Assembly (NCBI GenBank): GCA_902614395.1
Contig: CACMKW010000005.1
Location: 34,949 to 98,948, forward strand
Reading direction: 5' to 3'
Length of the DNA: 64,000 nt
Source of the DNA: an uncultured Alphaproteobacteria bacterium
GTDB taxonomy: Bacteria > Pseudomonadota > Alphaproteobacteria > HIMB59 > GCA-002718135
Part shown: positions 1-64,000 of the stretch, piece after piece
Numbering within the stretch: the stretch's first letter is position 1
Layout: each line of letters opens with the position of its first letter
The notes under the pieces: generated by a model
The model's database searches: none
The model's input: the letters and a program-made list of their open reading frames with translations, nothing else
Told to the model about the DNA's origin: nothing
Translations under genes and position numbers: made by a program

Positions 1-37
1 GATTTGAATTATCAAAAAAAATTATTAATTTAATAAA

Positions 38-1135
38 ATGAGATTATTTTTATCTTCATCTATTTTAGTTATTTTCTTAATATTAAATAAAAATGTTTTT
101 TCTTTAAGTAATGATCATAAATTATCAATATTAAAAAACGGTCTAGATCAACCTTGGAGTATTTCATTTATTAATAAGAATGAAATATTGATTAGTGAGA
201 AAACAGGTAAAATAAAATTATTTAATCAAACTAATGGAAGTATTATTGAGATAAAACATAATTTAAGTTTTATTGAGGATATAAACTCCCAAGGTGGTTT
301 GCTGGAAATTTTATATCATGATGATCATGTTTATATTAGTTACTCTGAGAAAAGAGGTGAATTTAAATTATATGGACCATCATCTACGTCAATTGCAAAA
401 GCAAAATTTAATAGAGAAAAACTAAATTTTAATAATATATTTAGATCTGAGCCCCCAATAAGATCCCCTTATCATTTTGGCTCTAGAATAGTAATTAAAG
501 ATAATTATTTATTTGCTTCTTTAGGTGAAAGAGGCAAAGGAATGATTGCTCAAGAAGCAGATAAACATCCAGGTAGTATTATTAGAATTAATTTAGATGG
601 ATCAGTACCAAAAGATAATCCACATTTTAAAAATCAACCTTTATGGCTTCCTGAAATTTTTCAAATTGGTGTTAGAAATCCTCAAGGAATGGCAATCTCA
701 TCTTTTGATAATAAAATATACATCAGTAATCACGGAGCTAAAGGTGGTGATTGGATTGGTGAAGTAAAGAAAGGTGAAAACTATGGATGGAAAATACTTG
801 GTTGGGGTGGAACAAATTATAATAATACAAAAATAGGACCTAAATGGTTACCAGGTTATACAAAAGCAATTCATTACTGGGTACCTTCAATTGCTGTTAG
901 TGCAATCACAATATATGATGGAGAAGAATTTCCAGAATTTAAAGGATTAGCACTTGTAACATCATTAAAAGATCAATCTTTACGCTCATTAGATTTTTCA
1001 AATTTAGATAATGTAGAAGAAGATATTATTTTTAAGAATGAAATAGGAAGAATAAGAGATATTAAAATTCATCCAGAAAGTGGTAAAATTTTCTTTTTAG
1101 CTCAAGATAAATTATGGAAATTTGAAAAAAAATAA
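38..1135 (+). CDS. PQQ-dependent sugar dehydrogenase / glucose-sorbosone dehydrogenase family (YliI-like)
   Basis: ORF 365 aa with signal peptide; motifs GLDQPWSISF, GSRIVIKDNYLFASLGERG, IGVRNPQGMAIS, GENYGWKILGWG typical of soluble aldose dehydrogenases. Confidence 0.9.
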   Translation: MRLFLSSSILVIFLILNKNVFSLSNDHKLSILKNGLDQPWSISFINKNEILISEKTGKIKLFNQTNGSIIEIKHNLSFIEDINSQGGLLEILYHDDHVYISYSEKRGEFKLYGPSSTSIAKAKFNREKLNFNNIFRSEPPIRSPYHFGSRIVIKDNYLFASLGERGKGMIAQEADKHPGSIIRINLDGSVPKDNPHFKNQPLWLPEIFQIGVRNPQGMAISSFDNKIYISNHGAKGGDWIGEVKKGENYGWKILGWGGTNYNNTKIGPKWLPGYTKAIHYWVPSIAVSAITIYDGEEFPEFKGLALVTSLKDQSLRSLDFSNLDNVEEDIIFKNEIGRIRDIKIHPESGKIFFLAQDKLWKFEKK

Positions 1136-1182
1136 TATCTTCATGTGTTTGAGAAATATTCTTTTTGATTTATAATAACTGT

Positions 1183-1299
1183 ATGTTTGAATTTTTAGCT
1201 TTTTTAGTTGGTATTATGATAATGGGACCTATCGTATATATTTATTTTTTAGTTCAAGATTTAAAAAAAAGAGTTGATAAGCTAGAAGATAAAAATTAA
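1183..1299 (+). CDS. small membrane protein (38 aa)
   Basis: Unlisted short ORF MFEFLAFLVGIMIMGPIVYIYFLVQDLKKRVDKLEDKN*: one TM segment followed by a charged tail. Confidence 0.5.
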   Translation: MFEFLAFLVGIMIMGPIVYIYFLVQDLKKRVDKLEDKN

Positions 1300-1331
1300 A
1301 TTTTATTAGTTTTAAGATTTTAAAGGAATTT

Positions 1332-1421
1332 TGGCGGAGAGAGTGAGATTCGAACTCACGAACGAGTTGCCCCGTTGCCGGTTTTCAAGACCGGTGCTTT
1401 CAACCGCTCAGCCATCTCTCC
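1332..1421 (-). tRNA. tRNA-Ser (anticodon UGA)
   Basis: Reverse complement GGAGAGATGGCTGAGCGGTTGAAAGCACCGGTCTTGAAAACCGGCAACGGGG...GAGTTCGAATCTCACTCTCTCCGCCA: acceptor, anticodon loop CUUGAAA, variable arm, T loop TTCGAAT, encoded CCA. Confidence 0.97.
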
Positions 1422-1513
1422 GTTTAATGCTTACTATAGTTTCAACATAAAAAAGTCAAAATATTAAGTATATATCGTTTCCTAATTAACGATAGTTTTG
1501 GTAATTTTATATA

Positions 1514-2551
1514 ATGATTTTTAGATTTGTATTAATATTTTTATTTATATCATTTAATGCATACTCAACTGATTGTGAAAAACCAAAAATGCCAACTGAT
1601 GAAGAGTGGAGTAGCTGGCTTTCAACTATTAAAAAAGAAGCTTTAGATAAAGGTATAAGTCAAAATACTATCTCAAAACATTTAAATAATGTTAAGCCAC
1701 AAAGTAAAATTATTATGCGCGATCGATGTCAGCCGGCATCAACAATGACTTTAGATGAATATTTATTTTATACCATTACAAAAGATAAAATATTTGCTGG
1801 AAAAAATTTTTTAAAAAAACATAAAGATATATTAAAAGAAATTGGAGAGTATTTTAAAATACAACCCAGATTTATTGTAGCCGTATTGGGTATGGAGAGT
1901 TATTATGGAAGAAATCAAGGAAAAATAAATTCAATAATTGCGATAACAACTCTTGCATTTGATAGAAGAAGAAGTGATTTTTATAAAAAACAATTATTTG
2001 CAGCTCTTGAAATATTAGATAAAAATCTTGTCCCTAATGGAGAGTTAAAAGGAAGTTGGGGTGGTGCAGTTGGCATGACTCAGATGATACCTACAACTTT
2101 TTTAGAAACAGCATACGATTGGGATGGTGATGGAATAGATATATGGAATAGTTATGCAGATGCTTTTGCAAGTACAGCAAATTATTTAACTTCATTAGAC
2201 AAAAATCCATGGTCTTATGATAGTACATGGGGGAGAGAAATACTCCCTCCAAAAAATATTTCTTCATCATTTTTTGATTCTATAAAGCAAATTAACCCGA
2301 AAGGTTGTGGAGCAGTTAAACGAAGATCAATTCCAAAAACTCTATCTGAATGGTCAAAATTAGGATTTACAAAAATTAATGGAGATCCTTTACCAATAAG
2401 AGATGATTTAGAAGCTAGATTAATAATGCCAGATGGGATAGACGGAAGAATGTTCATAGTTTATCCAAATTACAAAAATATTCTTTATTACAATTGTTCA
2501 TCATATTACGCTGTATCAGTAGGTCTTCTAAGTGATAAAATATCTAATTAA
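1514..2551 (+). CDS. lytic murein transglycosylase (MltB family)
   Basis: ORF 345 aa; VLGMESYYGRNQGK, FDRRRSDFYKKQLFAAL, GSWGGAVGMTQMIPTTF, YDWDGDGIDIWNS. Confidence 0.95.
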   Translation: MIFRFVLIFLFISFNAYSTDCEKPKMPTDEEWSSWLSTIKKEALDKGISQNTISKHLNNVKPQSKIIMRDRCQPASTMTLDEYLFYTITKDKIFAGKNFLKKHKDILKEIGEYFKIQPRFIVAVLGMESYYGRNQGKINSIIAITTLAFDRRRSDFYKKQLFAALEILDKNLVPNGELKGSWGGAVGMTQMIPTTFLETAYDWDGDGIDIWNSYADAFASTANYLTSLDKNPWSYDSTWGREILPPKNISSSFFDSIKQINPKGCGAVKRRSIPKTLSEWSKLGFTKINGDPLPIRDDLEARLIMPDGIDGRMFIVYPNYKNILYYNCSSYYAVSVGLLSDKISN

Positions 2552-3467
2552 TTTAATTGTAATTTTATTTTTATTTTCTTGTAATGAATTAAATCTTAAT
2601 AATGTTTCTGATGTTGTAGAAAATAGCACAAACAAAATAGAAGAAATAATTGATAAAACAAAAGATGATAAAAAAGAAAAAAATCTTTCAAATAATAAAC
2701 AAACAAAAGATAATATTTTTTATTATGTTGGTGAAACCTATTTTATTGAAGGAGTTAGTTATACTCCAGAAGAAAACTATAATTATTCAGAAATTGGACT
2801 TTCTTCTTTTTATGGTAAGGAATTACACAATATTAAAACTGTAAATAATGATTTAAATAAAGTTACAGAATTACTTGGTAGACATAAAACTCTACCTATT
2901 CCAAGTATGGTCAAGGTCACTAACTTGGATAATGGACTTTCTATAAATGTAAAAATAATAGATAGACATGATGATAATGCTGTTATTATTCAGGTTTCAA
3001 GAAAAGTTGCACAACTTCTTGGATTTTATAAATCTAAAATAGCTACTGTAAAAGTAGAGATACTTTCTGATGCTAGTAAACAATGGAAGAGTGTTGCAAA
3101 TTCATTAAATGAAGAAAATTTTGATGAAACTATTTCTTCTGCACCAACAGATATTGTATCTATTGAAGAAATTGATGAAATTCTGGAAATTAATGATGAG
3201 GTTGCTGCAATTAAGGAAGAACCAATTGAACTTAAATCAGAAAAAATAACTGATTTTAAATTATATTTAAGAGTAATAGGATTTGAAAACTATCAGAGTA
3301 TTCAATCAGTATTAGATAATTATGAAAATAATCTAAAATATACTTCTGAAAAAAATAATTCCAAATATGACCTAATTATTGGCCCTTTAGAAAATACAGA
3401 AGCAAATAATTTGGTTTCATACTTTATCTCAAAAGGTTATAAGGAGACTGAAATTCTTATTGAATAA
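2532..3467 (+). CDS. rlpA: septal ring lytic transglycosylase RlpA family lipoprotein with C-terminal SPOR-like region
   Basis: Lipobox-like LFLFSCNE; GLSSFYGKELHN, PSMVKVTNLDNGLSINVKIIDR, VSRKVAQLLGF; GTG start overlapping mltB. Confidence 0.9.
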   Translation: MIKYLINLIVILFLFSCNELNLNNVSDVVENSTNKIEEIIDKTKDDKKEKNLSNNKQTKDNIFYYVGETYFIEGVSYTPEENYNYSEIGLSSFYGKELHNIKTVNNDLNKVTELLGRHKTLPIPSMVKVTNLDNGLSINVKIIDRHDDNAVIIQVSRKVAQLLGFYKSKIATVKVEILSDASKQWKSVANSLNEENFDETISSAPTDIVSIEEIDEILEINDEVAAIKEEPIELKSEKITDFKLYLRVIGFENYQSIQSVLDNYENNLKYTSEKNNSKYDLIIGPLENTEANNLVSYFISKGYKETEILIE

Positions 3468-3502
3468 CAAATAAAGGTCATAATTAAGAATTATTAATAT
3501 TT

Positions 3503-4636
3503 ATGGTAAAAATTTTTAGCTTTTTTTTATTTTTTATTATTTCTTTAAAACTTTACGCTATTGATACAAAGGCAGAGCAAGCAGTTGTCATTGATTTTGA
3601 TACAAACGAAGTTCTTTTTGAAAAAAATTCTAATGCAAAAGTTATTCCTGCTTCAATGACTAAAATTATGACTGTTTACGTTGCATTTGATAGAATAAAG
3701 AATACAAATTTTTCAATTTCTAATGAATGCAGAGTTTCTCCTAAGGCTTATAAAAAGGGAGGCTCTAGAACATTTTTAGAGATAGATGACAATGTAACAG
3801 TTGATGATTTATTAAAAGGTATAATCGTTCAATCTGGTAATGATGCTTCTATAGCTTTAGCGGAATGTTTAGGAGGTACCGAAGAAGACTTTGCCAAACT
3901 TATGAATGTTTATGCAGAACGATTAGGAATGACAAATACAAATTTTGTTAATTCATCTGGTTGGCCTGATGAAAATCACTATTCCACTGTCAATGATATT
4001 GCAATTCTTTCAAATACAATAATTAGAGATTTTCCAAATCTTTATACATATTTCAAAATGGAAGAATTTACTTATAATGATATTACTCAACCAAATAGAA
4101 ATAAACTTTTATATCAAGTTCAAGGAGCTGACGGTTTAAAAACAGGTTTTACTAAAGAATCTGGTTGGGGAATAGCTGCTACAGCGTTAAGAAATGATAG
4201 AAGGATTACAGTTGTTATAAATGGTACAAATAGCTCAAGATCAAGGTTAAATGAGTCATCTAATTTAATAAATTGGGCATTTAATCAAACTTCTCAACAA
4301 ACATTAGTTGAAAAAGGTCAATTTATTAAAGAAGTAGATGTATGGCTTGGTAGTGAGAGTAGTATAAATTTAATTAGTGCACAAAAATTAGTATCAACAT
4401 TATCATTTGATCAAATTCAATTAATGAATTCTTCTATTAGATATACAAAACCAATATCTGCTCCGATTAAAAAAGGTGATGAATTAGGAAAATTAATTAT
4501 AAATATTGATGGAAAGCCAAAAATAGAAGTACCCCTTATAGCTGAAAAAGATGTAACTGAAGTTAATCCTTTATTTAAAATTTTTGCTGCAGCAAAATAC
4601 TTAATTTTTGGAAGAAGTTTAGATGAAATTAACTAA
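3503..4636 (+). CDS. D-alanyl-D-alanine carboxypeptidase (DacA/DacC, peptidase S11)
   Basis: SxxK motif PASMTKIMT, SGN motif QSGNDASIALAE, KTG motif GLKTGFT. Confidence 0.95.
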   Translation: MVKIFSFFLFFIISLKLYAIDTKAEQAVVIDFDTNEVLFEKNSNAKVIPASMTKIMTVYVAFDRIKNTNFSISNECRVSPKAYKKGGSRTFLEIDDNVTVDDLLKGIIVQSGNDASIALAECLGGTEEDFAKLMNVYAERLGMTNTNFVNSSGWPDENHYSTVNDIAILSNTIIRDFPNLYTYFKMEEFTYNDITQPNRNKLLYQVQGADGLKTGFTKESGWGIAATALRNDRRITVVINGTNSSRSRLNESSNLINWAFNQTSQQTLVEKGQFIKEVDVWLGSESSINLISAQKLVSTLSFDQIQLMNSSIRYTKPISAPIKKGDELGKLIINIDGKPKIEVPLIAEKDVTEVNPLFKIFAAAKYLIFGRSLDEIN

Positions 4637-5234
4637 AGGTTTGTTCATTAGTTTTGAAGGACCTGAAGCAAGTGGAAAATCATCTCAAATATTACTTTTG
4701 TCAAAATATTTAAAAAAAAAGAAAATTCCTTTTATTATATCCAGAGAACCAGGAGGAACTGATTTTGCTGAAAAATTAAGAAAATTAATTTTAGATAATA
4801 AATCCACAATTAATAATTTAGAAGAATTACTTCTTCTTATGGCTGCTAGGTCAAATCATATCAATGAAGTAATTATACCTAATCTAAAAAAAGGTAAAAT
4901 TGTTATTTCAGATCGATATGCAGATTCTTCATTTGTTTATCAAGGATATGTAAATAAGTTTGGTATAAAAAGAGCTCAAAAACTTCATAAAGAACTTCTA
5001 AATAATTTCTTTCCTGACTATACTTTTATTTTCAAAATCAATCCAAAAGAAATAATCAAAAGATTAAAACAAAGAAAAGTTAAAAACAAATATGATAAAT
5101 CTAACTTATTATTTCATCAAAAAGTAATTCAAGGATATAAAAAAATAGCAAAGCCAAAAAGATATATAACTGTAGATGCTTCTTTATCTAGAGATATAAT
5201 TCATAAAAATATTATTGAAAAATTAAAGTTGTAA
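4623..5234 (+). CDS. tmk: thymidylate kinase
   Basis: ISFEGPEASGKSSQ P-loop, REPGGTDFAEKLR, DRYADSSFVYQG. Confidence 0.96.
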   Translation: MKLTKGLFISFEGPEASGKSSQILLLSKYLKKKKIPFIISREPGGTDFAEKLRKLILDNKSTINNLEELLLLMAARSNHINEVIIPNLKKGKIVISDRYADSSFVYQGYVNKFGIKRAQKLHKELLNNFFPDYTFIFKINPKEIIKRLKQRKVKNKYDKSNLLFHQKVIQGYKKIAKPKRYITVDASLSRDIIHKNIIEKLKL

Positions 5235-5237
5235 TTA

Positions 5238-6221
5238 ATGATTGAATTAATAGGTTTTGAAAAAGAGTATAAAGATCTTCTTAACAGATACGAATCAAAT
5301 AATCTTCCAAATTCAATTTTAATTCATGGTTTAAGCGGTATAGGTAAAAGAACGTTTCTTAACAAATTAGTTAAAAATATTATAAATATAGAATTTAAAG
5401 ATAATAATGTTGACCATCATTTAAATTTATTTAAAAATAATACACATCCAAATATAAAAATAATTGAAAAAGAGATTGATAGCAAAACTGGAAAAATTAA
5501 ATCTAATATTACAATTGAACAAATTAGAAGATTAAAAACATTTTTAAATTCAACAACAACAATTCAAAATTCTTCTAAAATAGTTATCGTTGATACTGCT
5601 GATTATTTAAACATTAGTTCTGCAAATAGTATGCTCAAGATCTTAGAAGAATCAAAAGAAAATACCTATATCTTTTTAATATCAAACCAGATTTCATTAC
5701 TTTTGCCAACAATTAGATCAAGATGTTTAAAAATTAAATTTAATACTCATAATCTAACTAATTTTACTAATATTATTAAAGATAATATTGATGAAATATC
5801 TAATGAAGAAATAAATTTTTACTTCGAATTAACGTACGGATCACCAGGAAACACTATTCTATATTATAATAATAATTTCTTTGATATTTTCCAATTATCA
5901 ATTAAATGTCTTTTATCAAATGATCTAGATGATGATAAAATAAATTTGTCTAATATTTTATCAAAACTTTCTAATGATGAATTTAATAATTATTTATCAA
6001 TGCTTAAATTTATTCTAATTGTTACTAATAAGCTTAAAATAAACAGAGATGATAAAAGTTTGGTTAATATGCCAAATTATCTAGAGTTAGAGTCTTTATC
6101 GACAAATCTTACCAAAAAAAATCTTATTGATAGATTTGATTATTTAACTAATAACCAAAAAGAATTATTTAATTTAAATCTTGATAAAAAAATATTTATA
6201 TTAAATTTTTTAACTCAATAA
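5238..6221 (+). CDS. holB: DNA polymerase III delta' subunit
   Basis: NSILIHGLSGIGKRTF, ANSMLKILEESKENTYIFLISNQISLLLPTIRSRC; position between tmk and metG. Confidence 0.88.
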   Translation: MIELIGFEKEYKDLLNRYESNNLPNSILIHGLSGIGKRTFLNKLVKNIINIEFKDNNVDHHLNLFKNNTHPNIKIIEKEIDSKTGKIKSNITIEQIRRLKTFLNSTTTIQNSSKIVIVDTADYLNISSANSMLKILEESKENTYIFLISNQISLLLPTIRSRCLKIKFNTHNLTNFTNIIKDNIDEISNEEINFYFELTYGSPGNTILYYNNNFFDIFQLSIKCLLSNDLDDDKINLSNILSKLSNDEFNNYLSMLKFILIVTNKLKINRDDKSLVNMPNYLELESLSTNLTKKNLIDRFDYLTNNQKELFNLNLDKKIFILNFLTQ

Positions 6222-6222
6222 A

Positions 6223-7743
6223 ATGAATTTTTATATAACTACTCCAATTTACTACACTAATGATATTCCTCATATAGGTCATGCTTATACAAGTATAGCT
6301 TGCGATATAATTGCGCGATATAATAAATTATTAGGAAACAATGTATTCTTTTTAACAGGTACAGACGAGCATGGGCAAAAAGTAGAAAAAGCTGCTATTA
6401 ATTCAAACTTAAAACCTAAAGAATTCGTTGATAAACTTTCAGTTAATTTTATTAATTTAATACCTTTTTTAGGATGTGAAATAGATGATTTTATAAGAAC
6501 TACTGAAGAAAGACATATTAAAGCTTCACAAGAACTTTGGAGGCAATTAGAAAAAAATAATCAAATATATCTTTCAAATTATGAAGGTTGGTACTCAGTT
6601 AGAGATGAAGCATTTTATTTAGAAAATGAATTAAAAAAGATTGATGGTAAATACGTTACCGATAATGGATCACCTGTAGAGTGGGTTAAGGAGGAGAGTT
6701 ATTTTTTTAAGCTTTCAGAATGGCAAGATAAGCTGATCAATTATTATGAAAAAAATCCAGAATCAATCTTACCAAGAACGCGATATAATGAAGTATTAAG
6801 TTTTATTAAAGGCGGATTAAAAGATCTGTCTATTTCAAGAACAACTTTTAATTGGGGAGTGCCAGTTCCAAATAATTCTAAGCATGTGATGTATGTTTGG
6901 ATTGATGCATTATGTAACTACCTAACTGCAATTGGTTATCCAGATACAAACAATAATAATTATAAGAAATTTTGGCCCGCAACACATATTGTGGGGAAAG
7001 ATATATTAAGATTTCATGCAGTTTATTGGCCAGCCTTTTTAATGGCTGCAGGTATCGAGCCACCTAAAAGAATATTTGCACACGGGTGGTGGACAAATGA
7101 AGGACAAAAAATTTCTAAATCCCTTGGTAATGTCATTGACCCTTATGAAATAATTGATGAATATGGTTTGGATCAAATAAGATTTTTTTTATTTAGAGAA
7201 GTACCTTTTGGAAATGATGGAGATTTTTCAAAAAAAGCAATCGCAAATAGAGTTAACGCAGATTTATCAAATAATTTTGGTAATTTAGTACAAAGGGTTT
7301 CATCATTTGCTGTAAAAAATAATGATTCTTTACTAAAACCAGCAAAAAATTTAACCAATGAAGATAAGAATTTAATTAATATTCTTCAAAATAAATTTGA
7401 TGAATATTGTAACTTTATGAATAATCAACAAATTGATAGAGCAATTAAGTCTGTCTTGGAGTTAATTTCTGCCGGTAACGCATATGTTGACACTCAAGCA
7501 CCATGGACACTAAAAAAAACAAATAAAATTAGAATGGAAGAGGTTTTATATATAGTTACAAATATAATTATTAAATCAGCTATTATGCTTTATCCAATAA
7601 TACCAACTAGTTCAAAAAATATTCTTAATATTTTTAACTATAATATGGAAAATAATAAATTTGAGAACTTCACTAAACTAATAAATCAAAATATAAAAAT
7701 AAATAATCCAGAACCAATATTTCCAAGAATATTGAATGATTGA
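6223..7743 (+). CDS. metG: methionyl-tRNA synthetase
   Basis: ITTPIYYTNDIPHIGHAYT (HIGH), KISKSLGN (KMSKS-type), TGTDEHGQK. Confidence 0.98.
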   Translation: MNFYITTPIYYTNDIPHIGHAYTSIACDIIARYNKLLGNNVFFLTGTDEHGQKVEKAAINSNLKPKEFVDKLSVNFINLIPFLGCEIDDFIRTTEERHIKASQELWRQLEKNNQIYLSNYEGWYSVRDEAFYLENELKKIDGKYVTDNGSPVEWVKEESYFFKLSEWQDKLINYYEKNPESILPRTRYNEVLSFIKGGLKDLSISRTTFNWGVPVPNNSKHVMYVWIDALCNYLTAIGYPDTNNNNYKKFWPATHIVGKDILRFHAVYWPAFLMAAGIEPPKRIFAHGWWTNEGQKISKSLGNVIDPYEIIDEYGLDQIRFFLFREVPFGNDGDFSKKAIANRVNADLSNNFGNLVQRVSSFAVKNNDSLLKPAKNLTNEDKNLINILQNKFDEYCNFMNNQQIDRAIKSVLELISAGNAYVDTQAPWTLKKTNKIRMEEVLYIVTNIIIKSAIMLYPIIPTSSKNILNIFNYNMENNKFENFTKLINQNIKINNPEPIFPRILND

Positions 7744-8518
7744 CTCACATTGTCATTTAAATTTTAAAAAATTATCAGATAATTTTGAGAATATAATTAA
7801 TAACTCCAAAAAAAATAATATTAGCACAATATTATCAATCAATACTAATCCTGAAGATTTTCAGGATCATTTAAATTTAATAAACAATTATAATTCTATT
7901 TATCTTTCATATGGACTTCACCCAAGTAATGTTCAATCAATGAACCAAATTGAATTACAAAACTTTGATCAATACTGTAATAATGAAAAAGTAATAGGAA
8001 TAGGTGAAACAGGTATTGATCTCTATCATAATGATCAATTTCTCAAAGAACAATCACAAGTATTTGAAACCCATATTGAAGCTTCAATAAAGCATTCACT
8101 TCCAATTATCATTCATCAAAGAAATTCTGAAAAAGAAATAGTAGATATTTTAAAAAATTATAAATCAAATAATCTAAAATTAATTTTTCACTGTTTTACT
8201 GGTTCAAATCAACTATTAAATTTTTGTCTAGAGAATAACTACTACATTTCAATTTCTGGAATAATAACATTTAAAAATGCATCAAATCTAAGAGATATAA
8301 TTAAGGAAGCTCCTTTAGATTCTATACTTATAGAAACTGATAGTCCTTTTTTAGCACCCGAACCAATGAGAGGTAAAGTTAATGAGCCATCTTTTGTAAA
8401 ATATACAGCTGAATATTTAGCAAAATTTTTTAAATTATCCTTAGAAGAATTCGAAAAAATCACTGATAATAATTTTTTTAATTTGTTTACAAAAGCTAAA
8501 AGAGATAATTATCTGTAA
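7736..8518 (+). CDS. TatD family deoxyribonuclease / metal-dependent hydrolase
   Basis: MIDSHCHLNF, GIGETGIDLYH, LPIIIHQRNSEKE, ILIETDSPFLAPEPMRGKVNEPSFV. Confidence 0.95.
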   Translation: MIDSHCHLNFKKLSDNFENIINNSKKNNISTILSINTNPEDFQDHLNLINNYNSIYLSYGLHPSNVQSMNQIELQNFDQYCNNEKVIGIGETGIDLYHNDQFLKEQSQVFETHIEASIKHSLPIIIHQRNSEKEIVDILKNYKSNNLKLIFHCFTGSNQLLNFCLENNYYISISGIITFKNASNLRDIIKEAPLDSILIETDSPFLAPEPMRGKVNEPSFVKYTAEYLAKFFKLSLEEFEKITDNNFFNLFTKAKRDNYL

Positions 8519-9270
8519 TGAAAATAACAATTTTAGGGTGCGGGGGATCTTTTGGTTCACCTTTAGCATGGAATAGACATGGTAATATTGATCTAAATAA
8601 TAAAAGAAATTTTAGAACAAGGTCATCGGTACTTATTGAATATAAAAATACAAATATTCTAATTGATACTAGTCCAGATCTTAGACAGCAACTTTATAAT
8701 GCTAAATGTACAAATATTGATGCAGTCCTTTATACGCATATTCATTCTGATCATACATCAGGAGTACCAGATATGAGGGCAATGTCTTTAATAAATAAAA
8801 AAATTATACCTGCATATATGCCAAAAGAAATGATTTCCGAGATGGAAACAAATTATAAATATATTTTTAAAGGAGAAAAAGATTATTTGCCATTTATGGA
8901 AATTAAAGAATTAGATTCTGGTATAAATTTCCAAAATATAAATATTGAAACATTTAAACATAATCATGGTTCAATTGACGTTCAAACATACAAGATTGGA
9001 AATTTTGCTTATTCTACAGATTTAAAAAAATTTTATAATCAAGATATTGATAAATTAAAAAATCTAGATTTATGGGTTGTTGGTTTGTTAAGAGAGGATA
9101 CTCATCCTGCTCATGCTGGATTTGATCAAATAATGGATTTCATTTCATATATTAAGCCAAAACAAACTATTTTTACTCATATGACAGCTTTACTAGATGA
9201 AAAAGAATTAATAACAAAGTGCCCAGCAAATGTAAAACCTGGATATGATGGTATGATTATTTATTTATGA
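8518..9270 (+). CDS. MBL-fold metallo-hydrolase (PhnP-like)
   Basis: LGCGGSFGSPL, THIHSDHTSGVPDMR, HAGFDQIMDFI, TIFTHM. Confidence 0.9.
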   Translation: MKITILGCGGSFGSPLAWNRHGNIDLNNKRNFRTRSSVLIEYKNTNILIDTSPDLRQQLYNAKCTNIDAVLYTHIHSDHTSGVPDMRAMSLINKKIIPAYMPKEMISEMETNYKYIFKGEKDYLPFMEIKELDSGINFQNINIETFKHNHGSIDVQTYKIGNFAYSTDLKKFYNQDIDKLKNLDLWVVGLLREDTHPAHAGFDQIMDFISYIKPKQTIFTHMTALLDEKELITKCPANVKPGYDGMIIYL

Positions 9271-10202
9271 AGCCGTTATCTATTGGTTTCATAGGAATTG
9301 GAAATGTTGGATCAAATCTTACAAATAATTTATTAAAATCAAATAACAATATATTTGTGTATGATAAAAATAATAAATCCTATTCAAGATTAAAAAATTT
9401 AAAAAACAATCCTTGTAAAACATTAAAAGAATTAACTGAAAAGAGTGAAATTATAATAACTTGTTTACCTTCACCAAAAGCAGTAAACAAAGTTCTAAAA
9501 AATATATTAAAATATTTAACTAAAAAACATATCTGGATTGAGATGAGTACTACAGACAAAAATGATATGATTAGCTTATCCAAAAAAATAATTTCTAAAG
9601 GTGGGAAAGTATTAGAATGTCCAATTACTGGAGGAGAACATAGGGCAAAATCAGGAAATATATCTATTTTAGCTGCAGGCAAAAAATCAACTTTTAAAAA
9701 ATGTTTCCCAATTTTATCATTGCTTGGTCATGAAATTTTATATTGTGGAAAAATTGGAAATGCTTCAATATTAAAAGTAATTACAAATTATTTAGCATCA
9801 TTACATTTAGTAGGTATAGGTGAGGCACTTAGTGTTGCAAAAAAAAATAAAATTGACTTAGGTTTAACGTATAAAGCTATAAAAATAAGCTCAGGAAATA
9901 GTTTTGTTAATGAAACTGAAACACAAGTCATACTTGGAGGTAGTTATGATGTAGGATTCACAATGGATCTAGTTAATAAAGATATAAATCTTTTTAATAA
10001 ACTTGGAAAAAATATGAAATTAGAACTAGGAAATTATTTAAGTAAAAAATTTAAACTAGGCATGAAAATTTTAGGGGAAAGGTCATTTAGTACTAGTATT
10101 ATTAAATTAATTGAAAAAGATACAAAAATTAAATTAAGAGCAAAAAAATTCCCAAAACAACTAATTGATAAACAAAAAAAACAAAAAGGTGTAGAAGTAT
10201 AA
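9267..10202 (+). CDS. NAD(P)-dependent oxidoreductase, 3-hydroxyisobutyrate dehydrogenase family
   Basis: GFIGIGNVGSNLTNNLL, ECPITGGEHRAKSGNISILAAG, GNASILKVITNYLASLHLVGIGEAL. Confidence 0.9.
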   Translation: MKPLSIGFIGIGNVGSNLTNNLLKSNNNIFVYDKNNKSYSRLKNLKNNPCKTLKELTEKSEIIITCLPSPKAVNKVLKNILKYLTKKHIWIEMSTTDKNDMISLSKKIISKGGKVLECPITGGEHRAKSGNISILAAGKKSTFKKCFPILSLLGHEILYCGKIGNASILKVITNYLASLHLVGIGEALSVAKKNKIDLGLTYKAIKISSGNSFVNETETQVILGGSYDVGFTMDLVNKDINLFNKLGKNMKLELGNYLSKKFKLGMKILGERSFSTSIIKLIEKDTKIKLRAKKFPKQLIDKQKKQKGVEV

Positions 10203-10203
10203 T

Positions 10204-11157
10204 ATGTCTAAAAAAAATTTGTTACCTGCTGACTTAGATCCAAGAAATCCAAGTTATGCTTATAAAAATAAATATAATGATCATGTAGATAATACTGATA
10301 AATTTAATAATTATTTAAAGTCTACGGAAGTTAAAAAAATTTTTTCGGGTATGTTGTGGGGCGAAGGACCAGCATATATTCCTCATTTAGAAACATTGGT
10401 CTGGAGCGATATACCAAATAACAGAATGTTAAAGTTATCAAATGGTTCTGTTGCTGAATATAAAAATCCTTCAAATTATTGTAATGGAAATACTATTGAT
10501 AAAGAAGAGAATGTAATTTCTTGTTCACATGGAGGAAGATGTATTTATAAAACTGATGATAATTTGGAAGTGGAAGTTTTAGTTGATAGTTATAATGGTA
10601 AGAAACTTAACTCACCAAACGACCTATTTGTTAAATCGGATGATACAATTTGGTTTACAGATCCACCTTACGGAATTTTATCTGATTATGAGGGATATTC
10701 TGGTGAACAAGAATATGGTGGTTGTAATGTGTTTTCTTTTGACCCTAAATCAAACACTTTAAAAGTTATGATTGACGATCTTGATAGACCTAATGGTATT
10801 GCGATATCTCCAGATGAAAAAAAATTATATGTAGCTGATACTGGAGAAAATATCAAACATTTGTATGTCTATGATATGATTGATGGAATGCCTATGAATA
10901 GAAAATTAATTTATGATTTTAAACCTTTTTTTTCTGATGGTTTTAGATGCGATAAAGATGGTAATGTTTGGACAAGTGCCGGAAAGGCAATTAAATGTTT
11001 TAATCCTCAAAACGAATTAATTGGGCAATTTATTGTTCCAGAACTAGTATCAAATTTAGAATTTGGAGGAGTGGAAGGAAATATTTTATACATAACAGCC
11101 ACAACTAGTTTATATTCTATCGAATTAAATCAACAAGGTGCCAGATTTTATGAATAA
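10204..11157 (+). CDS. SMP-30/gluconolactonase/LRE family protein
   Basis: GEGPAYIPHLETLVWSDIPNNRM, KLNSPNDLFVKSDDTIWFTDPPYG, DRPNGIAISPDEKKLYVADTG. Confidence 0.93.
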   Translation: MSKKNLLPADLDPRNPSYAYKNKYNDHVDNTDKFNNYLKSTEVKKIFSGMLWGEGPAYIPHLETLVWSDIPNNRMLKLSNGSVAEYKNPSNYCNGNTIDKEENVISCSHGGRCIYKTDDNLEVEVLVDSYNGKKLNSPNDLFVKSDDTIWFTDPPYGILSDYEGYSGEQEYGGCNVFSFDPKSNTLKVMIDDLDRPNGIAISPDEKKLYVADTGENIKHLYVYDMIDGMPMNRKLIYDFKPFFSDGFRCDKDGNVWTSAGKAIKCFNPQNELIGQFIVPELVSNLEFGGVEGNILYITATTSLYSIELNQQGARFYE

Positions 11158-11485
11158 ACCTTTATCTTCAGGAAAGTGCGAACCATGCAGTGGGAACACC
11201 CCTAAATTAGATTATCAAGAAATTAGCAAATTTTTGTCTGAACTCAATGAATGGTCAGTTAATGATAATCAAGAAATGATTTTCAAAAAATTTAAATTTA
11301 CTAATTTTAAAAAAGCAATTTTATTTGCAAATGAAGTTGGAGCAATAGCAGAAAAAGAGGGTCATCATCCTGATATATCAATAGGATGGGGTTATTGTTT
11401 AGTAATGGTCCATACTCACGCAATAGAGGGGTTATCAGTTAATGATTTTATATTAGCTTCCAAAATTGATTTAATTAAAAGTTAA
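11150..11485 (+). CDS. 4a-hydroxytetrahydrobiopterin dehydratase (pterin-4a-carbinolamine dehydratase)
   Basis: FKFTNFKKAILFANEVGAIAEKEGHHPDISIGWGYCLVMVHTHAIEGLSVNDFILASKID; listed ORF begins at 11138, ATG at 11150 seems the likelier start. Confidence 0.92.
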   Translation: MNKPLSSGKCEPCSGNTPKLDYQEISKFLSELNEWSVNDNQEMIFKKFKFTNFKKAILFANEVGAIAEKEGHHPDISIGWGYCLVMVHTHAIEGLSVNDFILASKIDLIKS

Positions 11486-11489
11486 ATTA

Positions 11490-12866
11490 ATGAAAAAAAA
11501 AATTTTTATTTGCGGTATTAGTACTGAATGTTGTTCTTATTCAACATTAATACAAAATAAAAAAGATTTTGAAGTTTTAAGTAGCAAAAAACTTTTAAAA
11601 TATATAAATTTCCCTTACTCCAGTCATGATAATGTAACGTTTATACCAAATAAATTTTATCGAAGTTTGCCTGGAGGGCCTGTAGATAAAAAATTTTTTA
11701 TAAAAACGATTAATAATATCACAAATGATTTAATTAAATTAAAATCTATTGATGGTATTTTGCTAATGATGCATGGCGCGATGTATGTCAAAGGTATTAG
11801 TGATCCCGAGGGTTTTTTTATTAAAAAAATTCGCTCTAAAGTATCTAAAGGCTGTAAAATATCATTATCTTATGATCTTCACGGACAGATGACTGATACA
11901 ATTATAAAAAATATTGATTATTTTGCAGCTTATAAAACCGCCCCACACATTGATGTTAAGCAAACTTATTCTAGGGCATTGAAAATGTTAATAGATGGAA
12001 TATTAAAAAATAAGAAAAATCATATAATTTGGGCTAAAATACCAGTTTTAGTTTCAGGTGAAATGTCATCCACAATAGTTGAGCCATGTAAAAAAATATA
12101 TAAAAATCTGAATATATTTAATAAAATGAAAGGGGTTAATGATTGTAATTTACTTATTGGATATGTTTGGGCTGATACTAAGAGGGCAACAGCATCAGCA
12201 ATTGTAAATTGTACAGATGTTAATATTGGTAAAACAATATGTAAGAAAATAGCACTAAGTTATTGGAATAATAGGTTTAAATTGGTTTATGATATGCAAT
12301 CTTATAAGTTAAACAGGATTTTTCATGTAATTAATAAAAAAAGATTTACAATTTTAGCCGATAGTGGGGATAATCCAACAGCTGGAGGAGTAGGAAGTAG
12401 AATTGATGTATTAGAGTTCGTATTTAAAAATAAAATACAAAATACATTATTTGCAGGAATTTTTAATGAAGAAATTTTTAGAAAGCTAAAAAATAAAAAA
12501 AACAAAATCGTTATAAAAGATACTTTCTCAAAAAAGAAAATTTGTATTTCGATTGATAAATTTTATCTAAAAAATGATAATGTGATTGTAACCTCAAATA
12601 ATAATACCATAATTTTTACAAGGTACAGAAAACCTTTTCATTATCTGAGTGATTTTAAGAAATTAAATATAAATTTAAAAAAATATAAAATATTGGTTGT
12701 AAAATCAGGATATCTTTCACCGGAACTTAAAAAACTAAAGGCGGATAATTTAATGATTTTAACAGATGGATTTGTTACTCAAGATTTTAAAAGAATTAAA
12801 AATTTATTTAGAGAAAAGCCAATTTTTCCTTTCCAAAAAAATTTTAGATATAATATAGCTATTTAA
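11490..12866 (+). CDS. M81 family metallopeptidase (MlrC-like)
   Basis: DGILLMMHGAMYVKGISDPEGFFIKKIR, YDLHGQMTDTIIKNIDYFAAYKTAPHID, ADSGDNPTAGGVGS. Confidence 0.9.
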   Translation: MKKKIFICGISTECCSYSTLIQNKKDFEVLSSKKLLKYINFPYSSHDNVTFIPNKFYRSLPGGPVDKKFFIKTINNITNDLIKLKSIDGILLMMHGAMYVKGISDPEGFFIKKIRSKVSKGCKISLSYDLHGQMTDTIIKNIDYFAAYKTAPHIDVKQTYSRALKMLIDGILKNKKNHIIWAKIPVLVSGEMSSTIVEPCKKIYKNLNIFNKMKGVNDCNLLIGYVWADTKRATASAIVNCTDVNIGKTICKKIALSYWNNRFKLVYDMQSYKLNRIFHVINKKRFTILADSGDNPTAGGVGSRIDVLEFVFKNKIQNTLFAGIFNEEIFRKLKNKKNKIVIKDTFSKKKICISIDKFYLKNDNVIVTSNNNTIIFTRYRKPFHYLSDFKKLNINLKKYKILVVKSGYLSPELKKLKADNLMILTDGFVTQDFKRIKNLFREKPIFPFQKNFRYNIAI

Positions 12867-14255
12867 TTAAGTACCACAAAAAGTTTCAAAAACTTTTTCA
12901 CTTTCCAAAGGTGGAGTAATATACTTTTTATTTTCTATTTTCTCGTAAGGATTTTTCAGTATTTTATCAAAATCATGTAATTGACCATAATTATTGCTGT
13001 ACACTTCATTAATTATTTCTTCTATAATATGATTCCTAGGTATAATTTGAGGATTAATATTTTTAAATTTTCTTAATTTATTATTTTTATATTTTTCTTC
13101 CCAATTTTTAAAAATCTTTTTATCAAGAGTATTATTTTCTAAATCTAAAAATGTATTTGTATAATCAAGTTTATAAATATGCATCAAATCTAAAAATTCT
13201 TTAACAATTTCTTCGTTATTATTATTAGTATCTAAATTTAATTTCATAGACATCATTGTTAACCAAGATTGATCAAACAATTTTTTATATTTATTTAATA
13301 TATCTTCGATTTTTTTAATTGCTGTTTTTTCATTTGAATCAATTAAATGAAGAAAAGTTTCAGCAAATCTTGCTAAATTCCATAATGTTATTTTTGATTG
13401 ATTTTCAAATGAATATCTTCCCATTTTATCAATTGAGCTAAAAACTTTTTTTGGATTATATTCATCCAAATATGCTGCTGGACCATAATCTATTGTTTCA
13501 CCTGATAAAGACATGTTATCGGTATTCATAACACCATGAATAAAACCAACTCTCATCCAATCTATGACCAACTTAATTTGCAAATCACAAATTGTTTCAT
13601 AAAATTTTAAATACTTATCATTACTATTATCTATTTCAGGATACAGCCTTGAAATTGTATAAGATATAAAGTTTTGAAATTCATCTCTATTTTTTAAAAG
13701 ACTTCCAAACTGAAAAGTCCCAACTCTAATATGTGATTTTGCTACTCTAATTAAAATTGCACCTGGCTCTAATCTATCACGCAATACATTTTCCCCTGTA
13801 GTAATAACTGCAAGTGCTCTGGTTGATGATATACCAAGATTATGCATAGCTTCACTCAATATATATTCCCTTATCATTGGACCTAAGGCAGCTTTTCCAT
13901 CTCCATTTCTAGAGTAGGGTGTTTGACCTGACCCTTTTAACTGTATATCTACTCTTTGTTTATTATTAGTAATATGTTCACCAATAATTACAGCTCTGCC
14001 ATCACCTAAAATTGTAAAATTTCCAAATTGATGTCCAGCATAAGCTTGAGAAAAGTAATTTTTATCTAATTTATTTTTTCCCAAAAGAATATTACACTTT
14101 TCATCATCATCATATTTACTAAAATCTAAATTTAAGTCACTTGCAAGATCACTATTAAACAAAACTAATTTTTTATTACTAAAATTTTCTGGATTAACTT
14201 TACTATAAAAAATACTAGGTAATTTCGTATAACTGTCTTGAAAATTCCAAACCAT
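12867..14255 (-). CDS. selO: SelO/YdiU family protein adenylyltransferase
   Basis: AGHQFGNFTILGDGRAVIIGEH, QLKGSGQTPYSRNGDGKAALGPMIREYILSEAMHNLGISSTRALAV, GVMNTDNMSLSGETIDYGPAAYLDEY. Confidence 0.96.
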   Translation of the reverse strand: MVWNFQDSYTKLPSIFYSKVNPENFSNKKLVLFNSDLASDLNLDFSKYDDDEKCNILLGKNKLDKNYFSQAYAGHQFGNFTILGDGRAVIIGEHITNNKQRVDIQLKGSGQTPYSRNGDGKAALGPMIREYILSEAMHNLGISSTRALAVITTGENVLRDRLEPGAILIRVAKSHIRVGTFQFGSLLKNRDEFQNFISYTISRLYPEIDNSNDKYLKFYETICDLQIKLVIDWMRVGFIHGVMNTDNMSLSGETIDYGPAAYLDEYNPKKVFSSIDKMGRYSFENQSKITLWNLARFAETFLHLIDSNEKTAIKKIEDILNKYKKLFDQSWLTMMSMKLNLDTNNNNEEIVKEFLDLMHIYKLDYTNTFLDLENNTLDKKIFKNWEEKYKNNKLRKFKNINPQIIPRNHIIEEIINEVYSNNYGQLHDFDKILKNPYEKIENKKYITPPLESEKVFETFCGT

Positions 14256-14325
14256 TTTGAATAAATATATATAAATTTTTTAAATTTAACATCTACAACT
14301 TTAGTATATAAGTATTAAGTCAGCA

Positions 14326-15108
14326 ATGAATTCAATAATTGATATAGTTAATCAGTCAAAACATCCAATAGATAGCGATGAATATATTCAATATTGCAAT
14401 AATGAAATTAAAAAAAATTCAATACTAATATTAAATAATTTTTTAACAAATGACTGCTTAAGTGAATTAATTACTGAAGCTCATGAATTACAAGATCAAG
14501 CTTTCTATTGTTCTCAAAATCATACTATCTTACTTAATAAACAAAATAAATTAAGTGATTTGAATGATCCATTAAATATAGAGGTAGTAAGTGATAAAGG
14601 TTGTGTTCCTCATGATTTGTTAAATCAGCAATCTAAATTAAATATTTTATATAAATCAAACATTTTTAAAAATTTTTTAAAAGGTGTCTTAAATTTAAAA
14701 GATATTTATCCATACAGTGATACATTATCTTCCATAAATTATAATTATTATCAAAAATCACAACAGCTAGGATGGCATTTTGATAATGCGTCATTCGCTA
14801 TTACTTTAATGATACAATCATCAGATAAAGGTGGTGAATTTGAATATGTTAGTAAAGGAAGAAATTTTTCAGAAAACTATATCGATAAATCATATATTAA
14901 AAATATTTTATATAGAAAAACTTTACCACAAAAAGTAGATGTTGATGCCGGCACTCTTATATTGTTTTACGGTAGAAACTATTTGCATCGTGTAACACCA
15001 GTAGAGTCAGAAAAACCAAGAATATTAGTAACGCTAAATTATAATGAAGAAGAGGGTACAATGCTCTCAGAAAATGCAAGATTAACTTTTTTTGGAAGAA
15101 TTAATTAA
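14326..15108 (+). CDS. 2OG-Fe(II) oxygenase-like protein
   Basis: LGWHFDNASFAITLMIQSSDKGGEFEYV, AGTLILFYGRNYLHRVTPVESEKPRILVTLNY: HxD...H dioxygenase core. Confidence 0.8.
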   Translation: MNSIIDIVNQSKHPIDSDEYIQYCNNEIKKNSILILNNFLTNDCLSELITEAHELQDQAFYCSQNHTILLNKQNKLSDLNDPLNIEVVSDKGCVPHDLLNQQSKLNILYKSNIFKNFLKGVLNLKDIYPYSDTLSSINYNYYQKSQQLGWHFDNASFAITLMIQSSDKGGEFEYVSKGRNFSENYIDKSYIKNILYRKTLPQKVDVDAGTLILFYGRNYLHRVTPVESEKPRILVTLNYNEEEGTMLSENARLTFFGRIN

Positions 15109-15896
15109 TTATGATTAAAGAAAAATAATTGTTTTCCATTTACTCGATAGTTATTAATCAATTTTTTTGCTTCTTCCGATGTAATCCAATCAATATATTT
15201 TTTTGCTTCTTCAATATTTAAATTACTATTTATCTTTTTGTTTACTAAAATTATTCCATATTGATTAAATAATGGTGGTAAATTTTCACAGACAATTTGT
15301 AGATTTTCTTTTTTATTGAAAGCTATCCAAGTACTTCGATCACTAAGTGTGTAAGCATTCTTTTGATTAGTTATTAATAATGTTGATCCCATTCCCTGAC
15401 CTACACTAAGATACCAATTTTCTTCTAATGGTATATTTATGTTCGATAATTCCCAAAGTTCTTTTTCTTTTTTATGCGTTCCACTTTCATCACCTCTAGA
15501 TACAAATAATAATTTTGATTCTTTTATTTCAATCATTTTATTTTCAATAGAAGAACATTTCTTTTTATCTTTTTTTGGTCCAATCAAGATAAAATCATTG
15601 TACATTAAATCATACCTTAGGATACCATAACCATTATTCATAAAATCTAACTCTGATTTTTTATGATGGACTAATAAAATTTCTACATTACCATCCATTG
15701 CAACCTTAATTGCCTGACCTGTTCCAAGAGATAGAGCTCTAACTTTTATTTTATATTTATTTTCAAATTCATTGTTAATGTATTCTAATAAACCTGTATC
15801 GTGTGTAGAAGTTGTACTAGCTATGGTTATATACTTATTTGCTAGAGCGTTCTTAATTAAAAATATCAAAATAAATATAAGTAAAATCCTAATCAT
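15105..15896 (-). CDS. substrate-binding protein, tungstate-type (TupA-like)
   Basis: Signal peptide; ITIASTTSTHDTGLLEYI, ALSLGTGQAIKVAMDGNVEILLVHHKKSELDFMNNGYG, SRGDESGTHKKEKELW, GQGMGSTL. Confidence 0.9.
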   Translation of the reverse strand: MIRILLIFILIFLIKNALANKYITIASTTSTHDTGLLEYINNEFENKYKIKVRALSLGTGQAIKVAMDGNVEILLVHHKKSELDFMNNGYGILRYDLMYNDFILIGPKKDKKKCSSIENKMIEIKESKLLFVSRGDESGTHKKEKELWELSNINIPLEENWYLSVGQGMGSTLLITNQKNAYTLSDRSTWIAFNKKENLQIVCENLPPLFNQYGIILVNKKINSNLNIEEAKKYIDWITSEEAKKLINNYRVNGKQLFFFNHN

Positions 15897-15956
15897 AAAA
15901 CTTGATACATCTTATATTACTTACTAAATAAATTTATATATTTTGAAAGGAAAGTT

Positions 15957-16142
15957 ATGAAAATTATTAAAGTATTAGAGAAAACTGAATTAGTAATAGT
16001 CGATTTAGAGGTAAATTTAGGTATAGAAAAAAGAAATGGTTTAACATTATGCGTTAAATATAATGGTGAATATTATCCATTAAATACAGCTCACGATGGA
16101 AGACCAATTTTAATGAATAAAGAGAATGTAATTAAAAATTAA
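15957..16142 (+). CDS. hypothetical protein (61 aa)
   Basis: Short ORF with upstream AAGGAAAG ribosome-binding-like sequence. Confidence 0.55.
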   Translation: MKIIKVLEKTELVIVDLEVNLGIEKRNGLTLCVKYNGEYYPLNTAHDGRPILMNKENVIKN

Positions 16143-16479
16143 GATTAAATTTTTTAATTATAAACATGAAAATAGCATAAGCTATTGCAGTACTAATTAT
16201 AGAAACAATTAGAGAGAAAATAAAGTTTTGTTTAAATTTTAAAAGTATTGGTAAAACAATAAAAAATACTATTGAAGGTATAGTCATAACAATTGTACTA
16301 TATGAGAGATCTATAACTTTTTGATAATCTTTTGTATCCCAATATAACCAAACAAATGCTAATAATGATGTAAGTGGCAAGGAAACAATAATTGCTGCTG
16401 TCCAAGTATATTTTTTTGCAATTTCTGATACTGCAACAATAATTAACGCTGAAATAATTGTTTTTAAAAAAATATACAT
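16132..16479 (-). CDS. small integral membrane protein (DUF3147-like)
   Basis: Four hydrophobic segments; SEIAKKYTWTAAIIVSLPLTSLLAFVWLYWDTKD. Confidence 0.75.
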   Translation of the reverse strand: MYIFLKTIISALIIVAVSEIAKKYTWTAAIIVSLPLTSLLAFVWLYWDTKDYQKVIDLSYSTIVMTIPSIVFFIVLPILLKFKQNFIFSLIVSIISTAIAYAIFMFIIKKFNLNF

Positions 16480-16592
16480 CTTTTTACTTCATATATGTCA
16501 AATCAATAAAAATAATAGTACTCTTATTAATTTTTACAATTAAAATTATATGTTGAATTTTTTTTTATTTATATTTTAAATTAGGTAAAATT

Positions 16593-18113
16593 ATGAGAAC
16601 TGTTTTTTTACTTTTTGATTCTTTAAACAGAAGAATGCTTAACTCTTATGGGGGTAATTTTTTAGATACACCAAATTTTAATAGACTTGCAGAAAAATCA
16701 ATAACTTTTGATAATCATTTTATAGGCAGCATGCCTTGCATGCCGGCAAGAAGAGATTTGCAAAGTGGTAGATTAAGTTTTTTACATAGAAGCTGGGGGC
16801 CTTTAGAACCATTTGATAATTCTTTCCCTGAAATACTAAGATTTAATAATATTTATACCCATTTAGTAACTGATCATAATCATTATTTTGAAGATGGAGG
16901 TGCCACTTATCATAATAGATATAATTCTTTTGATTTTATAAGAGGTCAGGAGCGAGATCCTTGGAAAGCAATGGTAGATCCTCCAATTAAAAGGTTTAAA
17001 AAAATGTATCATAAAAGTCAATCTGAGTTTAAAAATAGGGAATCTAAATATTATTTTTACCCAATAAATAGTGAATATATCAAGCAAGAAAAAGACTTTC
17101 CTTCTGTAAAATGTTTTTCATCTGGTTTAGAATTTCTTGAGACAAATAAAACTGCAAAGGATTGGTTTTTACAGATTGAAACATTTGATCCTCATGAACC
17201 TTTTTTTGCTCCAAAAAGATTTAGAGAAAAATTTAAGACTAATTATGTAGGCCCAAGGTTAGATTGGCCTCAATATGATAAAGTAAAAGAGTCTTCAGAT
17301 GAAGTTGCAGAATTAAAAGCTAACTATTTAGCTTTGATCAGTTTATGTGATTTTCTACTTGGTTCTATCTTAGATTATTTCGATCAAAATAATTTATGGG
17401 ATGACACAACACTTGTACTCACAACTGATCACGGCTTCATGCTTGGTGAACATAATTGGTGGGCAAAAAATAGAATGCCATTATATAATGAGATTTCACA
17501 TATACCTCTATTTATATATCATCCTGATTATAAAAAAAATATTGGTCAAAGAAGATCTGTTGTTACACAAAATATTGATTTAATGCCAACATTTCTGGAA
17601 AATCATAAAATTAAAATTCCAAAAGAAGTTCAAGGAAAATCCTTATTGAATTTTTTAGAAAAAGAAGAAAAAACTAATTATTCTGCTTTATTTGGATACT
17701 GGGGTGGTGGAGTAAATATAACAGATGGAAGTTATACTTATTTCAATTATCCTAAATATATGAACAGAGCTGATTCTTATCAGTATACGTTAATGCCTAC
17801 ACATTTAAGACAATTTTTTACTCTTAATGAATTAAAAACAGCTAAAATGGAAAAACCTTTTAGTTTTACTAAAGGAGTTCCTGTCATGAAAATACAAAAT
17901 GATGATAGAGGTCCATCGATTGGAAATGATGATAGTCTTGAAAAAGGTTTCGTTGATACAGATTCAGCTTTATATGATATCAAAAATGATCCAGGCCAAA
18001 TAAATAAAATAGAAGATAGAGATATTGTAAAAAAAATGAACAACTTAATTTTTGATAAAATGACAGAAAATGATGCACCAAAAGAAGTGATTAGTCGTTT
18101 TTTTAAAAATTGA
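16593..18113 (+). CDS. type I sulfatase (arylsulfatase family)
   Basis: LFDSLNRRMLNSYGG, FGly-type motif PCMPARRDLQSGR, TTDHGFMLGEHNWWAKN. Confidence 0.93.
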   Translation: MRTVFLLFDSLNRRMLNSYGGNFLDTPNFNRLAEKSITFDNHFIGSMPCMPARRDLQSGRLSFLHRSWGPLEPFDNSFPEILRFNNIYTHLVTDHNHYFEDGGATYHNRYNSFDFIRGQERDPWKAMVDPPIKRFKKMYHKSQSEFKNRESKYYFYPINSEYIKQEKDFPSVKCFSSGLEFLETNKTAKDWFLQIETFDPHEPFFAPKRFREKFKTNYVGPRLDWPQYDKVKESSDEVAELKANYLALISLCDFLLGSILDYFDQNNLWDDTTLVLTTDHGFMLGEHNWWAKNRMPLYNEISHIPLFIYHPDYKKNIGQRRSVVTQNIDLMPTFLENHKIKIPKEVQGKSLLNFLEKEEKTNYSALFGYWGGGVNITDGSYTYFNYPKYMNRADSYQYTLMPTHLRQFFTLNELKTAKMEKPFSFTKGVPVMKIQNDDRGPSIGNDDSLEKGFVDTDSALYDIKNDPGQINKIEDRDIVKKMNNLIFDKMTENDAPKEVISRFFKN

Positions 18114-18114
18114 C

Positions 18115-18963
18115 TTACTTTCTTGTAGCTATATATACTCCGAAAGTACAAATAAATAAGCCTATTATATCAATCAAATATAGATTTTCTCCTAGCACTA
18201 AATAAGCCATTACAGCTGTTGTGGGGGGTATTAAAAAAAATAGATTTGATGTTTTACTTGCTGTCCCAGTCTTAATTAAATACATTAGAATTGCATATGC
18301 ACCAAAAGATACCATAATTATTTGCCACCCCATTGATAAAATAAATCTTTTATCGAAATTTATAAATGAAACTTCAAATAGAAAGGATGCAATGATTAAA
18401 AAAAATGTTGCAGCAATTGCTTGATAAAAATTATTTACTGATAATGTAATTTCACTTGTAAATTTCTTTTGCCATATTGTTGCAGTAGTTGCGCCAAGTA
18501 GAGCTACTATTGAAGCGATTACTCCTAAAAATGGAATGGTTTTACCAATATCGTAACCAATGACTAATACTGTTCCAATAAATCCAAGTGTTATTCCTAT
18601 CCATTGAACTAGTGTTACTCTCTCTTTTAGTATTGGTCCGCTAAAAATATTTGTTAGAATAGGTTGTAAACCAACTATTAAAGCAGATAATGTAGCTGAT
18701 AAACCAATTGAATATGAAAAAAACACACCCCCGAGATAAAAACCATGAAAAAGAACCCCTGTTATTGATGCCTGTAAAATTAATTTATAATTAACTAAAA
18801 TTTTTTCTCTGAAGAAAAAAGAAAATAATAAGAAAAAAATAGAAACGATTAAAAATCTAAATGATAATGCAGCAAATGGACTTGCTGACTGAACTATAAA
18901 TTGACCACTGATAAATGCTGAACTCCAGAAAAAAACAAAAAGATAAGGAAAATATAAATTCAT
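18115..18963 (-). CDS. DMT (EamA) family transporter
   Basis: Ten-TM profile; FFWSSAFISGQFIVQSASPFAALSFRFL, LVQWIGITLGFIGTVLVIG. Confidence 0.9.
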   Translation of the reverse strand: MNLYFPYLFVFFWSSAFISGQFIVQSASPFAALSFRFLIVSIFFLLFSFFFREKILVNYKLILQASITGVLFHGFYLGGVFFSYSIGLSATLSALIVGLQPILTNIFSGPILKERVTLVQWIGITLGFIGTVLVIGYDIGKTIPFLGVIASIVALLGATTATIWQKKFTSEITLSVNNFYQAIAATFFLIIASFLFEVSFINFDKRFILSMGWQIIMVSFGAYAILMYLIKTGTASKTSNLFFLIPPTTAVMAYLVLGENLYLIDIIGLFICTFGVYIATRK

Positions 18964-19021
18964 AACAAAAGTATATTATTATACATCTATAAGTGATAAG
19001 AAAATTTCTCTATAGTTTTTT

Positions 19022-19417
19022 ATGCAAAAAGATATAAATTTTCATTGCCCAAACTGTAAATCCAATAAATATAAATCTAAAACAACAATGGGGAAAAAAT
19101 ATAATGAAGGACCATATAAAGATGTTGTTGCAGAAATACAATGTTCTACATGCTTTATGGATATTCCAACAAATATATCTGAAAATATTAATATAAAAAA
19201 TTTAGATAAATTTCACAAATTATGGATTAATATTTATAAACCAGCTCATAAGTTAGATGCTCCAAAATGCTCAAGATGTTATCGTTTTTATTGGGAAATT
19301 GAAAAATATTTGTATGATAAAAATATTCAATCAAAAGATATTTTTTACCAAACATATAATCCTCAAAAAGGAGTAGGTAACTTAGTTTGCAAAATTTGTG
19401 ATCCTGATGCCTTTTAA
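19022..19417 (+). CDS. zinc-ribbon-like hypothetical protein
   Basis: Cysteine pairs CPNCKSNK, CSTC, CSRC, CKIC. Confidence 0.65.
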   Translation: MQKDINFHCPNCKSNKYKSKTTMGKKYNEGPYKDVVAEIQCSTCFMDIPTNISENINIKNLDKFHKLWINIYKPAHKLDAPKCSRCYRFYWEIEKYLYDKNIQSKDIFYQTYNPQKGVGNLVCKICDPDAF

Positions 19418-19425
19418 TTAAATTA

Positions 19426-20268
19426 ATGCTAGCTTATATCCTTAATATATCCGGTTGGCTTTTATTACCTTTTATGGATGGTATAGCTAAATACCTATCC
19501 TCTGAAATGCATTTTATTCAAATTATTTGGGGTAGATATTTTTTTATGATTTTAGTAAGTTTTCCTTTAGCTTTAATTTTTTTTAGAAAAGAAATTAAGT
19601 TTCCTAAAAATATTTCAGTACAGCTATTTAGGGGATTTTTTTTATTCCTCTCAACTGTGTTTTTCTTTTATGCAATTTCAATTATATCTTTGGCTCAAGC
19701 TTTAACTCTTGCTTTTGTTTCTCCAATAATAGTAACAATTTTATCAATATTTTATTTAAAAGAAAAAGTAGGTATACATCGTTGGTCTGCAGTTATCATT
19801 GGTTTTATTGGTGTTTTAATAATCATAAGACCAGGATTTTTAGAAATCAATTTTGCTTCTATTTCAGCTATTGGTGCAGGAACAGCTTATGCATTTTATA
19901 TAATATATACACGTAAGTTATCATTTATTGATAGTCCTGTAGTTACATTGCTTTTTACCGGTGTTGTAGGCTGTATATTAATTTCATTAATTTTACCTTA
20001 TTATTGGACAAATATAGATTTGAGACAATTAATATTATTAATTTTGTTAGCTTCTATTGGAGCTCTAGCACATTTTTTAATTATTTTATCTTTAAGGCTT
20101 GGTGAGGCTTCTAAATTAGCACCTTTGGGTTATTTTGAAATATCTACAAATATATTAGTTGGTTATATTTTTTTTGGTGATCTACCAGATATTTGGATTT
20201 ATTTAGGCTTATCCTTAATAGTATTTAGCGGTATTTATATTTTCATTAGAGAGAATAAAAAAACTTAA
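19426..20268 (+). CDS. DMT (EamA) family transporter
   Basis: MDGIAKYLSSEMHFIQIIWGRYFFM, EKVGIHRWSAVIIGFIGVLIIIRPG. Confidence 0.92.
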   Translation: MLAYILNISGWLLLPFMDGIAKYLSSEMHFIQIIWGRYFFMILVSFPLALIFFRKEIKFPKNISVQLFRGFFLFLSTVFFFYAISIISLAQALTLAFVSPIIVTILSIFYLKEKVGIHRWSAVIIGFIGVLIIIRPGFLEINFASISAIGAGTAYAFYIIYTRKLSFIDSPVVTLLFTGVVGCILISLILPYYWTNIDLRQLILLILLASIGALAHFLIILSLRLGEASKLAPLGYFEISTNILVGYIFFGDLPDIWIYLGLSLIVFSGIYIFIRENKKT

Positions 20269-20269
20269 A

Positions 20270-21124
20270 TTAATTTGATTTTCTAGTTGTTTGATAAATA
20301 AATATAGCAACTGATCCTAGTAACAAAATACCACCAATTATTGTATTCAATGGAGGAACTTCTTTAATAACAAACCAAACCCATGTTGTTCCTAAAACAC
20401 TTTCAAGTAAAAAAATTAAAGCTACTTCATGTGCAGGAGCAAATTTAGGAGAAATCGTCATAATCATAAATGGTATTGGCAAAATTATTAAGCACATAAT
20501 TACAATCAAAATAAATTGATCATTATTTAAATTAAAATTGATACCAAATGGAAGAGCATAAATTGCTGAAATTAAGCATCCCAATAAACAAGCTGGTACT
20601 AAATCTTTATTTTTAAATAACCTTACAAGAACCATACTAAAACCCATACCTATGGCTACAACAAGAGCCATTAAATCTCCGTATAACCCAGTAGTTGTAA
20701 AGCTTCCTACACCAATTATTATCATCGCTAACATTGCTATTATGATTACTATCCACGTAAAAAGACTAGGTATTTCTTTAAGTATGAAAACTGAAAATAA
20801 AGCTGCAAAAATTGGTGCGGAAGCAATTAATACTAGTGTATTTGCTACAGCAGTGTTCTGAATTGAATATACAAAACAAATATGAGTTATAGCATAAAGA
20901 ATAGCGTATATTATTCCTGGTACACCAATCAGATAAAATGATTTAAGAAATGATTCCTTGTATGTATAAATAAGAAAAATTAATATTGTTACAATCGGTA
21001 AAGCGCTTCTATAAAATATTAAACTAAAATCATCTAAATCTACTAACCTAATTAATAAACTGTCAGGGCTAAGTATTAAAACTCCAATAAATGATAATAT
21101 AAGACCTTTATTTCTAGTTTTCAT
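20270..21124 (-). CDS. DMT (EamA) family transporter
   Basis: LSPDSLLIRLVDLDDFSLIFYRSALP, multiple TM segments, ESVLGTTWVWFVIKEVPP. Confidence 0.9.
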   Translation of the reverse strand: MKTRNKGLILSFIGVLILSPDSLLIRLVDLDDFSLIFYRSALPIVTILIFLIYTYKESFLKSFYLIGVPGIIYAILYAITHICFVYSIQNTAVANTLVLIASAPIFAALFSVFILKEIPSLFTWIVIIIAMLAMIIIGVGSFTTTGLYGDLMALVVAIGMGFSMVLVRLFKNKDLVPACLLGCLISAIYALPFGINFNLNNDQFILIVIMCLIILPIPFMIMTISPKFAPAHEVALIFLLESVLGTTWVWFVIKEVPPLNTIIGGILLLGSVAIFIYQTTRKSN

Positions 21125-21192
21125 AAATATTTGAAAATAAATAGATAAATAATATATCTATCAGTATCATACTTTAAATCACACTTGTTTAT

Positions 21193-21600
21193 ATGAAAAA
21201 ACTACTATTTTTATGTTTAATTTTTGTATCATTAAATACTAAAGCCATAGATTCTAATAAATTAATAAATCTTAATGATTTAAATATCCTTTTTGAATTT
21301 CAAAAAAATGATTGGAATGAAAATGTTCTTTTTCTAATAAAAAAAAATTCATTTGCTAAAGTGGATAATGAATCTGATACGTTTAATTTAAAAACAATTT
21401 TTAAAGATGGTGAAATAATTACAATGCCAATATTTTCTAATAACATCGTTAAAAAAATTAAGTTTGAATATATTTATTTTGATCATAAAAAAGAAAATTT
21501 AAAAATTATAAAGGATCATTTTAATTCGTTTAAAAATTATTGCTTTGAATATCTCTATAATGATAAGTCTATACAAACAGTTATTTCTAAATGTAATTAG
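21193..21600 (+). CDS. hypothetical secreted protein
   Basis: N-terminal signal peptide (MKKLLFLCLIFVSLNTKA), no recognised domain. Confidence 0.55.
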   Translation: MKKLLFLCLIFVSLNTKAIDSNKLINLNDLNILFEFQKNDWNENVLFLIKKNSFAKVDNESDTFNLKTIFKDGEIITMPIFSNNIVKKIKFEYIYFDHKKENLKIIKDHFNSFKNYCFEYLYNDKSIQTVISKCN

Positions 21601-22505
21601 TTAAAAACTATTGATGTAGCTTTAAAAATTAAACTGTGTCTTTTAGCTAACTCTAATTTATCATTTGAATATCCGCCACCTATTACTGTTGCAATGGGAA
21701 TTGACTTATTCTTAAAAAATTCTAGTACTGTAATATCTCTTTTTAATAATCCTGCAGTTGTTATTTTTAAATTTCCTAATTTATCATTCTCATGAATATC
21801 AACTCCAGTATCAAATATTACCAAATCTGGATTAAAATTTTTTATACAACTATTAAGAGTTTGATTTAATATTTTCAAATACTCATCATCTTCTAAATTA
21901 TCATCTAATTCAACATCCATGTCACTTATTGATTTTCTAAATGGAAAATTATTTTTACAATGAATAGAACATGTAAAAATTTCATTATTATCTTTAAGGA
22001 TTGAAGCTGTACCATCTCCTTGATGTACATCGGTATCAAAAATTAATATTTTTTTAACTAGTTTTTCTCTTATCAAGTGTAATGAAGCATAAGCCATATC
22101 ATTAAAAACGCAATATCCTGAACCAAAATCTCTATGACTATGATGTGTGCCACCGGCTAAATGATTTGCAATCCCATTCTTAATTGCTTCTTTGCATGTT
22201 AATAAAGTTCCGTTAACTGCTAAAAATGAACGATTAGAAAGTGTTTCTGACCATGTAAAACCCAATCTTCTTGTTTCTTTATCGGATAAACCACCATTTT
22301 TAATTTTTAATATGTAATCCAAATCATGGCATATAGAAAGCTCATCAACACTTGCTTTTTGAGGACTTAGAATGTTTGCACGATGATAAAAATCTAAATT
22401 TTTTAATTCATTATACAAATCTGAAAACTTACTGGCAGTAAATTTATGATTTTCTGGCAGAGAAATGTCATAATCTTCATGTGTTACCCAACTGATTTTT
22501 TTCAT
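21597..22505 (-). CDS. histone deacetylase family protein
   Basis: GGTHHSHRDFGSGYCVFNDMAYASLHL, DTDVHQGDGTASIL, DTGVDIHENDKLG. Confidence 0.95.
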   Translation of the reverse strand: MKKISWVTHEDYDISLPENHKFTASKFSDLYNELKNLDFYHRANILSPQKASVDELSICHDLDYILKIKNGGLSDKETRRLGFTWSETLSNRSFLAVNGTLLTCKEAIKNGIANHLAGGTHHSHRDFGSGYCVFNDMAYASLHLIREKLVKKILIFDTDVHQGDGTASILKDNNEIFTCSIHCKNNFPFRKSISDMDVELDDNLEDDEYLKILNQTLNSCIKNFNPDLVIFDTGVDIHENDKLGNLKITTAGLLKRDITVLEFFKNKSIPIATVIGGGYSNDKLELAKRHSLIFKATSIVFN

Positions 22506-22559
22506 AAATTTGCCTCTTTTTAACTCAATTTATGCCTAAATTAATATGTACATAGGTTA

Positions 22560-22628
22560 TGTGGCACTAATCTACCAATATATATTTAGTGAGTAAATGT
22601 ATTCTATCCATAAAGTATTAGTGTCACA
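22560..22628. promoter_or_regulatory. imperfect inverted repeat in divergent intergenic region (TGTGGCACTAAT ... ATTAGTGTCACA)
   Basis: 12-nt arms with one mismatch (G.U in RNA) separated by about 45 nt. Confidence 0.4.
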
Positions 22629-22736
22629 ACCATATGGAATTTATTTTAATATTTGATTTATTAATTATTTGTTTAGTTGGTTTTTTCATTGTTAATTTTT
22701 ATTGAATAAATAACCAATTTTAATAATATTTAAACA

Positions 22737-23516
22737 ATGAAAGATTTTTATGAGCGTAATGGTTATTTCTCACCATTGAAAATCTATAACGCAAAAGAAG
22801 CAAATTTTTTTAGAAGCAAATTAGAAGACACAGAAAAAAAACTAGGTAAACTTCATTATATTGTAAAAACTTATACAATAATGAAATGGGTGTATGAAAT
22901 AGCTATTAATAAAATTTTGCTTGATTTTGTTGAAGAAATAATTGGTAAAAATATATTATTATATAATGCAACTTTTATAATAAAAGAACCAAATACAAAA
23001 ACACATGTAAGTTGGCATCAAGATCTTACCTATTGGGGTTTTGATAATAATGAAAAACAAGTTAGTGCATGGCTTGCTTTATCAAAAACTAATGATCAAA
23101 GTGGGTGTATGCAGATGATACCAGGTTCTCATAAAAATGGTTTTTTTGAACATCATTCAATTGAAGATAAAAATAATGTTTTATTAAGAGGTCAAACTGT
23201 AAAAGATATTGATATTAATAATGCAGTTTCATGCCCCCTAGAACCTGGTGAAGTTTCCTTTCATCATGGTTTAACATTACACGCATCTCAACCCAATTCT
23301 AGTAATGATCGAAGAATAGGATTAAATTTCCAATTTATTTCTACAGATATGAAACAATTAAAAAGCAAAAATGATAGTGCTATTTGTGTAAGAGGTGAGG
23401 ATCAATATAAACATTTTAAAACAGATAGAATAGCTAAGGATGATTTTGACCATGATGCTTATCAACATCTTCTCGAACTTAATAATCATTATAATAAAAT
23501 AATTAGAAAAAATTAA
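22737..23516 (+). CDS. phytanoyl-CoA dioxygenase (PhyH) family protein
   Basis: SWHQDLTYWGF, VSAWLALSKTNDQSGCMQMIPGSHKNG, LEPGEVSFHHGLTLHASQPNSSNDRRIGLNFQFI. Confidence 0.95.
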   Translation: MKDFYERNGYFSPLKIYNAKEANFFRSKLEDTEKKLGKLHYIVKTYTIMKWVYEIAINKILLDFVEEIIGKNILLYNATFIIKEPNTKTHVSWHQDLTYWGFDNNEKQVSAWLALSKTNDQSGCMQMIPGSHKNGFFEHHSIEDKNNVLLRGQTVKDIDINNAVSCPLEPGEVSFHHGLTLHASQPNSSNDRRIGLNFQFISTDMKQLKSKNDSAICVRGEDQYKHFKTDRIAKDDFDHDAYQHLLELNNHYNKIIRKN

Positions 23517-23560
23517 ATTATATTCAAAGAAAATTAAAGATAATATATTTGTAAAAATTT

Positions 23561-23592
23561 AAGTGATTGGTTTATTAACAAACCAATCACTT
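23561..23592. terminator. bidirectional intrinsic terminator-like hairpin
   Basis: AAGTGATTGGTTT-ATTAAC-AAACCAATCACTT, perfect 13-bp stem between convergent genes. Confidence 0.85.
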
Positions 23593-23598
23593 ATAATA

Positions 23599-23961
23599 TT
23601 ATTTTTTCCAAGGACCAAAATCTTTTTGATCTGATGTAAACTCATAAGATATAAATTCATCATCGCTTACAATCCAACCATCATGACCAGGAGCTAAATA
23701 GTAAGCATCACCTGCCTTAAAATAATCTTCTGATCCATCATCATGTTTTACTTTCATCTCACCTTGTACCACAACACCAACATGCCCAGCTTGACAACTA
23801 TCTGTTCCTACAATTGGTTTAATACATGAGCTCCAACTCCAACCAGGCTGTAAAGTTGTTTTGCTTAATGTTACATTACCTAAAATTACTGTGGATGAAT
23901 GAGCTTTATCTGGAGTTTTAATTTCTCCTTCAGAAAATGATTTTCTCATTACATTAGACAT
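23599..23961 (-). CDS. cupin domain protein
   Basis: LQPGWSWSSCIKP, GHVGVVVQGEMKVKHDDGSEDYFKAGDAYYLAPGHDGWIVSDDE. Confidence 0.85.
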   Translation of the reverse strand: MSNVMRKSFSEGEIKTPDKAHSSTVILGNVTLSKTTLQPGWSWSSCIKPIVGTDSCQAGHVGVVVQGEMKVKHDDGSEDYFKAGDAYYLAPGHDGWIVSDDEFISYEFTSDQKDFGPWKK

Positions 23962-24116
23962 TATAAATCTCCTATTATTTGTTACTATTAAAATTATATT
24001 AACATTATTTTTATAAAAATATCTATATGTAATAAAATAACATAATAATATTAATTTCTATTTATAATTAAGTATAAAATTTATTTATAAATTAATTTTT
24101 TTTGATGAGATAGTAA

Positions 24117-25271
24117 ATGAAAGAATATTTTATTAATATTTACTTAAGAGGTTTTTTAAGTGCATGTATAGCAATTTATATGCCTTTGTTTATGTGGGGT
24201 AATACAATTGCTCATCTTCCATATTTTATGAATAAAATAGGGATGCCTAGTACATCTTTAGGTTTCTTTTTTATGATCTTATCCAGTATTCAAATAATAT
24301 TTAGTCAATTAGCAGGAAGATTAATCATCCCAAAAATTGGTTCTAAAAACACACTATCAATAGGCATTTTAATTTTTTCATTGTTTCCAATAATTTTGAT
24401 TAATTCTCAAAATTCTTTTCATTTCTTACTTGCTTCTTTGCCTTGTGGTTTTGGTGTCGGTCTTTTTTTTACTACATGTACAGCAATTACAGGAATCGCT
24501 GAAAGAGAGACTAATAAAATTTTACAACCTCTTTGGGGAGCATTTTTAAGTTTTGGTTTTCTATGCGGTGCAATTTTCTCATCGCTATGGCAATTTATGA
24601 ATTTCTCTACATATAATTTATTTATTTTATTATCTTTTTTCGGATTGATTGGTTTTTTTCTAATTCGTCAATATGGATTTCCTAGAGAGAAAGATAGTAT
24701 TGATAAATCTGAAAAATTTAAATTACCAGAATTAAAAATATTAATTTTTGGTATTTACTTATTTATATTTTATGCCTCTGTTGGAATTGTTGGCGATTGG
24801 TCTGCAGTTTGGTTTGAGAAAGAATTAAAAACAACATTATTTCTTGCAAGTTTAGCTGTTGTTGCCTGGGGGTCGGGAGAGTCAATAGGAAGATTTTTAG
24901 GATCTTATATGATAAAATTAGTAAATGAAAAATTTGTTGGAGCTTATTTAGGTTTAATTGGTTGTTTTTTATTTTTTCTTTCAATATTAACTATGAACCC
25001 TTATATAATATTATCTGGTATATTTTTGATAGGATTATGCTCTTCTAATTTTTATCCAGTTGTAATAAGATTTGCCCTCAGACAATCAACGCAAAACATA
25101 AACACTACAGCAGCTAATTTAAGTACTTTAGCAATGGGAGGTTTTTTGATAGGTCCTGCTTTAGTTGGTTTTTCTGCTGATTATTTTGGATTAACTTTTA
25201 ATGTTCAAGTTTTATGCTTTATTTGGTTTGTTAATACAAGTTTGTTTCTTTATAGTGTAAGAAAAAAATAA
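24117..25271 (+). CDS. MFS transporter
   Basis: 12-TM-like hydrophobic ORF; IWGNTIAHL-type N-terminus, GFGVGLFFTTCTAITGIAE, NTTAANLSTLAMGGFLIGPALVGFSAD. Confidence 0.88.
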   Translation: MKEYFINIYLRGFLSACIAIYMPLFMWGNTIAHLPYFMNKIGMPSTSLGFFFMILSSIQIIFSQLAGRLIIPKIGSKNTLSIGILIFSLFPIILINSQNSFHFLLASLPCGFGVGLFFTTCTAITGIAERETNKILQPLWGAFLSFGFLCGAIFSSLWQFMNFSTYNLFILLSFFGLIGFFLIRQYGFPREKDSIDKSEKFKLPELKILIFGIYLFIFYASVGIVGDWSAVWFEKELKTTLFLASLAVVAWGSGESIGRFLGSYMIKLVNEKFVGAYLGLIGCFLFFLSILTMNPYIILSGIFLIGLCSSNFYPVVIRFALRQSTQNINTTAANLSTLAMGGFLIGPALVGFSADYFGLTFNVQVLCFIWFVNTSLFLYSVRKK

Positions 25272-25273
25272 TT

Positions 25274-25693
25274 TTAAATCCCTACAAAACTTATAATTAA
25301 ATTTCTTTTAAAACTGTTGTACCTATGTTCAATAAGATAAATTCCTTGCCAAGTTCCTAGTAGGAGATTTTTATTTTGTATAGGTATTGTAAGTGACGTT
25401 TGTGTTAACATACTCTTTATATGTGATGGCATATCATCATCTCCTTCATAACCATGTTTGTATAATGATGCGTCTTCAGGTACAATTTTCTTAAAAAAAG
25501 AATTTATATCTTCTAGAACATCAGAACTTGCATTTTCCATTATTGTTAGTGATGCCGATGTATGTTGTATAAATAAATTTAATTGCCCTTTATTGATTGT
25601 GTTCTTTGAAATCCAATTATTTATTTTATTTGTTATTTCATACATTCCTTGACCTTTTGTATGAATAATCAATTCATCTTGTAAATTTATCAT
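25274..25693 (-). CDS. YjbQ family (UPF0047) secondary thiamine-phosphate synthase-like protein
   Basis: INKGQLNLFIQHTSASLTIMENASSDVLEDINSFF, YKHGYEGDDDMPSHIKSMLTQTSLTIPIQNKNLLLGTWQGIYLIEHR. Confidence 0.95.
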   Translation of the reverse strand: MINLQDELIIHTKGQGMYEITNKINNWISKNTINKGQLNLFIQHTSASLTIMENASSDVLEDINSFFKKIVPEDASLYKHGYEGDDDMPSHIKSMLTQTSLTIPIQNKNLLLGTWQGIYLIEHRYNSFKRNLIISFVGI

Positions 25694-25712
25694 TATATAA
25701 TTTTAAAATGAA

Positions 25713-25790
25713 CTTGTGGCACCCACAAGGATAATTATTGTTAATAATAATGAAATGAAAAAAAGAACTATTCTTTTAATAAGTGCCACA
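25713..25790. promoter_or_regulatory. structured divergent intergenic region (TGTGGCAC ... GTGCCACA, with nested palindromes)
   Basis: CTTGTGG-CAC-CCACAAG (25713-25729), AAAAGAA-CTA-TTCTTTT (25761-25777), and TGTGGCAC (25715-25722) inverted as GTGCCACA (25783-25790). Confidence 0.4.
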
Positions 25791-25886
25791 TTTATTATTT
25801 ATTTCTAAATATTGTTTTAATATTGATATAAGTAAGGAATAAATGTGTTATCTTAGATATAAATTCTTGTTTATTTTGGGTTTCTT

Positions 25887-26777
25887 TTGTTAAATAAAAA
25901 TCAATTTGCAATTCTTCTAATAATTATATCAATAATTTTTGGAACATTAATGGGAACTTTTATTAAACTAGCTCAAGAAGAATTAAACGTATTTACCACT
26001 GGTTTTTTAAGATTTTTTTTTGGTTTTTTAATTATAATACCATACATTCTTAAAACTAAGTTTAAGGTTTTCAATACTTCAAACTTAAAAATACATATCT
26101 TAAGATCAGCATTAAATTTACCTGCTATGCTTTTGGGATTTGCAGCATTAGCTATTCTGCCTTTAGAAAAAATAACAGCTATACATTTTGTAGTACCTTT
26201 ATTGGTTACAATTCTTGCAGTAATATTTTTAAAAGAAAAAATATATTTATATAGATCTTTAGCATTAATAATTGGATTTTTAGGTGTTTTAATCATTTTA
26301 AGACCAGGTATCGTAGATATTTCTATTGGCATATATATGGCGCTAACGTCTTCATTAATATGGTCTGTAGTAATTATTTTAACAAAAAAGGTATCTAAGG
26401 ATGACAGTGCTATAACAATATTATCACACCAATATTTTTACATGAGCTTATTTTCATTGCCATTAGTTATTTATTTTTGGGATCAGCCAAATTTAAAAAC
26501 TATCATTTTCATTTTATGTGCAGCAATGTCTGGTACAATCTTGCATATAGCTTTAAATCATGCCTATAAATTAGTAGATGTCTCAATGACTCAACCTTAT
26601 TCATTTTTAGGTTTAGTTTTGTCTTCAGTCATCGGTTATTTTGTTTTTAGTGATAAACCAGATTTATATACCTGGTTAGGTGCATCGGTTATATTTTGCA
26701 GTATTATCTTAATTTCTTATAGAGAACTTCAATTAAATAAAGAAATTACAAGAAAGAGATTAGATATTAATTCATAA
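25887..26777 (+). CDS. DMT (EamA) family transporter
   Basis: FGTLMGTFIKLAQEELNVFTTGFLRFFFGFL, EKIYLYRSLALIIGFLGVLIILRPG. Confidence 0.92.
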   Translation: MLNKNQFAILLIIISIIFGTLMGTFIKLAQEELNVFTTGFLRFFFGFLIIIPYILKTKFKVFNTSNLKIHILRSALNLPAMLLGFAALAILPLEKITAIHFVVPLLVTILAVIFLKEKIYLYRSLALIIGFLGVLIILRPGIVDISIGIYMALTSSLIWSVVIILTKKVSKDDSAITILSHQYFYMSLFSLPLVIYFWDQPNLKTIIFILCAAMSGTILHIALNHAYKLVDVSMTQPYSFLGLVLSSVIGYFVFSDKPDLYTWLGASVIFCSIILISYRELQLNKEITRKRLDINS

Positions 26778-26819
26778 TATAAATATTTAACATAAATAAA
26801 TTACATGTATTATTAATTT

Positions 26820-28067
26820 GTGCAAAATAATTATTTTTATAAATGGATAGATAGTAAAAAAGATGATGAGATAAATAGTTTTAAAGAATGTATTGATTCA
26901 TATATTTATTTTAAAAAAGATGCTTTTCACAAAACAAAAAAATTAATTGTAAAAAATCCAGAATTTAATGCTCCAAAATTATTAAAAATAGTTTTATTGC
27001 TTTTCTCTAGAGATATACAAAAAATTTCATTAGCTAGTGAAACTTTAAAATCAATTTCTACCGATAAAGTGAATAATTATTTTCACCAATATTTAGAGAT
27101 AGTAAATCTCTGGATTAAAAATGATTTAAAAAACTTATTAAAAAAATTAGAATTAATTATAAAAGATAATCCCAAAGATATTTTTGCAATCAGATTATTT
27201 CATTTTAATAATATTTTCTTAGGTATTGATGGTAAATTTTTAGATAAACACGAAGAAATACTCAGTAAGTGGTCAAAAAATGATCAACATTACAATTTAC
27301 TGCTAGGAATGACTAGTTATGCTTATGAAGAAAATAATTTAATCGATAAAGCTAAATTTCTAGCCTTAAATTCACTTGAAAAATCAACTAATGATTTATG
27401 GAGTTGGCACGCTCTTTTACATGTACATGATAATGAAAATAACAACTCAATTAATACAAATGATAAATTTAATAAGATTGATTGGTCAATTTATGGGCCA
27501 ATTAAAAGACATATATGGTGGCATCAATCATTAATATTATTTTATAATCAAGAATATGAGGAAAGCTTAAAATTATTTGATAAATATTTCTCGTCTTCAG
27601 AAATTTTTTATTTAGATTTTTGCAATGCTTGTTCTTTTTTATTAAGACTCCATTACAAGAGGATAGATGTTAAAGACAGAATGGATAAATTAAAAGATTA
27701 TGCTGAATATTTTAAAAATCAACACATACTTCCTTTTATAGATTATCATCTTATTTTTTATTATTCATACTATAATGATCTAGATTATTTTCTGCAACTT
27801 GAAGAAAGAATGGAAAAAAAATATTTAGAAAATTCTTTTAAAGAAAATTATATTAATTTCTTAAAACCAATTATTCTTAGTATGAAAAAAAATGAACTAT
27901 TAGATAAAAATATAATTAAATCACAATTTAAATATCTTGGGGGTAGTTTTGCTCAAAGAGAACTTATTTTTTTAAGTTTAATCCAAAATACAAAATATGA
28001 AAAAAATAAACTTAATTTAATATCAGAATATTATAATTATAAATCAGTTTCAAAATTATATGTATAA
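26820..28067 (+). CDS. tetratricopeptide repeat 38 (TTC38)-like protein
   Basis: LLGMTSYAYEENNLIDKAKFLALNSLEKSTNDLWSWHALLHVHD, IKRHIWWHQSLILFYNQEYEESLKLFDKYF resembles TTC38 family repeats. Confidence 0.7.
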   Translation: MQNNYFYKWIDSKKDDEINSFKECIDSYIYFKKDAFHKTKKLIVKNPEFNAPKLLKIVLLLFSRDIQKISLASETLKSISTDKVNNYFHQYLEIVNLWIKNDLKNLLKKLELIIKDNPKDIFAIRLFHFNNIFLGIDGKFLDKHEEILSKWSKNDQHYNLLLGMTSYAYEENNLIDKAKFLALNSLEKSTNDLWSWHALLHVHDNENNNSINTNDKFNKIDWSIYGPIKRHIWWHQSLILFYNQEYEESLKLFDKYFSSSEIFYLDFCNACSFLLRLHYKRIDVKDRMDKLKDYAEYFKNQHILPFIDYHLIFYYSYYNDLDYFLQLEERMEKKYLENSFKENYINFLKPIILSMKKNELLDKNIIKSQFKYLGGSFAQRELIFLSLIQNTKYEKNKLNLISEYYNYKSVSKLYV

Positions 28068-29874
28068 CTCTAAATTATTAGAAGAAAAATTTATAAAAAA
28101 ATCAAATAATAATTTTACTTTATTAAAAGATAATCTTTTTTTTCGAAATATAACTTTTCAAAATTTTCAAATATTAAAATTGATATCATTCTTGGTAAGA
28201 GACAAAAATTGGAATAACTATGATCCTAAAATTATAAATTATGAAGAGAATTTTGATACATCCTTGGAATATATATTCGATTTAGAATATGGTATAAAAG
28301 AAATTCTTAAAACAAGAAATACTATATTATTTTCTGAAAATTCTATAACTTTGTCTTCTGAAGGAGAATTTTTAACTGATTTTTGGACTAATAGAATAGG
28401 TTTTAATTTATTAATTCCATTACAAAATCATGTTGGTTCAAACATCATTGTTACAAGAGAGACTAATGTAAAAGAGGAAAAAAAATTTCCAGAATTTATA
28501 AAACCTGACCAACCATTTTTTAAATTTAAAAACCTTGCTTATACTTTAGATGATAGTTTGTTGGTTAATATTAATTTTGAAGGTATTTTATTTGAAATGG
28601 AGGATCAAAGAAACTGGGGTGATGCTTCTTACAAAATATATAGTGGCTCTTTATTAGATCCTTTTCCATACGTTGAAAAGAAGGGGGGTAATTTCTCTCA
28701 AACCGTTAAAATAGATGTGGAAAATAAAAAACAAAGATCATTTCCATCTAAGAATATCATAAAAATTGATGATACTGTCTCTTATAAATTTCCTAAAATT
28801 GGTATAAAAATTGATTCTCCAATACTTCCAGATGATAATTTAATAGATAATTTTGATTATTATTACTATCTTATTGATTTTACTGAAGATTTTAAAAGTG
28901 TAGCTTCAAAATCTTTAAACAAGGTGTTTCTTGTAGCCTTGGTTGACCATATTAATGATCCTGAAAAAGAGTTAACTAAGATTCATAATTTTATAACTGA
29001 AAATACTATTAACTTAGATAAAATTTTAATTTGTCCAAAAATATATTTGAATAGTTTTCAACCTGCTGGTGAATGGCCTAAAGTTCCAGAATTAAATTTA
29101 TACTATAAAATTGCGAAAAAGATGTTTTCTGATAGTAAAATTGTTTCAGGAATGGTCACTAATTTTACAGAATTAAATAGAAAGAGACCAAAAATGTTTT
29201 ATGACTTGGTTAGTTTTTCCTTCACTCCAATTGTGCATGATTCTAGTGATTTTGGTGTGTTGAATACACCTGAAACTATACCTTATATCCTTAAAACTCT
29301 AAAAAATTTTTCTAATAGCTCAGATGTTCATATTGGCCCAATTTCTATTGGAATGCATTTCAATCCTTATGGTGAAAGTCTTGTAGATAATAAAAAGAAG
29401 ATAAGATTAGAAATGGCTGATAGCGATCCAAGACATGATCAATTATTTTCACTGACTTGGACACTGGCAATTTTTATTCAATCAATAAATAAAGAGTCAA
29501 AATTTTTTACTTTTAATTCAATTTATGGGCATCATGGAATATTAAATAAAGATAATACCAAAAGACCATTGTATTATTTAAATAATTTTCTTATTTCATT
29601 ATCAAATTCAAAAATTTTTAAATTTAATTCAATTAATGAAGTGTATGGATTAAAAATTTTATTAAATGATAAAAAATATTATTTATTTGTAAATTCTTCA
29701 AAACAAAAAAAGGAAATTGATATTTCTGAGATAAATTTTAGTTATCAATATAAGCTTAATTTAAAAAATTTTACTGATATTTTTAAGAATGATTTCTCTT
29801 TTTTTAATTTTAAAAAAGATATAAATCCATATACGTTTGAGCCATTAGAAATTAAATTTATAGAAGATAAATGA
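28060..29874 (+). CDS. D-apionate lactonase-like protein (putative)
   Basis: 604 aa; INFEGILFEMEDQRNWGDASYKIYSGSLLDPFPY and C-terminal PLEIKFIEDK recall the ApnL family; coupled to a Gfo/Idh/MocA gene. Confidence 0.65.
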   Translation: MYNSKLLEEKFIKKSNNNFTLLKDNLFFRNITFQNFQILKLISFLVRDKNWNNYDPKIINYEENFDTSLEYIFDLEYGIKEILKTRNTILFSENSITLSSEGEFLTDFWTNRIGFNLLIPLQNHVGSNIIVTRETNVKEEKKFPEFIKPDQPFFKFKNLAYTLDDSLLVNINFEGILFEMEDQRNWGDASYKIYSGSLLDPFPYVEKKGGNFSQTVKIDVENKKQRSFPSKNIIKIDDTVSYKFPKIGIKIDSPILPDDNLIDNFDYYYYLIDFTEDFKSVASKSLNKVFLVALVDHINDPEKELTKIHNFITENTINLDKILICPKIYLNSFQPAGEWPKVPELNLYYKIAKKMFSDSKIVSGMVTNFTELNRKRPKMFYDLVSFSFTPIVHDSSDFGVLNTPETIPYILKTLKNFSNSSDVHIGPISIGMHFNPYGESLVDNKKKIRLEMADSDPRHDQLFSLTWTLAIFIQSINKESKFFTFNSIYGHHGILNKDNTKRPLYYLNNFLISLSNSKIFKFNSINEVYGLKILLNDKKYYLFVNSSKQKKEIDISEINFSYQYKLNLKNFTDIFKNDFSFFNFKKDINPYTFEPLEIKFIEDK

Positions 29875-30893
29875 AAAAATTAAAAGGAGCATTAATCGGT
29901 TGTGGTTTCTTTGCAGAAAATCATATTTTAGCTTGGAAAGAATTAAGAAGTATAGAAATAATATGTGTTTGTGATTTAGATATAAAAAAAGCTAATAAAT
30001 TTAAATCTAAATTTAATATTTTACACTCTTATTCATCAATAGATTTAATGTTAAAAAAACATAAAATTGACTTTGTTGATGTTGTAACAACAATGGAGAC
30101 ACACTTAGATATTTGTAAAATTTTATCTAAATATAGAATTCCAACTTCTGTACAAAAGCCATTTGCTGAAAATTTATTAAATGCGAAAAAAATTGTTTCT
30201 TTATATAAAAAAAACAAAACTCCACTTATGGTTCATGAAAATTTTAGATGGCAAAGTCCTCTATTAAAATTAAAAGAAATTATAAATAAAGAGAAATTAA
30301 CTAAACCACATTATGCCAAGATATCTTTTAGACATGCAAATCCTGTTGGATATACCAATCAAACATATTTATACGATTTAAAAGAGTATTTAACCTTAGA
30401 CGTAGGAATTCATTTATTTGATTTAAGTAGATTTTTTATGGGAGAAGCTAAAAGTATTTATACCGTAAATCAAAATACGAATAATAAATTTAAAGGTGAA
30501 ACCGATTTTATATCACTTATACGAAATAAAAATAAAAGTATTACTATTGTTGATGCTTCTATTTCTTCAATAAAAAAACCTGATAGATTTGCTCAAACAT
30601 TAGTTAATTTAGAATTCTCTAATGGCTCAATAGATTTAGACTATAATTATAAAATTACATTACACAAAAATAAAAAGAAGAAGATTTATGATGGAAAACC
30701 AAAGAAATATAATTGGATTTCAAAACCTTGGGATCAAATTCAAGAAAGTGTAATCAATACACACAAACATTTCATTGATTCATTGATTAATAGAGTTGAA
30801 CATGACACTAGTGGTGAAGATAACATAAAGAGTTTATCATTAGTCTTCAATTCATACAAATCTGATAAATTAAGAAAAGAAATTAAAATTTAA
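29871..30893 (+). CDS. Gfo/Idh/MocA family oxidoreductase, D-apiose dehydrogenase-like (putative)
   Basis: KLKGALIGCGFFAENHILAWKEL, VQKPFAENLLNAKKIVSLYKKNKTPLMVHENFRWQ, LDVGIHLFDLSRFFMG. Confidence 0.85.
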   Translation: MKKLKGALIGCGFFAENHILAWKELRSIEIICVCDLDIKKANKFKSKFNILHSYSSIDLMLKKHKIDFVDVVTTMETHLDICKILSKYRIPTSVQKPFAENLLNAKKIVSLYKKNKTPLMVHENFRWQSPLLKLKEIINKEKLTKPHYAKISFRHANPVGYTNQTYLYDLKEYLTLDVGIHLFDLSRFFMGEAKSIYTVNQNTNNKFKGETDFISLIRNKNKSITIVDASISSIKKPDRFAQTLVNLEFSNGSIDLDYNYKITLHKNKKKKIYDGKPKKYNWISKPWDQIQESVINTHKHFIDSLINRVEHDTSGEDNIKSLSLVFNSYKSDKLRKEIKI

Positions 30894-30907
30894 TTTTTAT
30901 TTAAAGT

Positions 30908-33520
30908 TTAAATTATAAATTTTGATATTTCATCTCTTATTAATTTACTTAACAGACTGTAACCAAGTACATTCATGTGTAATGGATCTTCTGAATAAAA
31001 TTTTTCAAATCCAGCATCAAGCATAGGAGAGCAAAGATCAATATAACGCCATTGACTAAAATTCTCAATTTTGTTTTTAATCCGTTCATTTGCATCAAGA
31101 ATTGTATTTAAATAATTATTTCTGAATACACTTGGTTTAATGGATACAAAAAAACATAATGTATGAGGTAATTTTTCATTAACCTCAGAAGCAAATAATA
31201 TAAATTCATTTTCTAAATCTTCAGCACTCATTCCACTACCTATATCATTATCTCCAGCATAAAAAATCATCTTATCAGGGTTATTAGGGACTACTATTCT
31301 GTTAAAATATGTACGGCATGATACTAATGTGGAACCTCCAAATCCTAAATTTAATAAACTATCAAATGACAAATCGGTTTTTGCATTTTCCCAATCTTTA
31401 AAAGTTGAGCTTCCAAATAAGACTATTTTGTTATTTTTATATTGATCTGAATGTAATTTAATTTCTAATTCTCTTACATCTGCTTCAAATTCTTCTTCAA
31501 TAGGGCTAACTAAATTTATGTTACTTACTACATCCTCATTATTAATTTTATTTTTTGATGCTGATTTTGCTAATTCAATTGCTTCTTCAACATAAGATCT
31601 AAATGTTTTTCTATATTTAGATAGGAAATTCTCTAACTCTTTTTTATTTTGCATATCATTTACAAAATCTTTTATTTTGATTGGTTTTTTAATAACTGCA
31701 GAATAAATAGTATCAGAAATTGAATAATCAAAATTGGCTAATGCTATTGGAACAAGTAGTGGTTCAGGTTTTAATTGGTCTGCTAATAAAAATGCCCCTG
31801 GTTTTAATGGACCTGGAGAATTTGGAGTCAAATTATCTTCAGTTTCAGATGTCCCCTCTGGCGCAATAACTAAAGGTCTATTTTGATCAAAAATATTTTG
31901 AGTTTCAATAAATAATTTACTTTTTCTTTTCTTTTTTTGTTCTTGAGTTTCATTTAAATAGTCTGACTCAGGTGTATGAACGAAAATATAATCTAAATTC
32001 TCATAATAATTATATCTCCAAAATTCTGTATTTCTAGAATATCGAGCAATTCTTTGACCACCATCACCATATTTTGGAAATAAAATTTTTGCACTAATAA
32101 AATGACTATCTATACTAAATTGATGCCCATTAGCTAAACCATTTTCTTCAATACTTGCCAAATGATTATAAAAAAATATGTTTGTAGGCTCGTCTGGTAA
32201 ATTCTCTATACCTTTAATAACATAAGGTACTTGATCAAATGCTTTTATAAAATCTGAATTTGTTAATTTTTGTAAAGCTTGTTTATTTATTGTATCATAC
32301 GAAGTTGCTACTCTGTTGTATATTTTATTTAGTTGTTTGAAAAATCTATTTTTTCTTTCTATACCACTCAATGTATCAATCATTAAACTAGCTATAGATT
32401 TTTCATCATCGTTACCTGTAATTATTAAATCATAAATTGTATCGAATGCTAAAGAATGAGTTAAATGATTTTCTAATAAGTGAGGTATTGTATAAAGTTT
32501 TGAATTACTAGGTATTGTGGCAGAATTATCATCTAATAAAAATTGAAAAAACTCCTTTTCATTTTTAGCTGGATACGTTGTTAAGCCTGTTGAACTTTGA
32601 ATATAACGACCTAATTGCCATAATTGTCTTTTAAAAAATTTGATTGCCAATTCTGAATTGGTTTTAATTAAATTATCAATAAACTCATTTGAAAATTTTA
32701 AAATTGTTGTATCTCTTGTTGATTTCAATGAATAAGGTGACTCAATATCATGCAAACCTGCAGATAAGGATAATGCTACTCCTGGTCTAGCTATTGATCT
32801 TGAGTTATTTTCTATCTGATCATCTTTTAAATTTGTAAAAGAAGCTTCCACTTTACCTTTTAACAAAATATTTATTCCATCTGATTTAGTGCCTTCTAGT
32901 GTTATATATTCACCAGCAGAAAATAGCCTGACGTTTGCATAGTTTATTAATTCATCTAAATCGTTATCATCAAGAAAAGCTAAAAATGCAGAATTTTTAA
33001 TTCTTTTTGTATTTACAATATCTCCACCTGTTTTAACACCATCTGCTAAAATAATATTTTTTTGTTCAATGGGTTTTTCTAAATTGCGTGATGACCAAAT
33101 TAAATTAATAGATTCAAATAATAAATAAGAATAAAAAAAACTTGCATAGTCAGGATCTATATCTTCTAATTCTTTTAATTTTTCTATTTTAAAAGAGATA
33201 TACTCTGAATTACCTTTAATAAATATATCTGACATATATCTACCTGGTGCATTTAATCCTGAAATACCAAGGGGTGATCCAGAATTTCTTAGTGTTGCTA
33301 GATTATAAAAAACATTATTATGATATTTTACGAATTCCGCTTCACCTTTCAAAAGAATAAAAATTTGATCAGCAATTCCATGCTGTTCTGCAATTTTAAT
33401 ATCTTCACTACTTTTGTGAAATTCTGCACCAGAATTGATTAAATCTTCAGTATTTTTTTTTGGAGATAAAGAAAAACCTTTATCTACTAGTATTAAAGAT
33501 ATTTTTTCACTTAAATTCAT
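30908..33520 (-). CDS. multidomain protein: two cNMP-binding-like domains + PlsC-like acyltransferase + SGNH/GDSL hydrolase
   Basis: 870 aa; DQIFILLKGEAEFV and LFSAGEYITLEGTKSDGINILLKGKVEASF (cNMP-like); FFYNHLASIEENG ... PLVIAPEGTSETEDN (acyltransferase-like); VLFGSSTFKDW ... GFGGS ... YAGDNDI ... DPLHMNVLGY (SGNH blocks). Confidence 0.8.
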   Translation of the reverse strand: MNLSEKISLILVDKGFSLSPKKNTEDLINSGAEFHKSSEDIKIAEQHGIADQIFILLKGEAEFVKYHNNVFYNLATLRNSGSPLGISGLNAPGRYMSDIFIKGNSEYISFKIEKLKELEDIDPDYASFFYSYLLFESINLIWSSRNLEKPIEQKNIILADGVKTGGDIVNTKRIKNSAFLAFLDDNDLDELINYANVRLFSAGEYITLEGTKSDGINILLKGKVEASFTNLKDDQIENNSRSIARPGVALSLSAGLHDIESPYSLKSTRDTTILKFSNEFIDNLIKTNSELAIKFFKRQLWQLGRYIQSSTGLTTYPAKNEKEFFQFLLDDNSATIPSNSKLYTIPHLLENHLTHSLAFDTIYDLIITGNDDEKSIASLMIDTLSGIERKNRFFKQLNKIYNRVATSYDTINKQALQKLTNSDFIKAFDQVPYVIKGIENLPDEPTNIFFYNHLASIEENGLANGHQFSIDSHFISAKILFPKYGDGGQRIARYSRNTEFWRYNYYENLDYIFVHTPESDYLNETQEQKKKRKSKLFIETQNIFDQNRPLVIAPEGTSETEDNLTPNSPGPLKPGAFLLADQLKPEPLLVPIALANFDYSISDTIYSAVIKKPIKIKDFVNDMQNKKELENFLSKYRKTFRSYVEEAIELAKSASKNKINNEDVVSNINLVSPIEEEFEADVRELEIKLHSDQYKNNKIVLFGSSTFKDWENAKTDLSFDSLLNLGFGGSTLVSCRTYFNRIVVPNNPDKMIFYAGDNDIGSGMSAEDLENEFILFASEVNEKLPHTLCFFVSIKPSVFRNNYLNTILDANERIKNKIENFSQWRYIDLCSPMLDAGFEKFYSEDPLHMNVLGYSLLSKLIRDEISKFII

Positions 33521-33568
33521 TAATTATCTAGCTTAATAAATTTCCCTTTTTATTTAAAGAGAAAAATA

Positions 33569-34273
33569 TTATCTTCTTATAATAGACTTAAAAATATTAA
33601 TAAAAGATAATAGTATTATTTTTAATCTAAATATACTTACAATGGATTGGGCTAAATATGTCAATGCAGCAGCTCTTAAAACAGATTTACACTGGTACAT
33701 ATTCTCTTTAGGAACATATCTTTTAAGTATAGGTAAAGCTCTCTTAAAACTTGCATCAAATTCTACAGGAAGGGTAATCAAATGGATTAACACATTTGTA
33801 GATAAACATCCCATTATTATTATTGCAGCAATAAGAGTGATAAATGGACTTTTAGTAAAAGCAAATATTGATGGTAATCCTATAATTAATAAAAATGATC
33901 CAATTCTTTGAAAGATCATTGTTTTCTCAATTAATGATTGTCTAAGGATAAGTGGCTTATATTTTTCTTTATCTTGAATTGCATGACCAATTTCATGAGC
34001 AACAACGGCAATGCTTGTTATACTTTTTTTATCAAGTTTATCTGTAGCAATATGTATTTTTTTTTCTTTAGGATTGTAATGATCTAATTGCTGAATAGAA
34101 TTAATTGATACATTGGTAATTTCTTCTTCTTCAAGTATTTTTTTTCCAAGCTCTCTTCCAGTGAAGGGCATATCTGGTAAAATTTTATTATATTTTTTTA
34201 AAATATAGTTTACCCATAAACTTGGAAGAAAGAGCAGGATAAATGGTAAAAAATAGTAAAATAATTTAATCAC
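33569..34273 (-). CDS. zinc metallopeptidase (YugP-like)
   Basis: VAVVAHEIGHAIQD zinc motif, LPVEFDASFKRALPIL, RAAALTYLAQS. Confidence 0.92.
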   Translation of the reverse strand: MIKLFYYFLPFILLFLPSLWVNYILKKYNKILPDMPFTGRELGKKILEEEEITNVSINSIQQLDHYNPKEKKIHIATDKLDKKSITSIAVVAHEIGHAIQDKEKYKPLILRQSLIEKTMIFQRIGSFLLIIGLPSIFAFTKSPFITLIAAIIIMGCLSTNVLIHLITLPVEFDASFKRALPILKRYVPKENMYQCKSVLRAAALTYLAQSIVSIFRLKIILLSFINIFKSIIRR

Positions 34274-34356
34274 CTTATAAAAATAGGAATAATATTATTA
34301 AAAATCAATTTTATTTAGACTGGTAATATCAAAAATAATTAATTAATGCTTAAAAA

Positions 34357-35547
34357 GTGAAATCTAAATTTGAAAGAATTAATAGATTGCCCCCATATAT
34401 ATTTGGGGAGATAAATACATTAAAAATGAAACTGAGATCAGCTGGTAGAGATATTATTGATTTTGGTATGGGTAACCCTGATATGCCAACACCTATTCAC
34501 ATAAGGCAGAAACTAAAAGAAGTTATAGATAAGCCTGGTGTTGGACGTTATTCAGTTTCTAAAGGTATCAATGGATTAAGAAAAGCTCAAGCAAAATATT
34601 ATAAAAAACGATTTAATGTTAATTTAAATCCATCAAGTGAAATTATAGTAACAATTGGTTCAAAAGAAGGTTTAGCTAATTTAGCACAAGCTATAACTTC
34701 AAGAGGAGATAGGATATTATGTCCTGATCCATCATATCCTGTTCATCCATATGGATTTATGATTGCCGGAGCTAAACTTACACCTTTGCAAACATTTTTT
34801 AATGGACAGTTCGATAAAAATAAATTTTTATTAAATATAGTTAATAATTTAAAAAAATATTCTTCAATAAAAGTTATTATCGTTTCTTTTCCATCAAATC
34901 CAACAGCTCAGATAGTTGATTTAGATTTTTATAAAGAATTAGTAAAAATTGCAAAAAAATATCAAGTTTTTATTCTATCCGATTTAGCTTATTCTGAAAT
35001 TTACTTTGGTAATAATCCGCCTCCATCAATATTAGAAGCTAATGGAGCAAAGAGCATAGCAGTTGAGTTTACAACCTTATCCAAAACTTATGCTATGGCT
35101 GGATGGAGAATAGGTTTTGCGGTTGGAAACAAAACTTTAATTGAAGCATTAACAAAAATTAAATCATATGTTGACTATGGCGCTTTTACACCAGTTCAAG
35201 TAGCAGCCACTGCTGCTCTAAATGGATCTCAAAAATGTGTAGAAGAAATAAGGGAGACTTATAAAAAAAGAAGAGATGTTTTAATAGAATCTTTTGAAAG
35301 GGCTGGTTGGGATAAAATTCCAGAGCCTGAGGCATCAATGTTTGTATGGGCTCCTTTACCTAAAAAATATAAAAAAATGGGTTCTATGAAGTTTGCCAAA
35401 AATTTAATGATAAACGCCGATGTTGCAGTAGCCCCTGGTTTAGCTTTTGGAAAAGGAGGGGAGGGTTTTGTACGTATTGGTTTAGTAGAAAATACTCAAA
35501 GAATAAGACAAGCAGCTAAAAATATTAAAAGATATTTTAATACTTAA
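34357..35547 (+). CDS. class I/II aminotransferase (LL-diaminopimelate/alanine aminotransferase type)
   Basis: RLPPYIFGEINTLKMKLRSAGRDIIDFGMGNPDMPTP, VSFPSNPTAQ, EFTTLSKTYAMAGWRIGF. Confidence 0.93.
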   Translation: MKSKFERINRLPPYIFGEINTLKMKLRSAGRDIIDFGMGNPDMPTPIHIRQKLKEVIDKPGVGRYSVSKGINGLRKAQAKYYKKRFNVNLNPSSEIIVTIGSKEGLANLAQAITSRGDRILCPDPSYPVHPYGFMIAGAKLTPLQTFFNGQFDKNKFLLNIVNNLKKYSSIKVIIVSFPSNPTAQIVDLDFYKELVKIAKKYQVFILSDLAYSEIYFGNNPPPSILEANGAKSIAVEFTTLSKTYAMAGWRIGFAVGNKTLIEALTKIKSYVDYGAFTPVQVAATAALNGSQKCVEEIRETYKKRRDVLIESFERAGWDKIPEPEASMFVWAPLPKKYKKMGSMKFAKNLMINADVAVAPGLAFGKGGEGFVRIGLVENTQRIRQAAKNIKRYFNT

Positions 35548-35549
35548 TA

Positions 35550-36527
35550 TTAAACTGATAAAATTTTAATATAATGAGATAATTTTTCACCTGAATCCCA
35601 TGCATCACTTAGACTTTTTCCTATAACCCAGTCTCCACTTAAAAATAATTTGTTATCCTTAGAATTAATCCAATTTTTTTTTGAAATACTATTATAACTG
35701 ATTTTTGTTTGCGCAAATAGCCATCTGTGTGATTTAATAAAACTTATCTCATTTTTTATACCAAATGTTTTTTCAAATATTGATTTAGCGTATTTTTCTA
35801 GATCAGATTTATCAATGTTAATATTTTTATTTGTATATTCAGAACTCATATTTAATACCCAACAATCATCAGATAATTCATTAAATTTGATATTTTGATT
35901 CATAAAGAAACTAATATCTTTGTGAAGATTTAATCCTGCTTTAATATTTATGTTGTTAATATCTTTATAACTTAACATTACAGTATGTATTGGATCATAA
36001 GATGGTTCGTTAAAAATCTGAGTAAAATCAATCAAATCTTTTGAAAGTTCTTTTGATTGTAAATACGGTATACAAATTAAAACATAATCAAAATCTTTAA
36101 ATTCTTCCTTTTCAGAAAATAGTGAGAAGAGATCATTACTATTTTTTGAAATTTTAATTATTTTTGAATTTAAATAACTTTTTACTTTAATATTATTAAA
36201 AATAGACTTTGGAATAGAATTCATTCCATTTTGACCAATAATAATTTTTTTTCTAGTTTTTTTATTTTTTAAATAATCTGTTGCAAAATCTATTTCTATT
36301 ACTTTTCCTAAGTTATATCTACTTATTACTTCATTTAATTGATTTACAGAATGATTTGCTGATAGATAATGTGCACCATGATCAAAAAAGTAATTATCAT
36401 GCTTTCTAGTAGATACTCTTCCTCCTGGTCTCCATGATTTATCAAAAATCGTAATATTATGTTCTTGAAGATTATAAGCAAGAGACAAACCAGTCATCCC
36501 AGCTCCAATTATTGCAATATTTTTCAC
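35550..36527 (-). CDS. FAD-dependent oxidoreductase (renalase-like amine oxidase family)
   Basis: IAIIGAGMTGLSLAYNLQEHNITIFDKSWRPGGRVSTR, DHGAHYL, LFLSGDWVIGKSLSDAWDSGEKLS. Confidence 0.88.
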   Translation of the reverse strand: MKNIAIIGAGMTGLSLAYNLQEHNITIFDKSWRPGGRVSTRKHDNYFFDHGAHYLSANHSVNQLNEVISRYNLGKVIEIDFATDYLKNKKTRKKIIIGQNGMNSIPKSIFNNIKVKSYLNSKIIKISKNSNDLFSLFSEKEEFKDFDYVLICIPYLQSKELSKDLIDFTQIFNEPSYDPIHTVMLSYKDINNINIKAGLNLHKDISFFMNQNIKFNELSDDCWVLNMSSEYTNKNINIDKSDLEKYAKSIFEKTFGIKNEISFIKSHRWLFAQTKISYNSISKKNWINSKDNKLFLSGDWVIGKSLSDAWDSGEKLSHYIKILSV

Positions 36528-36528
36528 A

Positions 36529-36732
36529 TTAATTAATATTAATTATTTGAAAATTTTTTTTGTCTGAAGATTTAATTTTTTTTAAACCAAATTTACTACA
36601 TAGATTTTTGTATCTCTGTTTTGCTGGTAAGTTAATTGTTTTAAAATGTATATTATCGTGACCGAACATCATTTTCTGACCATTAATTTCATATAATTTT
36701 TTATAAATACTAGATTTTCTTCTGATAACCAT
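36529..36732 (-). CDS. hypothetical protein (67 aa)
   Basis: Short basic ORF adjacent to and codirectional with the FAD oxidoreductase. Confidence 0.45.
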   Translation of the reverse strand: MVIRRKSSIYKKLYEINGQKMMFGHDNIHFKTINLPAKQRYKNLCSKFGLKKIKSSDKKNFQIININ

Positions 36733-36735
36733 AAT

Positions 36736-36819
36736 TTAATAGAAAAAATATATAGTTAAATTTAAAGCAGCAAAGATAAATACTATCGCAATAGCTGCGT
36801 ATAAATTTCTTTTGTTCAT
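36736..36819 (-). CDS. tiny membrane protein (27 aa)
   Basis: Unlisted ORF MNKRNLYAAIAIVFIFAALNLTIYFFY*: single TM helix with basic N-terminus. Confidence 0.35.
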   Translation of the reverse strand: MNKRNLYAAIAIVFIFAALNLTIYFFY

Positions 36820-36863
36820 ATCTATTTATAATTAAAATTATACTTAAAAGTCAAGATACTAAA

Positions 36864-37721
36864 TTAATTTAACATTAATGATTTTAGGAAATCTAAGTTT
36901 TCAATTAATCGTCTTAATTCTTCTGGATCTAGTCCTTTTAAATTTTCTTTAAATAAATTTTGATAGTCTAATGTATCAATACGATCCGTATATATTTCTT
37001 TTAAAGAAATTGTATTTGAATTATCATAATCATAATTCCCAATTAATATTTTTGATAATGCAGGAAATATTAGTGATGTAGTTGTGTAAGTTGCAAATCC
37101 TATGTCTCTGTCTTCGTCTTGTCTTTTGTCAATAAAGGTAAAATAAATAGCTATTCTTGCTGCACGTGTTAATTCTGCTACAGATAATTCATCATCTTGT
37201 GATACATCTAAAAATGAAAAAGTTTCATTAATACAATTTGCAGGATTGCTATCACTATTACATGTTTCAATTAATTGAGAATTCATTAAGCTAATAACTT
37301 CACCATAAATAATTTGAAAGACACTAGGGATTGATTCACATTTTTCATAAATAGAATACTCTGATGAATTTAAAAAAGAATAATCTATACCATCCCAATC
37401 ATCCGGAGCAGTAACCTCAAGTAAATTATCACCATCTTTTTTTAAAAAATAATAATAATTTCCATCTAGTTCACCCCATTTGTAAGCTGACCAATCTTGT
37501 ACCCTTGATGTTTTGGACACATTAAAGCCAACATATGTCTCGTCAATCCACATACTTGTATTATTTGATATTATAAATACTTGATATTCTGCGTCACAAT
37601 CATCACTCCAAATACCTTGCATATCTTTTGGAAAATTATCTTCAAATATTAATTCTGCATTCAGGTGAAATGGTAATAATAAAAAAATACTAAAAATTAA
37701 TTTTACTAAATTATTCTTCAT
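36864..37721 (-). CDS. secreted protein with EF-hand-like motifs
   Basis: Signal peptide; FSFLDVSQDDELSVAELTRA and NYDYDNSNTISLKEIYTD resemble EF-hand loops. Confidence 0.65.
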   Translation of the reverse strand: MKNNLVKLIFSIFLLLPFHLNAELIFEDNFPKDMQGIWSDDCDAEYQVFIISNNTSMWIDETYVGFNVSKTSRVQDWSAYKWGELDGNYYYFLKKDGDNLLEVTAPDDWDGIDYSFLNSSEYSIYEKCESIPSVFQIIYGEVISLMNSQLIETCNSDSNPANCINETFSFLDVSQDDELSVAELTRAARIAIYFTFIDKRQDEDRDIGFATYTTTSLIFPALSKILIGNYDYDNSNTISLKEIYTDRIDTLDYQNLFKENLKGLDPEELRRLIENLDFLKSLMLN

Positions 37722-38220
37722 AAGGCATAACTCTTATTACATCTCCGTAAATAATTACAACTCTTTGCCCATTCGGAAGGGCATTATTATCTCCTTGTAC
37801 AAAAGCTTTTTCTTGATCATTTTGACAATTAGAAGTGTTATTACCACATTCATCAATATTCACTATATATTGGAAGCCATCATGATTACCAATTTTAGCT
37901 TGAATTACTGAACCCATAGCGGCTCCTCCAATAGTTCCATATACTATAGCAATATCTTGACACTTAGTTCCTAAAATTTCTTCTTCTCCACATATTTGAG
38001 AAGCTAAAAGACCTCCTATCATTGCTCCAGCAGTTGCTCCAATCCAATCACTTTCACCTTCAATTTTTACTGGAAGAGATGTTTTAATTGTTCCATATTC
38101 AATATTAGTTATTTTTTGTGCATCAGATTTTTTTACCTTATTTGGAGATGTTGTATTACAAGAGATTAGTGTAAAACTAATTATCAGGGGAATTACCAAT
38201 AATTTTACTAATTTGATCAT
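37711..38220 (-). CDS. glycine-zipper lipoprotein
   Basis: Lipobox FTLISCNT; ATAGAMIGGLLASQ and GTIGGAAMGSVIQAKIG. Confidence 0.8.
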   Translation of the reverse strand: MIKLVKLLVIPLIISFTLISCNTTSPNKVKKSDAQKITNIEYGTIKTSLPVKIEGESDWIGATAGAMIGGLLASQICGEEEILGTKCQDIAIVYGTIGGAAMGSVIQAKIGNHDGFQYIVNIDECGNNTSNCQNDQEKAFVQGDNNALPNGQRVVIIYGDVIRVMPYEE

Positions 38221-38316
38221 TAATTTATAAATTATTATAGTTAAAAATTGTCTAAAATAAGCAATTAATTTTAATAAATCATATAAATTTTATAATAACT
38301 TACTATTTAAATATTG

Positions 38317-39795
38317 ATGAAAAGTGTATTTTTAATTCTTGGAAATCAATTATTCCCACATAAACACCTAAGAAAATATAAATACTCAACTATTTTTATG
38401 TGTGAAAGTTTTGATCTTTGTACTTTTCAAAAACATCATAAATTAAAACTCATTCTTTTTCTGTCCTCAATGAGATCTTATGCCGATGAACTAAAAAAAA
38501 ATAAATTTAAAGTTAATTATATTGATTTAAAAAAGGATTTTAAAATATCCTACGAAAAAAAATTAGAAAATTTTATAAAAAAAAATAAATTCGAAGAATT
38601 AATTTCTTTTGAAATTGAAGATAAATTTTTTGAAAAAAAAATAAGCACCTTATGTAAAAAAAATAAGATTAAATTAACTTTTATACAATCACCCATGTTT
38701 TTAAATTCAAGAGATGAATTTAAAAATTATTTAAGTAAAACAAAAAAACCTTTTATGGCAAATTTTTATAAAATTGCCCGTGCAAAAATAGACATTTTGA
38801 TGGAAAATAATAAGCCCAAAGGTGGAAAATGGAGCTTTGATGAAGATAACAGAAAAAAACTCCCTAAAGATATTAAAATACCAGAAATGATTACTACAAA
38901 AGAAACAAAGCATACAAAAGTTTTAAAACAACAAATAAACACAATTTTTAAAAATCACCCAGGCCAAGTTGATAACTTTTGGCTACCTACAACTTATGAT
39001 GATGCAGTTAAATGGTTAGATTATTTTATTATTAAAAAATTTAATTTATTTGGTGATTACGAAGATGCAGTTGATACTAATAATAACTTTTTATTTCATA
39101 GTGTTCTAAGCCCCATGATTAATTTAGGTTTATTAACACCAGATCTAATAATTGAAAGAGTAAGAAAAGTTGAAAATAAAATTAAAATTAATTCTTATGA
39201 AGGTTATATTAGGCAAATTATTGGATGGAGAGAATTTATTAGGGGAATTTACCAAAATTATGATCAACAATTAGAAGAAAATAATTTCTTTCAACATAAA
39301 AATTCTCTAACTAAAAAATGGTATGACGGTACAACCGGATTAGATCCTTTAGATCACTCAATTAAAAATGCTCAAAAATATGGGTACACTCATCATATTG
39401 AGAGACTAATGGTTTTATGTAACATCATGAACTTATGCGAAATTAAACCTAATGAAGTTTATAATTGGTTTATGGAAATGTTTGTTGATAGCTCTGATTG
39501 GGTAATGTCACCTAATGTTTATGGTATGGGATTGTTTAGTGATGGAGGTATATTTAGTACCAAACCTTATATTTGTGGTTCAAGTTATTTTATGAAAATG
39601 ATGAATTTTAAAAGAGGTAATTGGAATGATATTATGGATGGATTGTATTGGCGTTTTATTGATAAAAATAGAAAATTTTTTCAATCTAATCCACGTTTAA
39701 ATATGATGGTCAATATCTATGATAAAATGAATGCAGAGAGGAAAAATCATATAATAATGAAAGCTAATCAGTTTATTAGTGATAATACCAATTAA
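38317..39795 (+). CDS. cryptochrome/photolyase-related protein
   Basis: LGNQLFPHK, MSPNVYGMGLFSDGGIFSTKPYICGSSYFMKM, GNWNDIMDGLYWRFI; ATG at 38317 preferred over listed TTG 38314. Confidence 0.93.
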   Translation: MKSVFLILGNQLFPHKHLRKYKYSTIFMCESFDLCTFQKHHKLKLILFLSSMRSYADELKKNKFKVNYIDLKKDFKISYEKKLENFIKKNKFEELISFEIEDKFFEKKISTLCKKNKIKLTFIQSPMFLNSRDEFKNYLSKTKKPFMANFYKIARAKIDILMENNKPKGGKWSFDEDNRKKLPKDIKIPEMITTKETKHTKVLKQQINTIFKNHPGQVDNFWLPTTYDDAVKWLDYFIIKKFNLFGDYEDAVDTNNNFLFHSVLSPMINLGLLTPDLIIERVRKVENKIKINSYEGYIRQIIGWREFIRGIYQNYDQQLEENNFFQHKNSLTKKWYDGTTGLDPLDHSIKNAQKYGYTHHIERLMVLCNIMNLCEIKPNEVYNWFMEMFVDSSDWVMSPNVYGMGLFSDGGIFSTKPYICGSSYFMKMMNFKRGNWNDIMDGLYWRFIDKNRKFFQSNPRLNMMVNIYDKMNAERKNHIIMKANQFISDNTN

Positions 39796-40172
39796 TGGAT
39801 AAATTTGATGTTGTTGCAGCAATAATAATAAAAGATGATAAATATTTTATTGCGCAAAGAAATAGAAATAAACATATGGGATTAAGTTGGGAATTTCCTG
39901 GAGGAAAAGTTGAAAAAGGCGAAACTTTTGAAATTGCACTTAGAAGAGAAATAAAAGAAGAGCTTAATATAGAGATAAATATTAAAAATAAAATTGGTGA
40001 AGAAAATTATAAAGATGACAAAATAAATGTAAAATTACATTATTTTATATGCTCTCATTTTAATGGTGAAATTATTTTGAATGAACACGAGGACTCGGCT
40101 TGGATTACAAAAAATGAATTTAAAAATTATAATTTTGCTGAAGGAGATAGTGATATTATAAACTTATTATAA
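39795..40172 (+). CDS. NUDIX hydrolase, MutT-like
   Basis: GLSWEFPGGKVEKGETFEIALRREIKEELNIEI Nudix box. Confidence 0.95.
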   Translation: MDKFDVVAAIIIKDDKYFIAQRNRNKHMGLSWEFPGGKVEKGETFEIALRREIKEELNIEINIKNKIGEENYKDDKINVKLHYFICSHFNGEIILNEHEDSAWITKNEFKNYNFAEGDSDIINLL

Positions 40173-40267
40173 GTCTAATTTTAAAATCCTTTAAAACCTT
40201 AATTTTTCTACTTTTTTTTCAAAAATTTTATTTTCTTTTATTTTAGTGATAAAGACCAACCTCATTT

Positions 40268-40975
40268 ATGAAAGTTGATAAAGACCAAATATCCGCATGG
40301 GGTGTTCATGCCTTCACTGGATCTGGAGCTATACTTGGATTTCTTGCCTTGATATCAATTTTAAATAATGATCAAGTAGGTAGTTTTTTATGGCTTGGTA
40401 TGGCCTTACTAGTGGATGGAGTTGATGGAACATTAGCCAGGAAGGTAGGTGTTGAGGAAAAAGCGCCAAATCTAGATGGAATTATTTTAGATTCCATTAT
40501 TGATTATCTAAATTACGTTATTAATCCAGCTTTAATGATTTACTGGTTTCAGATGGTGCCATCTGGTTTTGAAATGATTTTGCCTGCTCTAATATTTGGA
40601 GTTTCTTTGTACACTTTTATAAACGTTAATATGAAAACAGATGATTATTATTTTCAAGGTTTTCCTGCAGTCTGGAATGTTGTAGTTTTATATTTCTTTA
40701 TATTAAATACAAATGAATGGATAAATCTAGTTGTGATAATAATTTTATTAGTACTAACATTTGTTCCATGGAAGTTTGTTCATCCATTAAGAGTAAAATC
40801 ATTTAGAAATTTGACAATTTTTTTTACTGTTGTTTGGGCAGCAACAACATTACGATTAGTAACAAAATCAGAAATAAACTTAATTATAAATGATACAATT
40901 GTTCTTCTAATATGGTTAATTTGTACGGGTTACTTTATTTATATTTGTTTTCTTAGATCAATTAAAGACTACTAA
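40268..40975 (+). CDS. pcs: phosphatidylcholine synthase
   Basis: AWGVHAFTGSGAILGFLALISI, LVDGVDGTLARKVGVEEKAPNLDGIILDSIIDYLNYVINPALMI (CDP-alcohol phosphatidyltransferase motif). Confidence 0.92.
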   Translation: MKVDKDQISAWGVHAFTGSGAILGFLALISILNNDQVGSFLWLGMALLVDGVDGTLARKVGVEEKAPNLDGIILDSIIDYLNYVINPALMIYWFQMVPSGFEMILPALIFGVSLYTFINVNMKTDDYYFQGFPAVWNVVVLYFFILNTNEWINLVVIIILLVLTFVPWKFVHPLRVKSFRNLTIFFTVVWAATTLRLVTKSEINLIINDTIVLLIWLICTGYFIYICFLRSIKDY

Positions 40976-40997
40976 AAGCGTAAGAAATTCAATATTA

Positions 40998-41022
40998 TTT
41001 TGCATATGCAAAAAATGCATAT
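40998..41022. promoter_or_regulatory. palindrome TTTTGCATATGCAAAA followed by a second TGCATAT
   Basis: 16-bp perfect palindrome (40998-41013); TGCATAT at 41001-41007 and 41016-41022, upstream of the riboswitch-like leader. Confidence 0.35.
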
Positions 41023-41077
41023 CAAATAAGTATGAAATTCATTTTTAAAAATAAATAAATTTTATTATTAAAATTTC

Positions 41078-41132
41078 ATCGTTCATTTTGAATAATTCAA
41101 AACGGAAGTAAACGAAAGTTGAAGGAACGCAT
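41078..41132 (+). ncRNA. glutamine riboswitch aptamer-like element, copy 1 (glnA type)
   Basis: ATCGTTCA-TTTTGAA-TAA-TTCAAAA-CGGAAGTA-AAC-GAAA-GTT-GAAGGAACGC; P1 CGTTC/GAACG, P2 TTTTGAA/TTCAAAA, P3 AAC/GTT; core GGAAGUA and GAAGGAACG. Confidence 0.82.
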
Positions 41133-41144
41133 GCAAGTTATTAA

Positions 41145-41197
41145 ATCGTTCAATCTGTATTAACAGATCGGAAGTAGGCTAATGCTGAAGGAACGCG
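41145..41197 (+). ncRNA. glutamine riboswitch aptamer-like element, copy 2 (glnA type)
   Basis: ATCGTTCA-ATCTGT-ATTA-ACAGAT-CGGAAGTA-GGC-TAAT-GCT-GAAGGAACGC; same core as copy 1, with P2 and P3 changed compensatorily. Confidence 0.85.
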
Positions 41198-41262
41198 GAT
41201 CTTATTATTAATTTCCATAGCTAAGCATGAATTATAACGGATAAGAAAGGTTTGTTATAACT

Positions 41263-41325
41263 ATGTTTAAAAAGTTAGATAATAAAAAGATACTCTTTTC
41301 AAATCTCAAGAGGCTTACTCCTTGA
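41263..41325 (+). CDS. 20-codon leader ORF (MFKKLDNKKILFSNLKRLTP)
   Basis: Preceded by AAGAAAGG; stop TGA (41323-41325) overlaps ATG (41325-41327) of the ATP-grasp gene. Confidence 0.5.
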   Translation: MFKKLDNKKILFSNLKRLTP

Positions 41326-42731
41326 TGTTTAATGAAATGTATCAATCTGAGTCAGTTATAAGAAATCATTATAACAATATTAATGATTGGTTAGATCAAA
41401 TGACCTCAAAAGTTATTCTTGAAAAGAATGCTGAAGCTGAAACTCATTTTAGAAATATTGGAATTACATTTTCTACAAATAACGAAACTGCAAGAGAAAG
41501 AATTATTCCGTTTGATTTAATTCCAAGGATATTTACCTATACTGAATGGTTAAGATTAGAAAGAGGAGTAATCCAAAGAGCTAAAGCACTTAATGCATTT
41601 CTTGCTGATATTTATAATCAAGGTGAAATAATAAAAGCTAATATAATTCCTAAAGAAATTATTTACAAAAAAAAATCTTTTGAACCTTCAATGTTTGGTT
41701 TTTCCCCTCCTAGAGATATCTATAGTCCTATAATTGGTATTGATTTAGTAAGAACAGGTCCCAATGATTATTTTGTTTTAGAAGATAATTGTCGAACACC
41801 AAGTGGTGTTTCTTACATGCTAGAAAATAGAGAAATAATGATGCGAATGTTTCCTGATTTATTTCATAACAACAGAGTAACACCAATAGATGACTACCCA
41901 ACAAGACTTTTGCAAACCTTGATGAGTTTAGCTCCTATAAAATGTGAAAATCCAGAACCAGTATGTGTGTTACTTACACCTGGTCCTTTAAATAGCGCTT
42001 ATTACGAACATAGTTTTTTATCAGATCAAATGGGTATTGAAATGGTTGAATCAACAGATTTATTTGTTGAAGGAAAATATCTTTATATGAAAACAGTTGA
42101 TGGTCCAAAAAGAGTAGATGTAGTGTATAGAAGAATAGATGATGATTTTTTAGATCCTCTCTGTTTTAATCCTCAATCTGTAATTGGTATTCCAGGAATT
42201 ATGGATGTTTATAGAACAGGTGGTGTCAATATCTGTTCAGCTCCTGGAGCAGGCATAGCTGATGACAAAGCAATTTATATTTATGTACCTGAGATGATCA
42301 AATTTTATTTAGGCGAACAACCAATCTTAGATAATGTTGAAACATGGAATTGCGAAAAGGAACAAGAATTAAAATATGTTTTAGATAATATAAATGAACT
42401 TGTCGTAAAAGAGGTTGATGGATCTGGAGGTTATGGGATGTTAATAGGTCCAAAATCTTCTAAATCCTCTATAGATGAATTTAAAACAAAACTCTCAACA
42501 AATCCAAAAGGATATATAGCTCAACCTCTACTTGATCTTTCATTTTCACCAACACTAATCAAAAATCAAGTTGAGGGAAGAAGGGTAGATTTACGTCCAT
42601 TTTGTTTAATTGGAGAGCAGGCTCAATTAAGTTCTGGTGGTTTAACTAGAGTTGCAATGAATGAAGGTTCGTTTGTTGTAAATTCTAGCCAAGGAGGCGG
42701 TGTGAAAGACACATGGGTTTTAGCTGAATGA
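41325..42731 (+). CDS. circularly permuted ATP-grasp protein (DUF404/DUF407 type)
   Basis: FGFSPPRDIYSPIIGIDLVRTGPNDYFVLEDNCRTPSGVSYMLENR, VYRRIDDDFLDPLCF, VVKEVDGSGGYGMLIGP; ATG 41325 preferred over TTG 41322. Confidence 0.95.
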   Translation: MFNEMYQSESVIRNHYNNINDWLDQMTSKVILEKNAEAETHFRNIGITFSTNNETARERIIPFDLIPRIFTYTEWLRLERGVIQRAKALNAFLADIYNQGEIIKANIIPKEIIYKKKSFEPSMFGFSPPRDIYSPIIGIDLVRTGPNDYFVLEDNCRTPSGVSYMLENREIMMRMFPDLFHNNRVTPIDDYPTRLLQTLMSLAPIKCENPEPVCVLLTPGPLNSAYYEHSFLSDQMGIEMVESTDLFVEGKYLYMKTVDGPKRVDVVYRRIDDDFLDPLCFNPQSVIGIPGIMDVYRTGGVNICSAPGAGIADDKAIYIYVPEMIKFYLGEQPILDNVETWNCEKEQELKYVLDNINELVVKEVDGSGGYGMLIGPKSSKSSIDEFKTKLSTNPKGYIAQPLLDLSFSPTLIKNQVEGRRVDLRPFCLIGEQAQLSSGGLTRVAMNEGSFVVNSSQGGGVKDTWVLAE

Positions 42732-42740
42732 GGAATAAAA

Positions 42741-43676
42741 ATGTTAAGTAGAACTGCTGAATATCTATATTGGATCAGTCGTTATATGGAAAGAGCTGAA
42801 ACTACAGCCAGGCTTTTGGATGTTGGTTATAGAATGTCTCTTTTTCCAAATCCAAGTGGTTATAATAATGAATGGGAATCAGTTTTATCTGCTGCTGGAG
42901 CAATAGAGGGATATAAAAATAAATATGATACAATTGAACAGAAAAATGTGGAAGATTATTTATTTTTTGATGAAAGTAATCCTTCATCTGTTTACAATTG
43001 TATTCTTAATGCACGAAATAACGCATTAGTAGTTAGAACTTCCTTTACCCCGGAGTCTTGGTTAGCAATTAATAAAACTTATCAAGAGATACTAAATTTA
43101 AAAGAAAAAAAATTTACAAAATCTGATTTACCTGATCTTACTGAGTGGACAATAGAACAAGTAAACTTATTTAGAGGATCATTAAGTTCTTTGCTTAGAA
43201 ATGATGGTTATAATTTTCTTTTTCTTGGTTTATTTATTGAGAGGGCTGATAATTCTGCCAGATTATTAGATGTAAAGTATTTTGTTTTATTACCTAAGCC
43301 TCAATATGTAGGTGGTAATATCGATAATATGCAATGGAGTATATTGCTTCGCTCTTTATCTTCTTTTAGAGCTTTTAGATGGGCATACGATGGTAATATT
43401 ACCGCAACTAAAATTGCAGACTTTTTAGTTTTAAATAATAATTGCCCTAGATCTTTAAGTTTTTGTATTCAGAATATTGTTAAACATTTAACTAACCTAA
43501 CATGCAGTCCAGAAAAAGTTGGAAGAATTTATAATAATTTAAAAGATCTAAATACTAAAATTCAGGAAGAAAAAATAGAAACTATTGTTGAATATGGACT
43601 TCATCAATTTGTAACACAATTTATTAGAAAAATATCTAGTGTTGATAACGAAATACATAAGGAGTTTTTTAATTAA
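42741..43676 (+). CDS. alpha-E domain-containing protein (DUF403)
   Basis: MLSRTAEYLYWISRYMERAETTARLLDV, FLFLGLFIERADNSARLLDVKYF. Confidence 0.96.
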   Translation: MLSRTAEYLYWISRYMERAETTARLLDVGYRMSLFPNPSGYNNEWESVLSAAGAIEGYKNKYDTIEQKNVEDYLFFDESNPSSVYNCILNARNNALVVRTSFTPESWLAINKTYQEILNLKEKKFTKSDLPDLTEWTIEQVNLFRGSLSSLLRNDGYNFLFLGLFIERADNSARLLDVKYFVLLPKPQYVGGNIDNMQWSILLRSLSSFRAFRWAYDGNITATKIADFLVLNNNCPRSLSFCIQNIVKHLTNLTCSPEKVGRIYNNLKDLNTKIQEEKIETIVEYGLHQFVTQFIRKISSVDNEIHKEFFN

Positions 43677-43677
43677 T

Positions 43678-44517
43678 ATGGAACTAATCATTGAACACAC
43701 AACTAAGTATGAATATAAAAATCCTGTTGCAGGATTAATTCAAACTACAAAATTATATCCTTCAGAATATAACGGTCTTAAAATTTTAGAATGGAATGTC
43801 CATAACGACTCAGCCAAAAAATCAAAAATTTATCAAGATGGTATGGCTAATAATATTCAAAGTTTTACAAACACAAACAAGGTTAAAAAAATACAATTTA
43901 CCGTTCTTGGAAAAGTTGAGACATTTGATACAAAAGGAATTTACCAGAGTGCTTCTGATAAAATAGATCCATTGGTTTACTTAAGAGAATCAAACTTAAC
44001 AAAAGCAAATACTGATATAAAAAATTTAGCAATTGAAGCTAAAAATGGTTTTAATGAAAATGAAAATTTAGAAACATCTCATAATCTTATGAATTTAGTA
44101 GCTGAAAAAATTGAATACAAGCCATTAACCACAAATAATCAAACAACAGCAATTGAAGCATTTAAACAGAAAAAAGGAGTCTGCCAGGACCAAGCGCATA
44201 TTATGATCGCTGCCGCAAAAACATTAGGAATTCCAGCCAGATATGTAAATGGTTATATGCACAATAATTCCCATTCTTCAGAATTTCAATCTACACATGC
44301 TTGGGCTGAATTTTATATAAATGATTTAGGTTGGGTAGGATTTGATCCAACAAATAAATGCAGTCCTGATGAAAGATATGTACGTGTTTCATGTGGGCTT
44401 GATGCTAGTTACGCATCACCTATTAAAGGTGTTTTTTATGGTAATATCAGTAATGATGCTGTTATAGAAAACTTAGATATTCATGTACAAACATTAGAAA
44501 ATAATTCTCAACAATAA
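43678..44517 (+). CDS. transglutaminase family protein
   Basis: MELIIEHTTKYEYKNPVAGLIQTTKLYP, KKGVCQDQAHIMIAAAKTLGIPARYVNGYM, THAWAEFYINDLGWVGFDPTN; listed ORF starts 43639, ATG 43678 preferred. Confidence 0.95.
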   Translation: MELIIEHTTKYEYKNPVAGLIQTTKLYPSEYNGLKILEWNVHNDSAKKSKIYQDGMANNIQSFTNTNKVKKIQFTVLGKVETFDTKGIYQSASDKIDPLVYLRESNLTKANTDIKNLAIEAKNGFNENENLETSHNLMNLVAEKIEYKPLTTNNQTTAIEAFKQKKGVCQDQAHIMIAAAKTLGIPARYVNGYMHNNSHSSEFQSTHAWAEFYINDLGWVGFDPTNKCSPDERYVRVSCGLDASYASPIKGVFYGNISNDAVIENLDIHVQTLENNSQQ

Positions 44518-44570
44518 TCTGTTTGAAATATTTGTTAACTTATTAGTATTATTTAAACAAAGGAGGAAAT

Positions 44571-44933
44571 ATGTTTCAAAATAAAAAACAACTTCAGTAT
44601 TTATGGATTTTTAAACCTGAGCTTAATGATATTGCAAAAAGAATTGCAGAAGATCATACAAAATGGATGAATGAAACACATACAAAAGAGGGCGATAAAG
44701 CACTTCTAATGTTAAATTGGTCCATGGGTCCCGAATTCAAAGATGGAAATAAAACAGGTAATATGTCCCTAATCTTAACAGAAGTTTATGAAAATCAAGT
44801 GGGAATAGATGATCATTTTGAACAAGCACAAAATAATGGCGCAACTTTTAGAGATGATTTTAGTGATTTTGAAAGTAAATGTGAGAATATAGTTAAAATT
44901 AATACTTCAGATATTATGCATTCAATGTGGTAA
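44571..44933 (+). CDS. hypothetical protein (120 aa)
   Basis: ORF with strong upstream AAGGAGGAA ribosome-binding site. Confidence 0.75.
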   Translation: MFQNKKQLQYLWIFKPELNDIAKRIAEDHTKWMNETHTKEGDKALLMLNWSMGPEFKDGNKTGNMSLILTEVYENQVGIDDHFEQAQNNGATFRDDFSDFESKCENIVKINTSDIMHSMW

Positions 44934-45042
44934 ATATAATTTTCAAAATCTAATTTCTTTTAAATAGATTAAAATAATCTTATTGTAATATGCAAACTAC
45001 ATATCTAAGTTAGATAATATATTTATTATAATTTTAGGTATT

Positions 45043-45438
45043 ATGGAAATTGAAAAAATTTTTAAAAATTTAATTTTAGCTGACTTTATTGTCATTATTT
45101 TAATTGTTATATCATCTATGAACCAACCATCTGAAATATCCAATCTTTATGAAAATTTAAATGATGGATTATTATCTAATTTTGAAAATTTTTCTAGAAT
45201 AGTATCTATTAGTTTATTCTTTTTATATCTATTTACTTTAAATTTACTTTATAGATTTATTTCTTATGGCAAATCACTTTATTTATTTTTAGTTGTAACT
45301 GCCATAGTTTTAAATTATTTTAGTGGTTCTGTTATTTATACTGCTTTTAGTGGTATGCTTGATCAAATTGGTGGATTAATTAGTGGCGCAATTTTGATTC
45401 TTTTATATTTTTCACCAATTAAAAATAATTTCAGATGA
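45043..45438 (+). CDS. hypothetical membrane protein
   Basis: Multiple hydrophobic segments. Confidence 0.65.
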   Translation: MEIEKIFKNLILADFIVIILIVISSMNQPSEISNLYENLNDGLLSNFENFSRIVSISLFFLYLFTLNLLYRFISYGKSLYLFLVVTAIVLNYFSGSVIYTAFSGMLDQIGGLISGAILILLYFSPIKNNFR

Positions 45439-45556
45439 AAAATAACTTAGTTTTCTGCAATCAAATCAATATTTATGTATTTTTTGCTAAAATTTAATTA
45501 ATATATAAAAATAGGTTGGTCAAAACCCTTGTAAAAAAAAGACCATAAATTTTTTT

Positions 45557-45949
45557 ATGGTAAAAACATTAGCTAAAATTATCATTGGTTTATTAAGCTT
45601 ATGGGCAATAGTATTTATAATTGCAGAGATAATAGGTGTAACCATCTATTTTCCATTCACTATAATTGAAAAACAAGAAATACCATATCATAGAATTACT
45701 TCAGTTAGATTAGCTGTTTTTCTAACTTTTGCTTATTTTGGTTTTAGGTATCTTTTTTTTCAATCAGAAAAACTATATCCTATTCAGTTTTTAGAAATTT
45801 ATATTAAGTCGTTTACAGTTTGTTGTTTGTTTGTTTTTTACACCAGTCAAGTTGAATATAGAGAATACTATTTTGTTTTATTTTTATTTATAGTTTCATT
45901 AATCTTACACTTTGCATCAAGAAATAGGATTAGAAGTTATTTTAATTAA
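45557..45949 (+). CDS. hypothetical membrane protein
   Basis: Multiple hydrophobic segments. Confidence 0.65.
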   Translation: MVKTLAKIIIGLLSLWAIVFIIAEIIGVTIYFPFTIIEKQEIPYHRITSVRLAVFLTFAYFGFRYLFFQSEKLYPIQFLEIYIKSFTVCCLFVFYTSQVEYREYYFVLFLFIVSLILHFASRNRIRSYFN

Positions 45950-45950
45950 A

Positions 45951-45974
45951 ACAAGCGGCTTTTAAACCGCTTGT
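45951..45974. terminator. bidirectional terminator-like hairpin
   Basis: ACAAGCGG-CTTTTAAA-CCGCTTGT, perfect 8-bp stem between convergent genes. Confidence 0.8.
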
Positions 45975-45982
45975 TGTATATA

Positions 45983-46444
45983 TTAATATGCTTCAAATAT
46001 TGTTCTCAGGATAATTAAAATCAATCCAACTAATGGAAACATCACTCCTCTTATATTAGGGTTAATGCCGTAGTTGTTTACAAGATTAAAATACCTAACT
46101 AATGAACTAATTAAAGCTATGGCCATAAGCATAAATAAAAATGAATACCAAAATTTATATTGTACAACATTTTCATCATAGGTATTTCCAGTGACATCTA
46201 AAGTTAGTAATATAGACATTAACAACATTGTTAAAAAAACCGCTCCTAGAGGACCTCTAAACACTAATTTAGGCTCCTCATTTGAAAAACCTAATTCATT
46301 AAAGAATTTTTCATTGAAATAAAATTGATAAATAATAAACAAATTAAAAAGCATAAATAGAACATGGAATGTAAATGCCATTGTTCCCCCAGCTTCTAAA
46401 ATATATTCAGCCATAAAATCTCCTATTTCTAATATAATTATCAA
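45983..46444 (-). CDS. hypothetical membrane protein
   Basis: Hydrophobic ORF on minus strand with four TM-like segments. Confidence 0.65.
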   Translation of the reverse strand: MIIILEIGDFMAEYILEAGGTMAFTFHVLFMLFNLFIIYQFYFNEKFFNELGFSNEEPKLVFRGPLGAVFLTMLLMSILLTLDVTGNTYDENVVQYKFWYSFLFMLMAIALISSLVRYFNLVNNYGINPNIRGVMFPLVGLILIILRTIFEAY

Positions 46445-46488
46445 AATATTAATGATTCTTTATAAAAAAATTATTAAAGTAATCTTTA

Positions 46489-47343
46489 ATGAAGAATATT
46501 TTAGTAACAGGTGGATCAGGCAAGGCAGGTAGAGCTACAATCAAACTATTATTAAAAAATAATTACAATGTTTTCAATGCAGATTTAATAAATCATCCCG
46601 AATTAGAAGTTCCTTTTACGAGAGTTGATTTAGAAAATTTTGGAGAAGCAATGGAGTCTGTATCTGAAATAGATGATCGTATTAATGGAATAGATGCAGT
46701 TATACATCAAGCTGCAATTCCAGCTTCTGGACTAGAAGTTAATCATAAAACATTTAGAGCTAATACTTTAAGTACTTATAACATCTTTCAATCATCTAAA
46801 GTTATGAAAATAAATAATATAGTATGGGCATCAAGTGAAACAGTTCTAGGTTTACCTTTTGATACTTATCCACCTTATGTACCTGTTGATGAAGAAATTC
46901 AACTGCGTCCAGAGTCAAGCTATTCACTATCTAAAGTGATGGGTGAAGAAATGGCCAGACAATATTGTAGGAGAAATCAAGATATGAAGATATTTGGTCT
47001 GCGTTATTCAAATATAATGGAAGAACATGATTACAAACAATTCAATTCATTTCAAAATGATCCATATTTACGAAAATGGAATTTCTGGGGTTATGTTGAT
47101 GCTAGGGATGTTGCTCAAGCTTGTTTATTAGCAATGGAAAGTAAATTAAAGGGGGCTGATAATTTTATTATAGCAGCCGATGACACAGTGATGAATGAAG
47201 ATAATAAATCACTTTTAGATAAAGTGTTTCCTAATATTAATATTAAGGGTGATATAGGTCAAAATAGAACATTATTAAGTAATGAAAAAGCAAAAAGAGT
47301 TTTAGGATTTAAACCTAAATATTCTTGGAAAAATTTAAAATAA
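46489..47343 (+). CDS. NAD(P)-dependent epimerase/dehydratase (extended SDR)
   Basis: ILVTGGSGKAGRATIKLLL, DAVIHQAAIPASG, SYSLSKVMGEEMARQY (YxxxK). Confidence 0.92.
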   Translation: MKNILVTGGSGKAGRATIKLLLKNNYNVFNADLINHPELEVPFTRVDLENFGEAMESVSEIDDRINGIDAVIHQAAIPASGLEVNHKTFRANTLSTYNIFQSSKVMKINNIVWASSETVLGLPFDTYPPYVPVDEEIQLRPESSYSLSKVMGEEMARQYCRRNQDMKIFGLRYSNIMEEHDYKQFNSFQNDPYLRKWNFWGYVDARDVAQACLLAMESKLKGADNFIIAADDTVMNEDNKSLLDKVFPNINIKGDIGQNRTLLSNEKAKRVLGFKPKYSWKNLK

Positions 47344-47392
47344 ATTATCATTATTTAATATTTATTTAATTTTTAAAATTTAGAGATTTGTT

Positions 47393-48547
47393 ATGGAAAA
47401 AAAAATATACTTAAATAGCTTTTTTTCAGCATCTGTATCAATTTTTGTTCCAGTATTTATTTGGGGTAATACCGTTTCACATTTTCCATGGATTATTGAG
47501 AAATTGGATTTTTCAAATCGAACTATTGGATTTCTGCTGATGTATTTTTCTATTGTCCAATTAATTGCATCTCAAGTCGCTGGGAGAATTATTGTTCCTA
47601 AAATAGGAACAAGAAATACACTTGTAATAGGTACATTAATTTTTTCATTTTCACCAATTACCTTTGGTTTATCAAATAATGAATTTATTTTTTTGATGAG
47701 TTGTTTTCCAACAGGTATAGGTTTTGGATTTATATATACGACAGCAACAATAGCTACAAATAATGCTGAAATTAAAACAAAATATATTTTACAGACATAT
47801 CTAAGTGCGTTTTTAAGTTTAGGTTTCTTATGTGGAGGATTATGTTCAGGTTTTTATAGAAATTATAATTTTGATTCACACTATCTTTTTTTTACACTTA
47901 TTTTTGTTTCAATTTTGTCTTCATTATTAATTTATAAATTAGGATTAAATAGAGATGAGGAAAATATAGAAAAAATGGAAAAATTAAAAATCCCTGAAAA
48001 AAATATACTAATTTTTAGTTTATATTTATTTATTTTTTTGGGTACAGTAATGGCGTTAGTTGATTGGGCGCCACTCTGGTTTGAAAGAGAGTTATTAACA
48101 ACAAGTTTAATTGCTAGTTTAACTATAGTTTGTTGGGGGGCAGGTGAAACAACTGGTAAGTTTTTAGGTGCTACAATGATAAAATTTACATCAGAAAAAA
48201 TTGTGGGTGGATATATGCCCTTGATTGGTTCAGTTATTTACTTAATAATTATAATGTATGGTAACATATATTTTATTTTACTTGGATTACTTATATTAGG
48301 ATTTGCCTCTGCTAACTTTTTTCCAATAGTAATAAGAGTCGCTCTAAATAATACTAAAGATAATTTAAATACTGCTGCAGCAAATCTTTCAACTATTGGC
48401 TTTCTTGGGTTTTTAGTTGGACCAGCTATAGTAGGATATACTTCTGAAATTTATAGTATATCTGCAAATACAAAAATTATATCTTTTATTTGGGTATTTT
48501 TGTTTATATCTTTTTTAATAACTCTTAATCTAAAAAAAATTAAATAA
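47393..48547 (+). CDS. MFS transporter (paralog of 24117..25271)
   Basis: FIWGNTVSHFPWIIEKL, LFIFLGTVMALVDWAPLWFERELLTTSLIASLTIVCWGAGETTGKFLGA, NTAAANLSTIGFLGFLVGPAIVGYTSE. Confidence 0.88.
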   Translation: MEKKIYLNSFFSASVSIFVPVFIWGNTVSHFPWIIEKLDFSNRTIGFLLMYFSIVQLIASQVAGRIIVPKIGTRNTLVIGTLIFSFSPITFGLSNNEFIFLMSCFPTGIGFGFIYTTATIATNNAEIKTKYILQTYLSAFLSLGFLCGGLCSGFYRNYNFDSHYLFFTLIFVSILSSLLIYKLGLNRDEENIEKMEKLKIPEKNILIFSLYLFIFLGTVMALVDWAPLWFERELLTTSLIASLTIVCWGAGETTGKFLGATMIKFTSEKIVGGYMPLIGSVIYLIIIMYGNIYFILLGLLILGFASANFFPIVIRVALNNTKDNLNTAAANLSTIGFLGFLVGPAIVGYTSEIYSISANTKIISFIWVFLFISFLITLNLKKIK

Positions 48548-48555
48548 TATTTTTT

Positions 48556-49584
48556 TTAATCTTTACTTGATTTTGCCCAAAGATTTATTTTTTCTTCTTT
48601 TGCATATTTATCTATTTCTTTTAATTCTTCAGAAGAAAATATTAAATTTTTTTGACTATCTAAGCATTCATCTAATTGTTCTACAGTTCTTGCACCAATA
48701 AGAGCTGATGTCATGTTTTTATGCCTAAGCACCCATGATAACGCCATCTGAGGTAGTGATTGATTTCTTTTCTTAGCTATGTTTGTTAATTTTTTAATTT
48801 TAAGTAAATAACTTTCAGTAATCATTTTTTTATCTAGCGATGAATTATCTGAAATTCTAGAAATTTTAGGAATAGATTTTAAATATTTACCTGATAACAT
48901 TCCTTGGGCAAGAGGAGAAAAAGCAATACACCCAATACCTAATTTTTTTAATGTAAATAATAAATCTTTTTCTATCCATCTATTGATCATTGAATAAGAA
49001 GGTTGATGAATAAGACAACTAACTCCTCTTACTTTTAGAAGTTTATTCATTTTAATTGTTTGCTTTGAACTATAAGAAGAAATACCAACATATAAAGCTT
49101 TTCCACTTCGTACTGCTTGAACTAAAGCATCAGCAGTCTCTTCTAAGGGCGTTAATGGATCAAAACGATGAGAGTAAAAAATATCTACATAATCTAATTT
49201 CATTCTTTTCAAACTTTGATCAAGACTTGCAGTTAAGTATTTTTTTGAACCCCATTCTCCATATGGTCCATCCCACATATGATAGCCAGCCTTACTTGAT
49301 ATTATCATTTCATCTCTATATTTTTTTAAATCAGAGTTCATAACTTTACCAAAATTAACTTCTGCAGATCCAGCTGGTGGTCCATAATTATTTGCTAAAT
49401 CAAAATGAGTTATACCTCTATCAAATGCTCTAAAAAGCATCCTCTTTGCTTCTTTTGACATAGATTTTTTACCGCCAAAGTTATGCCAAAGACCAAGTGT
49501 AATAGGGGGTAAAAGTAAGCCGCTATTTCCACATCTTCTGTAGGTTAATTTTTGATATCTTTTTGTGCTAGCTTTGTACGGCAT
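48556..49584 (-). CDS. aldo/keto reductase (YghZ / L-glyceraldehyde 3-phosphate reductase type)
   Basis: YRRCGNSGLLLPPITLGLWHNFG, THFDLANNYGPPAGSAEVNFGKVM, DYVDIFYSHRFDPLTPLEET, IGCIAFSPLAQGMLSGKYL. Confidence 0.94.
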   Translation of the reverse strand: MPYKASTKRYQKLTYRRCGNSGLLLPPITLGLWHNFGGKKSMSKEAKRMLFRAFDRGITHFDLANNYGPPAGSAEVNFGKVMNSDLKKYRDEMIISSKAGYHMWDGPYGEWGSKKYLTASLDQSLKRMKLDYVDIFYSHRFDPLTPLEETADALVQAVRSGKALYVGISSYSSKQTIKMNKLLKVRGVSCLIHQPSYSMINRWIEKDLLFTLKKLGIGCIAFSPLAQGMLSGKYLKSIPKISRISDNSSLDKKMITESYLLKIKKLTNIAKKRNQSLPQMALSWVLRHKNMTSALIGARTVEQLDECLDSQKNLIFSSEELKEIDKYAKEEKINLWAKSSKD

Positions 49585-49633
49585 ATTTAAAAATAATTAT
49601 AAAATTTTATATAATAATATATAAATTAAATAA

Positions 49634-49750
49634 ATGACTGACTTGCAATGGTATGCATATTTAGGGGGATTTGTAGCTTTCGCAATTGGATGTTACATAT
49701 ATTATCTTTCTAGAAATAAAGAACTAAATGATCAGCAGATAAAAAAATAG
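49634..49750 (+). CDS. small membrane protein (38 aa)
   Basis: Unlisted ORF MTDLQWYAYLGGFVAFAIGCYIYYLSRNKELNDQQIKK*. Confidence 0.5.
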   Translation: MTDLQWYAYLGGFVAFAIGCYIYYLSRNKELNDQQIKK

Positions 49751-49830
49751 AAAAAGACTTATGAATTTTTTTTTAATTATAGCTTTAGTTTGTGTTGGTT
49801 ATTCGTGGCTGTAAAAATAAGAGATAACTT

Positions 49831-51318
49831 TTGAAATATTATATTGCAATTGATGCTGGGACTTCAGTTATTAAGACAGTAATATTCAATACAAATTTTA
49901 AACAAATAAATTCTTATAGTATAAAAAATCCAGTAGTAACTGACAAATTTGGTAAATCTGAAATTGAAATGGAAAAATTTTGGATGCTTACCGCAAGGTG
50001 TATTAAACTATTAATAAAGAAATCCAAAATTCAATCACAATCAATTGTTGGCTTAGGCATAACCGGAAATATGGTTGGGTTTTGGTCTATTAATAATAAA
50101 AATAATCCAGTAAGAAATGCAATTTTGTGGAATGATACTAGAAGTATAAAAATTTTCACTAATAAAAAAATATTTGATCAAATTTATAAAATTACAGGCT
50201 CTATCGCGCAATACGGCTGTACTATACCTATTCTAAAGTGGATGACTAAGTTTGAAAAAGAAAATTTAAAGAAAATTAAATATATCTTAACTTGTAAAGA
50301 TTGGTTAAGATTTAAATTAACAGGAAATATAAATAATGATGAAACAGAGGTTTCGGTATATCCAGGAGATATAAAAAATAAAAAATTATCAAAAAAGATT
50401 TTCAAAATATTTAATCTAAACACTAAATATTTCAAACTTTTTCCAGAAATAAAAAAATCAAATGAATTAGGCGGATACATTACTAAAAGTGCATCAAAAT
50501 TAACCAATTTAAAAATTGGTACCCCAGTTATTATAGGATGTGGTGATGTAATAGCTTCAATATTAGGAGCTGGAGGAATTAACCATAATAAAAAAATAAG
50601 TATAGTTGGAACTACATGTCACAATATTATAGTTAAAAATAATTCAAAAATATCTAAAGACGGTTCAGGATTATTTTTTGCTTCTTTAAATAATACTTGG
50701 TTAGAAACTAAAATAAACGTTGCAGGAACTACTAATATTGATTGGGTAATTAATAATTTCTACAAAAATTCAAAAAAGTATTCAAATAAAATTAAAATAA
50801 TTAATAATTTTGAAAAAAAATATTTAACTTTCAATAATCCTGAAAATTCATTGATATTTCTTCCTTACATAAATTACGGAGGAACAATATCCCCGTTTGT
50901 AAATTTAAATTCTAAAGCGGAAATTTTTGGAATTTTACCACATCATAATAATTTTGATATTATGACTGCTTGTTACGAAGGTTTAGCATTATCTATTAAG
51001 GATTGTTTTGCTAATAAAATTAAATCTAAAGACAGTCTTTATCTTGCAGGAGGTGCATCAAAAAGTAAAATTTTACCTCAATTAATTTCAAGTATTTTAA
51101 ATATTAAAGTTAAAATTTTAACTAATTCAGAATTGGGTGCGCTAGGTATTGTATTCTTAATTGACAGTTACTTGCATCAAAAAGATTTAAAAAAATTGAT
51201 TAACGATCGTCAAAATATTGGTCATATTTACACACCCCAAAGAAAACAATCCAAATATCTTAATAATAAATATCAAAAATATAAAAAATTAAGAGAGTCA
51301 TTGAATAATATTTGGTGA
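49831..51318 (+). CDS. FGGY family carbohydrate kinase
   Basis: YYIAIDAGTSVIKTVIFNTNFK, GLGITGNM, NAILWNDTRS, YLAGGASKSKILPQLISSIL. Confidence 0.92.
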   Translation: MKYYIAIDAGTSVIKTVIFNTNFKQINSYSIKNPVVTDKFGKSEIEMEKFWMLTARCIKLLIKKSKIQSQSIVGLGITGNMVGFWSINNKNNPVRNAILWNDTRSIKIFTNKKIFDQIYKITGSIAQYGCTIPILKWMTKFEKENLKKIKYILTCKDWLRFKLTGNINNDETEVSVYPGDIKNKKLSKKIFKIFNLNTKYFKLFPEIKKSNELGGYITKSASKLTNLKIGTPVIIGCGDVIASILGAGGINHNKKISIVGTTCHNIIVKNNSKISKDGSGLFFASLNNTWLETKINVAGTTNIDWVINNFYKNSKKYSNKIKIINNFEKKYLTFNNPENSLIFLPYINYGGTISPFVNLNSKAEIFGILPHHNNFDIMTACYEGLALSIKDCFANKIKSKDSLYLAGGASKSKILPQLISSILNIKVKILTNSELGALGIVFLIDSYLHQKDLKKLINDRQNIGHIYTPQRKQSKYLNNKYQKYKKLRESLNNIW

Positions 51319-51389
51319 AAGTCTCTAATTTAGTTGATAATGTTAGTATATTTATATTAAAATATTAATCATAAATTAAGTGAGGAAAA

Positions 51390-52661
51390 ATGAATAAAAT
51401 ATTATTATTTTTTATTACAATTCTATTTTCTTTGAATGCTTATGCTGTAACAAATGTTACTTTTTGGCATATGGAAGGTGTTCCACATAGAGTTGATAGA
51501 ATTCAGACATTAATAGATGAGTTTAATTCTGCAAATCCAGATATTAATGTAACTCAAGAAGTTCAAAACTGGGGTGAAATTTATGCTAAAGCACCTGCCT
51601 CAGTTGCTGCTGGAACTGCTCCAGAAATATTAGTTGGTATTCCAGATTTTACTCCTATACTTGCTGATATGGGTGCAGCACAACCTGTAGAAGATTTTGT
51701 TGCAGAACTAGATTCAAAATATGGTTTTTATCAAAAAGCACTTGATCAATATACTTATAATGGTCACACTTGGGCTGTTCCTTTATGGAACATGGGTTTA
51801 TCACTTTGGTATAGAAAAAGCGATTTTGAAGCAGCTGGAATTGAACCTCCAAAAACTTGGTCTGATCTAAAAAAAGCTGCTAAGGCTTTAACTAAAGACG
51901 GTGTTTATGGAATAGGTCTTCCAGGAAATAAACAACTTTATACAGATCAAACAATTTATAGTTTTATGGTTAATTCAGGCGCTGAAGAAATTTATAATTC
52001 TGATGGTACTTTAAGATTTGATAACCCTCAAACTGTAGCAGCTTATGATGTTTATAAAGAATTATATGAATATTCAGCTCCAGATGCTGCAAACTGGACT
52101 TGGGGAGAAGCAGAAGCCTGTTTTGCAAGTAAAGGTTGTGCAATGATATTGCAGTTTACTGTAATTTCTACATATGACTCACAAGCTGGTGGCGATGCTA
52201 GTGACTTAGGTGTTATTCAAATCCCTTATGCAAATGGTAAAGCTCATAGAGCTGGAACTGTTTCATATGTGAACTCTGCAATGATTATGACCGCAGATGA
52301 AGCGAAAATGGAAGCTTCCAAGAAGTTTTTAAGTTTTTTAATGGAACCTGGAAACTATGGAAGATTTATTAACATGGAGCCAGGATTATTTTTACCAATA
52401 ACTGAAGCTGGAAGTCAAGATTCAACTTATTGGGATGATCCAGTTGTTGTAAAATATAAATCACAAGTAGAAACGATGTTAGACAACTCTACAAGAGGGA
52501 GTCTATTTGGATTTACTAATGGAAATACTTTTACAAGTATATCATCTATATCAGCTCAGAATTTATTAGCTCAAACTCTTCAATTAACTTTAATCGATGG
52601 CAAAAGTGCAAAAGATGCGGTTAGTGAAGGTATGGAAATAATGACTGAAGCTATTGAATAA
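51390..52661 (+). CDS. sugar ABC transporter substrate-binding protein
   Basis: Signal peptide; NVTFWHMEGVPHRVDRIQTLIDEFNSANPDINVTQEVQNWGEIYAK, extracellular solute-binding family 1. Confidence 0.94.
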   Translation: MNKILLFFITILFSLNAYAVTNVTFWHMEGVPHRVDRIQTLIDEFNSANPDINVTQEVQNWGEIYAKAPASVAAGTAPEILVGIPDFTPILADMGAAQPVEDFVAELDSKYGFYQKALDQYTYNGHTWAVPLWNMGLSLWYRKSDFEAAGIEPPKTWSDLKKAAKALTKDGVYGIGLPGNKQLYTDQTIYSFMVNSGAEEIYNSDGTLRFDNPQTVAAYDVYKELYEYSAPDAANWTWGEAEACFASKGCAMILQFTVISTYDSQAGGDASDLGVIQIPYANGKAHRAGTVSYVNSAMIMTADEAKMEASKKFLSFLMEPGNYGRFINMEPGLFLPITEAGSQDSTYWDDPVVVKYKSQVETMLDNSTRGSLFGFTNGNTFTSISSISAQNLLAQTLQLTLIDGKSAKDAVSEGMEIMTEAIE

Positions 52662-52674
52662 ATTAAAATCTTTT

Positions 52675-52699
52675 CAGCACCCCTATACAAGGGGTGCTG
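52675..52699 (+). terminator. intercistronic hairpin between substrate-binding protein and permease genes
   Basis: CAGCACCCC-TATACAA-GGGGTGCTG, perfect 9-bp GC-rich stem. Confidence 0.8.
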
Positions 52700-52707
52700 T
52701 AAATTCT

Positions 52708-53580
52708 GTGAAAAAAAATAATATTGAAGGTTGGCTGTTTGTATCTCCATTAGTTATTTGGATATGTCTTATTATTTTAGTTCCAATTTATATAGCATTT
52801 GAATTAAGTTTATTTAACGTTAAGATAATTGGCACTTCAGGGAAATTTGTTGGAATTGACAACTATATAAAATTACTTGGTAAATCAAAATTTTTAAATG
52901 CTTCATTAAATAGTTTGTATTGGATAATTGGCAATGCAATCTGCCAGACATTTTTTGCATTCACTATAGCCTTAACAATTAATTATAAATTCCCTGGCAA
53001 AAAAATTATGGCTAATTGGATTATTTTATCATTTATAATTCCAACAGTAGTAGTTGTTGTAATTTGGAAATTAATGCTAAGTAGTAGTAGTGGTGTAATA
53101 AATTCAGTTTTAATTGATATTGGTTTATTAGATGAAGCTACGGGTTTTTTTAGCTCACCAAACAAAGCTTTCATAAGTTTAGTTATAATTAATTCATGGA
53201 GATGGAGCCCTTTTTTAGCATTAATTATTCTATCCGGACTAAATTCCATAAATAGAGAAATGTATGATGCATCTAAGGTTGATGGAGCTAATTTTATTCA
53301 ACAATTTTTTTTCATCACATTTCCAAATCTTAAAAGTGTTCTATTTGTATTAGGATTAGTTGGTACATTACTGTCATTCAATATATTTGACATTATATGG
53401 TTAATTACAAAAGGTGGGCCATCAAGTGCTACTACAACATTACCATTATTAATTTATGAGACAGCGTTTACCAAATTTAGAATCAGTCAGGCTGCAACCT
53501 TATCAATAATTACCAGTTTCTTATTATTACTATTTTCAATAATCTTTATTAAATCAATGGCACCTAAAGAAGATGATTAA
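52708..53580 (+). CDS. sugar ABC transporter permease (MalF/UgpA type)
   Basis: EGWLFVSPLVIWICLIILVPIYIAFELSLF, NREMYDASKVDGANFIQQFFFITFPNLK; listed start 52654, in-frame GTG 52708 follows the hairpin. Confidence 0.9.
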   Translation: MKKNNIEGWLFVSPLVIWICLIILVPIYIAFELSLFNVKIIGTSGKFVGIDNYIKLLGKSKFLNASLNSLYWIIGNAICQTFFAFTIALTINYKFPGKKIMANWIILSFIIPTVVVVVIWKLMLSSSSGVINSVLIDIGLLDEATGFFSSPNKAFISLVIINSWRWSPFLALIILSGLNSINREMYDASKVDGANFIQQFFFITFPNLKSVLFVLGLVGTLLSFNIFDIIWLITKGGPSSATTTLPLLIYETAFTKFRISQAATLSIITSFLLLLFSIIFIKSMAPKEDD

Positions 53581-54403
53581 AGAAAATAATATAAAATTTA
53601 TATTCTTAAGTTTATCTCTATCGTTGATAATACTAATTTTTTTCTTTCCTTTTTTTTGGATAATTACATCATCATTTAAAAGTCCTGAAGAAATAATTGC
53701 AACATCTACAACCATTATTCCCAGATCTTTTACTTTAGAGCATTATAATAAAATATTATTTAACTCAGATTTTTTTATATATTTAAAAAATAGTTTAATA
53801 GTATCATTCTCCTCTATGATAATTTCGATCATTTTATCTGTGTCTGCTGCATATGGTCTACACAAACTTAAATTTTATGGAAATAAATTTGTAGAATATT
53901 CATTGCTTGTTACTTATGCTTTTCCAGGAGTAATTTTATTAGTACCAATTTATTTATTGTTTGCAAAAGTAAATCTACTCAACAGTTATTTTGCATTAAT
54001 TATTGTTAATGTTTTATTTGCCACTCCATTTGCAGTTTGGATGTTAAAAGCTTTTTTTAAGCTAATTCCTAATGAAATAGAGGAGGCGGCATATATTGAT
54101 GGGGCATCACGATATATTGTAATTTCTAGAATTATTATTCCTTTAGCTGCTCCAGGTATTGCAAGTGTATCAATTTTTTGTTTTATTATTTCATGGACTG
54201 AGTATCTTTTTGCTTCAATCTTAATAAGTGGTGATAATTTAAAAACATTACCTGTTGGTTTAGCGGGAATAGTTGGTCAATACCAAATTGATTGGGGTTT
54301 TTTATTATCTGGGGCGGTTCTTGCTAGTCTACCTGTTATCTTATTATTTGTTTTTATTGGTAAATACTTTGTATCTGGATTAACAGAAGGAGCTGTTAAG
54401 TAA
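53573..54403 (+). CDS. sugar ABC transporter permease (MalG/UgpE type)
   Basis: FPFFWIITSSFKSPEEI, IPNEIEEAAYIDGASRYIVISRIIIPLAAPGI (EAA motif). Confidence 0.94.
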   Translation: MIKENNIKFIFLSLSLSLIILIFFFPFFWIITSSFKSPEEIIATSTTIIPRSFTLEHYNKILFNSDFFIYLKNSLIVSFSSMIISIILSVSAAYGLHKLKFYGNKFVEYSLLVTYAFPGVILLVPIYLLFAKVNLLNSYFALIIVNVLFATPFAVWMLKAFFKLIPNEIEEAAYIDGASRYIVISRIIIPLAAPGIASVSIFCFIISWTEYLFASILISGDNLKTLPVGLAGIVGQYQIDWGFLLSGAVLASLPVILLFVFIGKYFVSGLTEGAVK

Positions 54404-54421
54404 AATTAAAAGTATAATCAA

Positions 54422-55249
54422 TTAATCAAATTTAACTCCAGAGAATTTTTGTAAATTAACTAACTTAGATGTAATCAACATAGAAGTTATTACCAGCGCT
54501 ATTGCAAATATTCCAGCAGCAGCAGCAGTAGGCTCAAAAGTATATCTTAAAGACCAATACAGAGCTATTGGTAGAGGAGTATTGTTTGGCGTTGCCATAA
54601 ACAAAGAGACATCAAATTGACCAAAAGAAACAATGAAAGCAAAGACTGAGCCTGCCATAACCCCGTTACTAATGTTAGGAAGTGTGACTTTTCTAAAGGC
54701 TTTAAGAGGTGATGCGCCTAAACTTCTTGCTGCTTGCTCTAAATTTAAATCAAAATTAAATAAAGAGGCGGAAACAGTCCCTATAACATATGGCATCGTA
54801 ACTAACATATGAGCTATTACCATACCAGGATACGATCGCGCTAAACCAATGTCAGTTGAAACATAAAAAATATATAGAGCTAGACCTAAAACTATTCCTG
54901 GTAAGATTAATGGTGAAAGAAATAAAGCTCTTAAAAGTTGAGATCCTGGAAAGCTAAATCTTGTTATAAAAATTGCAGCCAGAGTCCCAAAAATAGTTGA
55001 TAAAGTCATAGTTATTAATGCCAAACCAAAGCTAAAGAGAAAAGCAGATAGAAATTCCTCGCTTCTAAAAAAAGCAAATATCCATCTTAGTGAAATTCCT
55101 TCAGGAGGAAAGGTTAAATGATCTCCTGAATTGAGACCTGTTAAAACTACAATAAAAACTGGTATTAATAAAATTGCTAAAGCAATTCCAGATCCAATTT
55201 TAACTAATGTTCCTAATTCATTAACTTCTCTAATCTTTGCTTTACTCAT
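54422..55249 (-). CDS. ABC transporter permease (PotC-like)
   Basis: LEQAARSLGASPLKAFRKVTLPNISNGVMAGSVFAFIVSFGQFDVSLFM. Confidence 0.93.
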   Translation of the reverse strand: MSKAKIREVNELGTLVKIGSGIALAILLIPVFIVVLTGLNSGDHLTFPPEGISLRWIFAFFRSEEFLSAFLFSFGLALITMTLSTIFGTLAAIFITRFSFPGSQLLRALFLSPLILPGIVLGLALYIFYVSTDIGLARSYPGMVIAHMLVTMPYVIGTVSASLFNFDLNLEQAARSLGASPLKAFRKVTLPNISNGVMAGSVFAFIVSFGQFDVSLFMATPNNTPLPIALYWSLRYTFEPTAAAAGIFAIALVITSMLITSKLVNLQKFSGVKFD

Positions 55250-56139
55250 GCTCTTCCACCACCAATTCTAATTGCAACTCTTTGATAAACGATAACTGAT
55301 AACAAACTTGTACAAAATAATACAACTGCAATCGCAGAACCAAATTGCCATTTGCCCATTTCTGCAATTTGTTGATACACGTGAAGAGGCATAACCATAA
55401 CTTTCCAACCACCCATTAGAGCAGGAACGATATAAGAACTTATTGAAATAGCAAATACAAGTAATGTACCAGCTAAAATTCCAGGCATAGATAGTGGAAT
55501 AATAATTTTCCAAAATGCTTGGTTGGGTGATGCTCCTAAACTTCTACTAGCTTCTACTACTGCCGGTGAAATTCCTCTTATAATTCCAATTAACGAAAGA
55601 ACCATAAATGGCAAAGAGAATTGCACAAGACCAACTAAAACACCAAGTTTATTATACATAAGACCAATAGGTTTTTCGATGATATTAAAGTACATTAATG
55701 CACCGTTAATTAAACCATTGTCCCCCATTAAAACCATAAGTCCGAAAAGACGAATAACCATATCTAGTTGCATTGCACATAATACTAAAATCATTAAGAA
55801 TGTATTTCTTGCAACATTTTCTGTTTTAGCAATTAAATATGCAAGAGGATAACCAATAATAAGAGTTATAAAAGATGCTAACGCTGCCAAGGAAACGGAT
55901 GTTACAGCTGCATCAAAGTATAAAGAACGATTATAAATTCTTAGAAAACTTTTTAACGTCCATTTTCCTTGTAAATCTAGTACACCGGTTACAGGCTTAT
56001 CAAAAGCTAGTACAAACATACTTAAAACTGGGATTATAAAAAAAATAATAAATAATATTAAGGCCGGTAGTACAAGTAGAATTGGTCTATATGTATAAAA
56101 AATTCTTAGAAAGTTATTTTTATCTTTTGTATCTTCCAT
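55246..56139 (-). CDS. ABC transporter permease (PotB-like)
   Basis: AVVEASRSLGASPNQAFWKIIIPLSMPGILAGTLLVFAISISSYIVPALMGG. Confidence 0.93.
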   Translation of the reverse strand: MEDTKDKNNFLRIFYTYRPILLVLPALILFIIFFIIPVLSMFVLAFDKPVTGVLDLQGKWTLKSFLRIYNRSLYFDAAVTSVSLAALASFITLIIGYPLAYLIAKTENVARNTFLMILVLCAMQLDMVIRLFGLMVLMGDNGLINGALMYFNIIEKPIGLMYNKLGVLVGLVQFSLPFMVLSLIGIIRGISPAVVEASRSLGASPNQAFWKIIIPLSMPGILAGTLLVFAISISSYIVPALMGGWKVMVMPLHVYQQIAEMGKWQFGSAIAVVLFCTSLLSVIVYQRVAIRIGGGRA

Positions 56140-57233
56140 TACTTAATATCCTCAAGAGGAGTATAATCAAATGGTAGTCCAAATGCTCGTGGTCCAAATA
56201 ATTTTAATGCTTTTTCTGATCTCATTATTGGTGGAACTGAAACTGCCACTATTTTTATTCTTTGTCCATATCTTAAACTATCAGTAGTAATCGGCTCTCC
56301 AGTTTCACTATCAAGAGCACAAATTAAATCTGGTACCATTGCTAACACCTTATTATCATTAAGTTTAGCATAAGAAAATTCATTTTGAAACTCAACTAAT
56401 AAAGTATCTTTATCATTTAAACTTTTCAAATACATTTTTCCTCTAGTCCATCCATTTACTGTCTCTCTTAAAAGATCATCAATCTTACCTGTGAAGAGAA
56501 GTTTACCAACTCGAGGAGGGTTACTTTTTCCCATATATTTTATAATTTCTTCAACCGGATCATTTTTATCATCTCTTGCTTTCTGTATTAGAGATCCAAT
56601 TTCAAAAGAAAGCTTTATAGTATTATGAACCGAAGTTTCTCTAATTTGTTTTGCATTCATTGGATAACAAGCTACTTGACAAATACCACCCATTCTTACA
56701 CAAACAGCTCTCGATAACCATTCACCTGAACTACTATTTCTAGAATTAAAAATTCCAGTTTCATAAAAATCATTAATTACAACTAATGGATTAATACTTA
56801 CATCGCCAACATTATAAGTTACCATTTGTAATTCAGGAAAAGCTCTTCCCATTCCATCTGCATCTATTACTGGTAAACCTGACAATGCTCCAACAACAAG
56901 TGGTAATGTTGCATTAACACCACCTGCTTCAATAGGCATTATGGCATTAAATTTTTTTCCTATTATCTCTTCAACTTTTTTCATTGCTTCATATGAAGTT
57001 AAACCATTCGGAGCTTTTTCCCCAAACACAGTTGGTGCTCCCATAGTTAATACGTTGCAGGCAAATGTATCATCATCAATTTCATCTGGACTAATTATTT
57101 TTACTTTTTTTCCCTGTTCTAGTTGATGTTTTAACATTAACTTTCCAATATAGGGATCTCCACCACCGCCTGTAGCTAAGAATGCTGTACCTCTGGCAAG
57201 ATCTTCCAAGTTTGTTAAGTTTAATTCAATCAT
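56139..57233 (-). CDS. DUF917 family protein (copy A)
   Basis: LARGTAFLATGGGGDPYIGKLMLKHQLE, IMPIEAGGVNATLPLVVGALSGLPVIDADGMGRAFPELQM. Confidence 0.93.
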   Translation of the reverse strand: MIELNLTNLEDLARGTAFLATGGGGDPYIGKLMLKHQLEQGKKVKIISPDEIDDDTFACNVLTMGAPTVFGEKAPNGLTSYEAMKKVEEIIGKKFNAIMPIEAGGVNATLPLVVGALSGLPVIDADGMGRAFPELQMVTYNVGDVSINPLVVINDFYETGIFNSRNSSSGEWLSRAVCVRMGGICQVACYPMNAKQIRETSVHNTIKLSFEIGSLIQKARDDKNDPVEEIIKYMGKSNPPRVGKLLFTGKIDDLLRETVNGWTRGKMYLKSLNDKDTLLVEFQNEFSYAKLNDNKVLAMVPDLICALDSETGEPITTDSLRYGQRIKIVAVSVPPIMRSEKALKLFGPRAFGLPFDYTPLEDIK

Positions 57234-58777
57234 TAAAATATATCTCCAACTGCCTTAGCATGTATTCTAACTGAACCAGAAGGTAGATAGCTCAAAGGTA
57301 TTTCTTCTAATTCTATAATTTTAATTGTATCTTTAATTGCTCCAGCTTGAAGTGCTCTACTTATTGCATCGTTTTTAGCATTTTCAATTGATTTTTCTCT
57401 TCCCATTTCAGAATATGAATAAATTTTATCTATTTCACCACCAGCTTGTGCAAGCGAAGCACCTATGGCATTAGCAACATCTGAATGATCAGGTATTAAA
57501 ACTTCACTAGCACCTTTTAATTTACCATTTACTAAAATACTTCCACCTCCAACCAATATTACTGGTACATCATCTTTATTTAGTTTTACTCTATCAATTC
57601 CTTCTTCAATCATGTTTTTAATTTTATTTTGAGATTTAGTTATCAAGTCATTGCTTATGTGTTCTACTTTATTTTTATCTCCAAAATTAGCATCACCTGA
57701 AGCAACAGTAATATCAGAAGTTGTTAAAGTTTTACCTCCAAAAATTAGAGCTTCTTTATCTAATTTATAACCAACTGAATCCGGTCCTACTGAAACTTGA
57801 TTATTATTTTCTCTAATTATACTTCCACCTCCAAGTCCTATAGAGATTAAATCTGGCATTCTAAAATTAGTTCTTACGCCGCCAATGTCTACAGGTATAG
57901 CAGACTCTCTAGGAAAACCCTCTTTTATAACTCCAAAATCAGTTGTTGTTCCCCCAATATCAACAACAATTGCGTTATTTTTTTTTGATAAAAAACCTGC
58001 TCCTCTCATACTATTTGTAGGACCCGAAGCAAAAGTTAGTACTGGATAGTTTTTAACTATATCGGCTGACATTAGAGTACCATCATTCTGACTAATATAA
58101 AATGGACTTTTAATTTTTAATTCTTTTAATGCATCTTTAAACGATGAAATAACTTTATCAGCAAGTTTTCCTAAAGAAGAATTCATAATGGTTGCATTTT
58201 CTCTTTCTACAAATCCTACTCTTCCTATCCTATGAGACATTGTAATAATAGCATCAGGATTATGTTCTTTAATAATTTTAGCTGTATCTATTTCCTGTTG
58301 TTCATTAATTGGAGAAAATACACAAGAAATTGATATATACTTTAGATTTTTATTTTTAATTTCTTTTGCAACTTTAGTTATTTCTTCAGTTGTCCAATCG
58401 CCAAGTAATCTGCCATCAAATTCATACCCCCCATTTACAATCCAAAAATTTTCTCCAATTATTTTTCTTAAATTATCTGAAAAATCTATACAGGGTGGAA
58501 CACTCACTGTAGCTGGGTAACCCAATCTTACTACTGCTACTTGTTCTAATCTTTTGTTTTCAACAAATGCATTTGTGAATTGAGTAGTACCAATCATCAC
58601 TGACTCAATATTTTTTGTATCAATATTATTTCTATTTAATATTGTTGAAACTGCTTTAATTATACCCAAACCAGGTTCTTCTGTTGTTGCTGATTTATAA
58701 CCATCAACAACTTCTTTACCTTGCATTAATACAGCATCAGTATTAGTACCACCTACATCAACCCCAATACGAAACAT
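57233..58777 (-). CDS. hydantoinase/oxoprolinase family protein, HyuA-like (copy A)
   Basis: FRIGVDVGGTNTDAVLM, MIGTTQFTNAFVENKRLEQVAVVRLG, ISQNDGTLMSADIVKNYPVLTFASGPTNSMRGAGFLS. Confidence 0.95.
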   Translation of the reverse strand: MFRIGVDVGGTNTDAVLMQGKEVVDGYKSATTEEPGLGIIKAVSTILNRNNIDTKNIESVMIGTTQFTNAFVENKRLEQVAVVRLGYPATVSVPPCIDFSDNLRKIIGENFWIVNGGYEFDGRLLGDWTTEEITKVAKEIKNKNLKYISISCVFSPINEQQEIDTAKIIKEHNPDAIITMSHRIGRVGFVERENATIMNSSLGKLADKVISSFKDALKELKIKSPFYISQNDGTLMSADIVKNYPVLTFASGPTNSMRGAGFLSKKNNAIVVDIGGTTTDFGVIKEGFPRESAIPVDIGGVRTNFRMPDLISIGLGGGSIIRENNNQVSVGPDSVGYKLDKEALIFGGKTLTTSDITVASGDANFGDKNKVEHISNDLITKSQNKIKNMIEEGIDRVKLNKDDVPVILVGGGSILVNGKLKGASEVLIPDHSDVANAIGASLAQAGGEIDKIYSYSEMGREKSIENAKNDAISRALQAGAIKDTIKIIELEEIPLSYLPSGSVRIHAKAVGDIF

Positions 58778-59023
58778 ATATTTTTACATTATTTAAAAAT
58801 TTTAAACTATCAATCAATAAATTTGTTAGAATTTATGGATAACTTACTTATGTGATTAAAACATAATAAATATCTTTTTTAGTACTGTATCCATTTTGAA
58901 ATTTGTTATTAAAAAATGAGTATTTAATTAAGAATTATTTGAAAATTTGATTAGAGTAATCATTATTTTGTTGCAATTTAGTATTGTTGTATTAGGCTTT
59001 TAATTAACTTATTAGGAGGCATT

Positions 59024-60142
59024 ATGTCAAAAAAGAATAAGATTAATAATAGCAGAAGAAAGTTTATTAAAGACACTGCTATTTTGACTGCTGCTGCCTC
59101 TACTTTACCATTATTTAATATTAATCATGCATGGTCTCAAGATGTTGTTTTTGATGGAGAACCTTTTGATGCTGGTGGTGCTGAATTAAAACTTGGTGAA
59201 TGGGGTGGTTTCTGGGAAGAATTCATGCGTGAGGCATTTATCAATGATTTTGAAAAAAGATATAATTGTAAAATATCTTATGATGGCGCTTGGCCTTGGT
59301 TCCCTAAATTTATAGCTAGTGGTGATAAAAATCCAGCTTACGATATATGTAACTGGAATATTCCTGAAATGGTTAAAACTGCAAGAGCAGGTGATTTCTT
59401 TATGTCACCAGATGAAATTGCATCGGCAATTCCTAATGGTGCTAATGTATGGGATTTTGCTAAAGATACTGGAGTTGGTCTAACTTGGGCATTTGGACAA
59501 TATGCTTATGTATATAGAAGTGACTTAGTAGATCCGCCAATTACAGATTTTAAACAATTCTGGGATAAAAAATTTGATGGAATGAGAGGAACTTACATAA
59601 CTTCAAATACTCTCCAAATGGTATTTTTCCTTGCTTCATGCCAAGCTTTTGGAAAAGATGCATATGATCTTGAAGCAGGATATCAAGCAATGAGAGATGC
59701 AATGCCAGCTAAAATTTCAGATTTTACTGGAAATATGCAAACTCTTGTTGAAAGAGGAGAAGTTCAAATTGGTGTTCAATGGGAAGGAGAATGTTATCTT
59801 CAAATGGATAAAGGTATTCCAGTAGATAACTTTATCTGGCAACATCAGAAACCATTATTAACTCAAACTCATACAGTAAGTAAATATTCTGATCCTGTTC
59901 AAAAGAAATTAGCATTAGCTTATGTTAATGAAAAGCTAGATCCTAAATTTATGAATAAAGCAGGAGAAACTTTTTATTTACGTCCAACAATCAAGAATGC
60001 AGAGCTTCCAGAGCTACTAACTTCTAAAGGTGTAAAAAATGATGCAAATGCATTAGATGGTTTGCACACACCTGATTGGAATTTCTATTTAGAAAATGAA
60101 GATGATATTGTTGAAACTGTAAATGAAATATTTACTAGTTAA
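59024..60142 (+). CDS. ABC transporter substrate-binding protein (PotD-like), Tat-type signal
   Basis: NSRRKFIKDTAILTAAASTLPLF twin-arginine signal; ELKLGEWGGFWEEFMREAFINDFEKRYNCKISYD; AGGAGGC RBS. Confidence 0.93.
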   Translation: MSKKNKINNSRRKFIKDTAILTAAASTLPLFNINHAWSQDVVFDGEPFDAGGAELKLGEWGGFWEEFMREAFINDFEKRYNCKISYDGAWPWFPKFIASGDKNPAYDICNWNIPEMVKTARAGDFFMSPDEIASAIPNGANVWDFAKDTGVGLTWAFGQYAYVYRSDLVDPPITDFKQFWDKKFDGMRGTYITSNTLQMVFFLASCQAFGKDAYDLEAGYQAMRDAMPAKISDFTGNMQTLVERGEVQIGVQWEGECYLQMDKGIPVDNFIWQHQKPLLTQTHTVSKYSDPVQKKLALAYVNEKLDPKFMNKAGETFYLRPTIKNAELPELLTSKGVKNDANALDGLHTPDWNFYLENEDDIVETVNEIFTS

Positions 60143-60154
60143 TTAATATATTTG

Positions 60155-60179
60155 ACCAGCTACTTAATAAGTAGCTGGT
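60155..60179 (+). terminator. intercistronic hairpin between substrate-binding protein and ATPase genes
   Basis: ACCAGCTACTTAATAAGTAGCTGGT followed by TTTATTTTAT. Confidence 0.82.
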
Positions 60180-60188
60180 TTATTTTAT

Positions 60189-61244
60189 ATGTTTGATGTT
60201 CAAATAAATAAACTAACAAAAAAATTTGAAGATAATGTAGCTGTTAATGGCATTGACTTTAAAATTAATTCTGGAGAGTTTTTTTCAATTTTAGGTCCAT
60301 CTGGTTGTGGCAAAACAACAACATTAAGAATGATTGCTGGTTTTGTAATGCCGACAGCTGGTGAGATTTTCATTGGAAACAATGACATAACATTCCAAGC
60401 TCCAGAAAAAAGAAATATTGGTTTTGTTTTTCAAAATTATGCAATTTTTCCTCATATGAATGTTTTTGAAAATATTTCTTTTGGATTAAAAATGAGAAAT
60501 ATTGATCAGAAACAAATTAATGAGAAGGTTAAAATAGCATTAGAACAGGTGAATTTAATTGGATACGAAACTAGATACCAGAGAGAATTATCTGGTGGTG
60601 AACAACAAAGAGTAGCATTAGCTAGGGTCCTTGTAACTGAACCTCAAATATTATTATTAGATGAACCTTTAAGTGCTTTAGATAAAAAGCTTAGAGAAGA
60701 GATGAAGATTTGGATTAAGGAACTTCAGAAAAAATTAAAAATTACTACGGTATATGTAACACATGATCAATCAGAAGCTTTAACTATGTCAGATAGAATA
60801 GCAATTATGAATAAAGGTAATATTTCACAAATTGGAACTCCTGACGACATTTATGAAAAACCTCAAAATACTTTTGTTGCAGACTTTATTGGAACTTCAA
60901 ACTTTATAAATTTAAAACTTATAAACACTTCATCTGGTAAATCAAAAGTATCTTTCTCAGATGTAGAATTTGAAATTAATGGTGAGTTTAATGATAACTG
61001 CAAATGTATATTGAGACCAGAACATTTATTTATTAATCCAACAAATAAGAGTGAATTAGTTTCAGTAAATGCTAAAATAAAAATAATTTCTTATCAAGGA
61101 TCTTTAATCAAATATATAGTTGAAGTTAATGAACAAACCTTAACAGCTGAATTTTCAAATAGTATGAATTTAAATAGATTAAAAGAAGGTGACAATGTAA
61201 CAGTTGGGTTTAATCCAAATAGCCTTGTAATAATAAAGGATTAA
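60189..61244 (+). CDS. ABC transporter ATP-binding protein (PotA-like)
   Basis: LGPSGCGKTTTLRMIAGF Walker A, LSGGEQQRVALARVLVTEPQILLLDEPLSALD, C-terminal TOBE-like region. Confidence 0.97.
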   Translation: MFDVQINKLTKKFEDNVAVNGIDFKINSGEFFSILGPSGCGKTTTLRMIAGFVMPTAGEIFIGNNDITFQAPEKRNIGFVFQNYAIFPHMNVFENISFGLKMRNIDQKQINEKVKIALEQVNLIGYETRYQRELSGGEQQRVALARVLVTEPQILLLDEPLSALDKKLREEMKIWIKELQKKLKITTVYVTHDQSEALTMSDRIAIMNKGNISQIGTPDDIYEKPQNTFVADFIGTSNFINLKLINTSSGKSKVSFSDVEFEINGEFNDNCKCILRPEHLFINPTNKSELVSVNAKIKIISYQGSLIKYIVEVNEQTLTAEFSNSMNLNRLKEGDNVTVGFNPNSLVIIKD

Positions 61245-61246
61245 AT

Positions 61247-62788
61247 ATGCAAATTGGAGTTGATGTAGGAGGAACAAATACAGACGGAGTTATCTTATCT
61301 GAAGGTAAAGTTTTAGTATCTGAAAAAACGACAACAACAGAAGATGTAGGTGATGGTGTCTTTAATATTATTAAAACTGTTTTAACTAAGGGCAATATTT
61401 CTCCAGATAAAATTTCTAGTGTAATGATAGGTACTACACATTTTACAAATGCTCTTGTTGAGAGAAAAAAATTACAAAAAATAGCAGCTATAAGATTATC
61501 ATTACCCGCTGCAGATAGTCTTGAACAAATGATAGGATGGCCATCAGATTTGATTGATAATATTAATCCCATAAAATACTTCGCTAAAGGTGGTTATGAA
61601 GTAGATGGCAGGGAAATATCTAAGTTAGATAAAGATGAGATAAAAAAAATTACTGAAGAAATAGCAAATAAAAATTATAAAAATATTGCAATTAATTCTG
61701 TGTATTCGCCTCTAAATTCTGAAATGGAACTAGAAGCAAATGAAATTATTAAAAATATTATTCCAGATGCTAATATATCTTTATCACATTCAATTGGTAA
61801 AGTTGGTTTAATTGAAAGAGAAAACGCAACAATTATTAATGCAGCATTAGCAAATTTAGCAGTTGAGATTGTTGAATCTTTTAAAAATGCTCTTAAAAAA
61901 CTTAATATTGATGCACCACTCTATATAAGTCAAAACGATGGCACACTTATGAGACCGGATAAAGTTAAACAGTATCCAGTTTTAACATTTGCATGTGGAC
62001 CTACAAATAGTATGCGCGGAGCAGCTTATTTATCAGGAATTCAGGACTCAATTATTGTAGATATTGGTGGTACTACATCAGATGTTGGATACATTAAAGC
62101 TGGTTTCCCAAGACAGTCTGCAATAGCTACTGATGTTGGTGGTGTTAGAACAAACTTTAGAATGCCGGATATAATTTCAATAGGTCTTGGAGGAGGGTCA
62201 TTAATCAGAGACAATGGTAACAAGGTTGGTCCTGATAGTGTTGGATATAGATTAACGGAAAAGGCATTAGTTTTTGGAGGAGATACATTAACAGCAACTG
62301 ACATAGCGGTTAAGCATTATGATCTAGATATTGGTGATAAATCTCTATTAAATAAACTTGATGATAGTACAGTCAAAAACGCAAAACAAGAAATTACAAG
62401 ATTATTAGAAGAGGCAGTAGATAAAATGAAAACTAGTGCTGAAAATGTACCTGCAGTTTTTGTTGGAGGTGGTACAATTCTTAATAAAGAAAATCTTAAT
62501 GGAATATCTGAATTGGTTATTCCTGATAATTTTGCTGTTGCGAATGCAGTAGGTGCAGCACTTGGACAAGTAAGTGGAGAAGTTGATCGAGTTTTTCATT
62601 ATGAAAAATTAGGTAGAGAAAAAACTATTGAACAAGCATCTAATGAAGCTAAACAACTTGCAAAAGAAGCTGGTGCGAAAGAAAGTTCAATTGAGATAAA
62701 TGAAATAAATGAAAACCCTCTAGCTTATTTACCTGGTAAATCTGTTAGACTGCAAATTAAAGCAATTGGCGATTTGGAGAATTATTAA
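61247..62788 (+). CDS. hydantoinase/oxoprolinase family protein, HyuA-like (copy B)
   Basis: QIGVDVGGTNTDGVIL, VMIGTTHFTNALVERKKLQKIAAIRLSLP, YISQNDGTLMRPDKVKQYPVLTFACGPTNSMRGAAYLSG. Confidence 0.95.
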   Translation: MQIGVDVGGTNTDGVILSEGKVLVSEKTTTTEDVGDGVFNIIKTVLTKGNISPDKISSVMIGTTHFTNALVERKKLQKIAAIRLSLPAADSLEQMIGWPSDLIDNINPIKYFAKGGYEVDGREISKLDKDEIKKITEEIANKNYKNIAINSVYSPLNSEMELEANEIIKNIIPDANISLSHSIGKVGLIERENATIINAALANLAVEIVESFKNALKKLNIDAPLYISQNDGTLMRPDKVKQYPVLTFACGPTNSMRGAAYLSGIQDSIIVDIGGTTSDVGYIKAGFPRQSAIATDVGGVRTNFRMPDIISIGLGGGSLIRDNGNKVGPDSVGYRLTEKALVFGGDTLTATDIAVKHYDLDIGDKSLLNKLDDSTVKNAKQEITRLLEEAVDKMKTSAENVPAVFVGGGTILNKENLNGISELVIPDNFAVANAVGAALGQVSGEVDRVFHYEKLGREKTIEQASNEAKQLAKEAGAKESSIEINEINENPLAYLPGKSVRLQIKAIGDLENY

Positions 62789-62789
62789 T

Positions 62790-63884
62790 ATGGATAAATT
62801 AACTTTAGATAAAATAGATGATTTTTTAAGAGGAACTGCTTTTTTAGGTACTGGTGGAGGAGGTAATCCATACGTTGGTGGTTTAATGCTGCGACAAGAA
62901 CTTGAAAAAGGTTTTGAACCTAAATTAATTAAAGGTGATGAAGTGGGTGATGATGATTTAATTTTGCCTATTGCAAACATGGGCGCACCTACTGTTTTAG
63001 TTGAAAAACTTCCAAACGCAAAATCAGCTGTGAAAGCTCTAAGAAAAATGGAAGAGCTAATGGGTAAAAAAGCTACAGCCTTAATTGCAGCTGAAGCTGG
63101 CGGTATAAATGGAACTTTACCATTTATAGTAAGTGCTTACACTGGATTACCTGTTATTGATGCTGATGGCATGGGAAGAGCTTTTCCTGAGTTGCAGATG
63201 TGTACATTTGGAGTTTATGGAGTAAATTGCTCTCCTGTAATTGTAAGAGATGAAAAAGATAATGAAATGGTTGTTGATGCTGAAAATAACCATGCTTCTG
63301 AAATGTTTGCTAGAGTTATATGTATGCAAATGGGAACAAAATCTGAAATTTGTTTGTATCCAATGACTGGAAAACAAATGAAAGAAACATCTGTTCATCA
63401 TACTGTTACATTAGCTTATGAAATTGGTAAATCTATTGGGGATGCAAGAGTTAAAGGAACTGATCCTTTAGAAGGAATAGTGGATTATTTTAAAAATAGT
63501 TTTGATAAAAGATTTTGTAAGTTACTCTTTCAAGGAAAAGTTACTGATTTACTTAGAGAAACTACAGATGGCTGGGCACGAGGTGAAGTAAAAATTACTT
63601 CTTTAACTGATCCAAACGACAGTATTCTGGTTAAATTGCAAAATGAATTTCTTATTGCCTTAAAAGATGGTAAGCCATTAGCAATGGTACCTGACTTGAT
63701 TTGCTTAGTTGATTTAGAAAATGCTGAACCAATAACTGCAGAAGATGTTAGATATGGACAAAGAGTAAATGTAATAGGTGTAAGTACACCACCTAATATG
63801 AGAACGAAGGCAGCACTTGATACATTTGGGCCTGTTCCATTTAAAGTTTATGATAAATTTATTCCTATAGAGGAAATAAAATGA
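62790..63884 (+). CDS. DUF917 family protein (copy B)
   Basis: FLRGTAFLGTGGGGNPYVGGLMLRQELEKG, LIAAEAGGINGTLPFIVSAYTGLPVIDADGMGRAFPELQM; ATG 62790 preferred over listed 62766. Confidence 0.93.
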   Translation: MDKLTLDKIDDFLRGTAFLGTGGGGNPYVGGLMLRQELEKGFEPKLIKGDEVGDDDLILPIANMGAPTVLVEKLPNAKSAVKALRKMEELMGKKATALIAAEAGGINGTLPFIVSAYTGLPVIDADGMGRAFPELQMCTFGVYGVNCSPVIVRDEKDNEMVVDAENNHASEMFARVICMQMGTKSEICLYPMTGKQMKETSVHHTVTLAYEIGKSIGDARVKGTDPLEGIVDYFKNSFDKRFCKLLFQGKVTDLLRETTDGWARGEVKITSLTDPNDSILVKLQNEFLIALKDGKPLAMVPDLICLVDLENAEPITAEDVRYGQRVNVIGVSTPPNMRTKAALDTFGPVPFKVYDKFIPIEEIK

Positions 63885-64000
63885 GCAATGCAATAAATGT
63901 TAGGGTTGTGTCACCTATAACCACTAAAGGTTTTAGAAAAGATAGTGATTTCGATACAATAAGAAATTTAGATTTAAATATTAGTCATTCTCAAATTGAA
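63881..64000 (+). CDS. aspartate/glutamate/hydantoin racemase family protein (N-terminal fragment, truncated by window)
   Basis: ATG overlapping the DUF917 stop; MSNAINVRVVSPITTKGFRKDSDFDTIRNLDLNISHSQIE, typical racemase-family N-terminus. Confidence 0.6.
   Translation, partial: MSNAINVRVVSPITTKGFRKDSDFDTIRNLDLNISHSQIE

Follow-up and report, generated by a model that had tools for sequence, protein, structure and literature searches.

A tandem glutamine riboswitch with a conserved composite architecture and a probable shared expression platform upstream of an ATP-grasp/Alpha-E/transglutaminase operon in uncultured Alphaproteobacteria

What is controlled by two glutamine-type aptamers that lie side by side, and do the two act through one expression platform or through two? 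This question is raised by a locus in the window, that is, the whole stretch of 64,000 nucleotides of marine alphaproteobacterial DNA analyzed here. The aptamer doublet is flanked on its 5′ side by a CDP-alcohol phosphatidyltransferase gene, which ends at position 40975, and on its 3′ side by an operon encoding ATP-grasp, Alpha-E and transglutaminase-like proteins.

Identity of the tandem aptamers

The original prediction, made from the sequence alone, described two adjacent RNA elements of the glnA glutamine class whose hairpins differ while base pairing is kept; it supposed that the host is an alphaproteobacterium and that the tandem would give a steeper or dual response. A cmscan search of the whole window with Rfam release 15 returned exactly two riboswitch matches, both to RF01739 (glutamine-I):

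41078–41133, + strand: glutamine riboswitch aptamer 1 (RF01739, 66.0 bits, E value 2e-12; P2/P3 covariation)
41145–41199, + strand: glutamine riboswitch aptamer 2 (RF01739, 62.4 bits, E value 2e-11; covariation)

The gathering cut-off of this family is 35 bits. Both aptamers span model positions 1–53 of 53 and contain no non-standard pairs. Besides these matches, cmscan of the window found only a tRNA; the Downstream-peptide model (RF01704), which had been named together with glnA for the Rfam check, has no match in the window at its gathering threshold. P1 is formed by 41080–41084 with 41125–41129 in aptamer 1, where the equivalent of C60 is 41130, and by 41147–41151 with 41191–41195 in aptamer 2. 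The hairpin arms quoted in the prediction are all present: P2 is TTTTGAA/TTCAAAA in one aptamer and ATCTGT/ACAGAT in the other, and P3 is AAC/GTT and GGC/GCT, the latter with one G-U pair.

In an alignment of 64 matches from related genomes, the RF01739 structure is paired in 97.2% of cells, compared with only 27–39% in a control in which the partners were slid by 1–3 columns. Changes on both sides of a pair are found for all P2 and P3 pairs of aptamer 1 and for most of those of aptamer 2. Neither P1 nor the core varies in either aptamer. The argument from internal covariation thus holds on independent data, and the two elements are real and not a product of chance. The cores CGGAAGTA and GAAGGAACG are also invariant across the leaders of relatives. 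Ligand-bound glutamine aptamers have a linchpin pair between G23 and C60, which directly follows P1 on its 3′ side (PMC11477058); the residues of this pair, represented by CGGAAGTA and the C after P1, are present in both copies. It is virtually certain, judging from sequence, that the tandem consists of glutamine riboswitch aptamers, and glutamine binding itself is predicted. The proposed alphaproteobacterial host agrees with the closest relatives, all of which are Alphaproteobacteria/Pelagibacteraceae single-cell genomes. The tandem habit of glnA aptamers, named in the prediction, is on record as well: a 2010 study drew attention to tandem glnA RNAs (PMC2864571), and 157 doublets and 4 triplets were counted in 2022 and treated as pseudo-cooperative systems (PMC9481103). 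The regulated operon, the leader ORF and the helix described below were absent from the prediction.

The operon and its leader ORF

Downstream of the doublet, the following features were recognized:

41232–41260, + strand: hairpin TTATAAC/GTTATAA with the Shine-Dalgarno sequence GAAAGG (41245–41250) in its loop, read directly
41263–41325, + strand: leader ORF of 20 codons, MFKKLDNKKILFSNLKRLTP, with frame and stop/start adjacency kept in relatives
41325–42731, + strand: circularly permuted ATP-grasp gene (Pfam PF14403, PF04174; ATG backed by relatives)
42741–43676, + strand: Alpha-E (formerly DUF403) gene (Pfam PF04168, 1.6e-86)
43678–44517, + strand: transglutaminase-like gene (Pfam PF01841, PF08379; start taken from relatives, the longest ORF beginning at 43639)

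The arms of the Shine-Dalgarno hairpin change jointly in relatives, to TAACAG/CTGTTA or AACAAA/TTTGTT. The only good Shine-Dalgarno sequence belongs to the leader ORF, the stop codon of which overlaps the ATG of the ATP-grasp gene (TGATG). This ORF and its adjacency to the ATP-grasp start persist in relatives while the peptide drifts. A functional leader peptide was considered and rejected, as the substitutions in the ORF (14 synonymous and 43 non-synonymous states, out of 32 and 139 possible) do not point clearly to purifying selection. The ORF is consequently treated as a coupler, and translational coupling to the ATP-grasp gene is the simplest reading of the arrangement. Transcription termination was also considered and rejected, since the region 40900–41400 contains no terminator-like site.

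The ATP-grasp, Alpha-E and transglutaminase domains have been described as a peptide synthesis or modification system, and were found to co-vary with domains of urea metabolism in marine metagenomes (PMC3597751), which fits a role of the operon under nitrogen scarcity.

A composite element built around a proposed helix, P0

The two aptamers are part of a larger composite, in which an aptamer, a near-invariant linker of 16–19 nt, a second aptamer and a near-invariant downstream block follow one another. In the window, the two additional parts are:

41130–41146, + strand: conserved linker CATGCAAGTTATTAAAT, 5′ strand of helix P0 (41130–41134, 41136–41141), near-invariant in glnA, amtB and ATP-grasp leaders
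41211–41230, + strand: conserved block ATTTCCATAGCTAAGCATGA, 3′ strand of P0 and candidate anti-start element, conserved in tandem leaders

The consensus across leaders is C(A/G)TGCAA(A)AGTTAT..AAAT for the linker and UUUC(C)AUA(A/G)CUA(R)GCAUGA for the block. Both are nearly constant even though the loci control different genes and the remaining sequence differs. All full-length tandem leaders examined in f1, the family of the window's lineage, contain the block, which is not recognizable after single aptamers. Linker and block are complementary, CAUGC to GCAUG and AGUUAU to AUA(A/G)CU, and give an 11-bp helix, P0, which encloses aptamer 2. In the window, ATAGCT (41217–41222) pairs with 41136–41141 and GCATG (41225–41229) with 41130–41134.

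In each full leader, the energy of the P0 duplex lies between −10 and −12 kcal/mol, a value reached by 0.1–0.8% of shuffled linkers (p 0.001–0.008). The divergent linkers AGUUUG and AGUUAG keep the pairing in another register. Covariation of P0 was not obtained across the 64 matches, in which the helix hardly varies; being too conserved to show covariation, P0 rests on conservation and complementarity. Fourteen alignment rows appear unpaired in inner P0; they come from glnA leaders, where an additional A puts the alignment out of register, and do pair when examined individually. The composite with P0 is likely to be a conserved functional element.

Distribution and a probable nitrogen regulon

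Of 163 genomes of the order, 108 contain a match to a covariance model of the composite (R1); they are spread over six genera and all belong to family f1; among the same genomes, no match is found in the sister family f2, which has the ATP-grasp gene (~49% identity) but no RF01739 match. A strict tandem pattern, run over 399 genomes of the phylum, matched only in the window's own genome. In that genome, a further doublet separates glnB from glnA, and other members of the genus carry as many as four, located at glnA, two ammonium transporters and the ATP-grasp operon. Pfam assignments place glnA and ammonium transporters behind the same element in the window's genome or in relatives. When loci were fetched with the ATP-grasp protein, the doublet was found upstream of the gene in all 47 clade relatives with a complete leader; the fetched loci from Pelagibacteraceae (~75% identity) and Rhodobacteraceae carry no aptamer there. 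The reuse of the composite before glnA and amtB ties the ATP-grasp operon to nitrogen supply.

Some loci show other arrangements. In L115, L116, L132 and L133, two consecutive ammonium transporter genes each have their own doublet, about 2 kb apart. A different f1 ammonium transporter (L117, L122, L124, L289, L292, L302, L305) follows a single aptamer without P0, and in some of these leaders a pairing may form between AGTT, 3′ of C60, and AACT, upstream of the Shine-Dalgarno sequence. Four riboswitch-free Pelagibacteraceae leaders (L085, L087, L094, L099) contain the near-palindrome TGTCAATTTGGCA within ~60 nt upstream of the ATP-grasp start, in three of the four inside a leader ORF with a strong Shine-Dalgarno sequence. 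This is perhaps a protein-binding site in place of a riboswitch.

A second alphaproteobacterial family, f10, has the same operon behind a different leader. In each of four genomes, one glutamine aptamer was detected, single and located before the ATP-grasp gene (loci L136–L139 and L273–L275), the product of which is 60% identical to that of the window. Alpha-E and transglutaminase genes follow in all three genomes for which the downstream region was fetched, with Pfam assignments made on one. When P1 is forced in the folding, CUCUUUC after the aptamer pairs with the Shine-Dalgarno sequence GAAAGAG, so that modelling suggests an OFF design. The link between glutamine and this operon appears to matter, because two families place the operon under glutamine by different leaders.

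A proposed glutamine-OFF switch

The block is complementary to start regions as well as to the linker. In most glnA leaders, its UUUCAU could pair with AUGAAA at the start; in amtB leaders, UUUCCAU could pair with AUGGAG(G), and in most ATP-grasp leaders, CCAUAG could pair at the leader ORF with CUAUGG. In the glnA leader L280, from another genus, AUGAAA is missing and the Shine-Dalgarno sequence is AUGGAGG; its block is of the UUUCCAU type, as in amtB leaders, which is what co-variation of block and target would predict. In the window, the candidate anti-start pairing joins CATAG (41216–41220) to CTATG (41261–41265) and has lost one pair (ATGTTT in place of ATGGTT); pairing is weak in one ATP-grasp subclade, the L008 group (−3.8 kcal/mol). 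In modelled folding with aptamer 2 held, freeing the block lowers the accessibility of the start region in 50 of 66 leaders. Unconstrained folding does not cleanly separate the two states.

We infer, for the window, glutamine binding, a shared platform, an OFF sign and the following order of events. At low glutamine, the linker would pair with the block, keeping the block off the start region, and the leader ORF and the coupled ATP-grasp gene would be translated. At high glutamine, aptamer 1 would capture C60 for pairing with G23; as this C60 is also the first base of P0, binding should cost P0 its terminal pair. Aptamer 2 would tighten on the opposite side of the same linker, and P0 would weaken. 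The freed block could then pair with the start codon or the Shine-Dalgarno sequence and lower translation. Translational repression by glutamine is proposed because pairing of the block with these sites is in competition with P0, and a dual-aptamer arrangement because there is neither a terminator nor space for a platform between the aptamers. Placed before glnA, amtB and the operon, the module would define a glutamine-repressed regulon for nitrogen acquisition.

The sign of the switch has to be weighed against tandem glutamine aptamers in viral contigs. These are frequent in IMG/VR (at least 120 stretches), and their linkers are 6–11 nt in 77 of 78 cases. A helix runs from C60 directly onto the Shine-Dalgarno sequence in 52 of 53 distinct leaders, versus ~6% expected for random tetramers. 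From sequence, the viral design looks like an ON switch, without P0. Many viral tandems (L149–L228) precede ORFs of ~46–67 codons, for example MTKYQ..., with the Shine-Dalgarno hairpin starting at C60. In one contig of the viral collection, L202, the two aptamers are separated by a linker of 25 nt and followed by an ORF resembling glutamine synthetase (MNTFEYIWLDGYQPEPMMRSKVKATEDDTPPDWSFDGSST); this contig is possibly cellular DNA.

The viral design is one reason to consider that the same shared platform works with the opposite sign: bound aptamer 2 might just as well stabilize P0, freeing the start region and activating translation. Since P0 encloses aptamer 2, it would also gain from compaction of that aptamer. 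We regard this as less likely: glnA and ammonium transporters would then be induced by glutamine, against their role, and C60 of aptamer 1, as the first base of P0, cannot join both pairings. Independent action of two pseudo-cooperative riboswitches with separate expression platforms would follow the classification of tandem glutamine riboswitches in PMC9481103, but the linker (17 nt in the window) has no Shine-Dalgarno sequence, start codon or terminator and is given over to pairing with the block, and viral tandems manage with still shorter linkers, which makes separate platforms distinctly improbable. A single aptamer evidently suffices in f10 and at the third amt gene of the genus, and so one copy might control alone, the other being a redundant duplicate and P0 a passive spacer helix. 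This reading is at least as hard to accept, as the cores of both aptamers stay invariant and their helices covary throughout six genera, and the linker and block rank with the best-conserved segments.

One expression platform therefore probably serves both aptamers, as far as the leader sequences indicate, and we favor, with some reserve, the glutamine-OFF sign for the translational switch. For the whole combination of aptamers, P0 composite, shared platform and OFF sign, the chances appear about even. More tentatively, the element may be a true dual-aptamer switch in which one P0 is eroded from both ends, giving a steep OFF response in a reused module that places the operon in nitrogen-limitation physiology.

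Relation to known systems and significance

The glutamine riboswitch class and its tandem habit are already known. The window copies have the complete RF01739 consensus, far above the cut-off, with nitrogen genes downstream as in that family, but the window's lineage adds the linker and block that form P0 and, by prediction, control of the operon. Published tandem glutamine riboswitches likewise place two consecutive aptamers before a single transcription unit; they are described as pseudo-cooperative, with separate platforms (PMC9481103), whereas one shared platform is the simpler reading here. In sequence anatomy, the probable arrangement resembles that of the tandem glycine riboswitch, with two homologous aptamers, a short linker and one platform (per PMC9481103), which differs in ligand and fold. 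The Downstream-peptide motif (glutamine-II) also places a glutamine sensor before a short ORF, but its model does not match in the window, where the ORF seems to be a translational coupler with an unconserved peptide. Marine phage glutamine riboswitches (Melnitz, Mosig; PMC9004378) and those of viral contigs share glutamine-I type aptamers, in tandem in the contigs, but have short linkers, no P0 and a hairpin straight from C60 onto the Shine-Dalgarno sequence. In the literature searched, no paper links a glutamine riboswitch with transglutaminase or with the ATP-grasp/Alpha-E/transglutaminase operon. Two features thus appear to be new: the composite found throughout the lineage, with its probable shared platform, and the glutamine control of this operon.

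If the proposed switch is correct, glutamine would be added to the small set of ligands for which dual aptamers serve a single platform. The sign of control would then differ from the one inferred for viral tandems, although both use this aptamer and its C60 contact. In addition, the riboswitch offers a physiological handle on the widespread and uncharacterized ATP-grasp/Alpha-E/transglutaminase operon.
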